A DNA stretch of 64,000 nucleotides, from contig JAEUUZ010000041.1 of assembly GCA_016786765.1 (NCBI GenBank), forward strand, positions 1 to 64,000, given 5' to 3'. The DNA comes from Chitinophagales bacterium. Lineage in GTDB: Bacteria; Bacteroidota; Bacteroidia; Chitinophagales; LD1. Under the pieces are notes generated by a model. It did not search any database. It worked only from the letters and a program-made list of their open reading frames with translations, and had not been told where the DNA came from. The number at the start of each line of letters is the position of its first letter. Within the stretch, counting starts at the first letter, position 1. Of this stretch, positions 1 through 64,000 are shown piece by piece. Made by a program: the position numbers and the translations under genes.

Positions 1-40
1 GAGACTCTGGAAGTAGCGATAATATTTTTGAGACATCCAT
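1..40 (-). CDS. possible 5' end of a leftward gene cut by the window edge
   Basis: An ATG at 40-38 on the minus strand opens a frame that stays open to the edge and reads MDVSKILSLLPES. Thirteen residues cannot identify a family. The wording loosely recalls the N-terminus of some IS4-type transposases, which is only an impression. No ribosome binding site is visible. It may equally be a chance open frame. Confidence 0.2.
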   Translation of the reverse strand, partial: MDVSKILSLLPES

Positions 41-179
41 GAAGCAAATCTTATCCAATAGATTCGCTCATGTGCAATTTTGATTCCCTTAGTTATCCTG
101 ATTATCAAAAGTTTGTACTATCTTCCGAACAGTTGGGGTGATACCACCGACAAATGGTAAATTATGCAATAGTTAATCA

Positions 180-290
180 ATGAACCGCACTGCCCGCGTG
201 CGGGATGGCAGTGGAAATCCTTTGGCCGTTCCCATGGACAAAGATTGCAACGAACAGCCCGATAACACGCCCAAATCATAAATCAAAAAA
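180..290. repeat. GC-rich non-coding segment with nested inverted repeats
   Basis: This segment is clearly richer in G+C than the flanking DNA. It contains ACTGCC (189-194) paired with GGCAGT (207-212), and inside this CCCGC-GT-GCGGG (193-204), so two alternative hairpins overlap. No convincing coding frame crosses it. It looks like an imported or dispersed non-coding element, but only one copy lies in the window, so repeat status is an inference. Confidence 0.3.
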
Positions 291-296
291 TCGTAC

Positions 297-347
297 TTCT
301 TAAATCCTCTCATCTTAAATCTTAAATGAATAAATCTTAAATCTAAA
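297..347. repeat. short-period AT repeat upstream of purK
   Basis: The words TTAAATC and CTTAAAT recur several times in tandem about 55-100 bases before purK. Related GATTT-rich tracts lie just upstream of the dipeptidase gene (33860-33905) and the SDR gene (54156-54190). Nothing else was seen in the rest of 41-400. Confidence 0.55.
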
Positions 348-400
348 ATAGATTCCCTCTTTCCGTTTCTTTCCTTTTCTTTGCGCCACAAGCAAAAGCC

Positions 401-1540
401 ATGATGAAACTGGGAATTTTAGGAGGCGGACAATTAGGAAGAATGCTATTGCAAGCAGCCGGAAATTATACGCTGGAAACGTTTGTGTTGGAAAACGATA
501 CCACCTGCCCGGCTGCCCATCTCTGTCACCATTTCACATTGGGCGATATTCGCGATTTTGATACGGTTTACGCATTTGGTAAACAAGTAGATGTGCTGAC
601 GATTGAAATTGAAAACATCAACATTGATGCGCTGTTTCAATTGCAAAAAGAAGGCGTAAAGGTAATACCATCGCCTGAAGCCATTGCTATTATTAAAGAT
701 AAGGGCATACAAAAACAGTTTTATGCCGATCACCATATTCCTACTGCACCATTTGTTTTGACGGATAATAAAACAGCTATTGAGGCAAATGTAGATTTTC
801 TGCCGGCTGCCAATAAGCTACGCACCGGAGGCTACGATGGCAAGGGAGTTGAGTTATTATTTGGTGCTAACGATTTACCACGTGCGTTTGTTGAGCCTTC
901 GTTGCTCGAAAAAATGGTGGACATTAAAAAAGAAATTGCGGTGCTTGTTGGGGTTGGCATCGATGGTGCAACCGTGGTATACGAACCTACCGAAATGGTC
1001 TTCGACCCAAAATTGAATTTGGTGGATTATTTAATTGCTCCGGCCGATATCACCTCCGAACAAATTAAAACAGCGGAAACCATTGCACTGCATGCGGTAA
1101 AAGCCTTACAATCGCCTGGTTTGTTTGCCGTGGAGCTATTTTTATCTGCCAACGATGAAATAGTAGTAAATGAAATTGCACCGCGGGCGCACAATAGCGG
1201 ACATCAAACCATTGAAGGTAATTTGATTTCGCAATACGATATGCAATTGCGTATTTTTCAAGAACTGCCGCTTGGATTGCCTACAAACAGAGGCTTTTCG
1301 GCCATGTATAATTTGATTGGCGAGGCCGGATCGCAAGGACATACGATTTACCAAGGCTTAGATAAAGCATTAGCTATGGAAGGTGTGTTCGTGCATCAAT
1401 ACGGGAAATCCACTACAAAACCCGGACGAAAAATGGGGCATGTAACGATAGTAGAAAATGATAAAGCTTCGTTGCTCGAAAAATTATCAATGGTCAAGCG
1501 CCAAATTCATGTTATTGGAGACAAAACTATTGCGCTTTAA
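401..1540 (+). CDS. purK: N5-carboxyaminoimidazole ribonucleotide synthase PurK
   Basis: Cytoplasmic ATP-grasp enzyme of purine synthesis; it converts AIR, bicarbonate and ATP to N5-CAIR. The 379-residue length fits the family. The N-terminal fold carries GILGGGQLGRML (residues 5-16). The ATP-grasp part includes the lysine segment around residues 140-150. The active-site block VVNEIAPRAHNSGHQTIEG near residue 255 is the PurK signature. Two ATGs stand in tandem at 401 and 404, and either could start translation. The partner purE lies about 640 bases downstream on the same strand, separated by a gene on the other strand. The last 54 bases overlap the 3' end of that convergent gene. Identity is secure. 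Confidence 0.96.
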   Translation: MMKLGILGGGQLGRMLLQAAGNYTLETFVLENDTTCPAAHLCHHFTLGDIRDFDTVYAFGKQVDVLTIEIENINIDALFQLQKEGVKVIPSPEAIAIIKDKGIQKQFYADHHIPTAPFVLTDNKTAIEANVDFLPAANKLRTGGYDGKGVELLFGANDLPRAFVEPSLLEKMVDIKKEIAVLVGVGIDGATVVYEPTEMVFDPKLNLVDYLIAPADITSEQIKTAETIALHAVKALQSPGLFAVELFLSANDEIVVNEIAPRAHNSGHQTIEGNLISQYDMQLRIFQELPLGLPTNRGFSAMYNLIGEAGSQGHTIYQGLDKALAMEGVFVHQYGKSTTKPGRKMGHVTIVENDKASLLEKLSMVKRQIHVIGDKTIAL

Positions 1541-2041
1541 GCTGGTTAAGAGTTGCATTTGATCGTTTGTTGAGGTAAGCATGGTGCTTGTGCCGTCAGA
1601 GAAAATAATTTCAATATCGCTTATCGGCCGCGAAGATTTCAAATTCACCAATTGTAAATTCACCACATTAATGTTCACATACAGTTTGTGTGGAATCATT
1701 TTAAAATCGAGCGCTAAACCCATTTCCTGCTCTTGAATCTTTTTTAGACTATCGATGTCGGCCAACTCGTTTTTGTTTTCGTACAAAATTTCGTTATCGA
1801 TGTTCACCACTTTTTTAATATGTTCTGTGGGAATACGAACGGTGCAGCCCGGCTTAATACCATCAGTTTGCCATTGTTTATTATAGGCTATAAGTTTTGC
1901 AAATGGAACATGAAAACGCTCGGCAATTTCCTTTACTTTTTCCCCATCTTTTAATTGATAGGCCACATACACTTCGGAAGGCAACGCCTGTATTAATGAA
2001 ATACTGCCGATAAGGACAAAAAAGAGTAATGATTTTTTCAT
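1487..2041 (-). CDS. secreted LysM-domain protein
   Basis: The 184-residue product starts with a signal peptide (about residues 1-19, MKKSLLFFVLIGS...). A LysM-like module follows at residues 27-72 (YQLKDGEKVKEIAERFH ... CTVRIP), which in this family binds peptidoglycan glycan strands. The C-terminal 110 residues match no family I recognise; they are rich in Val, Asn and Ser and may form a beta domain. The start at 2041 places the signal peptide exactly at the N-terminus. The gene sits between purK and purE on the opposite strand and overlaps purK tail-to-tail by 54 bases. A role in envelope maintenance is an inference from the LysM domain. Confidence 0.75.
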   Translation of the reverse strand: MKKSLLFFVLIGSISLIQALPSEVYVAYQLKDGEKVKEIAERFHVPFAKLIAYNKQWQTDGIKPGCTVRIPTEHIKKVVNIDNEILYENKNELADIDSLKKIQEQEMGLALDFKMIPHKLYVNINVVNLQLVNLKSSRPISDIEIIFSDGTSTMLTSTNDQMQLLTSLKRNSFVSNNMNLALDH

Positions 2042-2122
2042 GGGTAGAACAATTTAAGTTCATTAATGCATGGACTAAAAGAAAACAAACCCAAGGTGAT
2101 GAGAATTTCCAATTAGCACATG

Positions 2123-2149
2123 TTGGCTATGTAATGTTTCATATATTTA
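2123..2149 (+). promoter_or_regulatory. candidate promoter for purE
   Basis: TTG (2123-2125), a 16-base spacer and TATATTTA (2142-2149) resemble the Bacteroidota -33/-7 promoter, although the last -7 base is A instead of G. It lies 34 bases before the purE start, as expected since purE is cut off from purK by a minus-strand gene. Confidence 0.35.
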
Positions 2150-2182
2150 CCTACGCATTACAAAAAATATAGTTACGTTATC

Positions 2183-2698
2183 ATGGCACAAATACGAGTA
2201 AGCATAATAATGGGCAGTCAGAGCGATTTGCCGGTAATGGAAGAGGCGGCAGGCATTTTAAACGAGTTAGGCGTTGATTATGAACTCACTATAGTGAGTG
2301 CGCATAGAACACCTATCCGTTTGGTAGAATTTGCGAAAACAGCTAAAGCCCGTGGCATAAAAGTGATTATTGCCGGAGCCGGTGGGGCAGCTCACCTTCC
2401 GGGTATGATTGCTTCGATAACGGAGTTGCCGGTGATTGGTGTGCCGGTGAAATCGAGTAATTCGATAGACGGTTGGGATTCAATTTTGTCTATTTTGCAA
2501 ATGCCTGCAGGTGTTCCGGTAGCTACAGTGGCTTTGAATGGTGCGAAAAATGCGGGTATTTTAGCCGCTCAAATCATTGGCACCTCCGATGAAACAGTAT
2601 CAACAAAGATAGCGGCATATAAAACGGAACTGGCTACTAAGGTTGACGAATCCGTTACTGCGCTAAAAGGCAAGTATCCGAATACCTTCGATCTATAA
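2183..2698 (+). CDS. purE: N5-CAIR mutase PurE
   Basis: Class I PurE converts N5-CAIR to CAIR in the cytoplasm, the step after PurK. The 171-residue length is typical. Motifs visible are [14 protein letters not shown] (residues 10-23), SAHRTP (residues 40-45) with the catalytic His, [12 protein letters not shown] (residues 66-77), and the substrate loop around [14 protein letters not shown]. The ATG start follows a candidate promoter. Its stop is five bases from the stop of the convergent bshB1 gene. Confidence 0.97.
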
Positions 2699-2703
2699 CT
2701 GCT

Positions 2704-3429
2704 TTATATCAACGAAAACAAATTATTTACCCCAATCAACTTATTGGCGGTAAATCCTTCGGCATAACGCACACCAATGGGTACACCAAAGTTAGACGCG
2801 CGGGCCTTTACAAATTCTAAAAATTCGGGCGAAGAGATAAAGGTGTTTTTTTCCGTTGAATTGGGGTCGAAAAATTGCGAAGCATAGGCATAAATCGATT
2901 CCATTTTCTTATCCATATACGCAGAGATATCTACGGCAAAATCGGCTTTTGCATCTAAAGATTGAATGTAATGATACAAAGCTTTAGGTCGATGGGCTAC
3001 TTGCTCCTCTCCTTCCCATTGTGTTTGAACTTTAGGCAAGCCGGCAAGAAATGCAGCATCGCGAATGAGTTGCGCAGCTCGTCCATGATCGGGATGGCGG
3101 TCGTATACTGCGTTGGCTAAAACGATATCGGGTTGGAAGTGCCGAATGGCTTTGATTAATTCGCGTTGATGCCATTCATCGTTTTGAAAGAACCCATCTT
3201 TGAAGCCTAAATTAATGCGGTGCGCTACGCCTAAAATGGCAGCTGCTGATTTGGCTTCGGCCAAACGGGTAGTTGCATCGCCTCGTGTTCCTAATTCGCC
3301 ATGCGTTAAATCAACAATAGCAGCGGTATATCCTTGTGCAATATGAGCCAGTATTGTTCCTGAACAACTTAACTCTACATCATCGGGATGGGCACCAATG
3401 GCCAAAATATTTACTTTAGTAGATTGCAT
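2704..3429 (-). CDS. bshB1: bacillithiol biosynthesis deacetylase BshB1
   Basis: PIG-L/LmbE family Zn-dependent deacetylase that removes the acetyl group from GlcNAc-malate in bacillithiol synthesis. The zinc motif AIGAHPDDVEL lies at the N-terminus; DLTHGELGTRG, NAVYDRHPDHGRAA and YHYIQS follow, all characteristic of BshB1 rather than generic PIG-L proteins. I prefer the ATG at 3429 (MQSTKVNILAIGAHP). An upstream ATG at 3444 adds five residues and would overlap the preceding gene by 11 bases. The gene is probably cotranscribed with the DUF1569 gene in front of it. BshA and BshC are not in this window. Confidence 0.9.
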   Translation of the reverse strand: MQSTKVNILAIGAHPDDVELSCSGTILAHIAQGYTAAIVDLTHGELGTRGDATTRLAEAKSAAAILGVAHRINLGFKDGFFQNDEWHQRELIKAIRHFQPDIVLANAVYDRHPDHGRAAQLIRDAAFLAGLPKVQTQWEGEEQVAHRPKALYHYIQSLDAKADFAVDISAYMDKKMESIYAYASQFFDPNSTEKNTFISSPEFLEFVKARASNFGVPIGVRYAEGFTANKLIGVNNLFSLI

Positions 3430-3433
3430 AGTA

Positions 3434-3889
3434 TTAAACGCCAAATTGTTTTAGATGATGGTGGATATGCTTAGTGAGCAAATCGGCCCATTGTGTTTTG
3501 GTTAACGGTCCAAACATAGGGTGGGGATGAAACTTATTCGGTTCGCGTTCTGCAAATACATCGAGCATCTTCAGCAAAAACGAAAGTTCAGTATAAAAAT
3601 CTTTTGGCGAAGAGCCTTCTTGAGATGCAATCATTTCGGGCGCTGTTGGATTACCCTTAGGCCAAAACGGCATTATGTATACAGCAACAGGAAACATTAT
3701 TTTCTGTGTAAAAAAATTTGATTTATCTACAGCAGATTTCATACCCATACTTATGCGGACAGCATCATTTAAGTGCGCCAACATTTCATTGACCGTCATT
3801 ACACCCCATTGCCCATTGCTATTTTCGTTCAATTGCTCCAATCGATGGACAAATTGAGCTTTAACGGCTTCGTTTAAGATATTTTCCAT
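3434..3889 (-). CDS. DUF1569 / DinB-like four-helix protein
   Basis: A 151-residue soluble protein of the DinB/DUF1569 type, a four-helix bundle that often binds a divalent metal through spaced histidines. Visible are MTVNEMLAHLNDAVRISMG (about residues 31-49), the Met/Phe-rich middle segment, and the C-terminal HIHHHLKQFGV, which with His39 could form the metal site. Family members are often thiol-dependent; lying directly upstream of bshB1 suggests a bacillithiol-linked role, but that is inference. Its exact reaction is unknown. Confidence 0.75.
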   Translation of the reverse strand: MENILNEAVKAQFVHRLEQLNENSNGQWGVMTVNEMLAHLNDAVRISMGMKSAVDKSNFFTQKIMFPVAVYIMPFWPKGNPTAPEMIASQEGSSPKDFYTELSFLLKMLDVFAEREPNKFHPHPMFGPLTKTQWADLLTKHIHHHLKQFGV

Positions 3890-4015
3890 GCGCGTATTTT
3901 AATCAACAAGGAACTGCAGTTGTTTTTCAAGCACTAAAAATGGCTTATTTTTTACGCAAAACAGAATAATTATAAGCAGGAAATAAAAAGTTTAAAGATT
4001 TTTAAAAACAAAAGT

Positions 4016-4045
4016 TTGTATTTTCAATTGATGCGAATATATTTG
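4016..4045 (+). promoter_or_regulatory. promoter of the tRNA-Gly/tRNA-Leu unit
   Basis: TTG (4016-4018), 19 bases, then TATATTTG (4038-4045) is a full match to the Bacteroidota -33/-7 consensus. It ends 43 bases before tRNA-Gly, leaving room for a short leader. Confidence 0.7.
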
Positions 4046-4088
4046 CCGTCCAATCGCTGAATAAAAGGCGGTTTGTTCTTTTAATCAT

Positions 4089-4161
4089 GCGGGAGTAGCT
4101 CAGTTGGTAGAGCGCCACCTTGCCAAGGTGGAGGTCGCGGGTTCGAGCCTCGTCTCCCGCT
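4089..4161 (+). tRNA. tRNA-Gly (GCC)
   Basis: A regular cloverleaf of 73 bases. The acceptor stem GCGGGAG pairs with CTCCCGC. The anticodon arm CACCT-TGCCAAG-GTG has anticodon GCC in the loop TTGCCAA. The T-arm holds GTTCGAG. The discriminator base is T and CCA is not encoded. It is first in a two-tRNA unit behind a consensus promoter. Confidence 0.97.
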
Positions 4162-4168
4162 CAAACAT

Positions 4169-4201
4169 AAAAGGTGTGTGAGCGATCTTGCACACCTTTT
4201 T
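4169..4201 (+). terminator. hairpin between the two tRNA genes
   Basis: AAAAGGTGTG (4169-4178) pairs with CACACCTTTT (4191-4200) and is followed by one more T. It is probably a partial terminator or processing hairpin, because tRNA-Leu follows without an obvious promoter. Confidence 0.55.
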
Positions 4202-4217
4202 GATTAAAAACAGTGTC

Positions 4218-4303
4218 ACCCGGGTGGTGGAACTGGTAGACACGCAGGACTTAAAATCCTGTGACACTTAAATGTCGTGCGGGTTCGATTCCCGCCCCGG
4301 GTA
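4218..4303 (+). tRNA. tRNA-Leu (TAA)
   Basis: A class II tRNA of 86 bases. The acceptor ACCCGGG pairs with CCCGGGT, with discriminator A. The anticodon loop CTTAAAA has TAA, and the long variable arm TGACACTTAAATGTCG is typical of leucine tRNAs. CCA is not encoded. Its normal class II form contrasts with the class I Leu-type tRNA at 14628. Confidence 0.96.
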
Positions 4304-4306
4304 CAT

Positions 4307-4338
4307 AAAAAAGGCTTCAGGAAACTGGAGCCTTTTTT
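4307..4338 (+). terminator. terminator of the tRNA unit
   Basis: GGCTTCAG pairs with CTGGAGCC around a GAAA tetraloop, flanked by six A and six T. It can act in both directions and ends the Gly-Leu tRNA transcript. Confidence 0.8.
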
Positions 4339-4392
4339 AGTTTAATGTATCCTAAAACAAGCTCCCTAAACAACAATACTTTGCTAATACAC

Positions 4393-4426
4393 AAAAAAAA
4401 GAGCCACACAATAGTGCGACTCTTTT
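4393..4426 (-). terminator. terminator of the giant T9SS gene
   Basis: AAAAGAG and CTCTTTT enclose an inner CAC/GTG stem. On the minus strand the hairpin is followed by eight T, just past the stop of the 2416-residue gene. Confidence 0.7.
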
Positions 4427-4448
4427 GTATTACTTATCTCTGTTGCTA

Positions 4449-7400
4449 TTATTCAGCAATAGTGATTTTTCTGTATGTAGTTTTACCGTTCGCTTTTACG
4501 TTTACAATGTAAACGCCTTTCGCTACTGTGGTCAAATCTAATTCTGTTTTCATCTGGCCATTACTCATTTGGAAATCGCCTGTGTAAACAATTTCGCCAA
4601 TTACATTATGACAAGTAATTTGAACATCTGATGCTTTATCATTCGAAACTAAAACAGTGAATTTACCGTTGTTTGGATTCGGATAAACGGAGCAATCGAA
4701 TGCAGTGCCATCGATATCTTCAATACCGGTAACAATACCGTTGAATACATCCGATGTGTTTTTACAACCATTTGCATCTGTTACTTGAACTGTATATGGT
4801 CCTGATTGTGTAATGGTATATTGTTTACTTGTTGCTCCACTAATGGTAGATGCATTCAACGACCATTGGTATGCTGATGCCGTTACACTACATGTAAGTA
4901 CATTGCCTGCCTGTGTTATTACAGGTTTTGTAGGCAATGGATTCACTGTAAGATTAAGTGTAATAACACTATCGCAACCTGTAGCAGAGGTAAGCGTATC
5001 TTTGTATGTTCCCGCAGCAGTCAGTGTTTGACCATTAAACGTGAACGAAGAGCCTTGACAGATACTTTGGTTAAGCGTAGTAGCTTTAGTGCTATTTACC
5101 ACTAATGTTAACGTTACAACACTATCGCAACCGTTAGCAGATGCAAGTGTATCTTTGTATGTACCTGCGGTATTTAATGTAGCTCCATTGAAGCTAAATG
5201 TTTCATTAGAGCAGATAGTTTGTGTAAATGCGCCTGTTGCGGTTGGTAACACATTCAAGGTAAGCGTTACTACTGAATCACAACCATTAGCTGCTTGAAG
5301 TGTATCAAGATAGTTTCCGGCAGTATTTAACGTAGCACCATTAAATGTAAAGGTTTCATTCGCACAAATCGTTTGTGTAAATGCGCCTGTTGCTGTTGGC
5401 AATACATTCAATGTTAATGTAACAACTGAATCGCAACCGTTAGCTGCTGATAAAGTATCTAAATAAGTACCTGCAGTATTTAAATCAACTCCGTTGAATG
5501 TAAACACTTCATTCGCACAAATCGTTTGTGTGAATGCACCTGTTGCCGTTGGCAATACATTCAATGTTAATGTAACAACTGAATCGCAACCGTTCGCTGC
5601 TGATAAGGTATCTAAGTAAGTACCTGCGGTATTTAAATCAACGCCATTGAAGTTGAATACTTCATTCGCACAAATGGTTTGTGTAAATGCGCCTGTTGCG
5701 GTTGGTAATACATTCAAAGTAAGCGTTACTACTGAATCGCAACCGTTCGCTGCTGATAAAGTATCTAAATAAGTACCTGCAGTATTTAAATCAACTCCGT
5801 TGAATGTATATACTTCGTTCGCACAAATCGTTTGTGTGAATGCGCCTGTGGCGGTTGGCAATACATTCAAGTATAATGTTACAAATGAATCGCAACCAAA
5901 TGTAGATGTTAATGTATCAACGTATGCTCCAGGTGTATTCAAATCAACTCCGTTGAAGGTATACACTTCATTCGCACATATCGTTTGTGTGAATGAGCCG
6001 GTATCTGGGAAGGTTAATACCTGAACTGTATCGGAAGCAAAACAACCTGTATTGTTGTTGGTTACTTTGAAAACATATGTAGTGGCACTTGTAGGAGAAG
6101 CAATAGCCGTTAATGAATCGGCATTTGTAACGCCTCCGGATGGCGTCCATGAATACGTGTAATTAGGTGAAGTTACGAATGTTATGTTTGGTCGCTGGTT
6201 GAACGATGCAGTTGTGATTGTATTTGGACACACCGTAGCTGCATCTTCTCTATAGTAAATAGTTGATGCGTATGATGTTGCCGTTTGTTTAAACACTCCA
6301 TTCGCTGTAAACGATGCGTTGTTGAAACAAGTTTGTACAACAATGTTAGACACGCCATCCCAGTTGAAAGGAGTTGTGAATGTATGGAGGTTCGAACCCG
6401 CTCTAGGAATAAAAGTAGCAGCAGGAGAAACAACAGTAAAACTACCGGTAACAAAAGCAGATAGACTTGTTACTGAAGTTGGTGCCATTTGAATTTCGAA
6501 ACCGGTTAAAGGAACAGCATTCGTAGATATTAATTCAAAAACAAGTCCGTTGATGTTACCCGGAGCAACTCCGGCAGCAGCTAATTCTGAAGCACTAATC
6601 AAGATTTGATGTTTAGCGCCCCAATACCAGTTACCGTATGGTGCAGGGTATGTTGATGTAGTATTTTGAAGTGAACCAGTATCAATTACAAAATCGTTTA
6701 CAACAGAACCATTTAGAGAAACAGGTGTACCAGGACAAACTATTGATGCAGCTGATGCAGAAACTATTGGAAGTGGATTTACCAAAACAGTAACGTTTCC
6801 ACTCGTTTGACAGCCTGTAATTGAATCGTTTGCAGATACCGTATATACAGTAGAAAGAGTAGGTGTTGCTGTTACACTTGCTCCTGTTGCTGCAGATAAA
6901 GAAGCTGAAGGAGACCAAGTATATACATAATCAGGATTTGAGCTAGTAGCGTTAATTACAGTTGAATTACCTGAACAAAGAGATGGAGAAACTGCAGTTA
7001 ATGTTACAGCAGGAGCTGCAGTAACAGTTACCGGAACGGCTACACGCTGACTTTCGCAACCGGTACTAATCACAAAGTTGTACAAGTAGTATTGATAAAT
7101 TAAAGTGCTAGCCGGTGAAGTACCGAATGAAGCCCCTTGAATATTAAAGTAACCGGGTAAAGTATAAGGGTAAGGGAAGTTAGTTACGTTACCTCTCCAA
7201 GTATTAGGATTATTAGAGAATCCAATGACATAATTTGTTCCGGCAGGAATTACAAAATTAACCGGTACCGTTTGAGCAACAGTTGGTGTTCCTGTATTTT
7301 GAACAGTAGTTACACCACTATAAGATGCAACCAAGGTACCTGTTCCACTCGATTGTCGAACTTCAATAGTAAATGGAGTACCGATAGTTGCACTAGGATA

Positions 7401-10400
7401 CATATCAATTGTAGCTATAGTAACATTTTGCAAAGCATCAAACACCATTGACGCACCTGTAATGGTAGTAGTTTGGAAGCTTCCCACTGAAGTGTATTGG
7501 TTCCAAGTATTACCTCCTGGTACTGTTGTATTTTGAGCTCCAGAACCAGAAGCAGCTACATAATACGTTGTAGAGTTAGTTACAGTTGGGGTGTAATAAT
7601 AACCAGTATCTAACGATACACCACCTGAAGATGCTGCATACCAATTTAAAGTACCGTTACCTGAAGCAGATAAAGTAACCTGTCCAGGACCGCAACGGGT
7701 AACAGGAGATGCTGTAGGAACATCAACAAACTCAGCTTTAATAGTAACAATGTTTGATGGGTTTCCACAAACCAAAGCACGATAGAATGTTGTATCAATA
7801 GGAGTAACTACAGGTGTTGCAGTCGTTGCTCCGGCTACATTGGTCCAAGTACCTGAGGTATCTGCCGTTTCTTGCCATTGGATTGTTGCACCACTTGGAG
7901 CACCAACCAGCGACAATGTTGTTGAATTATATGCACAGATAGTATTTGTTGTTCCTGAAGCTGTACCCGTATTGTAACTAATAGTAGTTGATGGCATAAC
8001 ATCATTAGATGTTGCTCCGTCCCCTGCAACAACCGCTGAAGCAGTAAAAACATAATTACCAAGGGCAGACATATTATACGCAGTAGAAAAAGTAACTGTA
8101 GTTGTTGCTCCACCTGCTAATGAATCTGTACTTAACACTACATCCGTAAATGCAGTAGGATTTGGACCAGAAACCGAACAAGTAACGGTAACTGGATTTA
8201 CAGCAAAATTAATTGTTTGTGTACTGTAATTTTTGATCGTTACACGAACGGTATCAGCAGCAGATTTACAACCAGAATTTAATGGTAGAGCTAAAGATGC
8301 AGCGCCCATATCTAAAGTAACAGGAATTCCATCGAATTCATCTGCTCCCATATCAGGAAAAGTACCACCTCCGTTTACAGAACCTGAAGGACCCGGACGA
8401 TTTTGTCCATCGATATCTGTTGAAATTCCTGCAACAACAACAGCTTTAGACTCTAAAGATGAAGTAGTAGCATTATTGATATGAAGATTAGTAGAAGAAA
8501 TAAAGTTTGGATTAACAGTTGCAGAAGAAGCATCTAGAGTTGTTCCGGCTTTCCATGTTGCCAGAGAATTGTATGGAGTAGCCCCTACAACACCTGCTTG
8601 CCAACCTGTTCCATTCCCCCAGATATCGTTATTATCTGAAGTAAATGTAGTAGTTGCATTCAATCCATAAGAATTGTGAGTAGCCGTACCTGCCGCAGCA
8701 TTAGAACGTGTATTCACAAACACGTTGTTTTTTACAACATCAACAGCCGTTCCCGTTCTGCGGAAAGCATATGTATTAGCTGTACCGGCTGCAACACCTT
8801 TACCTGCTATATGAATGGAGTTGAAATAAAAACTATTATCAGTTGTAGCTGATTTTAAGATTCCATTATATTCCTGTGCTGCAGTTATCGAATCACCTAA
8901 AGCATCCAAACCTAACACAATCATGTTATTATAGTAAGTAGATGTTCCACCAATAGCAGCGATACCATTAATAACAACAGCAGCTGTATTTAAAGGAGCA
9001 CTGATAGCAGAAATAGTATTATTGAACACCTTATGAATATTAGATGTGCCTGGTGAAGCAACGATTCCTGCCATAGAAATTGCTCCCGTTCCTGAACCAC
9101 TACTTAATTTGTTGATAGTATTATTAGATACCGTTTGAACACCCGCTGTTGTAGAAGAAAGAGAGATACCGATTACGGATGAGGTAAGTCCGCTTCCGTT
9201 CTCCGGTGATAAATTGGATAGATTTTTAATGGTATTGCCATTAATGGTATTGATACCGCTCGATGCAAATACACCTCTTGTTAATCCGCTCGTTGATGTA
9301 CCGGAATAACGGTTAGTTACGTTTTGTATAGTGTTATTGCTGATTGTATTTGTTAAACTAGAGGAACACTGAATTCCTGTAATCAAACCACCTGTAGTTC
9401 CGGTTGAAGCAGCAGTAAGCATGTTGTCGGCAACAGTAGTACTACCAATAGTATTTCCTGTAATGGTGTTGTTACCACCCGAACTAGTAATACCTATACA
9501 TGATGTAGAAATAGTTGGAGTTGAACCTGCAATAGCAAATCCCCCAACAGTATTATTCGTAATAGCTACGTTACCGGATGCCGAGTTTGATATCCCCACT
9601 ATAGCACCTCCTGTTGTAGATGTAGTAGCAACAATAGCATTATTAGCCGTTGAGCTTCCAACAGTGTTACCATTTACAGTAACATTACCACCTGTACCTG
9701 ATGTAGATACTCCTATAACTATCCCAGCTGTTGAACCGCTTGATGTTGTTAGATTGATGTTTTGTATTGTATTATTTTGAACTAATGAAGTAGTTCCTGC
9801 ACTCGCTAAGTTTAAGTTGATACCAAAGAAACGAGTAGCAATTGTACCGGTCATGGTCATAGCGGTTCCCCCACACAATGGAGCAGTTCCTCCTATGGAG
9901 TTGCCGGTAATTGTATATCCGGTTCCGGTTGCAGAACTTATTAAAATACCATCGTGGATATTAGCCGTTGTATACGTACGTGTTGAAGTTTGGAATATGC
10001 TGTTGTTTGTAATTGTCCAACCGCTGTTACCTGCATCGGTACGAATAGCAGAACTTATAACTGTAGCATTAAAAAAGTTATACAAGTTACAATTTGTAAC
10101 AGTAGTTCTATTAAATGCACCACCCGAAGTTGAATTCAAAGAGTATATCAGGTTAGCCGGAGTTGTTAACCCATCATAAATATTACAATCTGTAATTACG
10201 TTGTCAAGAGCACCTAAACCATTTGTTAAGGATGAGCCAAAAGTAATTACACCTGAAGAAGATGTATTATTCACCCCTTTAACGGTTAAATACTTAAGTG
10301 TATTGTAAGAGGCATCATTAAAAAACAAAGCAGCCGATCCCGACAATGCAGTATTCTCTAACGTCAACTCAGAGGTTGTGCCTAGCCCGGCAGGTCTACC

Positions 10401-11699
10401 ATCAATTGTGAAATAACTACAGTTATCAAAACGTATTGTTTGTGTTAATGATCCAGAAGTAATACTAAGACCTGTTGCACCTGCTTCAGGACGCAATGTA
10501 ATTGTATTTGTAGCCGATAAACCTAAAGCCGGAATAATAACCGGAAATGCAGGCTCAGCACTACTCAAATAGCCGGCTTGCAATTCCCAAATTAAAGGAC
10601 AAGCAACTCCGTTCGACTGAGCGGCAGCAACTGCAGCTGTTATGGTTGGGTAAGTACCTGTTGGACCAATGCTAGATGTTCCGCAAAGTGTACCAGGTAA
10701 TGTTGCCTGACTTCCACTTAGAGGAGAAGATAACGTAGGGTTATAAGAATAAACCTGATAGTAATATAATGTATTTGAACTTAATCCAACTTGATTAAAC
10801 GTGTAGGCTGTTCCTGTACTTGCACTTGATGTTGACGGCACAGTTCCAATATATGTATAGGATATTCCATCCAAAGATCTAAAGATTTGGAAACCGGTTT
10901 CATTCGTTGAGCTATCTACCCAATTCAATACCATACCAGTTGTTGTAACAGCAGTAAAGGTAAGTGTTGCCGGAGCAGTTGGAGGTGGCGGAGGAGACCA
11001 AGTAAAAGTTAATCCGCTTGTAGGTAAAACTGTAGTGCTCGCTGTCATAGTTGCCGCATTAGTCAATCCGGCAGTACTTGCAGACCAGTCCGTTGTAGTT
11101 GTTCTGTTGTTAAAGTCTGCCGATGAATTACCACGGAGACCCACTTGAGCAGTATTGGATGTGGCATCAGAAGTCATTGTTCCATAAACTACAGAAATTT
11201 GATTCGATGTTTCTGACAAACGAATTTGAAAACTCCAAGAATCTCCATTTAAAGCAGATTGATAATTATCATAGTTCGTCCATTGTACCACTAATGTTCT
11301 GTTAGGTGCAGTACCTACAACAGAATATTGTAAATCACCTGTTGTAGCATCTCCTTGCATATCAAAGTTAAATGCAGAAACAACATTGTTGGATGTACCT
11401 CCACTCAAAGAAACATATGAGTTTGTAGGAATTGTTCCAAGTGTAATGAAACCATTGGCATTGACACCAAATTGTGTGTAAACCACACCATTGTAAGTAA
11501 AATTAAAACCAATAGGAAATGTACCGAAATTGGTATCATCATTATTAGGAACACCCAAGACTGTTCCCCCAGTAATTGGCGTATACGTTCCCGTAGATTG
11601 AGAAAAAACATAATTTGCTACTTGGGCATTCGCCATTTGCCCCAGAAAGGCAAAGAAAATGGTAAGTAACAAACTAATTCGTTGAGTAGTTTTTGTCAT
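4449..11699 (-). CDS. giant multidomain T9SS-secreted surface protein
   Basis: A 2416-residue exported protein. The signal peptide covers residues 1-25 (ending MANAQ). An N-terminal beta domain follows (27-235), then a fibronectin type III-like domain (about 240-335). A long right-handed beta-helix region (about 395-1130) has many ITGNTIG-like rungs and ends in DMGADEFDG. Ig-like and other beta domains occupy about 1140-1895. Seven tandem 51-residue repeats lie at about 1900-2257. A last Ig-like domain is followed by a T9SS type A sorting domain beginning at VYPNPNNGKF, roughly the last 80 residues. The sorting domain targets it through T9SS to the surface or medium. Binding to polysaccharide or a surface is plausible for the beta-helix, but no catalytic motif is recognisable. 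It is monocistronic. Confidence 0.88.
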   Translation of the reverse strand: MTKTTQRISLLLTIFFAFLGQMANAQVANYVFSQSTGTYTPITGGTVLGVPNNDDTNFGTFPIGFNFTYNGVVYTQFGVNANGFITLGTIPTNSYVSLSGGTSNNVVSAFNFDMQGDATTGDLQYSVVGTAPNRTLVVQWTNYDNYQSALNGDSWSFQIRLSETSNQISVVYGTMTSDATSNTAQVGLRGNSSADFNNRTTTTDWSASTAGLTNAATMTASTTVLPTSGLTFTWSPPPPPTAPATLTFTAVTTTGMVLNWVDSSTNETGFQIFRSLDGISYTYIGTVPSTSSASTGTAYTFNQVGLSSNTLYYYQVYSYNPTLSSPLSGSQATLPGTLCGTSSIGPTGTYPTITAAVAAAQSNGVACPLIWELQAGYLSSAEPAFPVIIPALGLSATNTITLRPEAGATGLSITSGSLTQTIRFDNCSYFTIDGRPAGLGTTSELTLENTALSGSAALFFNDASYNTLKYLTVKGVNNTSSSGVITFGSSLTNGLGALDNVITDCNIYDGLTTPANLIYSLNSTSGGAFNRTTVTNCNLYNFFNATVISSAIRTDAGNSGWTITNNSIFQTSTRTYTTANIHDGILISSATGTGYTITGNSIGGTAPLCGGTAMTMTGTIATRFFGINLNLASAGTTSLVQNNTIQNINLTTSSGSTAGIVIGVSTSGTGGNVTVNGNTVGSSTANNAIVATTSTTGGAIVGISNSASGNVAITNNTVGGFAIAGSTPTISTSCIGITSSGGNNTITGNTIGSTTVADNMLTAASTGTTGGLITGIQCSSSLTNTISNNTIQNVTNRYSGTSTSGLTRGVFASSGINTINGNTIKNLSNLSPENGSGLTSSVIGISLSSTTAGVQTVSNNTINKLSSGSGTGAISMAGIVASPGTSNIHKVFNNTISAISAPLNTAAVVINGIAAIGGTSTYYNNMIVLGLDALGDSITAAQEYNGILKSATTDNSFYFNSIHIAGKGVAAGTANTYAFRRTGTAVDVVKNNVFVNTRSNAAAGTATHNSYGLNATTTFTSDNNDIWGNGTGWQAGVVGATPYNSLATWKAGTTLDASSATVNPNFISSTNLHINNATTSSLESKAVVVAGISTDIDGQNRPGPSGSVNGGGTFPDMGADEFDGIPVTLDMGAASLALPLNSGCKSAADTVRVTIKNYSTQTINFAVNPVTVTCSVSGPNPTAFTDVVLSTDSLAGGATTTVTFSTAYNMSALGNYVFTASAVVAGDGATSNDVMPSTTISYNTGTASGTTNTICAYNSTTLSLVGAPSGATIQWQETADTSGTWTNVAGATTATPVVTPIDTTFYRALVCGNPSNIVTIKAEFVDVPTASPVTRCGPGQVTLSASGNGTLNWYAASSGGVSLDTGYYYTPTVTNSTTYYVAASGSGAQNTTVPGGNTWNQYTSVGSFQTTTITGASMVFDALQNVTIATIDMYPSATIGTPFTIEVRQSSGTGTLVASYSGVTTVQNTGTPTVAQTVPVNFVIPAGTNYVIGFSNNPNTWRGNVTNFPYPYTLPGYFNIQGASFGTSPASTLIYQYYLYNFVISTGCESQRVAVPVTVTAAPAVTLTAVSPSLCSGNSTVINATSSNPDYVYTWSPSASLSAATGASVTATPTLSTVYTVSANDSITGCQTSGNVTVLVNPLPIVSASAASIVCPGTPVSLNGSVVNDFVIDTGSLQNTTSTYPAPYGNWYWGAKHQILISASELAAAGVAPGNINGLVFELISTNAVPLTGFEIQMAPTSVTSLSAFVTGSFTVVSPAATFIPRAGSNLHTFTTPFNWDGVSNIVVQTCFNNASFTANGVFKQTATSYASTIYYREDAATVCPNTITTASFNQRPNITFVTSPNYTYSWTPSGGVTNADSLTAIASPTSATTYVFKVTNNNTGCFASDTVQVLTFPDTGSFTQTICANEVYTFNGVDLNTPGAYVDTLTSTFGCDSFVTLYLNVLPTATGAFTQTICANEVYTFNGVDLNTAGTYLDTLSAANGCDSVVTLTLNVLPTATGAFTQTICANEVFNFNGVDLNTAGTYLDTLSAANGCDSVVTLTLNVLPTATGAFTQTICANEVFTFNGVDLNTAGTYLDTLSAANGCDSVVTLTLNVLPTATGAFTQTICANETFTFNGATLNTAGNYLDTLQAANGCDSVVTLTLNVLPTATGAFTQTICSNETFSFNGATLNTAGTYKDTLASANGCDSVVTLTLVVNSTKATTLNQSICQGSSFTFNGQTLTAAGTYKDTLTSATGCDSVITLNLTVNPLPTKPVITQAGNVLTCSVTASAYQWSLNASTISGATSKQYTITQSGPYTVQVTDANGCKNTSDVFNGIVTGIEDIDGTAFDCSVYPNPNNGKFTVLVSNDKASDVQITCHNVIGEIVYTGDFQMSNGQMKTELDLTTVAKGVYIVNVKANGKTTYRKITIAE
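4929..5999 (-). repeat. seven tandem 153-bp coding repeats
   Basis: Seven 51-codon units lie inside the giant T9SS gene. Each encodes an IC...-FNG-x-x-L-x-x-AG-x-Y-x-DTL...GCDS core followed by VTLTLNV. The period of exactly 153 bases is visible, for instance, in TGTGTAAATGCGCCTGT at 5221 and 5374. The middle units are almost identical at protein level, pointing to recent duplication. Each unit has two conserved cysteines, so a disulfide per unit is likely. Confidence 0.92.
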
Positions 11700-12219
11700 A
11701 ATTAAATGATTTGGTTATCTAAAAACTGCATTTGGTTGAAAAACTCAATTTTGTGCAGTGGCACAATAGTACCTATTTTAATAACCACTACAAAGCGAAA
11801 ATGTTCATAAAATGAACTTGAAGTTCCAAAAGAATAAAAAGTAAAGATGAACAAACAAGTATTTTACCATTCAAAAAAACCATAAAACACAGCAATAAAA
11901 GCAAATTCGACAAAATGAAGAGTCTTTTGGTATACGCTTAGAATGATAGAAAAACAAAAACCATTTTGTTAATAAAATCATGCAACGTTATATAGCATTT
12001 ACAAATCCATACACTAAATACATAAAAATCAAGATGTAAATCATGTCAAAATGCATTTACCTTGTTTCATTTTGCAATGTATCCACAATAATATAATGAA
12101 TCAGAACTAAACTCATAGATATGAGAAATATACGAGTAAGAATATTACTCTTGCACTGACGAAAAAAAACATAACATAGGAAAGGAAATTAAATATATTT
12201 TTCATGTTCCAGTGCAAAG
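11700..12219. other. AT-rich gene-free stretch upstream of the giant T9SS gene
   Basis: I see no coding frame with protein-like composition here. Two small perfect inverted repeats stand out: GTTCAT-AAA-ATGAAC (11803-11817) and GAGTAA-GAATA-TTACTC (12134-12150). The promoter of the giant gene should be in the first 150 bases, but no full TTG/TAnnTTTG pair is convincing. Confidence 0.5.
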
Positions 12220-12270
12220 AAAAAGTGATAGAAATGACCCCGCCTAAGCAGGGCCTTTCAATCACTTTTT
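12220..12270 (-). terminator. strong terminator closing the tRNA-array/rtcB island
   Basis: A perfect 10-bp outer stem, AAAAAGTGAT (12220-12229) with ATCACTTTTT (12261-12270), encloses an inner stem of GAAA/TTTC and G/C-rich bases. The minus strand has five T after the stem. It overlaps the stop codon of the short ORF at 12262. It is the first strong terminator downstream of rtcB on that strand. Confidence 0.75.
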
Positions 12271-12408
12271 GGTTGGAGTGAAGATTTGCTTCAATTGATC
12301 AATCACTTGATTATTGCCAGTTACAGAAATACTGTTGATTTTCTCTGCAATTCTTTCCAATAACTTCTTTAGGGCAGATTTTGAGTCTGCGCTTGTTGCT
12401 ATACCCAC
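12262..12408 (-). CDS. possible 48-residue helical peptide
   Basis: A GTG at 12408 opens 48 codons ending in TGA. The first residues are VGIATSADSKSALKKLL, and the rest is amphipathic and helix-prone. The stop lies inside the terminator stem, as is often seen for real 3' ends. Against it: there is no ATG, only a weak purine-rich stretch upstream, and the same DNA contains a GCAGA-CTCAAAA-TCTGC stem-loop (12374-12390) that looks like a tRNA anticodon arm. Coding and RNA readings compete. Confidence 0.3.
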   Translation of the reverse strand: MGIATSADSKSALKKLLERIAEKINSISVTGNNQVIDQLKQIFTPTKK

Positions 12409-12582
12409 TTAGCTGCTGGTCCTCAAACAGATGGGACTCGAACCCATGACACACAAGTCGGTAAATCTATATGACGATATATCCATCAATACGTTGACGA
12501 TACCCGGTGGCTATACAGAAACTACATCTGTCATTTCGATTACCATCCTCCTCGCGGAGGAAAAGTTTACCGTTTCCGGTTA
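12374..12582 (-). ncRNA. unidentified structured RNA region with tRNA-like arms
   Basis: Read on the minus strand, this stretch has a run of perfect hairpins: ACCG-GAAA-CGGT (12569-12580), TCCTCC-GCGA-GGAGGA (12546-12561), CGTCAA-CGTA-TTGATG with one G-U pair (12484-12499), and TATAT-CGTC-ATATA (12468-12481). Next come a canonical tRNA T-arm, ATGGG-TTCGAGT-CCCAT (12431-12447), and an anticodon-like arm (12374-12390). Two loops are GNRA tetraloops. The T-arm comes before the anticodon-like arm and no matching acceptor strand was found, so it is not a normal tRNA. It could be an RNA domain of the island, a tRNA relic, or an attachment-site scar. I do not recognise the family. Confidence 0.4.
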
Positions 12583-12690
12583 AAATTTGATGATTACCCA
12601 ATGTTCGTTTTCCTCACCACTTACACCATTTGGTTTTGGAGGTACTTGAGGCATTGGGCCTGCATTTTGATTTGTTATATTTGTTTTCAT
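12580..12690 (-). CDS. 36-residue ORF directly after rtcB
   Basis: The ATG at 12690 lies 48 bases past the rtcB stop. The product begins MKTNITNQNAGPMPQ, has a Pro-rich middle (VPPKPNG) and ends HWVIIKF. No signal peptide or membrane segment is visible. Its spacing suggests cotranslation from the rtcB message. Its start resembles that of the 35-residue ORF at 15357 (MKT...TNQN). It could be a real microprotein or chance; I do not recognise it. Confidence 0.4.
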   Translation of the reverse strand: MKTNITNQNAGPMPQVPPKPNGVSGEENEHWVIIKF

Positions 12691-12738
12691 TTTACTTCAG
12701 TTTTTGCTACATCCTTTTTGAATTGTAGCGTTAAATAA

Positions 12739-14205
12739 TTACCCGTCCATCTTTACAATTTTTGGGTGAAATACACCAACGATATTGACTAACTCTGTTT
12801 GTGCATTCATTACCGCATGAATATCCTTGTAAGCATGAGGTGCTTCATCTAAACCTCCACCAATCAGTTTCACACCATGTGTTTTCAATTCGCTTTTCAT
12901 GGCTTCATGCGTAATGCTTTGCATAGCTTTCGAACGACTCATTTTTCGACCCGCTCCGTGCGATGCAGAATTCACTGCACCTTCAACACCTAAGCCTTCA
13001 ACGATGAATCCTGGAGCAGTCATAGAGCCAGGGATAATCCCCAAAACTCCTTTCCCTGCAGGTGTTGCACCTTTTCGATGAACAATCACTTCGCGCTCAT
13101 TCCACATTTCTTTCCACGCAAAATTGTGATGGTTCTCTACCCGAGCAATTGGCTTTTCACCAAATGCTTTCGCTAATTTTTTGTGAATGATTTGATGACA
13201 AGCCGAAGCATAATCACCGGCCAGATTCATGGCTAACCAATATTCAATCCCTTCTTGTGAATTCAAATCCAACCATGCTAAGTGCTTCGCTTCACCCGGT
13301 AGTTTTGTTTTCTCCATGGCTATTCGTGTATAGTGTCCGGCTATGGAAGCACCCATTCCACGAGATCCTGAATGCGACAACAAAGCCACATATTTTCCCG
13401 GAGGAATGTTCAATGCATTTTGTGCTGAGGCTATATCCACCACACCCCACTCTACAAAGTGATTTCCGGAACCCGATGATCCTAATTGTCGAGCGGCCTT
13501 TGCTTGTAGCCCTTTCACAAATGGAATTTCGTCAAACACTTTATGGTCGAGCACTTCATGAGATGCCATTTGTTTGAATTCTCGTCCACCTCCAAACAAA
13601 GTGTGTTCACTTAATTCACGCTCGAAGAATTTATCTCTGTTTTTTAATTCTCCAGCATCAACATTAAAGACACTCAAACACATTCTACATCCGATGTCAA
13701 CACCAACTCCATACGGAATCACAGCATTATCGGTGGCTAACACTCCACCAATTGGCAAGCCATACCCTTGGTGTGCATCGGGCATCAATGCCCCTGCTAC
13801 AGCAATTGGAAGTTTTGCGGCAATATGCATTTGATTCAATGCTCCTCCCTCAATGTGTTCCATACCATAGGTATTAAACGCAATTCCTTTGGGATTTAAT
13901 TCGAATAACGAACCGGTTAAACTGTTTAAGTATGCTTTCAAATCTACATCCGAGAGTGTTGCATATTTTTCACGCAACTCGCTTTTTCTTTTTTCTTCCA
14001 ACAAGCTTTTCGCTATGGGTTCCAAAAGTTCATCTTCCAAAAATGCAGTAGGATTCACCAAAATTGCTTTTAGTATATCGAGTGCATCTTCATGCGAAGT
14101 ATGCTTGAAGTTTTTCTCCATGGTAGTCATAGCAAGGCTGATAACAGGGCTTTCGGGATATCCGATAGCGCGTAGTTCTTTTCCTTTTAATTTTAACTTT
14201 GCCAT
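12739..14205 (-). CDS. rtcB: RNA-splicing ligase RtcB
   Basis: GTP- and Mn-dependent ligase joining RNA 3'-phosphate or 2',3'-cyclic phosphate ends to 5'-OH ends, used in tRNA repair or splicing. At 488 residues it is full length. Motifs in order: PDAHQGYGLPIGGV (about 142-155), GVDIGCRM with the metal-binding Cys (166-173), GSSGSGNHFVEWG, LLSHSGSRGMGA, ENHHNFAW, HRKGATPAGKG and PGSMTAPGF. Near the C-terminus SASHGAGRKMSR carries the guanylylated-histidine block, then GGGLDEAPHAYKDI. No key residue appears lost. Its ATG is 22 bases after tRNA-Tyr, the last of eight tRNA genes on the same strand, so the array and rtcB are probably one transcript. No archease or rtcA is nearby. Confidence 0.97.
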   Translation of the reverse strand: MAKLKLKGKELRAIGYPESPVISLAMTTMEKNFKHTSHEDALDILKAILVNPTAFLEDELLEPIAKSLLEEKRKSELREKYATLSDVDLKAYLNSLTGSLFELNPKGIAFNTYGMEHIEGGALNQMHIAAKLPIAVAGALMPDAHQGYGLPIGGVLATDNAVIPYGVGVDIGCRMCLSVFNVDAGELKNRDKFFERELSEHTLFGGGREFKQMASHEVLDHKVFDEIPFVKGLQAKAARQLGSSGSGNHFVEWGVVDIASAQNALNIPPGKYVALLSHSGSRGMGASIAGHYTRIAMEKTKLPGEAKHLAWLDLNSQEGIEYWLAMNLAGDYASACHQIIHKKLAKAFGEKPIARVENHHNFAWKEMWNEREVIVHRKGATPAGKGVLGIIPGSMTAPGFIVEGLGVEGAVNSASHGAGRKMSRSKAMQSITHEAMKSELKTHGVKLIGGGLDEAPHAYKDIHAVMNAQTELVNIVGVFHPKIVKMDG

Positions 14206-14227
14206 TGTTTTTGTTTTTAATTTTTAG

Positions 14228-14308
14228 TGAGCGTAATAGGATTCGAACCTATTCAGCAATGCAATGGTTTTACAGACCATCCCAGCTCTCCATCGCTGGC
14301 GCACGCTC
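14228..14308 (-). tRNA. tRNA-Tyr (GTA), array position 8
   Basis: A class II tRNA of 81 bases. Acceptor GAGCGTG pairs with TACGCTC (last pair G-U), discriminator A. The D-stem CCAGC/GCTGG is strong. The anticodon stem ATGGT/ACCAT holds loop CTGTAAA with GTA. An 11-base variable region is followed by T-arm ATAGG/CCTAT. No CCA is encoded. It is the array member nearest rtcB. Confidence 0.93.
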
Positions 14309-14310
14309 AT

Positions 14311-14382
14311 GGGTGAAGACGAGAATTGAACTCGTGTCTCAGCATTCACAATGCCGTATGTTGCCATTACACTAGCTTCACC
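14311..14382 (-). tRNA. tRNA-His (GTG), array position 7
   Basis: Acceptor GGTGAAG pairs with CTTCACC, followed by C. The anticodon stem CGGCA/TGCTG has one G-U pair and loop TTGTGAA with GTG. The T-arm is ACGAG-TTCAATT-CTCGT. One extra base seems to separate acceptor and D-arm, so which G serves as the extra 5' G typical of tRNA-His is unclear. Only two bases separate it from tRNA-Tyr. Confidence 0.88.
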
Positions 14383-14388
14383 ATTTTG

Positions 14389-14460
14389 TGGACAGCAATG
14401 GAATCGAACCATTACGCGTGGTGCTTCAAACCACTGCTCTACCATTGGAGCTACCTGTCC
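14389..14460 (-). tRNA. tRNA-Phe (GAA), array position 6
   Basis: Acceptor GGACAGG faces GCTGTCC, leaving a G-G mismatch at the innermost pair; discriminator A. D-arm GCTC/GAGC, anticodon stem GTGGT/ACCAC and loop TTGAAGC with GAA. G after the anticodon and C at the loop end are unusual for tRNA-Phe, which normally has A37. T-arm AATGG/CCATT. No CCA. Confidence 0.88.
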
Positions 14461-14468
14461 TTTTTTTG

Positions 14469-14540
14469 CGGGAGAAGAATGGATCGAACATTCGACATTG
14501 TGCTTAACAGGCAAACGCTCTGCCACTGAGCTACTCTCCC
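14469..14540 (-). tRNA. tRNA-Asn (GTT), array position 5
   Basis: Acceptor GGGAGAG pairs with TTCTCCC (innermost G-U), discriminator G. D-arm GCTC/GAGC. The anticodon stem TTTGC/GCACA contains one T-C mismatch and carries loop CTGTTAA with GTT. T-arm GAATG/CATTC. No CCA. Confidence 0.9.
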
Positions 14541-14546
14541 AAAATG

Positions 14547-14618
14547 TTGTCCCGGTTGGGTTCGAACCAACGCAACCCTCATTAAAAGTGAGGTGCTCTA
14601 CCACTGAGCTACGAAACA
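14547..14618 (-). tRNA. tRNA-Lys (TTT), array position 4
   Basis: Acceptor TGTTTCG pairs with CGGGACA, with a first pair T-A and two adjacent G-U pairs, weaker than is usual for tRNA-Lys. Discriminator A. D-arm GCTC/GAGC, anticodon stem CCTCA/TGAGG, loop CTTTTAA with TTT. T-arm GTTGG/CCAAC. No CCA. Confidence 0.9.
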
Positions 14619-14627
14619 TTATTTTGG

Positions 14628-14701
14628 TTGACCCGGAGCGATTCGAACGCTCACATGAATAAGTTCTAAGCTTATCTCCTCTTCCGTTGGGATACGGGCC
14701 A
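14628..14701 (-). tRNA. class I tRNA with TAG anticodon (reads Leu CUA), array position 3
   Basis: Acceptor TGGCCCG pairs with CGGGTCA (one G-U), discriminator A. The D-stem has three pairs, TCC/GGA. Anticodon stem ATAAG/CTTAT, loop CTTAGAA with TAG. T-arm GAGCG/CGCTC. The variable region is only six bases, TCATGT, whereas bacterial leucine tRNAs normally have a long arm, as the one at 4218 does. The anticodon decodes CUA, so Leu is the formal assignment; charging cannot be told from sequence. Confidence 0.85.
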
Positions 14702-14715
14702 TTATACTATTTTAG

Positions 14716-14788
14716 TTGGCGGAGTTGGATTCGAACCAACACAAATCAGAGTCAAAGTCTGATGCCCTACCGGTTAGGCGACCCGCCA
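14716..14788 (-). tRNA. tRNA-Gln (TTG), array position 2
   Basis: Acceptor TGGCGGG pairs with TCCGCCA (innermost G-U), with the weak first pair T-A usual for tRNA-Gln; discriminator A where G is more usual. D-stem GCC/GGC. Anticodon stem TCAGA/TCTGA and loop CTTTGAC with TTG. T-arm GTTGG/CCAAC. No CCA. Confidence 0.92.
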
Positions 14789-14852
14789 ATATTTGTTGCG
14801 AATCGTCTTGTTGTTTAGTATTGACTGTTTTCATTTTTTTCTTTTTGCTTTG

Positions 14853-14924
14853 TATGAGAGACAGGATTCGAACCTGTACCTTCTCGGTCCCAAACCGAGT
14901 GAACTAGCCATTGTTCATTCCCAT
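14853..14924 (-). tRNA. tRNA-Pro (TGG), array position 1
   Basis: Acceptor ATGGGAA faces CTCTCAT, with one G-U and an A-C mismatch at the innermost pair; discriminator A. The anticodon stem CTCGG/CCGAG is strong, with loop TTTGGGA and anticodon TGG. T-arm ACAGG/CCTGT. The acceptor does not resemble usual bacterial tRNA-Pro (C1-G72). It is the first gene of the array. Confidence 0.88.
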
Positions 14925-14958
14925 ATATTTTCTTGTTTACTTTCTTTCCGAGAAATAA

Positions 14959-14992
14959 AAAAGCCCGACTCGTTGAAACAAGTCGGGCTTTT
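14959..14992. terminator. terminator upstream of the tRNA array
   Basis: AAAAGCCCGACT and AGTCGGGCTTTT pair perfectly over 12 bases around a 10-base loop, with T-runs in both directions. It closes the short leftward ORF at 15012, so the tRNA array needs its own promoter in the roughly 30 bases that follow, or depends on read-through. I found no consensus promoter there. Confidence 0.8.
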
Positions 14993-15011
14993 CGCGCTGA
15001 AGTACATTCCT

Positions 15012-15149
15012 TCAGACACACAAATTCCAGACTTTATGTTTTCGATAGCTATAATCTAAATTGTCATTTACATTTTCACGATTGCTCGGAAATAGCTGCA
15101 GACATTGATTTTTAGAACCCACTATCGATTTATGCCAAAACTTTTTCAT
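15012..15149 (-). CDS. 45-residue ORF with its own terminator
   Basis: The frame begins MKKFWHKSIVGSK and ends WNLCV before TGA. It is basic at the N-terminus and hydrophilic, with no signal peptide or membrane segment. Its stop is 20 bases before a perfect terminator, which supports a transcription unit. I recognise no family. It could also be an untranslated small RNA. Confidence 0.35.
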   Translation of the reverse strand: MKKFWHKSIVGSKNQCLQLFPSNRENVNDNLDYSYRKHKVWNLCV

Positions 15150-15201
15150 CACTTAATTTTTAATTCTATTTTCTTAATTCCATTTTTATTGCAATAAAAA
15201 A

Positions 15202-15225
15202 CCCGAAACATTTTTTTGTTTCGGG
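15202..15225 (-). terminator. terminator of the 35-residue ORF
   Basis: CCCGAAACA (15202-15210) pairs with TGTTTCGGG (15217-15225) around a T loop. On the minus strand GGG is followed by six T. It sits 24 bases past the stop of the ORF at 15250. Confidence 0.75.
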
Positions 15226-15249
15226 CTCTCGTTTGATTAAAGAAAAAAA

Positions 15250-15357
15250 CTACATAGTCTTCTTCAAACCTTTACGAACAGCCCTATACATGCCATCAAA
15301 CAGATTCGTTCTTTGCCCGAATGCATTGTTTTGATTTGTATGTTTTATTGTCTTCAT
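15250..15357 (-). CDS. 35-residue basic ORF with its own terminator
   Basis: The ATG at 15357 opens MKTIKHTNQNNAFGQ; the second half is basic, ending RKGLKKTM. It is followed at once by a terminator. The start resembles the ORF after rtcB (MKTNITNQNA). The ATG is preceded by the A-rich context common in this genome. No known family. Between 15358 and 15514 I see nothing else. Confidence 0.4.
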   Translation of the reverse strand: MKTIKHTNQNNAFGQRTNLFDGMYRAVRKGLKKTM

Positions 15358-15514
15358 CTTGTTTGCTTTTTTAAAATAGCGTTGCAAATATATGAAGCAT
15401 TAAATTGCATTTCCAAATTATTTTAAAAATATATTTTTCACAAAGTCACACAACCCTTTATCTGCAAGCATTTCAGAGCACATGTTTTTTTAGAATAATT
15501 TTTATAAAATAAAA

Positions 15515-15542
15515 AGCGGTTACACTTTTCAATGTAACCGCT
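15515..15542 (-). terminator. terminator of the LRR/dockerin T9SS gene
   Basis: AGCGGTTACA (15515-15524) pairs perfectly with TGTAACCGCT (15533-15542). On the minus strand five T follow. It lies 22 bases past the stop at 15565. Confidence 0.85.
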
Positions 15543-15564
15543 AAATAAAATGTAAGCAAAAAAA

Positions 15565-17376
15565 TTATTCTTTCACCAATTTCACGGTGTATTTCACAGC
15601 GTCACCAACATGTAGCATGTATATTCCACGGGCAACATCAGCAATGGATATGTGCGAAATTTCATTTGTAATTTTTCCATTTAAAAGTTCTCGTCCGGTT
15701 AAATCAGTTAATGCATAAGGTAAACCGATTGCTTCTTTTGAAGCTTGAATTTGAACGAATGATGATGCAGGATTAGGATAGACTTTTACTTCAGCAAAAG
15801 CAGTTATGTTGTTTACTCCTGTAGGTGTAAATGCAACTTCCGAAGAATCCATTCCACCATTCACCGGCAACGATTTTCCATTTTTATCCACTGCTGTGAT
15901 ACCGGATATAAATGAAACGTTTCTATAATAGCTAAGATTTTTCCCATTGATATTACCGGTAGTTATTGTTGCAATAAACTCTGCAATTTTCCCATTCCCG
16001 CTTCGATTCACATGATCGATTCCGGTTACAGCAGTGCGTATTACACCTGCTTTTTTGAAGTCTTTGTGAATGCTGATTTTATTACTGTTCGTTCCAAACC
16101 AAGAATTAGTATATCGAAAAACAACAGTATTGGAATCTACAACCTTTGGGTCGTAATTATAACTGAATGCCAAACCATAAATATTTGAAACAGGTGTTGC
16201 AGCATCACCTAGAATTAGACTTACAATTAGCGTATCACCTTCTACCAAAGTATCTTTCGAAAACTGCAAACTCAACTCAGGAGCTCCTGCACGCCAAGGT
16301 TCAGGAACATCATCGGTTTTTGCATGGGTTAATCCGAAGTTCAACAAAATCGCTGTAGTATCATTGGCATTAATTACTCCATCACCATTGCAATCAACAT
16401 GCTTTTGATTTGCACCGTTTGCAATTGTATCCGTCCAATCGGTTGCAGCTTGTCCTTGCCAAACTATAGATGCCCCTGCACGAATAGGACCAGTATTTCC
16501 ATAAGCAATTCCTATGGGTAACAAGTCTGCATTACTGGCTAGCCCATCATGATCAGCATCACCCGGCCAAACAGTACCAGGAGTGAAAACTAAACAGCCA
16601 TTTGGATTTCCTGCTGTACACAAGGGATAACCGGCTAATGAAGGGGTACTTGATACATTGGCATTGACAGGATAGTTCGATAAGCATGTAATTCCGGTGC
16701 TACTAAAATCTAAAAATGCAACTTTCTTTAACTGTGGTAAACATTTTAAATTAGGATTATTGGCACAAGTAAACGAATAAATTGAATCCGGAAAATCGGC
16801 AATACTCGTTATTTGATTGTATGAGCAATCAAAATAAACTAATGCAGGTGGTAAATAAGGAATTTCATTTAACTGTCCATTGGCTACATCCACATCACCA
16901 ATAGAATCAGGCAATGCGGGCATAGTACCCAAGAAACTACCACGGCACCAGAGGCGCTTCAAAGAAGCAGGCAACACAGGCAAAGTCACAAACGGATTCG
17001 TTCCACAAATAAGACTGATTAATGTTGGAGGTAGTGGAGGTAACGATGAAAGATTATTCCATTCAACATCTAAATTCTCTAACACTGGCGGAAGTGCAGG
17101 AATGATGCCAATCGAATCGTGTTGTGCATCGAGCATGGTTAGATTCTTGAAATACTGAATACCCGAGAGATTGTATATTTTTTGATTACCAATGGTTAAG
17201 GTTGTAGTATTCAATACCAACGAGCAAGTTGTATCTAATTGATTGCCTTGCAAACATGCTGAAAATCCATTATTTTGTAGCCAGGTAACAAAGGCAGGAT
17301 CGGGGATTACCACATATTGCGCTCTTGTTGCACTAATACCGGTAAACAAGACGAAGAGCAGTAGTAGTTTTTTCAT
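15565..17376 (-). CDS. T9SS-secreted protein with leucine-rich repeats and dockerin-like segment
   Basis: About 603 residues from the preferred start at 17376, where the signal peptide MKKLLLLFVLFTGISATRAQ begins; the frame is open to 17430. Residues about 45-240 hold irregular leucine-rich repeats with proline-rich turns (LPPLPPTLISL, MPALPDSIGDVDV). Then come two calcium-loop-like stretches typical of dockerin type I (GDADHDGLASNADLL and DCNGDGVINANDT). A cohesin-like beta domain follows (about 365-495), then a T9SS type A sorting domain from VYPNPASSFVQI. It is exported and probably surface-bound. Function is unknown; protein-protein contact through the LRR and Ca-binding segments is a reasonable guess. 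Confidence 0.85.
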   Translation of the reverse strand: MKKLLLLFVLFTGISATRAQYVVIPDPAFVTWLQNNGFSACLQGNQLDTTCSLVLNTTTLTIGNQKIYNLSGIQYFKNLTMLDAQHDSIGIIPALPPVLENLDVEWNNLSSLPPLPPTLISLICGTNPFVTLPVLPASLKRLWCRGSFLGTMPALPDSIGDVDVANGQLNEIPYLPPALVYFDCSYNQITSIADFPDSIYSFTCANNPNLKCLPQLKKVAFLDFSSTGITCLSNYPVNANVSSTPSLAGYPLCTAGNPNGCLVFTPGTVWPGDADHDGLASNADLLPIGIAYGNTGPIRAGASIVWQGQAATDWTDTIANGANQKHVDCNGDGVINANDTTAILLNFGLTHAKTDDVPEPWRAGAPELSLQFSKDTLVEGDTLIVSLILGDAATPVSNIYGLAFSYNYDPKVVDSNTVVFRYTNSWFGTNSNKISIHKDFKKAGVIRTAVTGIDHVNRSGNGKIAEFIATITTGNINGKNLSYYRNVSFISGITAVDKNGKSLPVNGGMDSSEVAFTPTGVNNITAFAEVKVYPNPASSFVQIQASKEAIGLPYALTDLTGRELLNGKITNEISHISIADVARGIYMLHVGDAVKYTVKLVKE

Positions 17377-17562
17377 AATTGTATTTTTAAGATTAGTAAT
17401 TGTTTTCATGATATTGTAATCACGATACAAAAGAGCGAGTAAAATGGATATAAAAAAAGTACATTATTACAGCTTTATCCATAGCACTTAAAGATAAATA
17501 TGGCAACATATTAACAAATAAAGCACACCAATAGCACATAAATATTATATTTATCCATAGCA

Positions 17563-17570
17563 TATTTTTG
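17563..17570 (+). promoter_or_regulatory. -7 element placing a leaderless start
   Basis: TATTTTTG matches TAnnTTTG and ends six bases before the ATG at 17577, so the message would start at or near the initiation codon. No TTG stands at the right -33 distance, which lowers confidence. Confidence 0.4.
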
Positions 17571-17576
17571 ACTTAA

Positions 17577-18995
17577 ATGGAGAATGTAAAGTTTTTTAAG
17601 CTACTGCAATCGCTCAACACTTACGAGCGAAAGCGCTTCCATAAGTATCTATGCTCGCCTCTGCACAATGAAAACAAAACCTACATTGCGCTCTACGACA
17701 TACTTCTACCCTATTTAGAGGAAAGAAGAAGTCACGAATTGAGTCGAACAATTATCCAAAAGAAACTATTCCCTAAAAAGCAACTCAGTAACCTTGATTT
17801 TGCTAGGTTATTCACCAATTTTTCAAGGCGAATTGAAGGATTTCTTGCATTAGAAAAATATTATGCCGACCCTGTTCGAGAATATGCCGACATTCTGGAA
17901 TCTTTGAACGAAAGGCATTTGGGTAAGTTTTTCCCGGATATGTTTCAGTATGTTAAACAACTTCAAGACAAAACGCCTCATCGTTCCGGTGAATTTTATC
18001 TGAATACGTTTCGCATTGAAGTTTTACACCACGATTATTTGGAAGCACGTCAAGAACGAAGCACCAACAAAAACTTGTTGGAAACGTTAGCAGCCCTTGA
18101 TACGTATTACCTCATTACAAAACTTCGATTCTGTGCAGCCATGCTTCATTATCAAGCATTCCTTTCGCTTACAGGAGAAGTAGCTTTGCTAAATGAAATT
18201 TTGAATTATTGCGCTCACCAACCACTCGAGAAAGAACCATTGCTTAAGGCTTATTATTTGATTGTTTTGTCATTAATTGAGCCGAACACGGAAATTCACT
18301 TTCAACAATTGAAAGACATTATTTTTGAGAATACATCGCATTTCAAAATAGATGCAGAGCGCGATTTATTTGCTTTTGCGATAAACTATTGCATCAACAG
18401 AATAAACAGTGGACATACACATTATCAACGTGAAATTTTTGAATTGTATCAGCAGGCACTACAAAAAAAGATACTATTGCCACATGGAGAATTATCACCT
18501 TGGGATTTTAAAAACATCACCACTATTGCATTGCGGAATAAGGCTTATCCTTGGACAGAAAAATTTATCGAGGAATATAAAGTGGCATTACCAAAAGCAG
18601 AACGCATAAATGCATACACTTTCAATCGCGCTAGATATTACTTTGCTACACAGCAATACGATAAAGTACTTCAGCTTTTACAAAATGTGGAGTATAGCGA
18701 CATTTTCTATCTTCTCGATTCGAAAACTACGCTCATGAAAACATACTATGAGCTAGGAGAATATCAGCCGCTTTTATCGTTGAAAGAAAGTTTTCGAATT
18801 CTCTTAAGAAGAAAGAAACTGATATCCGAACAGAATAAAATTAATTACGAAAACTTTGCTCGCTTCACCATGAAACTATTTAGAATTGATGTGAAAGATA
18901 AAGCCGCTTTGCAACGATTAAAAGCAGACATTAATAACACCGGCAACGTAGCCGATAAAAGTTGGATCCTTGAAAAACTGAATGAATTACAATAA
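17577..18995 (+). CDS. conserved-type helical protein of unknown function
   Basis: A 472-residue soluble protein with no signal peptide. It is almost entirely alpha-helical by composition, rich in Leu, Tyr, Phe, Lys and Glu, with TPR-like pairs in the C-terminal half (for example AYPWTEKFIEEYK and FATQQYDKVLQLLQ). I recognise no enzymatic motif. Proteins of this build recur in Bacteroidota genomes as hypothetical TPR-like proteins. It stands alone on the plus strand with a near-leaderless promoter and ends five bases before the convergent GH105 gene. Confidence 0.8.
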   Translation: MENVKFFKLLQSLNTYERKRFHKYLCSPLHNENKTYIALYDILLPYLEERRSHELSRTIIQKKLFPKKQLSNLDFARLFTNFSRRIEGFLALEKYYADPVREYADILESLNERHLGKFFPDMFQYVKQLQDKTPHRSGEFYLNTFRIEVLHHDYLEARQERSTNKNLLETLAALDTYYLITKLRFCAAMLHYQAFLSLTGEVALLNEILNYCAHQPLEKEPLLKAYYLIVLSLIEPNTEIHFQQLKDIIFENTSHFKIDAERDLFAFAINYCINRINSGHTHYQREIFELYQQALQKKILLPHGELSPWDFKNITTIALRNKAYPWTEKFIEEYKVALPKAERINAYTFNRARYYFATQQYDKVLQLLQNVEYSDIFYLLDSKTTLMKTYYELGEYQPLLSLKESFRILLRRKKLISEQNKINYENFARFTMKLFRIDVKDKAALQRLKADINNTGNVADKSWILEKLNELQ

Positions 18996-19000
18996 GCTTC

Positions 19001-20143
19001 TTATTGTTTTGTACGCTCAAACAACCGCCCAAATTGAATAAAACTAGCCAAACCGTAGGCTTTCCCTTTTTGAGTGCCGCGCTTAAAGTAATACGATTTA
19101 TTGCCAATACACGTAGCCTTACATACATTTTTTGAAGTGATATATCCATCACGAACAGATGCTACACTATACTCTCGTAAGCCTTTATAAGCAAGTGATA
19201 CAGATTGAATATAATTTTCTCCTTTCACTAAACCTAAATCCAATGCAAGTTGTATTCCGTATGCAAACATTGCCGTACAGGAACTTTCAATGTAATTACC
19301 GGCTTCTCCTTTTCTTACGGGTAGTTGATACCAATGTCCGGATTGTTTGTCTTGTAACGCAGGAAGATGCACCACCATTTCTTTTAAGTATCCGGAAAAT
19401 TGAGTGTAGTGAGGATTAGACTTTTGCAAAATTGAAAGCGCATCGGATAATGTTACTACTATCCAACCATTGCCTCTGCCCCATATCTCAGGACTTCTAT
19501 GTGTTTGCTTATCCGACCAATGGATCTGACTACAAAACATGCAATGCCCCCAATCGCTTTGATCCCATCCATGCACCCATAAGCCCCATTCGTTTACTTG
19601 CAATTTATCGCGATGTAACGACATTTGCTTTGCCAATTCATCGATATATTTTTCATCACCGGTGGCGCGATACATTTCCAATAAAAACTCGCCTATCATA
19701 AAAACAGTATCGTCCCAAAGTTCTGTAAACAAAGGGATGTGAGATACTGCACCTTCCTTTGTTCGAGGCGTTTTCATGTAATCGTTGAAAATTTTATCGC
19801 ATATTTTCTTATACTTTTCATCTTTGGTTATCCGATACAAAAAGGCCATCCCTAAACCTGACGCTACATTGTTTGGTTTTCTTCCATTGGCAACACCTCT
19901 GTTTTTATCCATTGCGCGTTTGATATAATCAAAATATATTGCCTTGCGCTCAGGCGTTGCTTCTTCATATTCATTGACCATCACTTTCAGTAAAGCAGCA
20001 TTTTGCCATGTCCATTGATATTGCTTTGCCGGCAAATATGCTTCACGGGCATAATTATCCATAGAATCAACCCAGGTTAATGTTTGCGCATTCCCAAAGA
20101 GTGCCATCAATAAAAAAACTAGAACAAAAAACTGCTTACGCAT
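19001..20143 (-). CDS. glycoside hydrolase family 105/88-like, exported
   Basis: The 380-residue product starts with a signal peptide (MRKQFFVLVFLLMALFGNAQ). The six-hairpin barrel of unsaturated rhamnogalacturonyl/glucuronyl hydrolases is indicated by ELWDDTVFMIGEFL (about 141-154), which includes the catalytic-type Asp, and by WGRGNGWIVVTLSDAL (about 222-237), the GH105 hallmark. Such enzymes remove the 4,5-unsaturated uronate left by pectin lyases. It follows the SUMF1-like gene by five bases and is likely cotranscribed. No lyase or SusCD pair is in the window, so the substrate is not determined by context. Confidence 0.88.
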   Translation of the reverse strand: MRKQFFVLVFLLMALFGNAQTLTWVDSMDNYAREAYLPAKQYQWTWQNAALLKVMVNEYEEATPERKAIYFDYIKRAMDKNRGVANGRKPNNVASGLGMAFLYRITKDEKYKKICDKIFNDYMKTPRTKEGAVSHIPLFTELWDDTVFMIGEFLLEMYRATGDEKYIDELAKQMSLHRDKLQVNEWGLWVHGWDQSDWGHCMFCSQIHWSDKQTHRSPEIWGRGNGWIVVTLSDALSILQKSNPHYTQFSGYLKEMVVHLPALQDKQSGHWYQLPVRKGEAGNYIESSCTAMFAYGIQLALDLGLVKGENYIQSVSLAYKGLREYSVASVRDGYITSKNVCKATCIGNKSYYFKRGTQKGKAYGLASFIQFGRLFERTKQ

Positions 20144-20148
20144 ATGTA

Positions 20149-20889
20149 TTATTTTATTTCCATCACTAATCGAAAACCGCTATTGCTGATATGATGATCG
20201 CGCACATCAATATTTCGTGCACGGCTTTGGCAACGCTGCTCTTCACTTCTCCATGAACCACCACGCACCAATCGAAACATTCTTTTCTTCGTTTGACACG
20301 GATTGTTAGAGGAGCAAATTTTGTAAAAATTTCGCTGATACCAATCCACACACATCTCCCAAACATTTCCGCTCATATCGTACAAACCTAATTCATTCGG
20401 TTGCTTCAAACCTACAGGATGGGTTACCATTCCGCTGTTAGGGGCATACCATGCAATGGAATCTAAACGATTTGATCCGCAATATTTAAACCCCTTCGAT
20501 GCCTTACCTCCAATGGCTGCATATTCCCATTCGGCTTCAGTTGGCAAACGATAGTGCTTTCCGGTTAACAGATTGAGCTTAAGTATAAAGACATCAATAT
20601 GATTGGGTTTAACATCGTAAACCGGACAAGTAGGACAATCGCTGGAACTCAAGGTATCGCTTCCCATCACTGCACGCCAAACTTGCTGTGTAACTTCATA
20701 CTTTCCAATGTAGAAATCATTTAATGTTACAATATGAACAGGTCGTTCATCTGCTTTGCCATTATTACTTCCCATAGAGAATGACCCGCCATTAACGAAT
20801 ACCATAGTGGTATCAATGGCATGTAGACTCGACTGGCAAAAGTTTGATAAAGCTTGAAAAGTAAAAAGCAGTAAAAGAAAATGTTTCAT
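20149..20889 (-). CDS. SUMF1/formylglycine-generating-like domain protein
   Basis: 246 residues with a signal peptide (1-21). The SUMF1 fold shows in order: FVNGGSFSMGSNNGKADE, FYIGKYEVTQQVWRAVMG, LPTEAEWEYAA, LGLYDMSGNVWEMCVDWY, RLVRGGSWRSEE and GFRLVMEI. The two cysteines needed for genuine sulfatase-activating oxygenase activity are not clearly placed, and no sulfatase is nearby. It may be a non-catalytic or alternative member. It precedes the GH105 gene in a two-gene operon. Confidence 0.85.
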   Translation of the reverse strand: MKHFLLLLFTFQALSNFCQSSLHAIDTTMVFVNGGSFSMGSNNGKADERPVHIVTLNDFYIGKYEVTQQVWRAVMGSDTLSSSDCPTCPVYDVKPNHIDVFILKLNLLTGKHYRLPTEAEWEYAAIGGKASKGFKYCGSNRLDSIAWYAPNSGMVTHPVGLKQPNELGLYDMSGNVWEMCVDWYQRNFYKICSSNNPCQTKKRMFRLVRGGSWRSEEQRCQSRARNIDVRDHHISNSGFRLVMEIK

Positions 20890-20916
20890 AAAGTGCTATT
20901 GTACAATAATACCGAA

Positions 20917-22191
20917 TCACCAGCACTTTCCATACAAATCATACGACTGTCGCTCCAATTCTTCTCTGTGATTGGGGTGCGCAATTCCAATGATTGCTTT
21001 TGCGCGCTGTGCAATATTCTTTCCATAAAGATCGGCAATACCATATTCCGTTACTACATAGTGCACGTGGGCACGCGTAGTCACCACACCTGCACCAACT
21101 TTCAATGTTGGAACTAGTTTCGATATTCCGCTTTTAGTAGTGGATGGCAGAGCAATAATAGGCTTTCCTCCTTCGCTCAATGATGCGCCTCGGATAAAAT
21201 CCATCTGCCCTCCTACTCCACTGAAAATATCAGTCCCAATAGAATCGGCACATACTTGTCCGGTTAAATCCACTTCAAGAGCACTATTAATAGCAGTAAC
21301 TTTTTTGTTCTTACGAATTACTGTTGTATCGTTTACATGACCAACGTCCAACATCAATACTTCCGGATTATCATCCATGAAATCATATAATTTTTGCGAA
21401 CCCATGGCAAACGAAGACACCATTTTTCCACGATGAATTTTCTTGGCTTGTCCGTTAATAATGCCTTTCTCAATAAGCGGCAAAACTCCATCGTTAAACA
21501 TTTCGGTATGCACGCCTAAATTTTTATGGTTCTCTAAAAATTGTAATGCTGCATTTGGAATACCGCCAATGCCCATTTGCAAGGTAGCTTCATCCTCTAC
21601 TAATTCTGCAATGTGCTTTCCGATTTGCATTTCAATATCGGTCAAAGCAACAGGTGCCGATTCAAAAATGGAATCTTCGGCATAAACAGCAGCTGTAATA
21701 CGCGAAACATGAATCATACTATCGCCAATGGTTCGAGGCATTCTGGGGTTAACTAGCGCAATAATTTTCGTTGCCATATCACATGCAGAACGAGCTATAT
21801 CAACCGATACGCCTAACGAACAATAGCCATGCTGATCGGGTGGGCTAACTTGTATCAATGCAGTATCAATTGGGAATTTACCACTTCGAATAAACATCGG
21901 AATTTCACTCAAGAACATAGGTATGTATTGCACATGTTGTTCGTTTACATAGGGACGAATATTTTTCGCAATAAAGAATGCGTTCACATGAAATGCCGCT
22001 GAAAATTCTGGGCGTGCATAAGGGGCATGTCCTTCTGTATGCATGTGGGTAATCTCAACCCCTTTTAACTCCTTACTTCTATTGGTAAGTTCATTCACTA
22101 ATCGTTCCGGAGTAGCACAACCTCCATGAATAAAAACACGTTCATTATTCTTTATTAGACCAACAGCGTGTTCAGCCGATACATATTGCAT
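20917..22191 (-). CDS. acetyl-CoA hydrolase/CoA-transferase family protein
   Basis: A 424-residue cytoplasmic enzyme of the Ach1/Cat1/Cat2 class I CoA-transferase type. Features are HGGCATPERLVNEL near the N-terminus, QVSPPDQHGYCSLGVSVDI, LQMGIGGIPNAALQF, GVGGQMDFIRGASLSEGG (about 324-341) and the C-terminal HYVVTEYGIADLYGKNI and GIAHPNHREEL. Members move CoA between acetate and C4 acids such as 4-hydroxybutyrate or succinate; which one cannot be told. It is followed by the SUMF1/GH105 pair, with no evident functional link. Confidence 0.88.
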   Translation of the reverse strand: MQYVSAEHAVGLIKNNERVFIHGGCATPERLVNELTNRSKELKGVEITHMHTEGHAPYARPEFSAAFHVNAFFIAKNIRPYVNEQHVQYIPMFLSEIPMFIRSGKFPIDTALIQVSPPDQHGYCSLGVSVDIARSACDMATKIIALVNPRMPRTIGDSMIHVSRITAAVYAEDSIFESAPVALTDIEMQIGKHIAELVEDEATLQMGIGGIPNAALQFLENHKNLGVHTEMFNDGVLPLIEKGIINGQAKKIHRGKMVSSFAMGSQKLYDFMDDNPEVLMLDVGHVNDTTVIRKNKKVTAINSALEVDLTGQVCADSIGTDIFSGVGGQMDFIRGASLSEGGKPIIALPSTTKSGISKLVPTLKVGAGVVTTRAHVHYVVTEYGIADLYGKNIAQRAKAIIGIAHPNHREELERQSYDLYGKCW

Positions 22192-22275
22192 AGATCTTGA
22201 TTGAACTGTAAAGTTAGCTTAACAATTAAAATAGAAGATGATGTTCATCATTAATATTGAATCATAAATTCAAAA

Positions 22276-22305
22276 AAAATGGTCGGACAATTGCCCAACC
22301 ATTTT
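22276..22305 (-). terminator. terminator of the barrel protein gene
   Basis: AAAATGGT and ACCATTTT form an 8-bp stem with an inner GG/CC. On the minus strand a run of T follows. It lies 20 bases past the stop at 22326. Confidence 0.65.
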
Positions 22306-22325
22306 AAATAGTATTAAAATTTGCT

Positions 22326-23195
22326 TTAGAAACCTATAGACAAGCCTAACGTTCCAAAGAATTTACCTGCAATGCCATTAGACGTTATACTAATTGGATT
22401 GCCCAATGCATCAAATCCTGTTGTTACTTTTCTATAAATATCTGAACGATAATTACCGCCTACACTAATACCCAAACTAGAACGACCTCTACTGTACATT
22501 TTGAAACCAAGACCAATCGCTCCAGTTGGACCGCCCCAACTTTTATCGGTTGGATTCTTTGCCACAAATGGATTAGCAGGATGGAATGCATAACCTGCCT
22601 CTACATAATAGAACGGTGTTGCTCGAGCTTTTAACATGTCGCCTGAAACCGACAAATAGAGGGGAATATACAAGCCGTTGTTTACGTTCTTATTATCGTA
22701 AACACCTTTTCCCCACGAAATTCCTTTACCGAAATATACGCCATCTACACCCAAGCCAATACCTAATGAAACAAAGTGATTAATTTTCACACCGCGTACT
22801 AAACGCAATCCAATGTTGTTGATTCCCGGACGAAAATCTATCGTTCCAAAAAAACGACTTTTCTTCATGTAAGCTGGCTTTCGGGAAGAATCCCCTTTAC
22901 AATGATGATAGCCAAATCCCATCTCATGACCGTTGTAAGGACAAGCATTAGGCTCTTTTTTCTCCACCATTGCCGGCTCCTTAGTAATCTTGTATACATC
23001 GGCAACTGGGAATGCAATTACACTTCCGCCCGCAATTTGAATTTTTATACTCTCTCCTAAAATTTGTTCAACAATTAATCCGCGATACGAACTGCCATTT
23101 TTTAAATACACAACATCTTCCATGTTGCTTTGTGCAATTGCGCCTACAGATACGATAAGCAACAATGCCAATAAAACTGATTTTATGTTTTTCAT
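22326..23195 (-). CDS. exported protein with predicted outer-membrane barrel
   Basis: 289 residues. A signal peptide covers 1-21 (ending AIAQ). An N-terminal segment (DVVYLKNGSSYRGLIVEQ ... DVYKI, about 26-70) is a small beta module frequent in Bacteroidota exported proteins. A Cys/His-containing linker follows (ACPYNGHEMGFGYHHCKG, about 83-100). The rest alternates Gly and aromatic residues and ends in GLSIGF, typical of an 8-10 strand outer-membrane beta-barrel. Function is not known. Confidence 0.75.
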   Translation of the reverse strand: MKNIKSVLLALLLIVSVGAIAQSNMEDVVYLKNGSSYRGLIVEQILGESIKIQIAGGSVIAFPVADVYKITKEPAMVEKKEPNACPYNGHEMGFGYHHCKGDSSRKPAYMKKSRFFGTIDFRPGINNIGLRLVRGVKINHFVSLGIGLGVDGVYFGKGISWGKGVYDNKNVNNGLYIPLYLSVSGDMLKARATPFYYVEAGYAFHPANPFVAKNPTDKSWGGPTGAIGLGFKMYSRGRSSLGISVGGNYRSDIYRKVTTGFDALGNPISITSNGIAGKFFGTLGLSIGF

Positions 23196-23215
23196 CTTAA
23201 TTTATTTTTGATGTA

Positions 23216-23242
23216 CAAAGATATTGAATAATGTAGTAACAA
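23216..23242 (-). promoter_or_regulatory. promoter of the barrel protein gene
   Basis: On the minus strand TTG (23242-23240), 16 bases, then TATCTTTG (23223-23216), a full -7 match, about 20 bases before the ATG at 23195. Confidence 0.5.
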
Positions 23243-23308
23243 TGCGCATTGCACAATGTTTTATAGAATTAAACATTTAACGTTTCTGTTAAAACTGAAG
23301 AGAAAATA

Positions 23309-23914
23309 TCAATGAAAAAACATCAATTTCAAACCGAAATAAACCAAAATCACCCCCGATAACTTACTGAGATACAAGAGTATATTCCCTTGGATATGAT
23401 GACGAAGTAATGAGGCTGCATAGCCCTTTAAAAAGTCGGTGCTGAACACCACCACTAATGCACAAAAAAAGTGAAGAAGAATAAAAGGCGCTCGATTTTG
23501 ATAGGTATTGACAGCTACCATCACTGCTCCAAACCAGAAGAAAAACACGTTAGGGTTCATACTGTTGATGAGAAAACCTTTGGTAAAAAAAGTCCAAGGT
23601 TTGTCGTGATGCATATCCAAATGACTTTCAGTAATTTTAGATTTCAATACATTCTGCAAGCCCAACACCACTAAAATTAACCCACCTATGATATACATTC
23701 CTTGGAGAATTGGTGAATCTTGATGCACATTTTTGGCAACAAAGTATATGAAAAGTACCGTGAGTATATCGCTAATAAACGTACCGAAAGCAATGTAGGC
23801 AGCACCTTTGAGGTTACCCTTAAGTCCTAGATCTACTACCGCAAAAAAAATCGGACCGATAAAAGTTGCTAATACTAAACCCGTAAGTATCCCCTGCCCT
23901 ATTGCCTCCAGCAT
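23309..23914 (-). CDS. LysE/RhtB family amino-acid exporter
   Basis: A 201-residue inner-membrane protein with about six hydrophobic segments. The N-terminus carries FIGPIFFAVVDLGLKGNLKGA, close to the LysE family GP-x-x-(F/L) signature, and NSMNPNVFFFWFGA (about 112-125) is the second hallmark (N-P-K/N). Members export amino acids or homoserine lactones by proton exchange. It lies six bases after the PLP enzyme gene and is likely cotranscribed, so it could export a product or related amine, which is inference. Confidence 0.85.
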   Translation of the reverse strand: MLEAIGQGILTGLVLATFIGPIFFAVVDLGLKGNLKGAAYIAFGTFISDILTVLFIYFVAKNVHQDSPILQGMYIIGGLILVVLGLQNVLKSKITESHLDMHHDKPWTFFTKGFLINSMNPNVFFFWFGAVMVAVNTYQNRAPFILLHFFCALVVVFSTDFLKGYAASLLRHHIQGNILLYLSKLSGVILVYFGLKLMFFH

Positions 23915-23920
23915 GCCTTA

Positions 23921-25360
23921 TTACGATTTTGCCGTGTAAATAGTATCTAGGAAATCGAGTACAATTTTATCTAAATCGCCTGTACCCGCTAAAGCACCCA
24001 TCATGCCATACATTGCTGCTTTGTTTTCATTATCCAAATCGGGTTTGGAATTCTGTTGTAATTTTGCAATAGTCCCCTCAGGAAGTAAAGAACTCAAGCC
24101 TTTCACCAAAGAGCTTTGGAGCTTATTCCCCATTTGTTGCAACCGCTTTTCACGCACCTCGGCAACAGAGGTTTTCAAATCGTCTACAAATTCATCTACC
24201 ACATCTTTATGGATGTAGTTAATGGTGAAATGTAGTGTAGGCGGCAATTGTTGTCGTTCGAAATGCCAACCCTTTTTATTCAACACATCGGCCAACATAA
24301 ACACATCAATTTTAGAAGACTTGAAAGCAACAATACACATGTTTGTTTCTCCCATTATCTCCAATTCATCTATAGAACGAATTGCTTTTTTGATACGCTC
24401 TGTAGTATCCATTGTAGTCTTCGCCATTTCTAAATAGCCTTCTCTTCCAATTGAACGCAAAGCTCCCCATGCAGCGGCAATATTGCTTCCTGCACGGGTA
24501 CCTGTCATAGTAGGCGAACCATAAATACCGCCTGCCCATTTGGTATATAACGAAAATTGAAAACGTCTCAATTCGTGATTTTTGTACAACACTACCGATG
24601 CTCCTTTAGGTGCGTAGCCATACTTATGTACATCAGCCGAAAGCGAAGTAACACCATCCACTTCAAAATCAAATGGAGGAATTTCGTAACCGGCTTCTTT
24701 AATGAATGGCAAAATAAAACCACCTATACAAGCATCGACATGACAAAGTAAATTTTTTCGTTTTGCAAGAGCGGCAATTTCCACAATTGGGTCCATTACA
24801 CCATAAGGATAGGCAGGTGCAGAACCTACAAGTAGTATCGTATTCGAAGCAATGGCCGCTTCGGTTGCGGCAATATCGGCACTAAAATCTTTGCCGGTTT
24901 TAGTCACGGTGAAATCAATATTGAAGTAGTGAAACGCCTTCATAAAAGCCGGGTGAGCCGATTCAGGAATCACCACATGCGGTTGCGTAATATGCGGACG
25001 ATGTTGCTTCGCCCAATCGCGTGCAGTTTTTACGGCCAATAAAATACTTTCTGTTCCTCCCGTAGTTACATTACCACACACCTGTTCATCGCCATGAAAT
25101 AAATCGGCACACATACTCACTGTTTCCGTTTCAAGTTCTACAATACTGGGTGTAGCTGTAGGATTCAAGGCATTATCGGCATAGTATTGATTGAAGATTT
25201 GTTTGATGCCTTCTTCGCGTTCATCTCCAGGATGGTAGATCAAACAAAAGGCTCGGCCTTTGCGCCAATCGATGTCTTTGGTGCGTTTGCTTTTTATCGT
25301 ATCCAACAATTCATGAACTGAAGTTGACTTATTCGGAAATGTATGTTGTTGCTTACTCAT
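23921..25360 (-). CDS. PLP-dependent lyase, sphingosine-1-phosphate lyase-like
   Basis: A 479-residue fold-type I enzyme of the group II decarboxylase family. Matches to S1P lyases are GNVTTGGTESILLAVKTARD (about 112-131), the PLP-clamping His in ESAHPAFMKA, HVDACIGGFILPF (about 216-228), and the Schiff-base lysine in SADVHKYGYAPKG (about 244-256). TGTRAGSNIAAAWGAL follows. No N-terminal membrane anchor is present, unlike eukaryotic S1P lyase. It may cleave phosphorylated sphingoid bases, as Bacteroidota can make sphingolipids, or it may be an amino-acid decarboxylase. It lies in a run with an M23 peptidase and LysE. Confidence 0.85.
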   Translation of the reverse strand: MSKQQHTFPNKSTSVHELLDTIKSKRTKDIDWRKGRAFCLIYHPGDEREEGIKQIFNQYYADNALNPTATPSIVELETETVSMCADLFHGDEQVCGNVTTGGTESILLAVKTARDWAKQHRPHITQPHVVIPESAHPAFMKAFHYFNIDFTVTKTGKDFSADIAATEAAIASNTILLVGSAPAYPYGVMDPIVEIAALAKRKNLLCHVDACIGGFILPFIKEAGYEIPPFDFEVDGVTSLSADVHKYGYAPKGASVVLYKNHELRRFQFSLYTKWAGGIYGSPTMTGTRAGSNIAAAWGALRSIGREGYLEMAKTTMDTTERIKKAIRSIDELEIMGETNMCIVAFKSSKIDVFMLADVLNKKGWHFERQQLPPTLHFTINYIHKDVVDEFVDDLKTSVAEVREKRLQQMGNKLQSSLVKGLSSLLPEGTIAKLQQNSKPDLDNENKAAMYGMMGALAGTGDLDKIVLDFLDTIYTAKS

Positions 25361-25377
25361 TTGAAATCAATTAAAAA

Positions 25378-26364
25378 CTAAACTAATTTATTTTTATTCC
25401 TACGGAGTGGTAAATCATCTAAAAAAACAACGCCATCAAAATCGCTTGCGCTAAAGGGCAAGTCTAACATAGGTTTCCGCGGATAGTTCGTAGCAAAAAC
25501 GGATAAATGCTTAACAAAGCGAGTAGGATAATAATTCATTTCAATGATAACCTGAACAGCCTTTTCCTCCAAAGTTGAAAGCATTGAAATTCGCGTTTTT
25601 ACGGAAGGTGTTTTGCAAGCATCAATGGCCTCCATTACAAGGCCAGGGTCATATTCGGAAATAACAAAGTGAGGATTAGTATCTGTTGCAAAGCTTGGCA
25701 TAACGCCATTCAACCAAAGTGAAGTTTGCCCTTCAACAGCGAACGGATCAACAGGCAATCCGTTAAGCCAAACATTAAAATGTATATGCGGTATTCCAAA
25801 GGGAAATGTAACAGCTCCGTCTATACCGCTATAACCCGAAATAGCAATAGCTTGGCCTCTGTGCAATATATCGCCCACTTGCACCAAACTTTTAGCTAAA
25901 TGTGCATAGCAAGTCATTAATCCCTCTCCGTGATCAATAAAAATTTTCAAGCCTCCACGGTTAAATTCTGAAATAACATGTACCACTTTACCGGCTGCAG
26001 CAGTGCATACTGTTGTTCCAACTGGAATCGCAAAGTCGGTTCCATTATGACTATCGTACGTTAAGCCTCTGCCCCTAATATCAAGTGTTTGTGTTTTCCT
26101 CACCGACCATCCATTTTCGTGCGAAGTGGGCGTGTGATTAAACAAATTAGAGATAATTACTTTGTTTGGTACAAAACAGGTGCCTCGCCAAAGCTTAAAA
26201 GCGACCTTAGGATACAACTGCTTTAAACTACTTAATCCCCATCGAGAAGGAGGCACATCTTCCTCCCCACGAATCGCTACAAGCGCTTGTTTAAAGCGTA
26301 ATGGGAATGGCGCTAATCCGAGTGTATCGCCTAAAAACCTAATTTTTTGCTTTGCCATATCCAA
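25378..26364 (-). CDS. M23 family (LytM-type) peptidase domain protein
   Basis: 328 residues. The central M23 domain shows the zinc motif HNGTDFAIPVG (about 127-137), ACYAHL-type sequence TCYAHLAKSL (about 171-180) and the closing HIHFNVWLNG (about 207-216). The N-terminal 90 residues and the C-terminal 100 residues are unassigned. No signal peptide is visible, odd for an enzyme acting on peptidoglycan; export by another route or a cytoplasmic role is open. Translation could start at the second ATG, two codons in. Confidence 0.82.
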   Translation of the reverse strand: MDMAKQKIRFLGDTLGLAPFPLRFKQALVAIRGEEDVPPSRWGLSSLKQLYPKVAFKLWRGTCFVPNKVIISNLFNHTPTSHENGWSVRKTQTLDIRGRGLTYDSHNGTDFAIPVGTTVCTAAAGKVVHVISEFNRGGLKIFIDHGEGLMTCYAHLAKSLVQVGDILHRGQAIAISGYSGIDGAVTFPFGIPHIHFNVWLNGLPVDPFAVEGQTSLWLNGVMPSFATDTNPHFVISEYDPGLVMEAIDACKTPSVKTRISMLSTLEEKAVQVIIEMNYYPTRFVKHLSVFATNYPRKPMLDLPFSASDFDGVVFLDDLPLRRNKNKLV

Positions 26365-26386
26365 TAATCATAACTAATATAAAACA

Positions 26387-26419
26387 AAACCGCTATTGAG
26401 TTATGCTCAATAGCGGTTT
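26387..26419 (-). terminator. terminator of the TonB-TPR operon
   Basis: AAACCGCTATTGAG and CTCAATAGCGGTTT form a perfect 14-bp stem around TTATG. It lies just past the TPR gene stop on the minus strand. Confidence 0.9.
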
Positions 26420-26440
26420 AATAAAATTATCCGGATTCGC

Positions 26441-28006
26441 TTATTTCAATCCTTTCAATAACTCTTTTGCCAATTCATCATTCGGATCTAACTCTAAAGC
26501 TTTATCCAAATTTAGTTTTGCTTGATCATTGTCTTTAGCGTTCATGTAGTATGCTCCCATATAACCGTATGCTTCTACAAGGTTTCTTTTGTTTTTAGTT
26601 ACATCGGTTTGAGCCAACTCAATAAACTTCTGATAGAAAGGGAATGCGCTTCCTGCTTTCATTTCAGAGTCGATGCGTGAATTGCATTTTGCTCTCCATA
26701 CATAACCGTCAGGCGAAGTAGGTTGTTTGGTAACAAACGTAGCGAAAGTTGAATCGGCTGCTACATAATTTCCCGCAGAAAAATAAGAGCGTCCTAAATA
26801 GTAGTAATCCAATGCTCCTCCACCAAACTGTGCAATTTTAGCATTGTACTGCATAATAGCATCCGCGTAACGTTTAGACTGCCAAAGCGTTTTAGCATAT
26901 TCAGCCGATAACTCTGCATTTTCCTTTTCAGTTTCCAAAGCCGTTTTGAAATAGTCAATGGCTTGAACAGTATCTCCATTTAATGCAGCTAAACGTGCAG
27001 AATAAACATAGTCGATTGGTTTTACCTTTTTGCCTCTAGAGTTAGCCCAAAAACGTTTTGCATATTCATAACCATCTTTGTAACGTTTCAACTCAAAGTT
27101 AGAAAACGACAAACTTCTCAACAAAATATAGTTGTTCGGATCATCCTGTAACATTTGTGCAGCTTCTGTAGCTACTTGCTCGTAATCTTTACTTTGGAAT
27201 AAAAACGAAATAAATCGTGTTTTCGCATCAGCATCATCTTTATTCAACTCGATATATCGCTTGAATTCAGGTTTTGCTAAATCGTATTTTTTCGACAAAT
27301 AATACGCTTCTCCCAATTCTTTATGCGCTAATGCATTATCCGGCTCCAAAGACAAGGCTTTTTTGTAAGCCGTAATTGCGTCATCGTAGGTTCTGGCACG
27401 AACATTCAAACGACCGATTTTCACAAAAGCCATTGTTAATTTAGTATTCACCTCAGCAGCACTCTCGTATTTACTCATCGCTTTACCTCCTTCATTATTT
27501 TCTAGGTATGCATCACCTAAGGCTAGCATGTTGGTACTGTTTTTCAAGTCCAATTTATAAGCTTCTTCGAAATAGTAAATCGCTTCTTTCAAATCGGTAG
27601 TAGTTGGTTTAAACCAAGCATCTCCAATTTGGTAAAGAATTTCTGAGTTCTTAAGTTTAGATGTAATAGCAGCTTTATCCAAAAGACCTTTCGCATCAGT
27701 AATGCGTTTCTCGAGCAAAGCAATACGACCTAAAGCCAAGCTTCCATAAGCTGTTTTGTTCGTTTCACCCAACATGGCATAAAAAATCTTAGCAGAATCA
27801 GGATCGTCTGTTTTCAGATAAGTATTCCCTAAATAGTATGCCGTTTGATTGCGATCAACAGATGGATCGGTCAATAATTTTCGGAGTGCATTTTTAGCAC
27901 GGAAAAAATTTTCGTTGTCTATATCTTTTCTCGCTTCTTCAAGCGTTTGAGCCCCTACAGACAATACTGCTCCAATCATCGCAAATTGCAAAAAGATTCG
28001 TTTCAT
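26441..28006 (-). CDS. exported TPR protein of the TonB locus
   Basis: 521 residues with a signal peptide (1-19, MKRIFLQFAMIGAVLSVGAQ). The rest is tetratricopeptide repeats, about 11-13 units. The clearest are ALGDAYLENNEGGKAMSKYE, LNVRARTYDDAITAYKKAL and YMNAKDNDQAKLNLDKALEL at the C-terminus. It would be a periplasmic scaffold. It follows the PstS-like gene by 29 bases, and this gene order after exbB-exbD-exbD-tonB recurs in Bacteroidota. Its precise role is not established. Confidence 0.88.
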   Translation of the reverse strand: MKRIFLQFAMIGAVLSVGAQTLEEARKDIDNENFFRAKNALRKLLTDPSVDRNQTAYYLGNTYLKTDDPDSAKIFYAMLGETNKTAYGSLALGRIALLEKRITDAKGLLDKAAITSKLKNSEILYQIGDAWFKPTTTDLKEAIYYFEEAYKLDLKNSTNMLALGDAYLENNEGGKAMSKYESAAEVNTKLTMAFVKIGRLNVRARTYDDAITAYKKALSLEPDNALAHKELGEAYYLSKKYDLAKPEFKRYIELNKDDADAKTRFISFLFQSKDYEQVATEAAQMLQDDPNNYILLRSLSFSNFELKRYKDGYEYAKRFWANSRGKKVKPIDYVYSARLAALNGDTVQAIDYFKTALETEKENAELSAEYAKTLWQSKRYADAIMQYNAKIAQFGGGALDYYYLGRSYFSAGNYVAADSTFATFVTKQPTSPDGYVWRAKCNSRIDSEMKAGSAFPFYQKFIELAQTDVTKNKRNLVEAYGYMGAYYMNAKDNDQAKLNLDKALELDPNDELAKELLKGLK

Positions 28007-28035
28007 TTCTTTTGTTTTATTAGTTTACAATGTTA

Positions 28036-28962
28036 CTATTTTTTTACGTCAACACCATTGCTGTTGATAATGAAATCACGCTCCGGCATTGTTGTAGGCA
28101 TCAGGCCGGCTTTTAAAAATATTTTCTGGCCCTGCTTCTTGAATATGAAATTTGCAAAGCCCGTACCAACTCGCTCGTAAGGATTACATATCACATAGTT
28201 TAACGGTCGGATAAAGGGATAGGCCCCTATGGCTATATCGGCCTCAGATGCAGTACTGGCAATAGTTTTACCTGTTGAATCTTTTTTTTCTACCGCAATA
28301 ATATTAACGTTTTTTAGAAGCTGTTGCATCCGTGGATTATCTTCATCGCTGATTTTGGCATAAGGAATTGCCCCAACGGCTCCGTCATGTTGTCGTACAT
28401 AATCAATAACCGCTTCAATAGAATCGAGTGCAAAAATTTTGAGCGATTTGTTAACACCGGAAAACAAGCGAAAAGATTTGACCAAACCGGTTTGCTTTCC
28501 ATCAAAAACAAACGTGAAATTATCGTTATTCAATATTTGCTGTTCATTAGAAAAAAGTCGTTCGTAGTTCAACGCTTTTACGGTTGATGTTTTACCTACA
28601 ATAAACGCCAAAGCATCTTTTGCCATTAAATGTTCGCGTGGATGAGTAGAATCAATTCGGGTAAGTGCTTCAATTTCTTCGGTGGTAAGCTGCCGCCCAA
28701 TAACAGCTTCCTGCAGTTCTCGCGTATACAGCTTATTCATTATCTCGGCATCCGACATATAATCAAACGTTATGGATGCTCCGGGATAAGTTGCTTCAAA
28801 AACTTCGCGTTGCTGCTCCATTACATAACGAAAATCGTTATCGCAAGCAATAACTATATGCCCGTTGTGATATTGATCGGCAGGTAACACTTTTTTCTTT
28901 TCCTTGCATCCGTATACAGAAAAAAGAAGCACTATAAATAAGTAAGCAAGATTACGCTTCAT
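28036..28962 (-). CDS. PstS-like substrate-binding lipoprotein
   Basis: 309 residues from the preferred start at 28962, where MKRNLAYLFIVLLFSVYGC gives a lipoprotein signal with the lipidated Cys at residue 19. The frame is open to 29016, but those residues are not signal-like. The mature part is a phosphate-binding-protein-like fold (IVIACDNDFRYVMEQQ, IGRQLTTEEIEAL, DGAVGAIPYAKI, ICNPYERVGTGFANFI). No pst permease is present. In this context it is a periplasmic or outer-membrane-facing partner of the TonB system; ligand unknown. It overlaps the preceding small gene by 11 bases. Confidence 0.85.
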   Translation of the reverse strand: MKRNLAYLFIVLLFSVYGCKEKKKVLPADQYHNGHIVIACDNDFRYVMEQQREVFEATYPGASITFDYMSDAEIMNKLYTRELQEAVIGRQLTTEEIEALTRIDSTHPREHLMAKDALAFIVGKTSTVKALNYERLFSNEQQILNNDNFTFVFDGKQTGLVKSFRLFSGVNKSLKIFALDSIEAVIDYVRQHDGAVGAIPYAKISDEDNPRMQQLLKNVNIIAVEKKDSTGKTIASTASEADIAIGAYPFIRPLNYVICNPYERVGTGFANFIFKKQGQKIFLKAGLMPTTMPERDFIINSNGVDVKK

Positions 28963-29170
28963 CGTGTTGTAGCGCTTTAAACTCTTGAACAAAGCGGTAA
29001 AACCTAAACAAACCATAGGCTAAAACCAAAATGGCCAAGGCAATTCGGTAGTTGCGTGAAACGAAATAGAGATAATAGCTATTCACGCATAGGAATCCCC
29101 CCAACACCACATATAGCAGTGCAACAATACCTCGCAAAAAGAGAACGGGATGTTTGAGCAATTTAATCAT
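28952..29170 (-). CDS. small two-helix membrane protein in the TonB operon
   Basis: 72 residues with two hydrophobic segments (about 9-28 and 41-60), joined by a short Tyr/Arg loop (YYLYFVSRNYR), and a charged tail KALQHDEA. It begins 62 bases after the tonB stop and overlaps the lipoprotein gene by 11 bases, so coupled translation is likely. No family recognised beyond its conserved-looking position. Confidence 0.75.
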   Translation of the reverse strand: MIKLLKHPVLFLRGIVALLYVVLGGFLCVNSYYLYFVSRNYRIALAILVLAYGLFRFYRFVQEFKALQHDEA

Positions 29171-29187
29171 AATGTTTACTAATAAAA

Positions 29188-29212
29188 AAGGTCATGGACA
29201 AACCATGACCTT
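29188..29212 (-). terminator. attenuating terminator after tonB
   Basis: AAGGTCATGG pairs perfectly with CCATGACCTT around ACAAA, followed on the minus strand by six T. It lies between tonB and the small membrane gene, so downstream genes would be expressed by partial read-through. Confidence 0.8.
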
Positions 29213-29232
29213 CAAAAAAAATGCTGTTTAAA

Positions 29233-30036
29233 TTATTGAAGTCTGTACACCACAGGTAAGTTGAAATATACTTTTACAGCTTTCCCTTGTTGTTTGCCCG
29301 GTTTGAATTTAGGCAAAAGACGAATAACTCGTACTGCCTCTTTATCCAATCCAGAGCTTATACCACGTTTAACATTTACGTCTGATATAGAACCATCTTC
29401 ATTCACAGTAAATCCTACAATAACACGCCCTTGAACGTCATTATCACGCTCCATTGGTGGATACTGTATATTTGATTGAATGAATTTCATCAACTCTCCA
29501 TCTCCTCCAGGAAACTCCGGCATTTGTTCTACGATAGTAAAGACCTTTGGTGGCTCTACAACCGGTGCTTCAGTAATCACAGGTTCAACCACTGTAGGTT
29601 CAGCATTAGCATCGCCTTCTTGTGTTTTTGTGGAGATTTCTTGATCTTTAATTTCTTTAATTTCTGTAAGCGGTTCCTCCTCACGCACCTCCTCGTTTTT
29701 CTTCACAACCATCTCCAAGAACTTAACGGTTGGCCGTTGCGGTGGCGGTGGAGGTGGAGGCGGTGGTGGTGGTGGTGCGTTTTCATTTAAAGGGGGTGGC
29801 TCGGCAAGTGTTACACTTGTTTCCACAACAACCTCCTTTTTTGGTGCTAAAGAAGCCCAATCAATCTTTAAAGTTATCAAAAGTAATGCAGTAATTCCGG
29901 CTGCTATAAGCAAACCTAACCCTGCATTTTTCTTGGTAGTCTTTCGAAGATCGTAAGCTCCATATTCTTTATTCCGTTGGTCGAAAACGATATCATCGAA
30001 CGACCATCCCGAATATGATTTTGCTGTTCCTTCCAT
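29233..30036 (-). CDS. tonB: energy transducer TonB
   Basis: 267 residues. The cytoplasmic N-terminus contains the Bacteroidota signature FDDIVFDQRNKEYGAYDLR (about 12-30). One transmembrane helix follows (about 40-57), then a periplasmic linker with an 11-proline run (about 88-98) and acidic Glu/Thr stretches. The TonB C-terminal domain is about 172-267, with EFPGGDGELMKFIQSNIQYP and GRVIVGFTVNEDGSISDV. It couples the ExbB/ExbD proton motor to outer-membrane receptors. It is the fourth gene of the operon. Confidence 0.95.
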   Translation of the reverse strand: MEGTAKSYSGWSFDDIVFDQRNKEYGAYDLRKTTKKNAGLGLLIAAGITALLLITLKIDWASLAPKKEVVVETSVTLAEPPPLNENAPPPPPPPPPPPPQRPTVKFLEMVVKKNEEVREEEPLTEIKEIKDQEISTKTQEGDANAEPTVVEPVITEAPVVEPPKVFTIVEQMPEFPGGDGELMKFIQSNIQYPPMERDNDVQGRVIVGFTVNEDGSISDVNVKRGISSGLDKEAVRVIRLLPKFKPGKQQGKAVKVYFNLPVVYRLQ

Positions 30037-30091
30037 TATAAAATGATTTCCTTGTTTAGATGCAATTACTTAATAAATTCCATAACTCTCG

Positions 30092-30670
30092 CTATTCCTT
30101 GGCGAAAGTTTTAACATTTCCGCCATTGTCTACGGCTTCCTTCTCGATTGGAGAAAAATCTTGAATGGCATAAACAGGCACTTGTGCAATATCCATTTCA
30201 TCCAAAATATCGACCATGTTTTTGTAACGAGAACCCGGCAACAATTTGATCAAACAAATCATTGGACGTTCTTTGTTTGTTTTTGGACTGATTCCACATT
30301 CTTTGCTCACACGCTTTTTAGTACGTAAAATTTGCTTACGAATTCCGGCATCACCTGCAAAAGTTGTTTTTTGCAAATCGGCAACTTTCAATCCTTCGTA
30401 ATACCATACATTATCTAACGTATCTAAAAGCACATTCAACACCTGACATTCCATTACTTCTGGTTTGTCTTTCTCGTCAATATCTTCCTTCTTCGGCATA
30501 TTTAACTCCATAGCCGATGGTTTGTTCAATGTTGTTGTCAACATGAAAAACGTAATCAATAGGAACGCCAAGTCAACCATTGGAGTAAGGTCAACTTTGG
30601 TGGACATTTTCTTCGCACGGACCTTCCCGTCTTTATGCCCACCGCCCCCGGAGGTATCTATTTCTGCCAT
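30092..30670 (-). CDS. exbD: ExbD/TolR biopolymer transport protein (second copy)
   Basis: 192 residues. Basic N-terminus, one transmembrane helix (KVDLTPMVDLAFLLITFFML, about 25-44) containing the proton-path Asp, and a periplasmic domain of about 140 residues with a Cys-bearing insertion longer than in E. coli ExbD (about 140 residues total). It is the partner of ExbB in energising TonB. Confidence 0.93.
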   Translation of the reverse strand: MAEIDTSGGGGHKDGKVRAKKMSTKVDLTPMVDLAFLLITFFMLTTTLNKPSAMELNMPKKEDIDEKDKPEVMECQVLNVLLDTLDNVWYYEGLKVADLQKTTFAGDAGIRKQILRTKKRVSKECGISPKTNKERPMICLIKLLPGSRYKNMVDILDEMDIAQVPVYAIQDFSPIEKEAVDNGGNVKTFAKE

Positions 30671-30698
30671 TGATTCTTAATTATTTCTTTTAATTAAA

Positions 30699-31340
30699 TT
30701 ATTCCTCTTTTTTCTCTTCGGTAGTAGCTCCTCCGCCCAAAGTGGTAATCAGATTGAAACGATGTACATCTGCATCCTTGGTTAAAATTTCTATCACCCG
30801 TTGAACATCTTTAATGTTCGTGGACTTATCTCCTTTTATGGCAATCTTCATTTTGGGATTGGCATAACGCGCAGCCCAAATCCAATCTGCCAATTGATTG
30901 TGAACTGAATCAGTAGGGATACCCGGAAGTTTATCCTGGTATGTTTTGTAATCGCCTCCGTTCAATTTCAATACACGAGGTAAATCCTCTAAAGGTGTTC
31001 CGAACACTTCGATAAAACCGAACTGTTTAGTTTGCTCAGGAGTAATTCCTTTCAAATCCGGGAATCGCTCTCCTACACGCTCTACCATTTTCTGCAAAGT
31101 TTCTCTTCGCATTTCTTGATCGGCAAAAGCGAGGTAAGCCTTTCCATCTTTTGATAAAGAAATCACAATCGCTTTTTCGATTTTGGTCATCGAACGAGCA
31201 GACGGGATATCAATCATCACCGGATCGGCTGGTTTAAATTTTGATGTGAGGATAAAGAAAGTAAGCAACAAGAAGGATACATCGCACATGGCGGTCATAT
31301 CTACTGATGTACTTTTCCTCGCAACATTTATTTTAGGCAT
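30699..31340 (-). CDS. exbD: ExbD/TolR biopolymer transport protein (first copy)
   Basis: 213 residues with the helix SVDMTAMCDVSFLLLTFFIL (about 12-31) carrying the conserved Asp. The periplasmic part is expanded and ends in LITTLGGGATTEEKKEE. The two adjacent copies differ strongly outside the helix, suggesting a mixed ExbD oligomer or separate tasks. Transcribed just after exbB. Confidence 0.93.
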   Translation of the reverse strand: MPKINVARKSTSVDMTAMCDVSFLLLTFFILTSKFKPADPVMIDIPSARSMTKIEKAIVISLSKDGKAYLAFADQEMRRETLQKMVERVGERFPDLKGITPEQTKQFGFIEVFGTPLEDLPRVLKLNGGDYKTYQDKLPGIPTDSVHNQLADWIWAARYANPKMKIAIKGDKSTNIKDVQRVIEILTKDADVHRFNLITTLGGGATTEEKKEE

Positions 31341-31366
31341 TGCTAAAGTTTATGCGATGAACAAAA

Positions 31367-32188
31367 TTATTTCTTACGACCTGCAAACGTTTGTGCAATA
31401 CTGAAACCGATTTCATCGATTGCGTAAGTCAAACTATCTATTTTGCTGGTAAGGATGTTGTAAACGATAATCGCGAAAGCTGAAGTAGCGATACCAATTG
31501 CCGTGTTTACAAGGGCCTCAGAGATACCTTGAGAAAGTGCACCCGGATCCGGAGTTCCAGAAGTTGCCAAAGCTGCGAACGATTTAATCATACCGATTAC
31601 CGTTCCCAAAAGCGCTACGAGTGTACCTACTGATGCAATTGTTGCCAATACAGCTAAGTTCTTTTGTAATGAAGGCATTTCCAAAGCAGTAGCTTCTTCA
31701 ATTTCTTTAGAGATGTTCAATACTTTTTGCTCAGTTTCTAATTCTGTGTTTTTAGCCATATCTGCATATTTATGCAAACCTGCTTGTACCACATTAGCTA
31801 CAGATCCTTTTTGTTTTGTACAAGCATCAAGTGCACCGTTGATGTTATCAGAGGCTAAATTGCTTTTTACAGTTGCCAAAAATGCATCTACATTTCCGGT
31901 TCCTTTTGCTTTTCCAATTGTTAACAATCGCTCAAAAGTGTAAGCGATAACCATAAACAACATCGTTAATAATATTGGAACGATAAATCCTCCCATGTAG
32001 ATAAGGCCTAGTAAGTCAGCACTACCATCGGCTGTTTTCATTGCCTCGTGTTTACCGTTCGGAAGTTCAATTGTATGTGCGCGACATACGAAGTACCAGA
32101 AACTAACTCCAATGATTAATGCCACCGGCATTACGAGAAGAGTTAAATCAAATCCACCACTTTTTTTTGCAGTTGCAGCTTGTGCCAT
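31367..32188 (-). CDS. exbB: MotA/TolQ/ExbB proton channel protein
   Basis: 273 residues with three transmembrane segments: about 15-33, 65-90, and the pair at about 160-190 and 205-235. The hallmark ASVGTLVALLGTVIGMIKSF (about 163-182) and ALVNTAIGIATSAFAIIVYN (about 203-222) hold the Thr residues lining the proton path. It forms the pentameric motor with ExbD. It is the first gene of the TonB operon, behind a consensus promoter. Confidence 0.95.
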   Translation of the reverse strand: MAQAATAKKSGGFDLTLLVMPVALIIGVSFWYFVCRAHTIELPNGKHEAMKTADGSADLLGLIYMGGFIVPILLTMLFMVIAYTFERLLTIGKAKGTGNVDAFLATVKSNLASDNINGALDACTKQKGSVANVVQAGLHKYADMAKNTELETEQKVLNISKEIEEATALEMPSLQKNLAVLATIASVGTLVALLGTVIGMIKSFAALATSGTPDPGALSQGISEALVNTAIGIATSAFAIIVYNILTSKIDSLTYAIDEIGFSIAQTFAGRKK

Positions 32189-32240
32189 AGTTTTTGTGTT
32201 TTTTGTTTTAAATTAAGGATTGTTTGTTTTTTGATTTTTT

Positions 32241-32269
32241 CAAAAATAGACGAAGTTTTTATTTGTCAA
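32241..32269 (-). promoter_or_regulatory. promoter of the exbB-exbD-tonB operon
   Basis: On the minus strand TTG (32269-32267), 18 bases, then TATTTTTG (32248-32241), a full consensus match, 52 bases before the exbB ATG. Confidence 0.75.
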
Positions 32270-32388
32270 AATATTTAACCGATATTTTTACAAACCGATT
32301 TCGAACGATTTTCGAACGTGCTGTTTAAAAGTTTATTGTGTTAATATGAAAAGAGACTGTGAAATATGACAATTGTATGACAAAATGC

Positions 32389-32484
32389 TTAACGCTTACC
32401 TTTAGATGCATTACTTACGCCTTTCACGGCATTGGCAATTTTACTGATTACAGAAGCGATTAATGCTGCGATTGCTTTTCCCAT
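32389..32484 (-). CDS. 31-residue basic amphipathic peptide ORF
   Basis: The product begins MGKAIAALIASVISKIANAV and ends in a Gly/Ser/Lys/Arg-rich tail (KGKR). Charge is strongly positive and the N-terminal 20 residues form a clean amphipathic or membrane-seeking helix. It sits 18 bases after the dipeptidase stop and 120 bases before the exbB promoter, on the same strand. It is too short for homology judgement here. Possible roles are a membrane-associated small protein, a toxin-like peptide or a leader; function unknown. Confidence 0.5.
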   Translation of the reverse strand: MGKAIAALIASVISKIANAVKGVSNASKGKR

Positions 32485-32502
32485 AGTAATAGAATTTAGA
32501 AT

Positions 32503-33858
32503 TTACAATATTGAAAAGTAATGAAAAAAATGCGGAATTGTTTCAATCCCTTTGAAATAGTTGAAAATTCCATAATGCTCGTTGGGCGAATGTATCGCAT
32601 CGGAATCTAGCCCAAAACCCATTAAAACAGATTTGGTGTTTAATTCGCGCTCAAACATAGTTACGATAGGAATACTGCCTCCCGTGCGCAATGGAATTGG
32701 CGTTTTCCCAAAAGTTACTTCCATAGCTTTCTCTGCCGCTTTATAGGCCTTTGAATCGGTAGGTGTAACCGCAGGCTCGCCTCCATGATGTGGTGTTACC
32801 TTTACTTTCACGCTAGCCGGAGCTATTTTTTTAAAATGCGCTTCAAAAAGAGCGGTTATCTCTTCGTGCGATTGATTGGGCACCAAACGCATACTAATTT
32901 TGGCATAAGCTTTAGAAGGCAACACCGTTTTCGCGCCTTGTCCAATATATCCACCCCAAATTCCATTGACATCTAATGTAGGACGAATCGATACGCGTTC
33001 AATCGTACTATAGCCTTCTTCACCCAATACATCATTAATATCCAAATGCGCTTTGTAATCATCAATGCTGAAAGGTGCCTTAGCCATAGCTTCGCGCTCT
33101 GCGACCGATACTTGATCTACTTTATCGTAGAAGCCGGGAATGGTGATTCGTCTCTGTTCATCGTGCAGCGAAGCAATCATATCGCACAATATATTGATAG
33201 GATTTGCCACTGCTCCGCCATACACCCCGCTATGCAAATCGCGGTTAGGACCGGTAACTTCTACTTCTAAATAAGACAAACCACGTAAGCCTGTTGTAAT
33301 AGAAGGACAATCATTCGCAATCATAGATGTATCGCAAATCAACACTGCATCGGATTTCAGACGCTCTTTATTGGCTTTCACGAAAATCTCCAAGTTGGTT
33401 GAACCCACTTCCTCCTCTCCTTCTATCATGAATTTCACATTGCATGGCAAACTATTGTTCTGCATCATCATCTCAAAGGCTTTCACTTGCATGTACATTT
33501 GCCCTTTGTCATCGGCACTACCGCGAGCATAAATTTTACCGTCTTTAATCACCGGTTCAAATGGTGGAGAATCCCACAAATCAATAGGATCTGCCGGTTG
33601 CACATCATAATGCCCATAACATAATACGGTTGGTTTACTCAGGTCAATCATTTTTTCACCATAAACAATGGGAAAACCGGCAGTCTGACAAATTTCCACA
33701 TTATCGGCACCGGCTTTAATCAGTTGTTCTTTTACAAATTCAGCAGTGGCAAAAACATGCTCGCTATAAGCAGGATCTGCACTTACCGATGGTATCCGTA
33801 ACAAGGTAAAAAGCTCTTCGAGCATACGGTCTTTGTTGGCTTCGAGATAGTTGTTCAT
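32503..33858 (-). CDS. M20 family dipeptidase
   Basis: A 451-residue cytoplasmic metallopeptidase of the M20/CNDP type. Zinc and catalytic motifs: CYGHYDVQPADP (about 80-91), YARGSADDKGQMYMQ (about 110-124), EGEEEVGS (about 146-153), and late DSDAIHSPNEHYGIFNYFKG with the last His ligand. The dimerisation insert with DLHSGVYGG (about 205-213) is present. It hydrolyses dipeptides, probably with broad specificity. A GATTT-rich repeat tract lies immediately upstream of its start. Confidence 0.94.
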   Translation of the reverse strand: MNNYLEANKDRMLEELFTLLRIPSVSADPAYSEHVFATAEFVKEQLIKAGADNVEICQTAGFPIVYGEKMIDLSKPTVLCYGHYDVQPADPIDLWDSPPFEPVIKDGKIYARGSADDKGQMYMQVKAFEMMMQNNSLPCNVKFMIEGEEEVGSTNLEIFVKANKERLKSDAVLICDTSMIANDCPSITTGLRGLSYLEVEVTGPNRDLHSGVYGGAVANPINILCDMIASLHDEQRRITIPGFYDKVDQVSVAEREAMAKAPFSIDDYKAHLDINDVLGEEGYSTIERVSIRPTLDVNGIWGGYIGQGAKTVLPSKAYAKISMRLVPNQSHEEITALFEAHFKKIAPASVKVKVTPHHGGEPAVTPTDSKAYKAAEKAMEVTFGKTPIPLRTGGSIPIVTMFERELNTKSVLMGFGLDSDAIHSPNEHYGIFNYFKGIETIPHFFHYFSIL

Positions 33859-33859
33859 T

Positions 33860-33905
33860 TATGATTTATTGATTTATGATTTGTGATTTAAAATCTATGA
33901 TTTGC
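33860..33905. repeat. GATTT-rich tandem tract upstream of the dipeptidase gene
   Basis: At least five near-copies of TTTATGATTT or GTGATTT follow each other directly before the start codon at 33858. Comparable tracts precede purK and the SDR gene. Confidence 0.6.
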
Positions 33906-33915
33906 TGATAACATT

Positions 33916-34695
33916 TTACTTGCCGGTGAAATTAGGTTTTCGTTTTTCGACAAAGGCTGCCATACCTTCTTTTTGATCTTCAGAGGCGAAAGTGAGATAG
34001 AAGTTTTTTCGCTCAAACTGTAAGCCTTCATCCAAAGAGGTTTCAAAGGCTTTCACCACTGATTCCTTAGCCAACCGAACTGCCACGGGCGATTTTGCGG
34101 CAATAGTTCTTGCCAAATTCAATGTTTCTTTATACAATACTTCGACCGGAACTACACGGTTAATTAATCCCGCATTCAGGGCTTCTTCGGCTGAAATAAA
34201 TTTACCGGTCAGTACCAACTCCATCGCCAAAGCCTTACCTACTGCACGTGTTAATCGCTGTGTACCACCTGCACCGGGCATAGTACCGATGTTAATTTCA
34301 GGTTGCCCAAATTGTGCTGTTTCTGAAGCCACTATCATATCGCAGGTCATGGCTAACTCGCAACCTCCCCCTAAAGCAAATCCTGAAACGGCAGCAATGA
34401 TGGGCTTCTTTGTTTTCTTAATTTGATCCCAAGTACTGAATTGGTCGATATTCAACATACTCATTGCTGTTGCATCTGCCATTTGTTTGATATCGGCTCC
34501 GGCAGCAAACACTTTTTCGCCACCCGTAAGAATCACCACGCGAACTTGCTCATCTTCATCCAATTGCAATAATGCTTCTTTGATTTCCAACATTACTTGT
34601 CGGTTCAAAGCATTTAATTCCTTTGGCCGATTAATTTGAATAAGCGCAATATGCTTATCGAATTGGGGATTCACTAAGATAAATTCTGGACTCAT
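33916..34695 (-). CDS. enoyl-CoA hydratase/isomerase family protein
   Basis: 259 residues from the preferred ATG at 34695 (MSPEFILVNPQFDKHIALIQ). The frame is open to 34887, but the upstream residues lack homology character. Crotonase motifs: AAGADIKQMADA (about 63-74, oxyanion hole), ALGGGCELAMTCDMI (about 104-118), PEINIGTMPGAGGTQRLTRA with the catalytic Glu region (about 130-149). The two Glu/Gly features of true enoyl-CoA hydratases are present. It acts in fatty or branched-chain acid beta-oxidation. Divergent from mazG. Confidence 0.92.
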   Translation of the reverse strand: MSPEFILVNPQFDKHIALIQINRPKELNALNRQVMLEIKEALLQLDEDEQVRVVILTGGEKVFAAGADIKQMADATAMSMLNIDQFSTWDQIKKTKKPIIAAVSGFALGGGCELAMTCDMIVASETAQFGQPEINIGTMPGAGGTQRLTRAVGKALAMELVLTGKFISAEEALNAGLINRVVPVEVLYKETLNLARTIAAKSPVAVRLAKESVVKAFETSLDEGLQFERKNFYLTFASEDQKEGMAAFVEKRKPNFTGK

Positions 34696-34856
34696 GCGTA
34701 TTGGTTTAAAACTTGAAATAAAAAAGAATTTCGGGTAAATGGAAAAAATGTGGAGAAGATAGTCTTCCCTTATCACGGTTAGCGCCTTGGCACAAGAGTT
34801 ATGCACCACTGTGGATTGGGAAACATTGGATTCATTTATTTTTCTATTTTTAAAAC

Positions 34857-35639
34857 ATGAGCAGTATAGAAGAAAAGAAAAAGGCATTTGAGCGCATTTT
34901 AACGATTATGGACGAACTGCGGGCGCAATGTCCGTGGGATCAAAAACAAACTGTTGAAACACTTCGGCATCTTACCATTGAAGAAACATATGAGCTTTCT
35001 GATGCCATTGTGCAGAACGATTGGAAAGGCATTAAAGAAGAAGTGGGCGATTTGCTTTTACACATTGTGTTCTATGCGAAATTAGGGGAAGAAAAAGAGT
35101 TGTTTGATGTGGCCTCTATCATCAATACCTTGTGCGATAAATTAATTTCTCGTCACCCCCATATTTATGGCGATGTAAAGGTAGCCGATGAAGAAGAAGT
35201 GAAACGCAATTGGGAGCAACTGAAAATGAAAGAAGGTCGAAGCTCAGTAATGGGTGGTGTTCCGGCTTCATTGCCATCGTTGATAAAAGCAGTTCGCATT
35301 CAAGAAAAAGCCAAACAAGTAGGCTTTGAATGGGATGATATTGAAGATGTTTGGAGTAAAGTAACAGAAGAGCTAGGTGAATTGCGGGAAGAAGTAAAAA
35401 CGAATCATACTGAAAATATTCAGAAAGAATACGGAGACGTGATGTTTGCGCTGGTGAATTACGGACGATTTTTGAATCTAGATCCTGAATATTGCCTAGA
35501 ACTTTCCAATCAAAAATTCTTGAAACGTTTCCGTTATATTGAAGAACAGGCCGCTTTGGCGAATAAGAAAATGGCGGATATGACTTTAGGTGAAATGGAC
35601 AAAATTTGGAACGAAGCAAAAGAAAAAGGAATAGCATAA
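34857..35639 (+). CDS. mazG: nucleoside triphosphate pyrophosphohydrolase MazG
   Basis: A 260-residue protein with two MazG domains. The first has CPWDQKQTVETLRHLTIEE (about 22-40), EEVGDLLLHIVFYAKL (about 60-75) and ISRHPHIYG; the second has ELGELREEVKTNH and EYGDVMFALVNYGRF. These four-helix domains hydrolyse non-canonical or excess NTPs to NMP and pyrophosphate. Length fits E. coli-type MazG. The TAA at 35637-35639 is 62 bases before the kinase gene. Confidence 0.94.
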   Translation: MSSIEEKKKAFERILTIMDELRAQCPWDQKQTVETLRHLTIEETYELSDAIVQNDWKGIKEEVGDLLLHIVFYAKLGEEKELFDVASIINTLCDKLISRHPHIYGDVKVADEEEVKRNWEQLKMKEGRSSVMGGVPASLPSLIKAVRIQEKAKQVGFEWDDIEDVWSKVTEELGELREEVKTNHTENIQKEYGDVMFALVNYGRFLNLDPEYCLELSNQKFLKRFRYIEEQAALANKKMADMTLGEMDKIWNEAKEKGIA

Positions 35640-35701
35640 CTAAATTCGGTGCGATTTTTGCAGCAATTGATAGTTAGCAACCTACAGAAAACATTGGGCG
35701 T

Positions 35702-38700
35702 TTGAAAAAATACACTACATATATTCTTCCTATAATTGGAGCGTTAGCATTGCTCTATGTGATTTTTGTACCCTCAGAAAAAACCGTTAAAGAATCTGCC
35801 GCTGTTTTCAGCAATTACATAATACAACAAGAAAAAAAGTTCACAGAAATACTTCCCGGCCTTGCTGACACACTATGTACTAATGCTGATTTAATTGCAT
35901 ATAAAGAGCACAAAGACCTCCCCTTTGATTTGTTATTGTACAAAAACGATTCCATTATTGCTTACACTTCAAACAGAAGCATCCCTACACTTCCCGTTTC
36001 GCTAATCGAACAGCGTTCTGTTATAATATCGCTCAACAACGGTTGGTATTTCTTACAGAAAAGCAAAAAGAACGATAGCGAAATTGTTGCACTAAGTTTA
36101 TTAAAAGACAATTTCAAAATCGAAAATGAATTTCTAAAAAATCAAATTCATTTCTCAAACACTATTTCTTCGAACCTAGCTATCTCCGATCAAAATATTG
36201 CAGGGAGTATTCCAATTCGGAACATTGACGGAAAAAATGTAGGGTATGTATACATCAATTCAACTTTACCGGATGTAACGCTGAACATATATTCACTACT
36301 CAGCATATTGGCCATTTTATGTATAGCCTTGTTTTATATATGGCAACTCTGTTTTAATGTTGCTCAAAAACTTAATCCCTTAGCCGGCTTTGGCTTAATG
36401 GCTATTCTTCTTTTTAGTGTACGGGTAATTATGATTTCAGGGGAGTTCCCAAAAGAATTGAGCCAATTACAATTATTCTCTCCAACACTCTATGCTTCGT
36501 CTTACTTTGCCAATTCACTCGGACAACTTTTCATTAGCATCCTCTTTCTTTTATTGCTTGCAGGATTTGCTACTTACATTAACATTAAAGATTTTATCGT
36601 AACAAAGCATTCGAAATTTCTGACGGGTGTAATGGGTTTGATAACCGCTTTGCTCACAACCGTTTTAGCGATGCTTTTTCATTCGCTTATACTGGACTCC
36701 ATCATTTCTCTAGAGCTATACGATGTGATATCGCTTTCGGCCTATAGTATGCTCGCCTTATTATGCATTATCCTCTATTTGGTGATTCATTTTCTGGTTT
36801 CCAAAATCACTTTTTCCATTGGGTTGAAAAAAGAAAACATCAAATTGTTTCTCACCTGCACGTCATTATTCATGCTCATCTTCGAATATTGGTTTTTAGG
36901 TATTGATGAAATTGCTGTGAGCATTTATAGCTACTTATGGATCCTTGTTTTCATTTTTATAAGTTATCAGTTAATAGAAAGCCGAGGGAAGTGGATTTTC
37001 AGTTGGAGTTTGTCGCCAATGGTACTTTTTATGTACTCCATTTTAATGATGTTTTTGTTGGAGAATTTTTATGAAACCAAAGAGAGGCAACAACGTTTAT
37101 TTTTCGGAAACAAATTGGTAGCTGGACATAACTATGCAGCGGAATATGGCTTTAAGGAAATTAGCAATCAACTAAAAACCGACAAATTTTTGCAATCCTA
37201 TTTTTCGTCTAATTTGATTGGATATAGAGAGTTGAAAGAAAGGCTTTCCGTGATTTATCTCAAAAACTATTTCCAGAATTACGATTACGATATTTATTTT
37301 TTCGACAAGCAAAACAACTGCATTAAATCATCGGATTCGTTGGCAGAACGCCAAATCGTTGATAAGATAAAATACATAACTAATGATAGTTTAATCTTTT
37401 TGGAAGATTCTGTTTTTCAAACCGGCTATTTAGGTTTTTTACAATTAAAAGATGATACGACCTTTTGGGGGAAAGCAGCATTTTTGTTTAAACCGAAACT
37501 GTATAACACACAAAATGTTTACCCTGAATTATTGGTAAACAATAGGATTTGGGCCGGCAATACAAAGAAAAACTACAATTATGCTATATATAGCAACGAT
37601 AAACTTTTGATTCAAAATGGCGATTACCCATACCCTTATTATTGGGATAAAGCGATGGATAATGAATCATGGAAAACGTATTTCATGGATACCAAGGCAT
37701 GGGAACATTTGGTCATCAAAGAAAACAATGTCAAGAAAGTTATTGTATCTATAGAACAAGAAGGATTCTTTGAACCACTTGCAAGTTTTTCATACTTTTT
37801 TATTGTTTTAACCTTCTTTACTACCCTAGCCTGGTTAATTAACCAATTTGTTTTGAAAAAACGATTAAATAGAGACAATGATGAAATTATCAAAATGTCG
37901 TTTCAAAGTAAGATTCAATTGGCCATGTTATCCATTATTGCTTTCTCCTTTTTAGTAATTGGCATTATTACCGTTTCCTTTATTCACAAGCAATACGACA
38001 ATTACTACTCGGAACGATTTTCGAGAAAAGTAAAATCAATTTTAACCGGTTTAGAATATGTGCTAGAAGATAAAGGATTAAAATCGAACGACCGCTCCGA
38101 TGTGCTGCAAATTGAAGCCGCTAAACTTAGTGATATCAATAACATTGATATCAATATATTCAACACATCAGGGGAACTTGCATTAAGTACACGCCCCGAG
38201 ATTTATACCAATGGGTTGATTTCGAAAATGATGTCGCCCATCGCCTTCGATAAAATGACCATCAGCAATGAGAATCAATTTGTGCAACCCGAAAAAATAG
38301 GCACGCTTGATTACTCTTCGTTTTATGTACCGTTGCGCAACAAACAAAAAAACACCTTAGGCTTTGTCAATATACCTTACTTCGAAAAATCGAAAGATGT
38401 AGACAGTGAAGTGTCTTCGTTCCTAGTGACTTTGCTAAATGTATACGCCTTCTTGTTCTTGTGTGCCGGTATTATTTCTTTCTTCATTTCGAACTCAATC
38501 ACTCGTCCGCTTCGTTTTATTAGCGAAAAAATCAGAAGACTGAATTTAGATAAACGCAACGAGCCTATCCAATGGAAAAGTAATGATGAAATTGGTCGGT
38601 TAATTAACGAGTACAATAAAATGATTTATGCATTGGAAGACAGTGCAAAACAATTGGCAAAAAGCGAACGAGAAACGGCATGGCGACAAATGGCTCGTCA

Positions 38701-39343
38701 GATTGCCCATGAAATCAAGAATCCGCTTACGCCAATGAAATTGTCGATTCAGTATTTACAGCGTGCTATTGATGAAAACAATCCGAATGTGAATGAAATG
38801 GCGAAGAAAGTGAATCGCACCCTTATTGAGCAAATCGATAATCTTTCGGCCATTGCTACTGCCTTCTCATCGTTTGCTCAAATGCCAAAACCTAATAACG
38901 AGTATATCGACCTAAACATCACTATTTCCGATATTGTTGGATTGTTCCAAAACGAAGGAGAGGTGAAACTTACGTTCAATTCATACATTCCAACAGCCGA
39001 TGTATTTGCCGATAAAAATCAATTGATATCGGTATTCAACAATTTGATTAAAAACGCTATTCAAAGTATTCCGGAAGACAAAGAAGGATTGATAGATGTG
39101 ATTGTATTGGAAGAATACGGCCAAATCAAAGTGGTAGTAATGGATAATGGAAGCGGGATTCCGAAAGATCAGCACGACAAAGTATTTGTTCCGAATTTTA
39201 CTACAAAATCGTCCGGAACGGGATTAGGGTTAGCGATCTCCAAGCAAATCATAGACAACAGTAAGGGTAAAATTTGGTTCGAGTCGGAAGTTGGAACCGG
39301 CACTAAGTTCTATGTAACTTTGCCAAGTGTTATTCCATCTTAG
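35702..39343 (+). CDS. large membrane sensor histidine kinase, NtrY-like
   Basis: 1213 residues starting from TTG at 35702; no better ATG gives the N-terminal helix. One membrane segment (5-25) and an extracytoplasmic loop are followed by a block of about eight segments (195-455), a large extracytoplasmic domain (about 460-690), two more segments (about 695-760), another extracytoplasmic domain and a final segment (about 905-925). Then come HAMP (about 930-985), a HisKA domain with QIAHEIKNPLTPMKLSIQYL (phospho-His near 1003) and HATPase_c with N-box NNLIKNAIQS, DNGSGIPKDQHDKVF and SGTGLGLAISKQI. The transmitter resembles NtrY. No response regulator is adjacent, so it is an orphan kinase here. 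The signal is unknown. Its stop overlaps the convergent nfeD-like stop by four bases. Confidence 0.9.
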   Translation: MKKYTTYILPIIGALALLYVIFVPSEKTVKESAAVFSNYIIQQEKKFTEILPGLADTLCTNADLIAYKEHKDLPFDLLLYKNDSIIAYTSNRSIPTLPVSLIEQRSVIISLNNGWYFLQKSKKNDSEIVALSLLKDNFKIENEFLKNQIHFSNTISSNLAISDQNIAGSIPIRNIDGKNVGYVYINSTLPDVTLNIYSLLSILAILCIALFYIWQLCFNVAQKLNPLAGFGLMAILLFSVRVIMISGEFPKELSQLQLFSPTLYASSYFANSLGQLFISILFLLLLAGFATYINIKDFIVTKHSKFLTGVMGLITALLTTVLAMLFHSLILDSIISLELYDVISLSAYSMLALLCIILYLVIHFLVSKITFSIGLKKENIKLFLTCTSLFMLIFEYWFLGIDEIAVSIYSYLWILVFIFISYQLIESRGKWIFSWSLSPMVLFMYSILMMFLLENFYETKERQQRLFFGNKLVAGHNYAAEYGFKEISNQLKTDKFLQSYFSSNLIGYRELKERLSVIYLKNYFQNYDYDIYFFDKQNNCIKSSDSLAERQIVDKIKYITNDSLIFLEDSVFQTGYLGFLQLKDDTTFWGKAAFLFKPKLYNTQNVYPELLVNNRIWAGNTKKNYNYAIYSNDKLLIQNGDYPYPYYWDKAMDNESWKTYFMDTKAWEHLVIKENNVKKVIVSIEQEGFFEPLASFSYFFIVLTFFTTLAWLINQFVLKKRLNRDNDEIIKMSFQSKIQLAMLSIIAFSFLVIGIITVSFIHKQYDNYYSERFSRKVKSILTGLEYVLEDKGLKSNDRSDVLQIEAAKLSDINNIDINIFNTSGELALSTRPEIYTNGLISKMMSPIAFDKMTISNENQFVQPEKIGTLDYSSFYVPLRNKQKNTLGFVNIPYFEKSKDVDSEVSSFLVTLLNVYAFLFLCAGIISFFISNSITRPLRFISEKIRRLNLDKRNEPIQWKSNDEIGRLINEYNKMIYALEDSAKQLAKSERETAWRQMARQIAHEIKNPLTPMKLSIQYLQRAIDENNPNVNEMAKKVNRTLIEQIDNLSAIATAFSSFAQMPKPNNEYIDLNITISDIVGLFQNEGEVKLTFNSYIPTADVFADKNQLISVFNNLIKNAIQSIPEDKEGLIDVIVLEEYGQIKVVVMDNGSGIPKDQHDKVFVPNFTTKSSGTGLGLAISKQIIDNSKGKIWFESEVGTGTKFYVTLPSVIPS

Positions 39344-40677
39344 TGCATCTTTTTTACAATTAAATAGTTGGCGCGAATACCCACTACTAAAACACTTGTA
39401 CCTACCGGAATAAATGCACCATCTGCATTTGCGTCAAACGTTTCATCGTTAATTTCAATTTTTCCTTGTGGACGTAAATCTGTAACAACTACAGCCGTTT
39501 TCCCAACCTGTAAATCCAATTTTGACTCTTTTACACTGAATCCTTCGTTGGACATCATTTCCGATTTTACGCTCATTTTACGAAAAGCACCGGAATCAAA
39601 AAATCGCTTGCCGAAAAAAAGTACCAATGCTAATGGGAAGGCTAAAGCCAGTGATACAATCAACAATGAATTGGCAAAGGAGCCTTTTGCAACAAAAGTA
39701 AAATCAAAAATTAGATTCCTTACCATGGCCAACGACAAGCCCGAAATAATCAATAGTATACCTAAAATACCTGTAAGACCGAAGCCGGGAATAACAAAAA
39801 TTTCGAGCAGCAATAGCAGCAAGCCCAAAACAAAAAGTGCAATTTCCCAATTGGCGGCCAAACCATCCATATATAAAGGCAAGAAATAGAATACAGCTGC
39901 TACACCGGCAATGGCAATGGGGATAAGCGTTCCCGGAGCCTTAAACTCCATAAACAATCCTCCGAAAATTAACAGCAACAAAATTCCTGATACCGATGGA
40001 GATAAAAAGAAAAGCACTAGTGTATCGGCAAACGAATTTTGTTGCTCTACCAATCGCGTATCGTTACTTAATCGATGAAGAATGTCTTTTTCATCGTTCA
40101 CTTTGGCATTGCAATACCCCATTTTAATGGCTTCTTCAGTAGTGAGAGATACAATTTTCCCATCTTCTTTCAAGCTATCGATAATCAAATGTTCATCGGC
40201 CATACCTTCCGCTATTAGCGGATTTCTACCTGTTTCTTCAGCTGTGGCGCGCATTTTCTTGCGCATATACGATTGATATTTTTCGGGCATTAATTCGCCC
40301 TGTTGATTCACTACACAAGCAGCACCAATGGTTGCCCCGGAGGCCATGTAAATACTATCGCAAGCAATGGCAATCAATGCCCCTGCTGAAGCTGCGTTGT
40401 TTTTCACATACACCAATGTTGGGATCTTGCTTTTTAACAAGAGGGTTCTGATTTTATCGCCATCGTCTACTGTTCCCCCATAAGTATCTAAAGTAAGGAG
40501 AATGAAATTGGCTTTCTCCTTTTCAGCTTGTGTTAAAGCAGCTTCAGTCAATCTTGTCATAGATGGACCAATCTCTTGGTTGATAGTATAGTGAAAAACC
40601 GTCTGTTGTGCAGCGTTACTGTTTATTATATAGCACAACAACATTAAAAAGGATGTGCATATGTTTTTGTATTTCAT
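39340..40677 (-). CDS. NfeD-type membrane-bound serine protease
   Basis: 445 residues. A signal peptide (1-22) precedes a ClpP/SppA-like protease domain with LTLDTYGGTVDDGDKI (about 62-77), the Ser nucleophile in NNAASAGALIAIACDSIYM (about 93-111) and the general-base Lys in the KYQSYMRKKMRAT block. Four to five transmembrane segments follow (about 218-350), then a C-terminal OB-fold NfeD domain (about 385-445, GKTAVVVTDLRPQGKIEI). Members act in membrane quality control beside stomatin-like proteins; no stomatin gene is adjacent. Divergent from the LysM gene. Confidence 0.9.
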   Translation of the reverse strand: MKYKNICTSFLMLLCYIINSNAAQQTVFHYTINQEIGPSMTRLTEAALTQAEKEKANFILLTLDTYGGTVDDGDKIRTLLLKSKIPTLVYVKNNAASAGALIAIACDSIYMASGATIGAACVVNQQGELMPEKYQSYMRKKMRATAEETGRNPLIAEGMADEHLIIDSLKEDGKIVSLTTEEAIKMGYCNAKVNDEKDILHRLSNDTRLVEQQNSFADTLVLFFLSPSVSGILLLLIFGGLFMEFKAPGTLIPIAIAGVAAVFYFLPLYMDGLAANWEIALFVLGLLLLLLEIFVIPGFGLTGILGILLIISGLSLAMVRNLIFDFTFVAKGSFANSLLIVSLALAFPLALVLFFGKRFFDSGAFRKMSVKSEMMSNEGFSVKESKLDLQVGKTAVVVTDLRPQGKIEINDETFDANADGAFIPVGTSVLVVGIRANYLIVKKMH

Positions 40678-40699
40678 GAGGTATAATATAGAAAGTAAA

Positions 40700-40707
40700 T
40701 AATTTTG
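40700..40707 (+). promoter_or_regulatory. -7 element for the LysM gene
   Basis: TAATTTTG matches TAnnTTTG and ends 17 bases before the ATG at 40725, implying a leader of about 10 bases. No clear TTG at -33 was found. Confidence 0.4.
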
Positions 40708-40724
40708 GTCAAAATAATATCAGG

Positions 40725-41789
40725 ATGCAAAAGTACTTTCTTTTCACAGTTTGTTTACTCATCAATGTAATTGCCTTTGCGCAAAAAGGCGCTAAGTATA
40801 AAACAATCACTGTACAACCTAAACAAACATTATACGGAATTGCCAGAACGTACAATGTTCCTGCTAGTGAAATTAAAAAATCTAACCCACAATATGCGCC
40901 CGATTTTAAATTCAAGATTGGCGACAAAATCAAAATCCCTTTGGGTGCAGTAACTACTACCACTAAAGCGGTTGAACCAAAAACAGAAAAAGCTATAGAG
41001 AAAAATGCAGACACGCAAGCCGTAAAAGCGGAAGAGCGAAAAAGCAATGTTGTTGCGGCAGATGTTCCCACTCCAAAAGTTAAAACCGCTACAACGCCAT
41101 CCATTCATGTAGTGAAGAAAGGTGAAACACTTACCGGTATTGCCAAAAGCAATGGAATGACCTTGAAGGACATTCGTTCATTGAATGGCTTTAGTGAAAA
41201 CGTGAACGTTAAAATCGGACAAAAAATCAAAGTAAAATCAAAAGATAATGCCGTTGCGGTGAAAGCCGAAAAAGCACCAACTGCCCCGGTGATCTATAAA
41301 CCAATTCAAGAAAAGCAGGATGTTATTGAAGTAAAAGAGGCGAAAACGGAACCATCATCATTAGGCGAAGTGCCCGCTCCTAAAGAAGAACAGAGAACGT
41401 ATAGTTACGGTATAGCGCCTGCACCGCTCCCTACAACTGCAGTAGCTACTTCACCTTCTTCAACTGGTAAACCCATAACTGGAGAACTTGAAAATACTTA
41501 CAATACCGCTTTCAATAAAAACTCTAAAAAAACAGTGCGAGGGTTAGGTTATGTTGGAACAGATGCCAATATTCCAAATTCATCGTCTGCCCTTTATAAC
41601 TATGCCGAAGTAGGCGATGTAATTAAAGTAGTTAACTTAATGAGTAAAAAAGTGGCTTACTTGAAAGTTGTTGGCAAACTAACTATCAATGACGAAACCG
41701 GACAAAACATTATTCAAATTCTTCCGGAAACCGCTAGAATGATGAGTGCCAACGAAAACAAGTTCTTAGTAGAGGTAACCAGTTATTAA
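40725..41789 (+). CDS. exported protein with two LysM domains
   Basis: 354 residues. Signal peptide 1-19 (MQKYFLFTVCLLINVIAFA). LysM 1 is about 26-69 (VQPKQTLYGIARTYNVPAS), LysM 2 about 127-171 (HVVKKGETLTGIAKSNGMT). A Lys/Ala/Pro-rich linker leads to a C-terminal domain of about 95 residues (GLGYVGTDANIPN ... VVNLMSKKVAYLKVVGKL) with a double-psi beta-barrel look, as in RlpA-like proteins. It probably binds peptidoglycan. Its TAA overlaps the stop of the convergent lipoate ligase gene. Confidence 0.87.
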   Translation: MQKYFLFTVCLLINVIAFAQKGAKYKTITVQPKQTLYGIARTYNVPASEIKKSNPQYAPDFKFKIGDKIKIPLGAVTTTTKAVEPKTEKAIEKNADTQAVKAEERKSNVVAADVPTPKVKTATTPSIHVVKKGETLTGIAKSNGMTLKDIRSLNGFSENVNVKIGQKIKVKSKDNAVAVKAEKAPTAPVIYKPIQEKQDVIEVKEAKTEPSSLGEVPAPKEEQRTYSYGIAPAPLPTTAVATSPSSTGKPITGELENTYNTAFNKNSKKTVRGLGYVGTDANIPNSSSALYNYAEVGDVIKVVNLMSKKVAYLKVVGKLTINDETGQNIIQILPETARMMSANENKFLVEVTSY

Positions 41790-42700
41790 AAAAAGATTCC
41801 CTTCATCAATTGCTGAACAATGTGTTGAGGGTGAATTTCATTTAACAAAGGTTGTACTGCTTCAGGATGAAATTCAACACCATCAAGCGCTTCCAGCAAC
41901 AATTGTGTTGTTACACTTCGCACGTTAAATAAACAACCATTTTCAATACTGAACGTTAAATCTCCTTTTTGGATTTGGGCTTTTGGCGACTTACCGTAAA
42001 TCCAAGTTTTTGTAGCATACTGCTCTTCTGCTAATTGGTGTATCGCTAATAATTGGTCCTTAGTTAATACAATCTTTTTTGCAATTGGAAGATACTTTGT
42101 TAAGGTAGTTTTGAAATCTTCAAAAGAGCTAGCATAGACCTCGCTTAAATTCATTACCGGACTGCGTACCGATGATACCGCCTTGGTTTCGACAGTAAAT
42201 GCATTCGGCTTTAATGCCAAGCGAAGTTGCTCCAAATTCGCCTGAAAAAGCAATGTACCATGACTTAGAATATTCTTCCGATTCGTAAACTGTGCATTGC
42301 CCGAAATCTTTTTGCCTTGAAAAAGAATATCATTCCGTGGCGAAAAAGCAGCATCTATACCCATTTTCCCTAATGCATCTACTACAGGTTGATTAAACCA
42401 TTTATAGTTATTTACTTTTTGCTCATCAAAGGCAGAAATAAAAGAAAAACACAGATTCCCTTGATCGTGATATACTGTTCCTCCACCGGAAACACGTCTT
42501 ACAATTATACTTTGTGGATTGAAAATGTAATTCCAGTTCACTTCGCTCCACAAACATTGATTTTTGCCAATAACTACACAGGGTTGATTTACATAAAGCA
42601 ACAACACCTCTTCAGCAAAGGAGGCATTGCGCACCAACCACTCTTCGGCAGCGGCATAAAAATAAGGCGATTGATGTTCAGGTAATTCAAGTAGTATCAC
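41786..42700 (-). CDS. lplA: lipoate--protein ligase A family protein
   Basis: 304 residues of the BPL/LPL fold. Motifs: LLYVNQPCVVIGKNQCLWSE (about 33-52), RRVSGGGTVYHDQGNLCFSF (about 73-92), and KISGNAQF (about 132-139), the lipoyl-AMP lysine block. A C-terminal accessory domain (about 230-304) is present. It attaches lipoate to the lipoyl domains of E2 and GcvH subunits by salvage; LipA at 48305 provides de novo sulphur insertion. Octanoyltransferase activity cannot be excluded. Confidence 0.9.
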   Translation of the reverse strand: MILLELPEHQSPYFYAAAEEWLVRNASFAEEVLLLYVNQPCVVIGKNQCLWSEVNWNYIFNPQSIIVRRVSGGGTVYHDQGNLCFSFISAFDEQKVNNYKWFNQPVVDALGKMGIDAAFSPRNDILFQGKKISGNAQFTNRKNILSHGTLLFQANLEQLRLALKPNAFTVETKAVSSVRSPVMNLSEVYASSFEDFKTTLTKYLPIAKKIVLTKDQLLAIHQLAEEQYATKTWIYGKSPKAQIQKGDLTFSIENGCLFNVRSVTTQLLLEALDGVEFHPEAVQPLLNEIHPQHIVQQLMKGIFF

Positions 42701-42840
42701 TCGTCAAAACTAATCTTCCATTTCGGATACACAAATCATCATAAAACTGAAATTATTTTAAGGGAAAGCTTTTAAGTACACACATTTTTTTAAGATTTGT
42801 ACTGAAGTAGTTTTCTTCAACCCAAAAACGAGTAGTACGC

Positions 42841-43689
42841 ATGATCAAGCTTACCGAATGCCCACGAGATGCCATGCAAGGCTTGAAAAGGTTCATTCCA
42901 ACCGACACCAAGGTGGAATACCTTAACAAGTTATTGAAGGTAGGGTATTATGCGCTTGATTTCGGTTCGTTTGTTTCGCCAGGTATTATTCCCCAAATGG
43001 CCGATACAGAGCAGATTGTGGACCGATTGGAACTCGACCAAACCCAAACAAAACTCATTAGCATTATCGCTAACGAACGTGGTGCAGAAAAGGCCGCAAG
43101 TTTTGCACAAATTCATTATTTAGGATTCCCGTTTTCGATTTCAGAAACGTTTCAAAAAAGAAATACCAACTCAACCATTGAAGAATCGTTACATCGTGTA
43201 GAGCACATTCAATCGATTTGTGTGAACAGTAAAAAAGAGTTGATACTCTATGTTTCTATGGGTTTCGGTAATCACTACGGTGATCCCTACTCGCCTGAAA
43301 TTGTAGAACAGTGGGTTGAAAAGTTGCAAGGCTTAGGCATTACAACCTTTATGCTATCCGATACAGTGGGGGTTGCCAATCCGCAAACTATTACTCAATT
43401 ATTCAACTCGCTTATTCCAAAATATCCTACACTTGAAATTGGAGCACACTTACATACTGCACCGCATAATTGGAAAGAAAAAGTGGATGCAGCTTATAAC
43501 AGCGGTTGTACACGTTTCGACTCGGTGATTCGCGGCTTTGGAGGTTGCCCGATGGCAGAAGATGATTTAATTGGCAATATGCCAACTGAAAATTTGATGA
43601 ATTACTTTGACCCGGCTAAAGATTTCGGTCCGAACTTTTCATTACATGCCTTTGAGGATGCATTAAGGGCTTCCAACCTTGTTTTCTAA
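42841..43689 (+). CDS. hydroxymethylglutaryl-CoA lyase
   Basis: A 282-residue TIM-barrel enzyme that cleaves HMG-CoA to acetyl-CoA and acetoacetate, the last step of leucine breakdown. Visible are the Arg-Asp pair in TECPRDAMQG (residues 5-14), the substrate strand LDFGSFVSP, the metal-binding His pair in GAHLHTAPHNW (about 201-211), and the glycine loop with catalytic Cys, FGGCPMAEDDLIGNMPTE (about 237-254). Close paralogues such as homocitrate synthase lack this loop. It is single and ends three bases before the convergent phosphoribosyltransferase. Confidence 0.92.
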   Translation: MIKLTECPRDAMQGLKRFIPTDTKVEYLNKLLKVGYYALDFGSFVSPGIIPQMADTEQIVDRLELDQTQTKLISIIANERGAEKAASFAQIHYLGFPFSISETFQKRNTNSTIEESLHRVEHIQSICVNSKKELILYVSMGFGNHYGDPYSPEIVEQWVEKLQGLGITTFMLSDTVGVANPQTITQLFNSLIPKYPTLEIGAHLHTAPHNWKEKVDAAYNSGCTRFDSVIRGFGGCPMAEDDLIGNMPTENLMNYFDPAKDFGPNFSLHAFEDALRASNLVF

Positions 43690-43692
43690 AGA

Positions 43693-44193
43693 CTAGAGCA
43701 AATAGGCATTTACTTTCTTCTTCTCGAATTCCACCAGAATATGTTCTTTCAGCGTAGTTGAAAGCGACATCCCAACAAAATCGGCAGCCACAGGGAACAG
43801 CTTATGTTTTCTGTCGACCAATACCGCAATTTGCACCTTTTTAGGATTTTCGTCCATAATCGGTTTCAAGGCATAAAAGGCCGTTTTACCGGTGTTAGCT
43901 ACGTCATCCACCAAAATCACTACCTTATTTTTCAAATTCGTTTTGCCTTTATGAAAAACGATAGCCTCATCTAAAGGATTCAGTTTATTTAATTCCAAGC
44001 TCAAAATATCGATGGCGATATTCGAAAAGGCTTGAATGTTGGCTTTCAGCAATTCGGCATATGCCAAGCCATTGGGCACGATGCCAATCAACACCAACTC
44101 CTTCTCATCAAAGTTGTCTTCAACAATTTGGTAAGCAATACGCTTCGTTTTCTGCACAATGGTATCGTGATCGAGTATTTGTGTTCGTGACAT
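43693..44193 (-). CDS. type I phosphoribosyltransferase, PyrR/HPRT-like
   Basis: A 166-residue cytoplasmic enzyme. The PRPP motif VILVDDVANTGKTAFYAL (about 90-107) is clear. The N-terminal half includes the ELVLIGIVPNGLAYAELL segment (about 31-48) seen in PyrR-like and hypoxanthine phosphoribosyltransferases. Base specificity cannot be assigned; it has no upstream pyr-type RNA signal that I can see. Confidence 0.85.
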   Translation of the reverse strand: MSRTQILDHDTIVQKTKRIAYQIVEDNFDEKELVLIGIVPNGLAYAELLKANIQAFSNIAIDILSLELNKLNPLDEAIVFHKGKTNLKNKVVILVDDVANTGKTAFYALKPIMDENPKKVQIAVLVDRKHKLFPVAADFVGMSLSTTLKEHILVEFEKKKVNAYLL

Positions 44194-44383
44194 AGACTAG
44201 ATTTAGGCGCAAAATTTTGCTTTGCTAAGCAAATATAAAGAAGTGGAATAAGGAAACCTTGCCAGTAAATATTATTTCATTGGAAATTGTTCACTTTCTT
44301 ACTAATCCATCCATCGGATAAAGTTGATAATTTGGCTATTAGAAATAGCGGAATGGCTTATATTCGCACTTCAATCTATACAA

Positions 44384-45697
44384 ATGATAGGATTTATCAT
44401 CGAAAGAATAGCCTTCTTTGCGGCTATCGGAGGGGCCGGATATATTGCTTTTAAAGGCTTTAGCGCCATTTACCGCAACATTATGTTGGGCAGAAAAGAA
44501 AAGTTAGCCGGCAACCTGAACACGATGCTTTTAGTGGCATTTGGACAAAAAAAGATGTTTAAACGTCCAATTGTGGCCGTATTGCACTTCATTTTTTATG
44601 TAGCTTTCATTGTTACGCAGATTGAATTGTTGGAAATAATGATTGACGGGGCTTTTGGCACGCACCGTTTTGTTTACCATTTAGTAGAGCATATTGCACC
44701 GCTTCGGGCCCTATACGTGTTTACGGTGAGTTCGATAGAAGTACTTTCTTTAATGACATTCTTTGTAACTATTATTTTCTTCATTCGAAGAGATATGCTC
44801 AAAATTCCTCGATTGTCTTCCATCGACTTAGAAGGTTGGCCAAATATGGATGCGCACTTGATTTTATTGATGGAAATAAATCTTATCCTTAATATATTTT
44901 TGATGAACACCGCTGATATGGCGGTTTCAAATGGTGCATACGGCTTGTGGTTAAGCGGTATTTTCGCAAGTGCTTTTGCAGGCTGGGATGTTGAGATATT
45001 GCATATTTTGGAAAAAGTGGGCTGGTGGGGTCACTTGGCAGGTGTATTAGGATTTTTAATGTATTTGTCGATTTCAAAACACCTCCACATACTTTTGGCT
45101 TTCCCGAATACCTATTTCACTCGCCAAACACCAAACGGATACTTGGATAACATGGAATCGGTGACCCGCGAAGTGAAATTGATGATGGATCCTAACGCTG
45201 CTGTGCCGGAGAGTACTGAAGATGGTCCTGTAAAATTTGGCGCAAAAGATGTGACCGATTTAAGCTGGAAGAACTTGTTAGACGCATACACTTGTACAGA
45301 ATGCGGAAGATGTACGGCACAATGTCCGGCTAATCTAACCGGCAAGAAATTATCGCCAAGAACGATTATGATGAAAACCCGCGATCGATTAGAAGAAGTG
45401 GGTAAAAACATAGATGCAAATGGCGGGATATGGAAAGATGACGGCAAATCGTTAATTGAAAACGGATACATCAGCGTAGAAGAATTAAGAGCTTGTACCA
45501 CCTGTAATGCTTGTGTAGAGGAATGTCCGGTGAACATTTCGCCATTAAATATCATTATGCAATTGCGAAGAAATCTGATTATGGAAGATTCAAACTCGCC
45601 AGCAGAATGGAACGGCATGTTCGCTAATCTTGAGAATAATGCAGCGCCTTGGCAGTTTAGTCAGCAAGATCGATTCAACTGGGCTAAAGAACAATAG
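44384..45697 (+). CDS. membrane Fe-S oxidoreductase with HdrC-like ferredoxin domain
   Basis: 437 residues from the preferred ATG at 44384; the frame is open from a TTG at 44324, which would add 20 hydrophobic residues. The N-terminal 260 residues have five or six transmembrane segments of the nitrate-reductase gamma type, able to bind haem and quinone. A bis-[4Fe-4S] ferredoxin domain follows, with TCTECGRCTAQCPANLTG (about 302-319) and CTTCNACVEECPVNISP (about 374-390). With the next gene it forms a two-subunit quinone-linked redox module of the HdrC/HdrB type. The electron donor is unknown. Confidence 0.88.
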   Translation: MIGFIIERIAFFAAIGGAGYIAFKGFSAIYRNIMLGRKEKLAGNLNTMLLVAFGQKKMFKRPIVAVLHFIFYVAFIVTQIELLEIMIDGAFGTHRFVYHLVEHIAPLRALYVFTVSSIEVLSLMTFFVTIIFFIRRDMLKIPRLSSIDLEGWPNMDAHLILLMEINLILNIFLMNTADMAVSNGAYGLWLSGIFASAFAGWDVEILHILEKVGWWGHLAGVLGFLMYLSISKHLHILLAFPNTYFTRQTPNGYLDNMESVTREVKLMMDPNAAVPESTEDGPVKFGAKDVTDLSWKNLLDAYTCTECGRCTAQCPANLTGKKLSPRTIMMKTRDRLEEVGKNIDANGGIWKDDGKSLIENGYISVEELRACTTCNACVEECPVNISPLNIIMQLRRNLIMEDSNSPAEWNGMFANLENNAAPWQFSQQDRFNWAKEQ

Positions 45698-45771
45698 AAT
45701 AATTTTCAAAAAACAAATATCAATTTTCAAAAAATTGATTGCATTCAAATCATAAACGTCAAATCAAGTAT

Positions 45772-46569
45772 ATGCAAGTTAAGGAAATGGCAGAATACGC
45801 TGCAAGCGGTGAAACACCGGAAATTTTATTCTGGGTGGGTTGTTCAGGAAGTTTCGATCAACGGGCACAAAAAATCACCCGTTCGTTTGTAAAAATATTG
45901 AATCATCTGAATATCAAATTTGCAGTATTGGGAAAAGAGGAAGCGTGTACAGGCGACCCTGCAAAACGAGCCGGCAACGAGTTTGTTTATCAAATGTTGG
46001 CCTTACAAAATATCGAAATATTGAACGGTTATGGCGTAAAGAAAATCGTTACTACTTGTCCGCATTGCTTCAATATTTTAAAAAATGAGTATCCTGCGTT
46101 AGGCGGTAATTATGAAGTAATTCACCATTCCACTTTTCTTCAACAATTGATTAATGAAGGAAAGGTGACAATGGCTGAAGGAGGCTTGTTTAAAGGGAAA
46201 ACGATCACTTACCACGATTCGTGTTACTTAGGAAGAGCGAACGAAATTTATGAAGCTCCGCGTAAAGTGTTAGAGCAATTAGACGCAGAATTAGTAGAAA
46301 TGAAAAGCTGCAAAACACGTGGTTTGTGCTGTGGAGCCGGTGGTGCTCAAATGTTTAAAGAAGAAGAACACGGTAGAATCCGTATCAATGAAGAGCGTAC
46401 ACAAGAAGCGTTAAATACCAATGCAACTATTGTTGCTGCTGCTTGTCCGTTTTGTAACACCATGATTACAGACGGTGTAAAAGGGAAAGATAAACAAGCA
46501 AGTATTAAAGTATTTGATATTGCTGAATTATTAGCCGCTGGGCAAGGTTTAGAGAACATTGTTCTGTAA
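45772..46569 (+). CDS. HdrB-like protein with two CCG domains
   Basis: 266 residues from the ATG at 45772 (MQVKEMAEYAASGETPEILF); the frame extends upstream to 45739. Two cysteine-rich CCG modules: the first has FWVGCSGSFDQRA and TTCPHCFNILKNEYP (about 92-106), the second has YHDSCYLGR, TRGLCCGAGGAQMF (about 184-197) and AACPFCNTMI. In HdrB such modules hold a noncubane Fe-S cluster for disulfide or organic-acid chemistry. It lies 74 bases after its membrane partner and ends in a strong terminator. Confidence 0.88.
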   Translation: MQVKEMAEYAASGETPEILFWVGCSGSFDQRAQKITRSFVKILNHLNIKFAVLGKEEACTGDPAKRAGNEFVYQMLALQNIEILNGYGVKKIVTTCPHCFNILKNEYPALGGNYEVIHHSTFLQQLINEGKVTMAEGGLFKGKTITYHDSCYLGRANEIYEAPRKVLEQLDAELVEMKSCKTRGLCCGAGGAQMFKEEEHGRIRINEERTQEALNTNATIVAAACPFCNTMITDGVKGKDKQASIKVFDIAELLAAGQGLENIVL

Positions 46570-46584
46570 TGAACGAAATACATA

Positions 46585-46618
46585 AAAAAAAGGTCGCCAA
46601 TTATGGCGACCTTTTTTT
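46585..46618. terminator. bidirectional terminator
   Basis: A-run plus GGTCGCCA pairs perfectly with TGGCGACC plus T-run around ATTA. It serves the HdrB-like gene (plus) and the Spy-like gene (minus), whose stop lies 12 bases away. Confidence 0.92.
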
Positions 46619-46630
46619 GTGCATAGACTA

Positions 46631-47065
46631 TTAATCTTCTTGCGTTGCATTTTCAGGCATAGCTCCTTTAGGTGCCTTACTTTGATTTTGTTTCTGTTGT
46701 GCTTGATAAGCTTTCAACTTTTCAATCTGTTCGGGCGTTAAAACCTTTGCTTCTTTTTGATGTCGCTCCTTTCTTAAACTCTTTAGCGCCTCCTTATTTT
46801 CAGCCGATTTAATGATTTGATCTTGCTTCGTAAAAAACTCGGTATTGATTTGGATAATAGCAGCTCGTTGCTCATCGGTGAGACTGCATACAGAAGTGAG
46901 TTTTTCAGTACGTCTTTTAACTCGATCACTAACACTTGCTTTATCGTGTTGTACTTTCGTTTGACGAACCTCCGATTTAGCCTTAAGTTGAGTTGCAGCT
47001 TGTTGTGCGTTTACTGTGGAGAAAGCGAAAAGCATAGCACCAACAGCGAAAATCATTTTTTTCAT
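46631..47065 (-). CDS. small periplasmic Spy/CpxP-like helical protein
   Basis: 144 residues from 47065, where a signal peptide starts (MKKMIFAVGAMLFAFSTVNA); the frame upstream to 47140 is not protein-like. The mature protein is highly charged and helical, with two LTxxQ-type motifs (SLTDEQRAAIIQI and VLTPEQIEKLKAY) as in Spy/CpxP envelope chaperones, and a Gln/Pro-rich tail. It is the third gene after SCO and cytochrome c on the same strand. A chaperone role is inferred. Confidence 0.75.
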   Translation of the reverse strand: MKKMIFAVGAMLFAFSTVNAQQAATQLKAKSEVRQTKVQHDKASVSDRVKRRTEKLTSVCSLTDEQRAAIIQINTEFFTKQDQIIKSAENKEALKSLRKERHQKEAKVLTPEQIEKLKAYQAQQKQNQSKAPKGAMPENATQED

Positions 47066-47136
47066 AATTGTTTTATTGTTTACGATTAAGATTGAATTTA
47101 CAGTAAAAGGATTAATTGCACCCTTGAATTTAACAT

Positions 47137-47565
47137 TCATTTCGACATTTTAGAAATTTGAGTCTCTACCCAAGCACTATTGATAACAAAATCTACTTTC
47201 TTCTCCACCAAAAATGAATCGTTCATAAAATTCAACAGATTAGCCATTTCAACACTACTCAACTGAATTGGATACATGGGTTGATTGTACCATTTGCCTT
47301 CCACAAAAACAGAATCTTTAAGACCGTTGCGAATTAACGATGGTAACGTTTCAAAACTATTTTTTAAGGTAGATGTATTATAGATAGGAGGCACTAAATT
47401 TTGCGTTCCTTCACCGTGGTCGCCATGGCATGAAGCACATTTACTGTAATAAATGATACGGCCCGGATGTTCATAGCTTGAATTCACAAAGGTCATATAC
47501 AAAAAGAAAAGCAATGCCAATACCGGTGGAACAATCATTAACTTAGTCAACCATTGCTTACTCAT
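47137..47565 (-). CDS. membrane-anchored monohaem cytochrome c
   Basis: 142 residues from 47565 (MSKQWLTKLM). An N-terminal transmembrane anchor (about 10-30) precedes a cytochrome c domain with the haem site CASCHGDHGEG (about 49-59) and the axial Met in NQPMYPIQLS. The start overlaps the SCO gene stop by eight bases (ATGAGTAA arrangement), so translation is coupled. It likely transfers electrons on the periplasmic side of the respiratory chain. Confidence 0.88.
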   Translation of the reverse strand: MSKQWLTKLMIVPPVLALLFFLYMTFVNSSYEHPGRIIYYSKCASCHGDHGEGTQNLVPPIYNTSTLKNSFETLPSLIRNGLKDSVFVEGKWYNQPMYPIQLSSVEMANLLNFMNDSFLVEKKVDFVINSAWVETQISKMSK

Positions 47566-48178
47566 TTTGCAACAATTTAATATCGGCAATCATTTTATCT
47601 ACGGCAACTTCGTCTGTACCATTGTAAAAGCCTCTAATCCTTCCTTTCCGATCAATCACAATAAAATTGCCATCGTGAATAAAACCTCCGGGTGAATTTG
47701 GATCTTCAGCCGCATTCGCCAAAAAATGCTCAGCAACGCGATAAATAGAATCTTTATCTCCAGTTAAAAAATCCCAATGTGTGTTCGCCACACCCAACTT
47801 GGTGGCATAAGAGAGCAGTGCATTTACCGAATCGCGAGCAGGATCAATAGACACAGAAACTATATGCGGACCATCTTTAAACGCTGCATTAACCTTTAAC
47901 AAGTTGCGTTCCATTTGCACACATATAGAAGGGCAATGCGTGAAAAAAAAATCGCAAATCCATATTTTCCCATCCAAGTTTTCAGCACAGACTTGTTTCC
48001 CCAGATGATTGGTAAAACAAAAAGATGGAGCCTTTGCTGATAAGGTATCGTAGTACACCTCTCCTTTTGCAGATTGCTTTACTACTATTTTCTCGCCAAT
48101 TACGCGCACCTTTTCAGGCGGAGTATAACATGCCGACAATAAGATAAGGGAGAGCAATACAAATGAAACACGTAACAT
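47558..48178 (-). CDS. SCO1/SenC-type copper chaperone lipoprotein
   Basis: 206 residues with lipoprotein signal ending LLSAC (Cys 17). The thioredoxin fold carries the copper ligands CPSIC (CxxxC, within FFFTHCPSICVQME, about 77-90) and the late His in FIHDGNFIVID (about 167-177). It inserts copper into the CuA site of cytochrome c oxidase or reduces its cysteines. First gene of a SCO-cytochrome c-Spy-like run; no oxidase genes are in this window. Confidence 0.92.
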   Translation of the reverse strand: MLRVSFVLLSLILLSACYTPPEKVRVIGEKIVVKQSAKGEVYYDTLSAKAPSFCFTNHLGKQVCAENLDGKIWICDFFFTHCPSICVQMERNLLKVNAAFKDGPHIVSVSIDPARDSVNALLSYATKLGVANTHWDFLTGDKDSIYRVAEHFLANAAEDPNSPGGFIHDGNFIVIDRKGRIRGFYNGTDEVAVDKMIADIKLLQNE

Positions 48179-48304
48179 AAATCAAACCTACAAAAAATAA
48201 CAGATACCGATTAGCAATAGCTTAAACCATTCTAAAAAAAGGATTAAAATCTTTCAGCTACGATGGTAAATATTTCTTTAGTTTCGCAGGGTAAAGATTT
48301 TGGG

Positions 48305-49171
48305 ATGGACACAAAAGAGCAAAAGCCAATATTGAGAAAACCGGAGTGGTTGAAAATAAAACTTCCTTCGGGGGAATCGTTTAGTGAGGTGAATCAGAAT
48401 GTTAAGAACAACCGCTTACACACGATTTGCGAAAGTGGCGCTTGTCCGAACCAAACCGAATGCTGGGGCGTAGGTACAGCTACTCTAATGATTTTGGGAA
48501 ATGTATGTACTCGCTCTTGTATGTTTTGCAGTGTGGCTACCGGAAAACCTGAAAATGTAGATATTACAGAACCTTTGCGCGTTGCTGAATCCATAAAACT
48601 AATGGGATTAAAACATGCTGTAATTACGTCCGTAGACAGAGATGATTTAGCAGATGGAGGAGCTTCGATTTGGGCGGCTACAGTGCGTGCGGTACGCAGA
48701 CATGCGCCAGGAGTAACGTTGGAGACATTAATCCCCGATTTTCAAGGCAAATGGGAAAACTTACAACAAATTATAGATGTAAAACCGGAAGTGGTTTCAC
48801 ACAATATTGAAACGGTAAAACGCCTCACACGTGAAGTGCGCATTCAAGCCAAATATGAACGCAGTTTAGAGGTATTAAAAAGATTGAGCGAAGGAGGCAT
48901 AGAACGCACTAAATCGGGTATAATGCTTGGCTTAGGAGAAACTAAAGAAGAAACCATTGAAGCTATGCAAGACCTTCGTGATAATGGTGTATCTATCCTT
49001 ACCTTAGGACAATACCTGCAACCAACACGAAAACATTTAGCCGTTGAACGCTACATCTCCCCTGCTGAATTTGAAGCGTTCAAAACTATCGGATTGAATA
49101 TGGGCTTTCGTTTTGTGGAATCGGGTCCGATGGTTCGTTCTTCTTATCATGCAGAAAAGCATATTGTGTGA
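48305..49171 (+). CDS. lipA: lipoyl synthase LipA
   Basis: 288 residues from the preferred ATG at 48305 (MDTKEQKPILRKPEWLK); the frame is open to 48263. A radical-SAM enzyme that inserts two sulphurs into protein-bound octanoyl groups. The auxiliary cluster motif CESGACPNQTEC and the SAM cluster CTRSCMFC are intact; RSSYHAEKH at the C-terminus carries the conserved Arg-x-Ser-Tyr. It overlaps the next gene by GTGA, indicating coupling. Confidence 0.96.
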   Translation: MDTKEQKPILRKPEWLKIKLPSGESFSEVNQNVKNNRLHTICESGACPNQTECWGVGTATLMILGNVCTRSCMFCSVATGKPENVDITEPLRVAESIKLMGLKHAVITSVDRDDLADGGASIWAATVRAVRRHAPGVTLETLIPDFQGKWENLQQIIDVKPEVVSHNIETVKRLTREVRIQAKYERSLEVLKRLSEGGIERTKSGIMLGLGETKEETIEAMQDLRDNGVSILTLGQYLQPTRKHLAVERYISPAEFEAFKTIGLNMGFRFVESGPMVRSSYHAEKHIV

Positions 49172-49596
49172 CCTCAACTTCTTCCGCATTAAAAATATAC
49201 TTTGCCGGCTCTATCCGAGGCGGACGTGCTGATGCAGCCTTGTATGCAGAACTTATAACCTATCTACAAACAAAAGGTGAAGTACTAACGGAACACATCG
49301 GCATTCCTGATTTAACTGCGAATGGGGAAGCCGGTTTAAGCGACCTCGATATATACAATCGAGATATGACATGGTTACTTTCTTCAGATATTATTGTGGC
49401 AGAAGTAACGCATCCAAGCCTAGGTGTAGGTTTTGAAATTGCTAAAGCAACTAGTGCCGGGAAACGTGTATTATGTTTGTATCGACCACAACCAGACAAA
49501 CGTATTTCTGCCATGATTGCCGGATGTAACGATGTAACTGTTGCATATTATCAGACCTTGAACGAGGCGAAGCACATTATTGATAACTACGTATAG
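49168..49596 (+). CDS. nucleoside 2-deoxyribosyltransferase/DNPH1-like hydrolase
   Basis: 142 residues from a GTG that overlaps the lipA stop (GTGA). The fold is that of 2'-deoxynucleoside 5'-phosphate N-hydrolase (Rcl/DNPH1): KIYFAGSIRGGRADAALYAE (about 9-28), DIYNRDMTWLLSSDIIVAEV (about 60-79, nucleotide contact) and THPSLGVGFEIAKA with the catalytic Glu (about 80-93). It would release bases from dNMPs. Functional link to lipA is not evident. Confidence 0.87.
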   Translation: MTSTSSALKIYFAGSIRGGRADAALYAELITYLQTKGEVLTEHIGIPDLTANGEAGLSDLDIYNRDMTWLLSSDIIVAEVTHPSLGVGFEIAKATSAGKRVLCLYRPQPDKRISAMIAGCNDVTVAYYQTLNEAKHIIDNYV

Positions 49597-49653
49597 TATC
49601 ACTCCGTTCCTAAACGGTCTATAAATCGTAACAATTTCTTGATAAGTAGGTCA

Positions 49654-49682
49654 TTGACAGACTATATTCTTTTGTATTTTTG
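49654..49682 (+). promoter_or_regulatory. promoter of the second repeat-rich T9SS gene
   Basis: TTG (49654-49656), 18 bases, then TATTTTTG (49675-49682) match the full consensus, 21 bases before the ATG at 49704. Confidence 0.72.
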
Positions 49683-49703
49683 CGCTGCAACAAAACACTA
49701 CCC

Positions 49704-52418
49704 ATGAAAAAATTATTACTCTCTATTTTTACGTTTGCATCGATTGTAACGCAGGCGCAAGTAACTACCGTGTTTTCTGAAAATATTGGTAGCCCTACAG
49801 GAACTACGGTATATACAGCCTATACCGGTTGGCAAAACAATGGAACCCTTACTTTTACGGGAACTGGAGATGTAAGAAGTACATCCCCATCTACAAATGC
49901 CTATACCGGAGCAAGTGGAGCGGGCAATGTGTTCTTAACCACCAATGCCGCTTCTAAAACGTTAATCATATCAAACATTAACACCATCGGTTATACAGCA
50001 TTGAATTTAGCCTTTGGCTTGATGAAAAACACGACTGCCTCCAATGGTTCAGAGCTTACTGTTGAAGTAAGCACCGATGGTATTGCCTATACAGCTCTTT
50101 CATTCCCTGCATTGCCTACCGGTTCCGGTACCGCCAATTGGAAATGGGTGAAAGCCACAGGAACAATTCCTGCTGTAGCTAATCTTCGTATACGTTTTAC
50201 CAACACGGCTACTACAGGCCCACAATTCCGTTTAGATGATATTAAATTGACGGATGGTCTAAGTCCTGATTCCATTACCACCACGCCATATACCTATGGC
50301 GCTCCATTTTGTGCAGGTACAGCTATAAAAGTTCCATTTTCGATTTTAGGTGTTTACAACAGTAACAATGTTTTCACTGCTCAACTTTCTGATGCAACGG
50401 GCAGTTTTGCAGCACCTATCAATATTGGCACGCTAAGTGGTTTGGCCGGAGATACCATCAATGCAACAATTCCTATCAATACTGTTGGTGGAACAGGATA
50501 TAAAATTCGTGTTGTTTCTTCCTCACCTGTTGTTACAGGAACTGATAATGGAACCGGATTTACCGTGAACGCAGCAGCCATCACCACATTGTTTGATACG
50601 ATTTGCGCTAACACGAGTATTGTATTTAACGGGCAAACCATTACCACTGCCGGAGTTTACAAAGATACTCTGACAAGTGTTACAGGTTGCGATAGTTTAG
50701 TTACATTAAGTTTAGCATTGAAAGCTACAGCTTCTTCCAGTTTTGCAGATTCACTTTGCCCAAGGGGTAGTTATCTCTTTAATGGACAAACCTTAACGCA
50801 AGCCGGAACATACAAAGACACATTAGTATCAGCCAATGGTTGTGATAGTGTGGTTACATTAACGCTTACATTGAAATCGATAGCCTCTTCTTCGAAAACA
50901 GCATCGATTTGTCCGGGTAGCACTTATATTTTTGGCAGTAAAACACTTTCACAAGCCGGAACATACAACGACACGCTCACTGCTGCTAATGGATGCGATA
51001 GTATTATTACGCTCACATTGAGTTTGAAACCTGTTGCAAGTTCTTCGCAAACAGCAGCTATTTGTCCGGGTAGCACATTTTTATTCGAAGGACAAAATCT
51101 TACACAAGCGGGAACGTATAAGGACACACTTACCGCAGCTAATGGATGCGACAGTATCATCACACTTACCTTAACATTGAAAACCATTGCCACTAAAGCA
51201 ATTACTGTTTCTATTTGTCCGGGTAGTTCGTATGATTTTGGCGGAAAAAACCTTACAACACCCGGTACATACAAAGACACATTAACCGGTGTAAACAGTT
51301 GTGATAGTATTGTTACCCTTACATTAGCCTTGAAAACAGTTGCTACAAAGGCCATTTCAGCATCTATTTGTCCGGGTAGTTCCCTCGATTTCGGAGGGAA
51401 CAATCTAACAGCTGCGGGTACATATAAAGATACTTTAACAGGAAGTAACGGATGCGACAGTATTGTAACGCTTACCCTATCGTTAAAAGCGGTAACTACG
51501 GGTTCAGTTTCTGCTTCCATTTGTCCGGGTAGTTCATTCGATTTTGGCGGAAACAACCTTACGGCTGCAGGTACATATAAAGATACAGTAACGGGTTCAA
51601 ATGGTTGCGACAGTATTGTAACGCTTACACTTAGTTTGAAATCGACAACCGGCTCATCAAAATCGGCATCTATCTGCCCCGGTTTCACTTATGCCTTTGG
51701 CGGTAAATTGTTGAATCAAGCAGGAACATACAACGATACACTCACCGGAGTGAATGGCTGCGACAGTATCGTAACCCTAACACTTTCTTTGAGAACTGTA
51801 GTTACTTCCAATGTATTCGACTCCATCTGTAGCGGACAAACCTACAACTTCAATGGCAAAAACCTTACCGTTGCTGGCGTGTATAACGATACCATTTCTT
51901 CTTCGCAAGGTTGCGATAGTATTATTCGTCTCACATTAGCAGTGGTAACCGTTTCAACACCCGTAATTACGAAAAACGGAGCTGTGTTAAGCACGGGCAG
52001 TTACAACAGTTATAAATGGTACAGAAATGGAGTAGCCGTTTCTGGGGGAATTGCTCAACAATTAACCATTACGCAAAACGGAGGATACACAGTAGTGGTA
52101 ACAGGAGCACATGGCTGTAAAGATTCTTCACAAGTATTTAATGTAACCGGAGTAGGTATTGATGAAACAAATCTACTTTCGACATTAACATTATATCCAA
52201 ACCCTGCACATCAACTGTTCACCATTTCTTTAGAAGAAAATATAGCTAATCCAATTCAAGTGAACATTTTAGATGTGTTAGGAAAAACACAAAAACAGAT
52301 TTCTTTTAAAGGAAGTTTGCAAACCATAGATGTTGCAGATTTAACGGCAGGCATTTACCTTGTTCAAATAACTTCTGAAAAACAAACAAAAACGATTCGT
52401 TTGGAAATAGCTAAATAG
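49704..52418 (+). CDS. T9SS-secreted protein with nine 51-residue repeats
   Basis: 904 residues from the ATG at 49704. The frame upstream starts only with TTG inside the promoter. Signal peptide about 1-18 (ending VTQAQ). The N-terminal domain (about 20-195) is a beta-sandwich of the kind found before T9SS repeats (FRLDDIKLTDG). An Ig-like domain follows (about 200-290), then nine 51-residue units (about 293-751) of the same family as in the 2416-residue protein. An Ig-like module and a T9SS type A sorting domain (LYPNPAHQLFTI onward) close it. It is probably a surface or secreted adhesin-like protein; no enzyme motif. Confidence 0.88.
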   Translation: MKKLLLSIFTFASIVTQAQVTTVFSENIGSPTGTTVYTAYTGWQNNGTLTFTGTGDVRSTSPSTNAYTGASGAGNVFLTTNAASKTLIISNINTIGYTALNLAFGLMKNTTASNGSELTVEVSTDGIAYTALSFPALPTGSGTANWKWVKATGTIPAVANLRIRFTNTATTGPQFRLDDIKLTDGLSPDSITTTPYTYGAPFCAGTAIKVPFSILGVYNSNNVFTAQLSDATGSFAAPINIGTLSGLAGDTINATIPINTVGGTGYKIRVVSSSPVVTGTDNGTGFTVNAAAITTLFDTICANTSIVFNGQTITTAGVYKDTLTSVTGCDSLVTLSLALKATASSSFADSLCPRGSYLFNGQTLTQAGTYKDTLVSANGCDSVVTLTLTLKSIASSSKTASICPGSTYIFGSKTLSQAGTYNDTLTAANGCDSIITLTLSLKPVASSSQTAAICPGSTFLFEGQNLTQAGTYKDTLTAANGCDSIITLTLTLKTIATKAITVSICPGSSYDFGGKNLTTPGTYKDTLTGVNSCDSIVTLTLALKTVATKAISASICPGSSLDFGGNNLTAAGTYKDTLTGSNGCDSIVTLTLSLKAVTTGSVSASICPGSSFDFGGNNLTAAGTYKDTVTGSNGCDSIVTLTLSLKSTTGSSKSASICPGFTYAFGGKLLNQAGTYNDTLTGVNGCDSIVTLTLSLRTVVTSNVFDSICSGQTYNFNGKNLTVAGVYNDTISSSQGCDSIIRLTLAVVTVSTPVITKNGAVLSTGSYNSYKWYRNGVAVSGGIAQQLTITQNGGYTVVVTGAHGCKDSSQVFNVTGVGIDETNLLSTLTLYPNPAHQLFTISLEENIANPIQVNILDVLGKTQKQISFKGSLQTIDVADLTAGIYLVQITSEKQTKTIRLEIAK
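50580..51956 (+). repeat. nine tandem 153-bp coding repeats
   Basis: Nine units of exactly 51 codons. Shared core: SICPGS...-F-GG-x-x-LT-x-AGTYKDTL-...-GCDSIVTLTL. Every unit keeps two cysteines, in the IC/LC position and in GCDS. Units 6 and 7 are nearly identical, others more diverged than in the giant gene. The same 51-residue period and core link the two genes, which are 38 kb apart. Confidence 0.92.
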
Positions 52419-52439
52419 TTCGCACTCGAATTCCATAAT

Positions 52440-52463
52440 AAAGCCTGCACTAGTGCAGGCTTT
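52440..52463 (+). terminator. terminator of the nine-repeat T9SS gene
   Basis: AAAGCCTGCA and TGCAGGCTTT form a perfect stem around CTAG, followed by ATTATTT. It lies 21 bases past the stop. Confidence 0.85.
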
Positions 52464-52546
52464 ATTATTTGTTAAACGATGTTATTTCTGCATATGCTCA
52501 TTCCGTTTGGACCGAATTTGTATATTCAAAACATAAAACCAACACC

Positions 52547-53047
52547 ATGAAAAGAATGCTATTTTTTGTCTGTTTTTCCTTTTCTATTTTAATTGCTAAG
52601 GCACAAGATTTGCCTAACTTCAGATATATAAGAATTGTTGAACCCTCTGATTTTAATGAAAGTACCGATAAAGCCGCATTGCAAGCTGCCGATTATATAT
52701 TATCTATACCTCCATCGCCAAAAAACAAAACATGGGCGAGTGCATCAGACTACCTGTTGAATTGGATGGCAGGAACGCCTAAATACACTTTCACGCTTGA
52801 CGAGACCGGTACTGCATTAATTAAAAAAGATGCCAATATTTTGCTTGTTTATATGGCAACCATGGTAAAAACACAACTAGAAGACACGGCAACACTGAAA
52901 GATGCTAAGCAACTAAAAATTAAGGCAATAAAACGGCTAATTGCGTATGCTCAAATTCCAACCAATAACATAAAGATAAGTGGAGAACTCAAAAAAATGA
53001 TTGAACTCAATAACAAAGGTGAATTAGAAGAGTACCTCAAACGATGA
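52547..53047 (+). CDS. exported protein of unknown function
   Basis: 166 residues from the ATG at 52547, which starts a clear signal peptide (MKRMLFFVCFSFSILIAKAQ); the frame is open to 52469 but without signal character. The mature protein has a Ser/Ala-rich helix (ADYILSIPPSPKNKTWASAS), a middle LLNWMAGTPKYTFTLDE, and a basic helical C-terminus. I recognise no family. It is a single gene, convergent with a 39-residue ORF. Confidence 0.7.
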   Translation: MKRMLFFVCFSFSILIAKAQDLPNFRYIRIVEPSDFNESTDKAALQAADYILSIPPSPKNKTWASASDYLLNWMAGTPKYTFTLDETGTALIKKDANILLVYMATMVKTQLEDTATLKDAKQLKIKAIKRLIAYAQIPTNNIKISGELKKMIELNNKGELEEYLKR

Positions 53048-53058
53048 GATATGGCTAA

Positions 53059-53178
53059 CTATGCGCTATGCTTGCTCGATGAATCGTCACCGGCCGTTAT
53101 TTTATACAACACATATCCAAAACCTGCAACTAGGTGAAGCATCACCACACTAAAAACTATAATTCCTGTAGTTCCCAT
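53059..53178 (-). CDS. 39-residue single-pass membrane peptide ORF
   Basis: The product begins MGTTGIIVFSVVMLHLVAGF, continues to a short YVLYKI segment and ends with a polar, acidic then His-containing tail. One transmembrane helix (about 5-27) is evident. The start is near the SDR gene on the same strand but 90 bases beyond its stop. Composition looks protein-like, and it could be a small respiratory or stress-related subunit; unknown. Confidence 0.45.
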   Translation of the reverse strand: MGTTGIIVFSVVMLHLVAGFGYVLYKITAGDDSSSKHSA

Positions 53179-53270
53179 TACTTTGTTATTAGGACACAAA
53201 GATGAGCATTAGGTGTATTAACTTATGTGACATTTGTCACACAGCTACATGATAAAAAGTATTTAGAAGG

Positions 53271-54146
53271 TTATTCACTCTTCGCTCCGCGTACCATTTT
53301 TTCGATATCGTCCCATTGCGATTCAGAAACTGCTTCAAACATACTGAACTCACCTGCACCATTGAGCCATTCGCCACCATCGATGGTAATTACATCGCCA
53401 TTTACATAGCCTGAGAAATCTGAAACGAGATAAGCCGCTAGGTTAGCAAGCTCTTGGTGCTCACCCACACGTTTCAATGGCACACGGTTCTTAAGATCGA
53501 ATTTTTCTTGCAAATCGCCAGGTACTAGTCGGTCCCATGCTCCTTTTGTAGGAAACGGCCCCGGGGCAATGGCATTCATTCGAATACCGTACTTCGCCCA
53601 CTCAACGGCTAAAGAGCGCGTCATCGCTAAAACACCTGCCTTTGCAGTAGCAGAAGGCACAACATACGGTGAGCCTGTCCATGCATAAGTGGTTACAATA
53701 TTTAATACCACTTTATTGGTTTCCTTATTGGCGATCCAATGTTTTCCTAAGGCTAAGGTGCAATTCACAGAACCTTCCAAAACGATACCGATAATGGCTT
53801 TGAAAGCACCGGCAGAAAGTCGTTCGGTTGGAGAAATAAAATTGCCTGCTGCATTATTAAGCAATACATCTACCTTCCCGAAGGTAGCAATAGCATCGTT
53901 GACCATGCGCTCAACTTCATGATATAAGCGTACGTCACATTGCAATGCCAAACATTTTCCGCCTGTTTCGGCTTCCAATTCGTCTGCAGTTTTTTGTAAG
54001 ACATCTAATTTTCTGCTTGTAATTACGCAATTAGCGCCCAATTGCAAAAAATATTTAGTCATAGCTTTCCCTAAGCCGGTTCCACCTCCTGTAATAATGA
54101 TTGTCTTTCCTTTTAATGCGTCATCGCGTAACATTCCGGTTGTCAT
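53271..54146 (-). CDS. SDR oxidoreductase, 2,4-dienoyl-CoA reductase-like
   Basis: 291 residues of the short-chain dehydrogenase family. Cofactor motif IITGGGTGLGKAMTKYF (about 16-32), NNAAGNF (about 94-100), and the active-site segment VTTYAWTGSPYVVPSATAKAG (split here: VTTYAWTGSPYV then VPSATAKAG). As in mitochondrial DECR, the usual Tyr-x-x-x-Lys is replaced by SATAKAG, supporting dienoyl-CoA reductase over generic FabG. NADPH use is likely (Arg in TSRKLDVL). Role: unsaturated fatty acid beta-oxidation. Confidence 0.9.
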   Translation of the reverse strand: MTTGMLRDDALKGKTIIITGGGTGLGKAMTKYFLQLGANCVITSRKLDVLQKTADELEAETGGKCLALQCDVRLYHEVERMVNDAIATFGKVDVLLNNAAGNFISPTERLSAGAFKAIIGIVLEGSVNCTLALGKHWIANKETNKVVLNIVTTYAWTGSPYVVPSATAKAGVLAMTRSLAVEWAKYGIRMNAIAPGPFPTKGAWDRLVPGDLQEKFDLKNRVPLKRVGEHQELANLAAYLVSDFSGYVNGDVITIDGGEWLNGAGEFSMFEAVSESQWDDIEKMVRGAKSE

Positions 54147-54155
54147 GGTTATGTG

Positions 54156-54190
54156 TTTAAGATTTGTGATTTTTTGATTTAAGATTTAAG
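54156..54190. repeat. TTTAAGATTT-type tract upstream of the SDR gene
   Basis: TTTAAGATTTGTGATTTT and TTTAAGATTTAAGA follow each other in the 45 bases before the SDR start. Same type as the tracts at 297 and 33860. Confidence 0.55.
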
Positions 54191-54213
54191 ACCTTGCTTG
54201 TGATGAACAATCT

Positions 54214-54579
54214 TTAAAACTGATTTGTTCGTAACATTACGAGTGTACACGCCTCAATAGGTTCTATATTACTGTCTTTCAATAACTTTTCAAATTCCGG
54301 ATTTTCTGTTCCGGGGTTAAAAATTACGCGATTTGGCCTTAAGTCCAAAATTTGCTTATAATACCCCTGTTGCAGCGAAGGATTAACATACATTGTGACC
54401 GTGTCAAATTTTTCAGACGGGTCGATTGTGGTAGCAATTTGCAACGAATCAATTCTCCCTGATTTAACGCCAAGTGCCACCACATCGTGGTTGTAGGCCC
54501 GAAGCAACTTTACTGCTTTGTTGGAATAGCGCTCTTCATTTTCCGAAGCACCGACTACTAATGTTCGCTTATTGTTCAT
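54214..54579 (-). CDS. CoA-binding domain protein
   Basis: A 121-residue small Rossmann protein of the CoA_binding_2 type. TLVVGASENEERYSNKAVKL (about 5-24) is the nucleotide-binding loop, followed by DVVALGVKSGRID and NRVIFNPGTENPEFEKLL (about 83-100). Such stand-alone domains bind CoA or a nucleotide; a regulatory role is presumed. Divergent from the next gene. Confidence 0.85.
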   Translation of the reverse strand: MNNKRTLVVGASENEERYSNKAVKLLRAYNHDVVALGVKSGRIDSLQIATTIDPSEKFDTVTMYVNPSLQQGYYKQILDLRPNRVIFNPGTENPEFEKLLKDSNIEPIEACTLVMLRTNQF

Positions 54580-54655
54580 AAAACTTTAAATAACTAAAAA
54601 CTTTTGTAAAAAGCGACCGTATATAGAACAAAAATACCCTATGCTGGCACCTATG

Positions 54656-54913
54656 ATGATTGAAAAAGAAAATATTGACACCCTGACCTTTTGCGAGGCG
54701 AAACTCGGAACAAAAGAGGTTGAATCCATTACCAAAAAACTGTTCGATGCCATGATGCTTGGCAATATGGACCATTACAAAGTGAAAATATCGTTTAATA
54801 CACTAGATGGCATTAAGGAGGTTTTCACTACCATTTGGGCTACAACCGACAGATTTATTGTATTGAAAGGCGGACGTTATATCCCTATCAATTCAATTAT
54901 AGAAGTAGTTTAG
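54656..54913 (+). CDS. small conserved-type hypothetical protein
   Basis: 85 residues from the ATG at 54656 (MIEKENIDTLTFCEAKLGTK); an ATG at 54641 would add five residues. Basic and aromatic beta-rich composition in the second half (HYKVKISFNTLDGIKEVFTT). No signal peptide, no membrane helix, no known motif. Its stop lies three bases before the convergent E2 gene. Confidence 0.65.
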   Translation: MIEKENIDTLTFCEAKLGTKEVESITKKLFDAMMLGNMDHYKVKISFNTLDGIKEVFTTIWATTDRFIVLKGGRYIPINSIIEVV

Positions 54914-54916
54914 TCC

Positions 54917-56125
54917 TTAAAGCATTAATCCTACCGGAGCTTCCAATGCCTTTTTCAAGGATTGTAAGAATTTTGCCCCTACTGCACCATCTACCACACG
55001 GTGATCGGAAGAAAGGGTAACCTTCATCATATTGGCCACTTTGATTTCGTTGTTCACCACAACCGGTACTTGACGAATAGCCCCAACAGCTAAAATACAA
55101 GCATTCGGCTCATTGATAATAGCCGTAAACTCTTCAATACCAAACATACCTAAGTTAGATACTGTAAAGGTACTGCCTTCCATTTCAGTAGGCAATAATT
55201 TCTTTGTACTTGCTTTTTCTGCCAAAGCTTTCGCTTCTTTCGAAATATCTTGAATACTCTTTTGATCTGCAAATTTGATGACTGGCACCAACAAACCTTC
55301 TTCAACGGCTACAGCCATACCGATATGAATGTGCTCATACTGACGAATGGTATCACCTAACCACGAAGTATTAATCAAAGGATTTTTGCGAATGGCTGAA
55401 GCAACAGCTTTCAAAACAATATCGTTGAACGATACTTTTTGCGGCAACACCTCGTTCAAATCGGCACGAAGCGACATGGCTTTATCCATATTAATATCCA
55501 TGGTTAAATAGAAGTGCGGTGCGTTATTTTTGCTTTCACTTAATCTGCGGGCAATGGTTTTACGCATCTGAGAAACGCGCAAATCAGAGAACGATTCTGT
55601 TGTAACTATTGCTCTTGAAGGCATTGAAGCTGTACTCGCATTTTCCAAATCGCGTTTTACGATTCGGCCATCTTCTCCACTTCCATGTATTGAAGCCAAA
55701 TTAATACCTTTCTCTTTAGCGATTAATTTCGCTAAGGGAGAGGCTTTCACACGGCCATGATCTTCTGTTTGCACAGGAACAGATTCCACAACGGCCGCTT
55801 TTCCTTCTACTTTAACCGCTACCTTTTCAGCTTCAGGTTTTGCCTCTTGCGCAGGTGCAGCAGCCAATAACGATTGGAAGTCTTCCCCTTCTTTCCCAAC
55901 AATGGCAATCAAATCGCCAATTTTAAGGGAATCCCCTTTTTTAGCAGCAACATAAAGAACTTTCCCTGCGTAATAAGATTCTAGCGGCAAAGTGGCTTTA
56001 TCGGTTTCTACCTCGGCAATGGAATCGCCCGTTTTAATGGTGTCGCCTACTTTGATTGTTAGCTCAGCGATATAACCTTCTTCCATTGTATCGGTCATTC
56101 GTCCTAATCGTATTGCTTCTGCCAT
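54917..56125 (-). CDS. 2-oxo acid dehydrogenase E2 (dihydrolipoamide acyltransferase)
   Basis: 402 residues. One lipoyl domain (about 2-77) with the lipoylated lysine in VETDKATLPLES. A Glu/Val/Ala linker leads to the E1/E3-binding domain (about 128-164, RVKASPLAKLIAKEKGI). The catalytic domain (about 175-402) ends with LSSDHRVVDGAVGAKFL, which contains the His and Asp of the active site. In several Bacteroidota the pyruvate dehydrogenase E2 has this form and is separated from E1; a branched-chain E2 remains possible. E1 and E3 are absent here. Its lipoyl group would come from LipA or LplA, both in this window. Confidence 0.92.
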   Translation of the reverse strand: MAEAIRLGRMTDTMEEGYIAELTIKVGDTIKTGDSIAEVETDKATLPLESYYAGKVLYVAAKKGDSLKIGDLIAIVGKEGEDFQSLLAAAPAQEAKPEAEKVAVKVEGKAAVVESVPVQTEDHGRVKASPLAKLIAKEKGINLASIHGSGEDGRIVKRDLENASTASMPSRAIVTTESFSDLRVSQMRKTIARRLSESKNNAPHFYLTMDINMDKAMSLRADLNEVLPQKVSFNDIVLKAVASAIRKNPLINTSWLGDTIRQYEHIHIGMAVAVEEGLLVPVIKFADQKSIQDISKEAKALAEKASTKKLLPTEMEGSTFTVSNLGMFGIEEFTAIINEPNACILAVGAIRQVPVVVNNEIKVANMMKVTLSSDHRVVDGAVGAKFLQSLKKALEAPVGLML

Positions 56126-56274
56126 AGTTTTCGTTTAATTCAGCTCAAAAGTGTAAACAATTTCAAATTTTCCCAGCAAAATGCAAGATTATTATTTCGA
56201 AACCGTTACAACGTCAAAAATAAGTTTGTAAAATCAATAACAAAACTCCTATTTCAAGCTTTGTTCAAAAAAAG

Positions 56275-56282
56275 TATTTTTG
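56275..56282 (+). promoter_or_regulatory. -7 element near a leaderless start
   Basis: TATTTTTG ends four bases before the ATG at 56287, the same arrangement as at 17563. A TTG at 56261 is too close to be the -33 element. Confidence 0.35.
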
Positions 56283-56286
56283 AAGC

Positions 56287-56691
56287 ATGATACAAAACGA
56301 CCATAACGTTGAAATTGCCAAACAGCAAGATTTAATTGCCTCGATGTTAGGCATTGACGGACGCAATTTAATTTTCAACTTTAAAGATAAAAACGGAACT
56401 GTTCGCTTCGATTTAGTGACCATCAACCCGAAACACGATCAGTCTTTCTTGTTCCACACCACCAATGGCACCGATAAGGTGGATGCATTGAAAAAGATGT
56501 TGGAATACATTGAACAGCATTATGCGCAAGAAAGCAGTATGACTATTCAGTGGATAAAGATTGGTGACGATAAATTGCATACCTCTTATTTCCGCGCAAA
56601 AAACATGTACGAAGCCTTAGATAAGTTCTACTACGAACGCGATATGGCGCAGTACAAGATTTTTTCAATTTCGCTGAATCCGGTGAGCTAA
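56287..56691 (+). CDS. conserved-type hypothetical protein
   Basis: 134 residues, soluble, no signal peptide. The pattern ends in FRAKNMYEALDKFYYERDM and KIFSISLNPVS; the middle has YIEQHYAQESSMTIQW. Mixed alpha/beta composition. I recognise no family. It stands alone with a -7 box directly before the ATG, so its message may lack a leader. Confidence 0.7.
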   Translation: MIQNDHNVEIAKQQDLIASMLGIDGRNLIFNFKDKNGTVRFDLVTINPKHDQSFLFHTTNGTDKVDALKKMLEYIEQHYAQESSMTIQWIKIGDDKLHTSYFRAKNMYEALDKFYYERDMAQYKIFSISLNPVS

Positions 56692-56787
56692 TCACTTCAA
56701 GCTTTTTTTAATTGTTAGGAATGAAATTTATTTTAATCCCATATAAATAGTGTCGTTCCATTTCTACATTCTTAAACCTACGTTATT

Positions 56788-57046
56788 ATGAAGAAGATTA
56801 TTGCGTTTTCATTTATCGTAGCTGCATCGTTTGAATTATCCGATATACAGCAGAAAGCGAATGTTCAAGCCAACAATAAAGAGCCCCTGTGAAAGGCAGT
56901 TTAGGGTGAGATAAAGACAGGTTGAAGCAAAAGGAATGGAAGTAAAAGACACGAAAGTTCGAATGAATATCGACAAAAACAGCTTACACATTAACTCGAA
57001 AAAAGTGAATGTTCAAATCGGGAAAAAATTTCCCCAAAGTAACTAA
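56788..57046 (+). pseudogene. decayed small exported protein gene
   Basis: The ATG at 56788 begins a signal peptide (MKKIIAFSFIVAASFELS) but the frame stops after 34 codons at 56890. Several stop codons follow, then an open segment from 56936 (MEVKDTKVRMNIDKNSLHIN) runs to 57046 in a different frame. The parts look like one small secreted protein broken by frameshift and stops. Two separate tiny genes are possible but less likely. Confidence 0.5.
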
Positions 57047-57059
57047 CGCGTAATTCAAC

Positions 57060-58538
57060 TTACTGAACAATAAGTCGTATTGTTTGTTGCATCCCTTTCA
57101 ACCTATTCACTTTCACAAAGTATACACCTGTACTTAAACTTGATGTATTCACTTGCATTTTAGTGGTAGTTATTTGGTCGATAGCATTTGAAGAATAACA
57201 AGATCTACCGTCAATAGAAAAAATAGAATAGCTACTTATTTCATTTCCGATTTCACTTTCAACATAACTCATTCCGTTTGATGGATTAGGATACAGACGC
57301 AATAAGTTGTCTATGTTATATTCAAGAAGACCATTGGGTTGACTTAGTTGTTGCACCCTAAACTGACGAACATTTAACACTTCTCTATCATTTGCGCTTC
57401 CGCTAAAGTTTTGAATCATTGGAATTAAATACAATTGCGACTTATTAAATTCAGGTTTCAATGTATCAGAAAAAGAAAAGGTTAGTGTTTGATTAGCGCT
57501 TACAGAAGTTGGTATAGAACCTACTTTACCCCACGAGCCGCCATATACTTTTCGCAACATATAGCGATGAAAGGCAGAATCCACAGCCGGTAAACCATTA
57601 TCGTATTGGTAGCCCCAAATACTATCTTCTACCAACATACAACTGATGCGTGTTTCCTTCGAAAAGGCAAGTGCTGCAGGGAATGTAGCGTTGAGTTGAA
57701 AAGAGAACAAATTATTGCTTGTGTTGATTGACGTATTATTGATTGCAAATGCAACAGGAACTTTATTGAATAAATCTATATCGCGGATAAAAAAGGCGGA
57801 ATCCGTTGGGCGAAATTGTAAATCAGGGAAAAAATTATCGACATAATAATTGGGGTTGAAATAAGGCCCCAATGCCCATCGGTTAAAGGTAAAGTCGGGA
57901 TGCGCAATAGAACCAATGGAGTCGTCAATTTCTATAGCCTCAGGGCAATTGAGCGCTGCCCATGCACCAGTTCCGTTATAACTGTGGAGTTTTACACTAA
58001 CGGTATACGGACTTAAATCTTTGAGTAAATATTCGAAATAGGGCGTACCCGACTCACCACATGGTCCACAGGAAACATGCATGCCATATTCTGTTAAGCC
58101 CATTCGTGGAGGAACATTGTTTAAAACCTTATAGTTTCGAACTAAAGTATCGTTGCTGTGATTCGCATCTGTAAAACCGTCTATACTATCTATCCAAACT
58201 TTTAGTGTATACGTTCCGGGAGTACTAAAACTAACAGGCGTTGTAAAGGCAACGCGATAAGCAGATAAACCCAGGGCATTTATAGCATTAGAAGCATGAT
58301 TATGATCTACTGTAACTTGCTGATGAACTGGAGTGCCGTTGTTAATAGCATAAGAATATTTCACCCTACTGCTAAAGGATGTTCCCTTATCCACCATGGC
58401 AAAAGGGATAGAATAACTCTTGTTGGTCGACAAATAGTAAGTTTCAGGATCTTTGGCATTGTACATTGCCAAGTTGGCATTTTGCGCTTGTGTTTGAATA
58501 GATATGACAATAGAAACAAAGAGTAAAATATAGCGCAT
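57060..58538 (-). CDS. Omp28-related T9SS-secreted protein
   Basis: 492 residues. Signal peptide 1-18 (ending QTQAQ). An N-terminal Ig-like domain (about 20-135) with the VWIDSIDGFTDANHSNDT calcium-loop-like segment. Next is a thioredoxin-like Omp28 domain beginning RMGLTEYGMHVSCGPCGE (about 146-163), whose CGPC motif is intact. A beta domain (about 260-395) and a T9SS type A sorting domain (LYPNPSNGMSYVE onward) follow. CGPC suggests redox or structural disulfide activity at the surface, not shown. Confidence 0.87.
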   Translation of the reverse strand: MRYILLFVSIVISIQTQAQNANLAMYNAKDPETYYLSTNKSYSIPFAMVDKGTSFSSRVKYSYAINNGTPVHQQVTVDHNHASNAINALGLSAYRVAFTTPVSFSTPGTYTLKVWIDSIDGFTDANHSNDTLVRNYKVLNNVPPRMGLTEYGMHVSCGPCGESGTPYFEYLLKDLSPYTVSVKLHSYNGTGAWAALNCPEAIEIDDSIGSIAHPDFTFNRWALGPYFNPNYYVDNFFPDLQFRPTDSAFFIRDIDLFNKVPVAFAINNTSINTSNNLFSFQLNATFPAALAFSKETRISCMLVEDSIWGYQYDNGLPAVDSAFHRYMLRKVYGGSWGKVGSIPTSVSANQTLTFSFSDTLKPEFNKSQLYLIPMIQNFSGSANDREVLNVRQFRVQQLSQPNGLLEYNIDNLLRLYPNPSNGMSYVESEIGNEISSYSIFSIDGRSCYSSNAIDQITTTKMQVNTSSLSTGVYFVKVNRLKGMQQTIRLIVQ

Positions 58539-58610
58539 AAGTTGAGTTTGATGATAGATGCAGATTTTGAGTAATGCGTTGTCTTAGCAGTAAAATTGTT
58601 TAGTCAATCA

Positions 58611-58934
58611 TCACTTTAATTTCTCGTTATCTAAATGCCGTGTAGCATCGCGTTTGGTTTTCTTTTCGATATTCTTTTGGAAGGCTTCCGTAAGATTGAC
58701 TCCGGTTTGATTAGCTAAACAAATCAGCACAAACAAAACATCCGCCATTTCATCGGGAAGATTGTGTTTATCGGTTTCTTTAGATGATTGTTCACCATAG
58801 GTTCGAGCCATAATGCGTGCTAACTCGCCTACTTCTTCCATGAGAATGGCGGTATTCGTGAGTTCATTAAAATAACGAACACCAATACTTTTGATCCATT
58901 CATCGACCGTGGTTTGTGCTTGCTCTATTGTCAT
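58611..58934 (-). CDS. MazG-like pyrophosphohydrolase (iMazG type)
   Basis: 107 residues, a single all-alpha NTP-PPase domain. Metal-binding residues: EEVGELARIMARTYGEQ (about 29-45) with the EExxE pattern and NLPDEMADVLFVLICLANQ (about 58-76) with ExxD. Shorter than MazG at 34857 and related to iMazG/dUTPase-like enzymes that clean modified NTPs. It lies four bases after acpS on the same strand. Confidence 0.88.
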   Translation of the reverse strand: MTIEQAQTTVDEWIKSIGVRYFNELTNTAILMEEVGELARIMARTYGEQSSKETDKHNLPDEMADVLFVLICLANQTGVNLTEAFQKNIEKKTKRDATRHLDNEKLK

Positions 58935-58938
58935 ATCT

Positions 58939-59307
58939 TTATTTTTCCAAAGTTACAAAAGCAATTGCATGTGTTTTGATGTGTGACAGCGAAAGATGAA
59001 TTTCCTTCACGCCTTTGGCTTCTACCATTTCTTTCGTTACGCCACTTAATGTAATAAAAGGTTTACCTAAATCATCGTTCAGCACTTCAACTTCATTAAT
59101 CACCAAACCATCGCGCCAACCGGTACCCAGAGCTTTAAAGAAAGCCTCTTTTGCAGCAAAACGAGCGGCATAACTTTCGGTTCGTTTTGAACTGTCGCAA
59201 TAGGCAATTTCGCGTTCGGAAAACACTTTCTTTTTGAACGCTTCTTTTGCAATGGCTCGCTCCACACGCTCCACTTCAATAATATCGGTACCAATTCCGT
59301 AAATCAT
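58939..59307 (-). CDS. acpS: holo-[acyl-carrier-protein] synthase
   Basis: 122 residues, the usual AcpS length. It transfers 4'-phosphopantetheine from CoA to ACP. GIGTDIIEVERVERAI (4-19) and RFAAKEAFFKALGTG (about 50-64) hold the Mg-binding Asp and Glu; LSLSHIKTHAIAFV is the C-terminal signature. The start is ATG at 59307. Between a C45 hydrolase and iMazG gene; likely one operon. Confidence 0.95.
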   Translation of the reverse strand: MIYGIGTDIIEVERVERAIAKEAFKKKVFSEREIAYCDSSKRTESYAARFAAKEAFFKALGTGWRDGLVINEVEVLNDDLGKPFITLSGVTKEMVEAKGVKEIHLSLSHIKTHAIAFVTLEK

Positions 59308-59319
59308 AGCACAAGTTAA

Positions 59320-60999
59320 TTATTTCTTACAAGCCTCAATCTGCCGTTTAATTTTATCTACTTCACTTTGGGCATTCACTTCTTTTGTAAGGGCCAACTC
59401 AAAATAATGTTGTGCGCCTTTCTTATCGCCTTTCGCATGTAGAAATTCAGCCACCCAATAATAGGCTTCCCAATAATTAGGATTACGTTGAACAATTTCA
59501 GTTAATGTTGTATTGTTGAATGAAGTAAATGCTTTCTGTTTAATGGCCTTTTTGATTTCCATTTTCAACTCGCGATAACGAATAAAATCTTTCCATTGCT
59601 GTGTTTCAAGAAATGTATCGGCTGCGATAGTGAAAGCTGTATCGTACACCACATAATTTTGTTTTAACGCTTTCGGATTAGCAAAAATTGCATTCAAATC
59701 GTAGCAAATAAATTTACCCAATTGATAAGGTGAAGTAGACACCCAAAATTTCAACTTTTCGGGTTGAAAAATAATACCGTGATGGGCTATCAATTGATTC
59801 ATGGCTTTTTCGTTGCCGAAACCAATATCGCTACCGCCCTTGCCACGCTGATCGCGAAGTAAGGTTGCCGCATTGGAACAATTCAATTGTTTTGTTTGTC
59901 CTACCAGTTCAGTCAAATGCTGAAACCGATACATAGAAGCACTTTCACGAATATTGTTCACATTATTCACTTCGTTCTTGAAGGTATCGCTCTGATAATG
60001 ATTGGCGCATAACAAGTAGTTTTTATCAGAGAAGAACAAAGCAGTTTTGGTGGGCGACTTTTCAATTAATGCTGTTTTGTGATCTTTTGCAGAACCTATC
60101 ATCAAGGTTTCGCTTACAAAGGTTTTTCGCTTTTTTGCGATGGAATAGGCTTCATCAATGGTAGATGCATACTGTAGAATTTCTCTCCCCAAAATTGATA
60201 TTGGAGTTGCCGAACCGGTTGGCATGTCTGATTTTGCAGCATTTAAGGTAATCGTTAAACCTGCATCGTTCATTCCTGAAACAGCACCAATCATTCCCGG
60301 CCAGGTGAGCATGGCAAACTTATGACCGGCATCGGGATGCACAAACAATACAATTTTGTTTTTGGCGAAATCATCGCCTACATAAAAATCAAAATTCCGG
60401 CCGATAATTAACGATGAGTCGGAAGAATATTCATCCCAAGCAGCAAAAGAGGTACAACCCACTAATGCCAAGCTTTGCATCGCATGACCAATATCGTGAG
60501 CTGCATGGTAGTTCAACATTCTATCGTAAGCCGGAGAGATATAATCGAAATCGTGTGGAGCAGAAAGGGATTCGCCATAAATTTCTTCGCGGTATTCAAT
60601 GTCGACATTTTGATCGAGGTGGCGATTGAACACCCTTGTAAACATACCAAGAAAACCCAAGTAGGTATCAGAAGGAACGAGCTCGTGAATTTGATTCACA
60701 AAAGCTAATTCTTGATCGTACATTAACTCTTTATTCAGTTTCCCTAAAATAACACCGCGATTAAAAGGCGAACCTTCTACATATTCTTCCCACAATCCGC
60801 TGTCGTTGCGTTTCAACCAATTATCGCCCACAAACCACATAGAATCTTTCCCTGTTTGGCGTTGTAACTCCAACACCGATTGATCTTTCACTTGCGGAAT
60901 ATCGGGCTGCAAACCCCATTTCACATAGGCGTAGAACACGCACAGTAAAAGGAAGATAAAGAGAAGAGTGTATAATAGTATCTTAACTAAGCGTTTCAT
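59320..60999 (-). CDS. C45-type acyltransferase/peptidase with TPR tail
   Basis: 559 residues. An N-terminal transmembrane anchor (about 8-28) precedes an Ntn-hydrolase fold of the acyl-CoA:6-aminopenicillanate acyltransferase (C45) type: LALVGCTSFAAWDEYSSDSS has the putative nucleophile Cys (about 181), IIGRNFDFYVGDDF, TWPGMIGAVSGMNDAGLTIT (about 231-250) and the Asn/Asp block. The C-terminal 100 residues include a TPR-like pair (YWVAEFLHAKGDKKGAQHYF). C45 homologues in bacteria are often self-processing amidases; substrate unknown. Overlaps the preceding oxidoreductase gene by 17 bases. Confidence 0.83.
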   Translation of the reverse strand: MKRLVKILLYTLLFIFLLLCVFYAYVKWGLQPDIPQVKDQSVLELQRQTGKDSMWFVGDNWLKRNDSGLWEEYVEGSPFNRGVILGKLNKELMYDQELAFVNQIHELVPSDTYLGFLGMFTRVFNRHLDQNVDIEYREEIYGESLSAPHDFDYISPAYDRMLNYHAAHDIGHAMQSLALVGCTSFAAWDEYSSDSSLIIGRNFDFYVGDDFAKNKIVLFVHPDAGHKFAMLTWPGMIGAVSGMNDAGLTITLNAAKSDMPTGSATPISILGREILQYASTIDEAYSIAKKRKTFVSETLMIGSAKDHKTALIEKSPTKTALFFSDKNYLLCANHYQSDTFKNEVNNVNNIRESASMYRFQHLTELVGQTKQLNCSNAATLLRDQRGKGGSDIGFGNEKAMNQLIAHHGIIFQPEKLKFWVSTSPYQLGKFICYDLNAIFANPKALKQNYVVYDTAFTIAADTFLETQQWKDFIRYRELKMEIKKAIKQKAFTSFNNTTLTEIVQRNPNYWEAYYWVAEFLHAKGDKKGAQHYFELALTKEVNAQSEVDKIKRQIEACKK

Positions 61000-62515
61000 T
61001 GGCTTTTCTTATTTTATTCACTAAATATTCTTTCCCTAAAAGGCAAGATGTGGTGATAAACGCACCTACAGTAACGCCTAAAACTCCATGTAAAACTATG
61101 TTTGCGCCAGTCAAAAACAAATTCGGAATTTTGGTAACAGGCGAAATAGTGGTTTGTAATGGATCATTAAAATCTTTGGCAATGCCATACATATTCCCAT
61201 CGGCTGTGCCAATATAATCGCGGTACGACAATGGCGTTGATATATAATAACGTTGTATTGCCCCTTCCAATTCAGGAAAACGTTTATACACTAATGCCAA
61301 CAACTTTTCAGCTTTCTCTTGCTTGAAGTGTTCGTAGTCTTCTCCCCTACTTTGCTCATCCAATGTAGTGTTCATCGTATCTTTCCATTGAGCCACTTCA
61401 TCAAAACGCATATAGGTCATCAGAATAATTCCATTGGTATAAGCGCTTCCTTTCTCAGGTACATTTTCGAATAATGCATAATGATGTGGCCACTCTTCGG
61501 GATGATAATTTACCGTATTCCAAACATCTGTATTGCAGTGATAGTAGTAGTTTCGATTATGAAACAAAACCGTATCCGGCTTCAATACAATATTCACAAT
61601 AAAAGCCGAAACTGTATTTTCGATACCTTGAATTCGTGATCGATAGGCTTTACGAAACAATGGCGTATCCGTTAAATCAAGGGTTTGGGCAGGATGCATA
61701 TTGGAAATAAACTGCGTTCCATAAAAACGTTCACCGGTATCGGTTTCAACATACACTGCTTTATCATTCTCCAATTCAATGTGTGTCACATTCTTTTTCC
61801 GCAGCACATCGCCTCCTGCTTCACGAATCGATTTCGCTAAAAGCTTTGCCAATTGATCGCCTCCTTTCACACAACGCCATGAACTTTCGATATAGCTATT
61901 CACAACAAGTGCATGCACATGTAATGGCGTTTTATTGCGATTACCGCCATACAATAAATGCGTTCCGGCTAATACAGCCCGTAACTTTTCATTATTCGTC
62001 AATGCATCAAAATACGCAGCAGCACTGGTAGTGAACACTGTTTTATCTTCATATTCATTACCCTCCTTGATGTTGTACATCGGAAAGTTATTGCATATCC
62101 GTTGAATATCGCTGCAATAGGTATCGATAGCCATTTGTTCATGAGGAAAACAAGTCAGCAATTTTTGTTTAAAATTATCGTAACCCATGCCATATGGGTA
62201 TTCTGTGGCATCATCACCTAATAAAATTACATCAAAACCATCTTCATCCATTTTTAACAACTCTAGGCGATCCATTAAACCTAAGTAATTGAAAAACTGA
62301 TATAGATTTTGGCCTTTATCCAAGCCGCTGATATAGTGAACACCGGTATCGAAAGTTACACCATCCCGCTTAAACGTTTGCAGATTGCCCCCAATCTGTT
62401 CGTTTTTTTCTAGCACACAAACTCGCTGTCCCTCTTTGCTGAGAATTGCTCCACAAACGAGACCACCAAGTCCACTTCCAATAATTACCGTATCGTATTC
62501 TTTTTGCTGCTGCAT
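60983..62515 (-). CDS. FAD oxidoreductase, RetSat/phytoene-desaturase-like
   Basis: 510 residues. Dinucleotide fold at the N-terminus: TVIIGSGLGGLVCGAILSKE (about 9-28) and VLEKNEQIGGNLQTFKRDG (about 34-52). FDTGVHYISGLDKG and the C-terminal NLFLTGANIVLHGVLGVTVG (about 462-481) match the retinol-saturase/CrtI branch. It probably saturates or oxidises an isoprenoid or fatty acyl chain; carotenoid genes are absent. Translation coupling with the C45 gene suggests a shared lipid or amide substrate. Confidence 0.88.
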   Translation of the reverse strand: MQQQKEYDTVIIGSGLGGLVCGAILSKEGQRVCVLEKNEQIGGNLQTFKRDGVTFDTGVHYISGLDKGQNLYQFFNYLGLMDRLELLKMDEDGFDVILLGDDATEYPYGMGYDNFKQKLLTCFPHEQMAIDTYCSDIQRICNNFPMYNIKEGNEYEDKTVFTTSAAAYFDALTNNEKLRAVLAGTHLLYGGNRNKTPLHVHALVVNSYIESSWRCVKGGDQLAKLLAKSIREAGGDVLRKKNVTHIELENDKAVYVETDTGERFYGTQFISNMHPAQTLDLTDTPLFRKAYRSRIQGIENTVSAFIVNIVLKPDTVLFHNRNYYYHCNTDVWNTVNYHPEEWPHHYALFENVPEKGSAYTNGIILMTYMRFDEVAQWKDTMNTTLDEQSRGEDYEHFKQEKAEKLLALVYKRFPELEGAIQRYYISTPLSYRDYIGTADGNMYGIAKDFNDPLQTTISPVTKIPNLFLTGANIVLHGVLGVTVGAFITTSCLLGKEYLVNKIRKANETLS

Positions 62516-62558
62516 GCTGTTATTGATGCGCCTACTTTAGCTAAAAGTACGTGCTGAA

Positions 62559-62588
62559 CAAATTTAGACAATAGTTACAGAGTTGCAA
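62559..62588 (-). promoter_or_regulatory. promoter of the RetSat-like/C45 operon
   Basis: On the minus strand TTG (62588-62586), 19 bases, then TAAATTTG (62566-62559), a full consensus match, 43 bases before the ATG at 62515. Confidence 0.7.
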
Positions 62589-62610
62589 GAACCAAAGATA
62601 ATGGACGTTC

Positions 62611-62646
62611 AAAAAAAAATGGCGCGAACAAACTGTCCGCACCATT
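62611..62646 (-). terminator. terminator of the Hsp20 operon
   Basis: AATGG and CCATT with inner G/C pairs form an imperfect hairpin. On the minus strand nine T follow. It lies 21 bases past the hsp20 stop. Confidence 0.7.
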
Positions 62647-62667
62647 GCACCAAAAAACAAGAAAATC

Positions 62668-63090
62668 TTATTGCACGTCTACCTTGTGTTCTTTCTTCTG
62701 TGCTAGTTCTGTTTTCGGCAAAGTAATTTCCAGAACACCGTTCGCGCTTTTTGCAGCTATTTGCTCCACATCTATTTGTCCGTTCAAGTATATAGTACGT
62801 TCAAAGTTTTTGATAGGAAACTCTTGGCGAGTGAAATTTGGTGATGCTGAATTCTCTTTTTTACCGATAATCAAAAGCACATCGTTTTCCACTTTTAAGC
62901 TGATGTCTTCTTTTGAAAAGCCCGTAGCATAAAGTTCAATCAAGAAAGCCTTATCCGTTTCGGTGATGTTCATGGGTACATTGTACTTCGGGCGTTTAAA
63001 ACCTCCCGAGAAAGGATGTCCGAGATGATTACTATAAAAAGTTCTTCCGTATGCAGGTCCGCAACCTGCGCTGTAACATGAGTGATACAT
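62668..63090 (-). CDS. Hsp20/alpha-crystallin family small heat shock protein
   Basis: 140 residues from the ATG at 63090 (MYHSCYSAGCGPAYGRTF); the frame extends to 63243 but that part overlaps the next gene. A Gly/His/aromatic N-terminal arm is followed by the alpha-crystallin domain (about 42-132): MNITETDKAFLIELYATGFS, DVLLIIGKKE, and ANGVLEITLPKTE, the G-x-L-x-I/V-x-LPK hallmark. It would form oligomers and hold unfolded proteins. Last gene of a three-gene run with two very small proteins. Confidence 0.92.
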   Translation of the reverse strand: MYHSCYSAGCGPAYGRTFYSNHLGHPFSGGFKRPKYNVPMNITETDKAFLIELYATGFSKEDISLKVENDVLLIIGKKENSASPNFTRQEFPIKNFERTIYLNGQIDVEQIAAKSANGVLEITLPKTELAQKKEHKVDVQ

Positions 63091-63103
63091 AGTTTTGTTT
63101 GTT

Positions 63104-63313
63104 TTATTGTTGAATTGAATTGTTTGTTGCAGGATGTTGTTCCTGAATAGTTTCATCTGCTTTTTGTTCGTGGCGATTACGTCCACACGATTCGCGTTGA
63201 TGACAAGGCGAGCAATGTCCATGTCGGTATTTATTGCCCACAAAGGCTTTCAAGCCTACGAAAGTGCCAATGGCTACCAATAGCACTAAGAAAAATTTAG
63301 GTCTTCTGTTCAT
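63104..63313 (-). CDS. small membrane protein with Cys/His motif
   Basis: 69 residues with an N-terminal membrane helix (about 6-25, FFLVLLVAIGTFVGLKAFVG) followed by HGHCSPCHQRESCGR (about 32-46), a compact Cys/His cluster that could bind a metal or haem (it contains CSPCH, a CxxCH haem-like motif), and a hydrophilic tail. It lies between an 84-residue membrane protein and hsp20. No family recognised. Confidence 0.65.
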   Translation of the reverse strand: MNRRPKFFLVLLVAIGTFVGLKAFVGNKYRHGHCSPCHQRESCGRNRHEQKADETIQEQHPATNNSIQQ

Positions 63314-63368
63314 ATTGTTTATTTATTCTGTTTTTAATATTGACGAATGAATTTCCTTTTTACTTTAA

Positions 63369-63623
63369 TTATCGTTTAGGTAAGTAAACAATATCTGATT
63401 CGGTTCTATACTGTTGGTATTGATCATCCGACATCGAGCGAATGTTATCGTTCATCATCATTTGATGATAGCCAAAGTGCCGTGCCATGCGCATTCTGCG
63501 GAAAAAGAAAATCCGCGAGATGAAAAAGAAGAAGAAAAAGATACCTAAGCAGAACGGCATAAAGAAAATACTCGCTCCTATGATTGCTCCTATAAATAAG
63601 GATTTTAGAATTGATGTTCCCAT
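63369..63623 (-). CDS. small aromatic-rich membrane protein
   Basis: 84 residues. Residues 5-40 are very hydrophobic with a run of Phe (FFFFFF) and one or two membrane helices; then a basic RMRMARHF stretch and a polar Met/Asn/Asp tail. First gene of the Hsp20 run. Similar small Phe/Met-rich membrane proteins often precede Hsp20 genes in Bacteroidota, which is context, not proof. Confidence 0.65.
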   Translation of the reverse strand: MGTSILKSLFIGAIIGASIFFMPFCLGIFFFFFFISRIFFFRRMRMARHFGYHQMMMNDNIRSMSDDQYQQYRTESDIVYLPKR

Positions 63624-63767
63624 TTTTTGTGGTTTAATTGTTTAAATTTTTGTTTATATAAATGAAGACGAGTAACCCGTTTTTTTACTTTAAACAATTT
63701 CATTTTTTTGAAAACATTTTTCCAAATCCTTTATCAATAGGCTTTTCAACACATATTCAAAACACAA

Positions 63768-63785
63768 AACCCACCGAAGTGGGTT
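63768..63785 (-). terminator. terminator of queD
   Basis: AACCCAC and GTGGGTT flank CGAA; on the minus strand the hairpin has a TTCG loop and TTTT follows. It lies 33 bases past the queD stop. Confidence 0.8.
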
Positions 63786-63818
63786 GCCGTTAGTTACCAT
63801 AAAAGAGAATATAGAAAT

Positions 63819-64000
63819 TTATCTGCCTTCGTAAATCACACCGGAAGTTGGTGTTTCGTTTAACTCGATTTTCGATAATTGCGGAAGTTCGGGTTTGATT
63901 CTATTCCACAACCAAATGGCCATTATTTCGCTGGTAGGATTTTCGAGTCCTGGAATATTATTCAGAAATTGATGGTCGATACTTTTGATAATAGGATCGA
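63819..64000 (-). CDS. queD: 6-carboxytetrahydropterin synthase QueD, C-terminal part
   Basis: Only the last 60 codons are in the window. They read through SIDHQFLNNIPGLENPTSEI and end ETPTSGVIYEGR, which match the QueD end: DHQ-x-LN, NPTSE (substrate-binding Glu) and the ET-x-x-x-G-x-x-Y-x-G tail. QueD makes 6-carboxytetrahydropterin, a precursor of queuosine. The N-terminus with the zinc histidines is outside. Queuosine modifies GUN-anticodon tRNAs, three of which are in the array at 14.2 kb. Confidence 0.9.
   Translation of the reverse strand, partial: DPIIKSIDHQFLNNIPGLENPTSEIMAIWLWNRIKPELPQLSKIELNETPTSGVIYEGR

Follow-up and report, generated by a model that had tools for sequence, protein, structure and literature searches.

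The eight tRNA genes described here directly precede rtcB on the same strand and belong to what is left of a larger operon. With about evenly balanced confidence, we consider this unit to be a reduced RtcB RNA-repair operon with its own tRNA set, acting in the response to tRNA damage. The direct support comes from the anatomy of the locus, homology, recurrence, the conservation of tRNA structure, the partner genes present in relatives, and the loss of these partners in the window (the whole analysed stretch of 64,000 nucleotides).

Organization of the tRNA Array and rtcB

The tRNA genes were located with ARAGORN and Infernal. They follow one another head to tail on the minus strand, from 14924 to 14227, in the order Pro-TGG (14852–14924), Gln-TTG (14715–14788), Leu-TAG (14625–14701), Lys-TTT (14546–14618), Asn-GTT (14468–14540), Phe-GAA (14388–14460), His-GTG (14311–14382), and Tyr-GTA (14227–14308), followed by rtcB. 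When the stretch was searched alone, all eight scored above the Rfam threshold (34.9–66.9 bits), with tRNA-Tyr at 34.9 bits. Neighbouring genes are 2–63 nt apart, and both programs reproduced the head-to-tail order with short gaps given in the original prediction. The same prediction described the genes as devoid of an encoded CCA; this is correct for seven of the eight, but Leu-TAG does encode CCA. Splicing of intron-containing tRNAs by RtcB was considered and rejected for the window: its eight genes are uninterrupted, and the intergenic gaps are all short.

The rtcB gene (12739–14205, minus strand) is intact and encodes a full-length RNA 3'-phosphate/5'-OH ligase of 488 aa. Its ATG is located 21–22 nt from the end of tRNA-Tyr, in agreement with the distance of about 22 bases noted originally. 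The A-rich leader between them is too short to leave room for a terminator, and none was found there or within the array. The block is therefore free of internal terminators, as had been stated; however, a terminator-like hairpin with a T tract (14958–14993, minus strand) is located 33 nt upstream of tRNA-Pro. This strong hairpin represents either the end of an upstream unit or an attenuator, and because of it the promoter of the array is left unsettled.

The 3.62-Mb genome contains a single copy of rtcB. Its product matches PF01139 with an E-value of 1e-81, and when aligned to PH1602 (1uc2) it keeps the D..C, GNHF, H(T/S)GSRG, RKGAT, PGSM, and HGAGR motifs. Having both the domain and the metal and guanylylation motifs, the protein belongs to the RtcB RNA ligase family; among the NCBIfam equivalogs, none reached its cut-off.

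In the window, the reduced operon comprises the array, rtcB, a Y-like RNA, and a slipin relic, with a downstream limit at about 12268. The limits proposed before, 12739–14924, cover the array and rtcB but leave out this downstream part. The Y-like RNA, the slipin relic, the class I tRNA-Leu, and the altered anticodon loops all go beyond what had been noted on this DNA.

Redundancy and Structure of the Array tRNAs

The whole genome yields 40 tRNA matches, and every anticodon of the array (8/8) also has a housekeeping gene elsewhere, a redundancy of the kind that characterizes the Anabaena tRNA cluster. The identity between array and housekeeping copies is 53–81%; it is highest for tRNA-Lys (81%), and for Pro-TGG it is 67%. 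The array did not arise by recent duplication. In array Pro, Lys, Asn, and Tyr, the anticodon loop is that of the housekeeping tRNA, while the loops of Gln, His, Leu, and Phe differ, so that the change of the anticodon loop is not general across the array. The Gln loop is CTTTGAC, with A37 instead of the housekeeping G37, and the Phe loop is TTGAAGC (G37, C38) instead of CTGAAAA. One stem mismatch each is present in the Phe, Asn, and Pro tRNAs of the window.

The array tRNA-Phe was found in 22 of the 26 array loci examined. In an alignment of 20 distinct sequences, 98.6% of the cells are paired and compensatory changes occur in 16 of the 21 pairs, which is strong comparative evidence of selection on the cloverleaf. 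Structural constraint of this kind supports the view that the array tRNAs would be functional. The housekeeping Phe loop is CTGAAAA in 30 of 30 genomes; the array Phe departs from it at 21 of the 22 loci, with G37 at 17 of them. A37 of tRNA is the site of the ms2i6A37 modification, which involves MiaA, and this modification should be lost in array tRNA-Phe carrying G37. A lineage-specific Phe type is found in the rtcB arrays of several families.

Normally, tRNA-Leu is a class II tRNA (PMC7609411). The Leu-TAG of the array is of class I, its long variable arm being missing, and its nearest relatives are class I Leu tRNAs in other rtcB arrays. Four Leu anticodons (CAG, TAA, CAA, and GAG) are carried by the class I body in the L147 and L148 loci.

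Partner Genes and the Y-like RNA

The arrays of relatives are flanked on one or both sides by genes of RtcB repair operons. A Ro60/TROVE gene is located upstream, on the strand of the array operon, in L068, L069, L241, L242, L247, L249, and L250; a slipin/Band-7 (Band_7) gene is located upstream in L070, L079, L240, and L244–L246; RlaP and a divergent WYL regulator are also found beside arrays. It is these partners, together with the Y-like RNA, that place the array in RtcB RNA-repair operons and favour a module for repair or stress recovery, the latter having been suggested originally.

The Y-like RNA of the window (12389–12460, minus strand) is of the YrlA type. Its elements follow the order outer stem, T arm, short stem, and D arm, which corresponds to a circularly permuted tRNA-like fold. 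The RF02553 model matches it across 12372–12469 with 40.4 bits (E 1.6e-7), under the gathering score of 69, whereas R1, a lineage covariance model built with the window sequence left out, gives 55.9 bits (E 2e-16) and places its best match in the genome here. An alignment of ten such RNAs has 95.5% of its cells paired, and 15 of the 20 pairs are changed on both sides. Junctions between neighbouring tRNAs also score with R1 (about 17–47 bits, up to 46.9), and weak R1 matches are therefore to be discounted. A tRNA-junction artefact was rejected for the Y-like RNA in view of its R1 score and of the outer stem that it has in common with RNAs of array-less Pedobacter operons. Folding the single sequence by minimum free energy gave no useful information (z −0.27), and a regular-expression scan for permuted tRNA-like RNAs returned almost nothing, so the covariance model was used instead.

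The Rfam YrlA model also matches RNAs embedded in the arrays of relatives, as well as RNAs upstream of slipin in the array-less Pedobacter operons. In many Bacteroidota, slipin, a permuted tRNA-like RNA, and RtcB are found in one operon. The window thus has a YrlA-type Y RNA next to rtcB, as in the rsr-yrl-rtcBA operon, with a score below the Rfam gathering score; it also has a tRNA-like RNA within the operon, as in the slipin–RtcB module, and this RNA is common to the Pedobacter slipin operons and the window.

A search of the genome with the L070 slipin revealed one place only, 12366–12268, directly after the Y-like RNA. The relic found there (12268–12360, minus strand) consists of only the last 31 codons, and its residues are 58% identical to the C-terminus of the L240 slipin (E 6.7e-9 in 5.85 kb). 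Slipin is intact in relatives but not in the window, Ro60 (TROVE, Rsr) is absent from the whole genome, and neither RtcA nor RtcR was seen among the neighbour genes examined at the locus. The operon has partly decayed, slipin being reduced to a relic and Ro60 having disappeared, and the decay could extend to the unit as a whole.

Recurrence, History, and Origin of the Array

An even sample of 396 Bacteroidia genomes was surveyed, and RtcB of the window's type was found in 66 of them. When tRNAs were counted within 3.5 kb of rtcB, at least two same-strand tRNAs were detected in 13 of the 66 genomes, belonging to 6 of 26 families; the number 13 is a lower bound, as the flanks are just 1.2–3 kb at many survey loci. 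The majority of loci with this RtcB type lack an array. Further arrays were found in the window's own family, in Chitinophagaceae, and in two IMG/VR contigs. If about 40 tRNAs in 3.6 Mb are assumed, the chance that a given gene has two or more tRNAs on its own strand within 3.5 kb is about 2e-4; this value and the recurrence in many genomes exclude adjacency of the array and rtcB by chance. Across all fetched loci, which are partly redundant, 328 tRNAs near RtcB are on the same strand and 3 are on the opposite one. The array and rtcB make up a recurrent unit on one strand, and the arrangement is not confined to this one assembly, so that the condition which would have refuted the original prediction does not hold.

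On the RtcB tree of 158 proteins (fasttree, with some long branches), the array label changes 13 times, compared with 22.8 changes when the labels are shuffled, and at least 10 of the 13 changes are forced by well-supported branches. The array trait is clustered on the tree, yet on this phylogeny it has been gained or lost many times. Array order is shared within the window's family. In L250, it is Ala-Ile-Glu-Pro-Gln-Leu-Lys-Arg-Asp-Asn-Thr-Phe-His-Tyr-rtcB, and all eight window tRNAs form a colinear subset of the L250, L068, and L249 arrays. Because of this colinearity, the window array is best regarded as belonging, in eroded form, to a chromosomal lineage. It contains eight tRNAs, compared with 14–15 in close relatives and 20 in L126, and it is smaller than a tRNA array unit, which comprises at least 20 clustered tRNA genes.

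The original prediction pointed to phages and mobile elements as the usual carriers of such arrays. Such an origin was not borne out for the window: when phage and plasmid collections were queried with the array, nothing but short generic tRNA matches came back and no near source emerged, no phage genes adjoin it, and it is colinear with related chromosomes. Phage RtcBs are less than 60% identical to the window RtcB, with 34–39% for the best among the matches listed. None of the phage rtcB genes examined directly adjoins a tRNA array, and the plasmid RtcBs L289–L293 have no tRNAs nearby. The L147 locus, from a viral-contig collection, has an array, rtcB, and a phage portal gene, which was seen there only. 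As neither DNA nor protein comparisons revealed a near source, a phage origin of the array was rejected.

Proposed Function and Alternative Explanations

Most likely, the array provides cleavage-resistant replacement tRNAs that would be made together with a tRNA-resealing ligase. We infer co-transcription, induction, cleavage resistance, a replacement role, and a scaffold role, and the course of events would be as follows. Stress or tRNA-cutting toxins would switch the array–rtcB unit on. RNase P and 3' processing enzymes would cut the transcript at the tRNA ends, freeing the eight tRNAs, and the same processing would free the rtcB mRNA with its 21-nt A-rich leader. RtcB would then reseal cut tRNAs bearing 2',3'-cyclic phosphate and 5'-OH ends, while the array tRNAs, which share their anticodons with the housekeeping set but have remodelled bodies and, in part, remodelled loops around the anticodon, would replace those that cannot be mended. 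Differing where nucleases read them, they may be poorer nuclease targets. In relatives, the Y-like RNA with Ro60 or slipin could serve as a scaffold; in the window, where only a piece of slipin is left and Ro60 is missing, the array plus RtcB would remain. Points against this reading are the housekeeping-type loops of four array tRNAs, the lack of an array at most loci with this RtcB type, the terminator-like hairpin close ahead of the array, and the partial decay of the operon together with the stem mismatches.

A wider interpretation, which is tentative and somewhat doubtful as a whole, is that the arrays constitute a second set of tRNAs, cellular in origin and used under stress only, and also the source of the YrlA-type permuted tRNA-like domain; they would have been rewired to escape recognition by tRNA-cutting enzymes and, in part, by the modification enzymes of the host. 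Its basis is the tRNA-Phe without A37 and the tRNA-Leu without a long variable arm, the T-arm, stem, D-arm order formed by the 3' half of one tRNA and the 5' half of the next, and the scores of tandem tRNA junctions with the Y-RNA model.

Possibly, the array tRNAs are instead sacrificial, their fragments reporting damage to a regulator or the tRNAs soaking up the nuclease, with RtcB restoring them. In Salmonella, tRNA fragments are the signal for the rtc operon, and YrlA was proposed as a possible competitive inhibitor of a nuclease (PMC7790460); the unchanged loops of four array tRNAs (Pro, Lys, Asn, and Tyr) and the Y-like tRNA mimics in the same operons would also be compatible with this. 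Nevertheless, we find it unlikely, since the full cloverleaf constraint, intact anticodons, and many isoacceptors suggest translation, up to 20 anticodons would be needless for a decoy, and relatives have WYL regulators rather than the RtcR-type sensor, which was not seen at the locus. It is quite improbable that the main role of the array is that of a 5' leader, the processing of its tRNAs releasing the rtcB mRNA so that ligase output tracks the processing state. The 3' maturation of a tRNA so close to the rtcB start, such as the Tyr at 21–22 nt in the window or the His at 23 nt in G304, would define the 5' end of the mRNA; however, in other genomes 0.1–2.8 kb and other genes separate the array from rtcB, and in G078/L126 rtcB precedes the array.

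Little credence is given to ordinary extra tRNA copies, which would serve codon supply and stand before rtcB by happenstance. All eight anticodons do duplicate housekeeping genes, and tRNA gene clusters are common, but the bodies have strongly diverged, the lineage-specific Phe type recurs in the rtcB arrays of several families, and the tRNAs are on the rtcB strand with few exceptions. The view of the locus as a phage or mobile-element relic without present host function seems very doubtful as well. Phages carry tRNA arrays, RtcB, and Band-7 genes (PMC7824862), the viral-contig locus L147 combines an array and rtcB with a portal gene, and the window operon has lost slipin and Ro60; against this stand the low identity of phage RtcBs, the lack of a near phage or plasmid match to the array, its colinearity within a chromosomal lineage, its structural constraint, and the intact RtcB.

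Comparison with Known Systems

RtcB operons with Y RNAs and Ro60 are already known. The tRNA-like RNA in Band-7-linked RtcB operons is reportedly known too from Burroughs & Aravind 2016, who are said to have described SPFH/Band-7 (slipin)–RtcB modules in which each operon holds a single tRNA-like molecule and not arrays of real tRNAs. The operons considered here resemble those modules in combining slipin, a permuted tRNA-like RNA, and RtcB, of which the RNA and a slipin relic are left in the window beside RtcB. In the literature covered, to which Burroughs & Aravind 2016 did not belong, multi-isoacceptor tRNA arrays in RtcB repair operons were not found described.

The Salmonella rsr-yrlBA-rtcBA operon is induced by damaged tRNAs (PMC7790460). 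It is similar in having an RtcB ligase and a YrlA-type Y RNA, and the relatives of the window have Ro60 too. It differs in that the window operon holds a multi-isoacceptor tRNA array, the window genome has no Ro60, WYL regulators occur in relatives, and RtcA and RtcR were unseen at the locus.

In Anabaena (PMC10272220), a redundant tRNA operon (trn) and rtcB are both repressed by TrcR; translation inhibitors induce trn, which favours survival in their presence, and rtcB is upregulated together with it under chloramphenicol. The clustered tRNAs of trn (PMC10272220; Santamaria-Gomez 2021 cited there) are likewise redundant with the housekeeping set. However, they number 26 and are on a plasmid, rtcB is elsewhere on the chromosome, and no linkage to Ro60, slipin, or a Y RNA is mentioned in the passages covered.

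The tRNA array units found in mycobacteria and in their phages and plasmids (PMC5966550, PMC12803027) are also dense, redundant, and diverged from housekeeping copies, but they have at least 20 tRNAs, HNH endonucleases are reported nearby, and RtcB is unmentioned in these two papers. Phage tRNAs have been proposed to escape tRNases through changes in the anticodon loop (PMC10264068), and T4 and jumbo phages combine altered-loop replacement tRNAs with RNA ligases (PMC10264068, PMC7824862). These systems are viral and not chromosomal, and rtcB and array lack the direct junction in the phages examined. By analogy, the Salmonella, Anabaena, and phage systems would agree with a response to tRNA damage.

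Significance

The question addressed by these findings is why phages and some bacteria keep redundant and odd tRNA arrays. The repeated joining of an array to an RNA-repair ligase on ordinary bacterial chromosomes, in company with a tRNA-mimic RNA and either Ro60 or slipin, would tie the arrays to tRNA damage. This idea is testable in cultured species, for example, Flavisolibacter and Paraflavitalea, and the class I Leu tRNAs and the Phe tRNAs lacking A37 are concrete molecules for questions of nuclease resistance and charging. The arrangement shared by the related bacteria suggests a reserve tRNA set that may be held for attacks which cut the normal tRNAs.

Features of the tRNA Arrays

Some tRNAs of the rtcB arrays, 73-77 nt in length, carry leucine anticodons yet lack the long variable arm. 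Such tRNAs were found in the window (14625-14701) and at the RtcB-encoding loci L067, L126, L247, L249, L250, and L147 (4159-4670), and they form one coherent lineage within these arrays. At L147, a single tRNA body of this kind is common to four Leu anticodons.

Another feature is tRNA-Ile with the anticodon UAU, which is present in the arrays of L073, L093, L126, L202, and L250; this anticodon is absent from the housekeeping tRNA set of the window genome. The array tRNA-Ile(UAU) would allow AUA decoding without lysidine.

Neighbourhood of the rtcB Genes

In the L147 contig, derived from a viral collection, an array of 19 tRNAs (1370-4746), rtcB (6001-7395), and a lambda-type phage portal gene (8195-9796) lie in a row; possibly, this is a prophage carrying the tRNA array-rtcB module. 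An AAA ATPase, uncharacterised and roughly 356 aa long, repeatedly adjoins the RtcB type of the window, whether the array is present or not (L067, 7035-8105; L070, 3819-4889; also L073, L079, and many Chitinophaga loci). In the Aureibacter plasmid pAT2 (L290), a related RtcB gene is directly followed by prfH, encoding peptide chain release factor H; the RtcB-PrfH pairing is already known.

The window also contains a Flavo-1 sRNA (188-268, plus strand; RF01705, 54 bits), typical for Bacteroidota, and a putative 36-aa ORF (12580-12690, minus strand) between rtcB and the Y-like RNA.

tRNA Junctions and the Y-like RNA

Tandem tRNA junctions, in the window (14428-14657) and elsewhere, combine the T arm of one tRNA gene with the D arm of the next one. 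They resemble the permuted Y-like RNA (window 12389-12460) and also yield hits with its covariance model, which hints at a route by which such tRNA mimics may have arisen.
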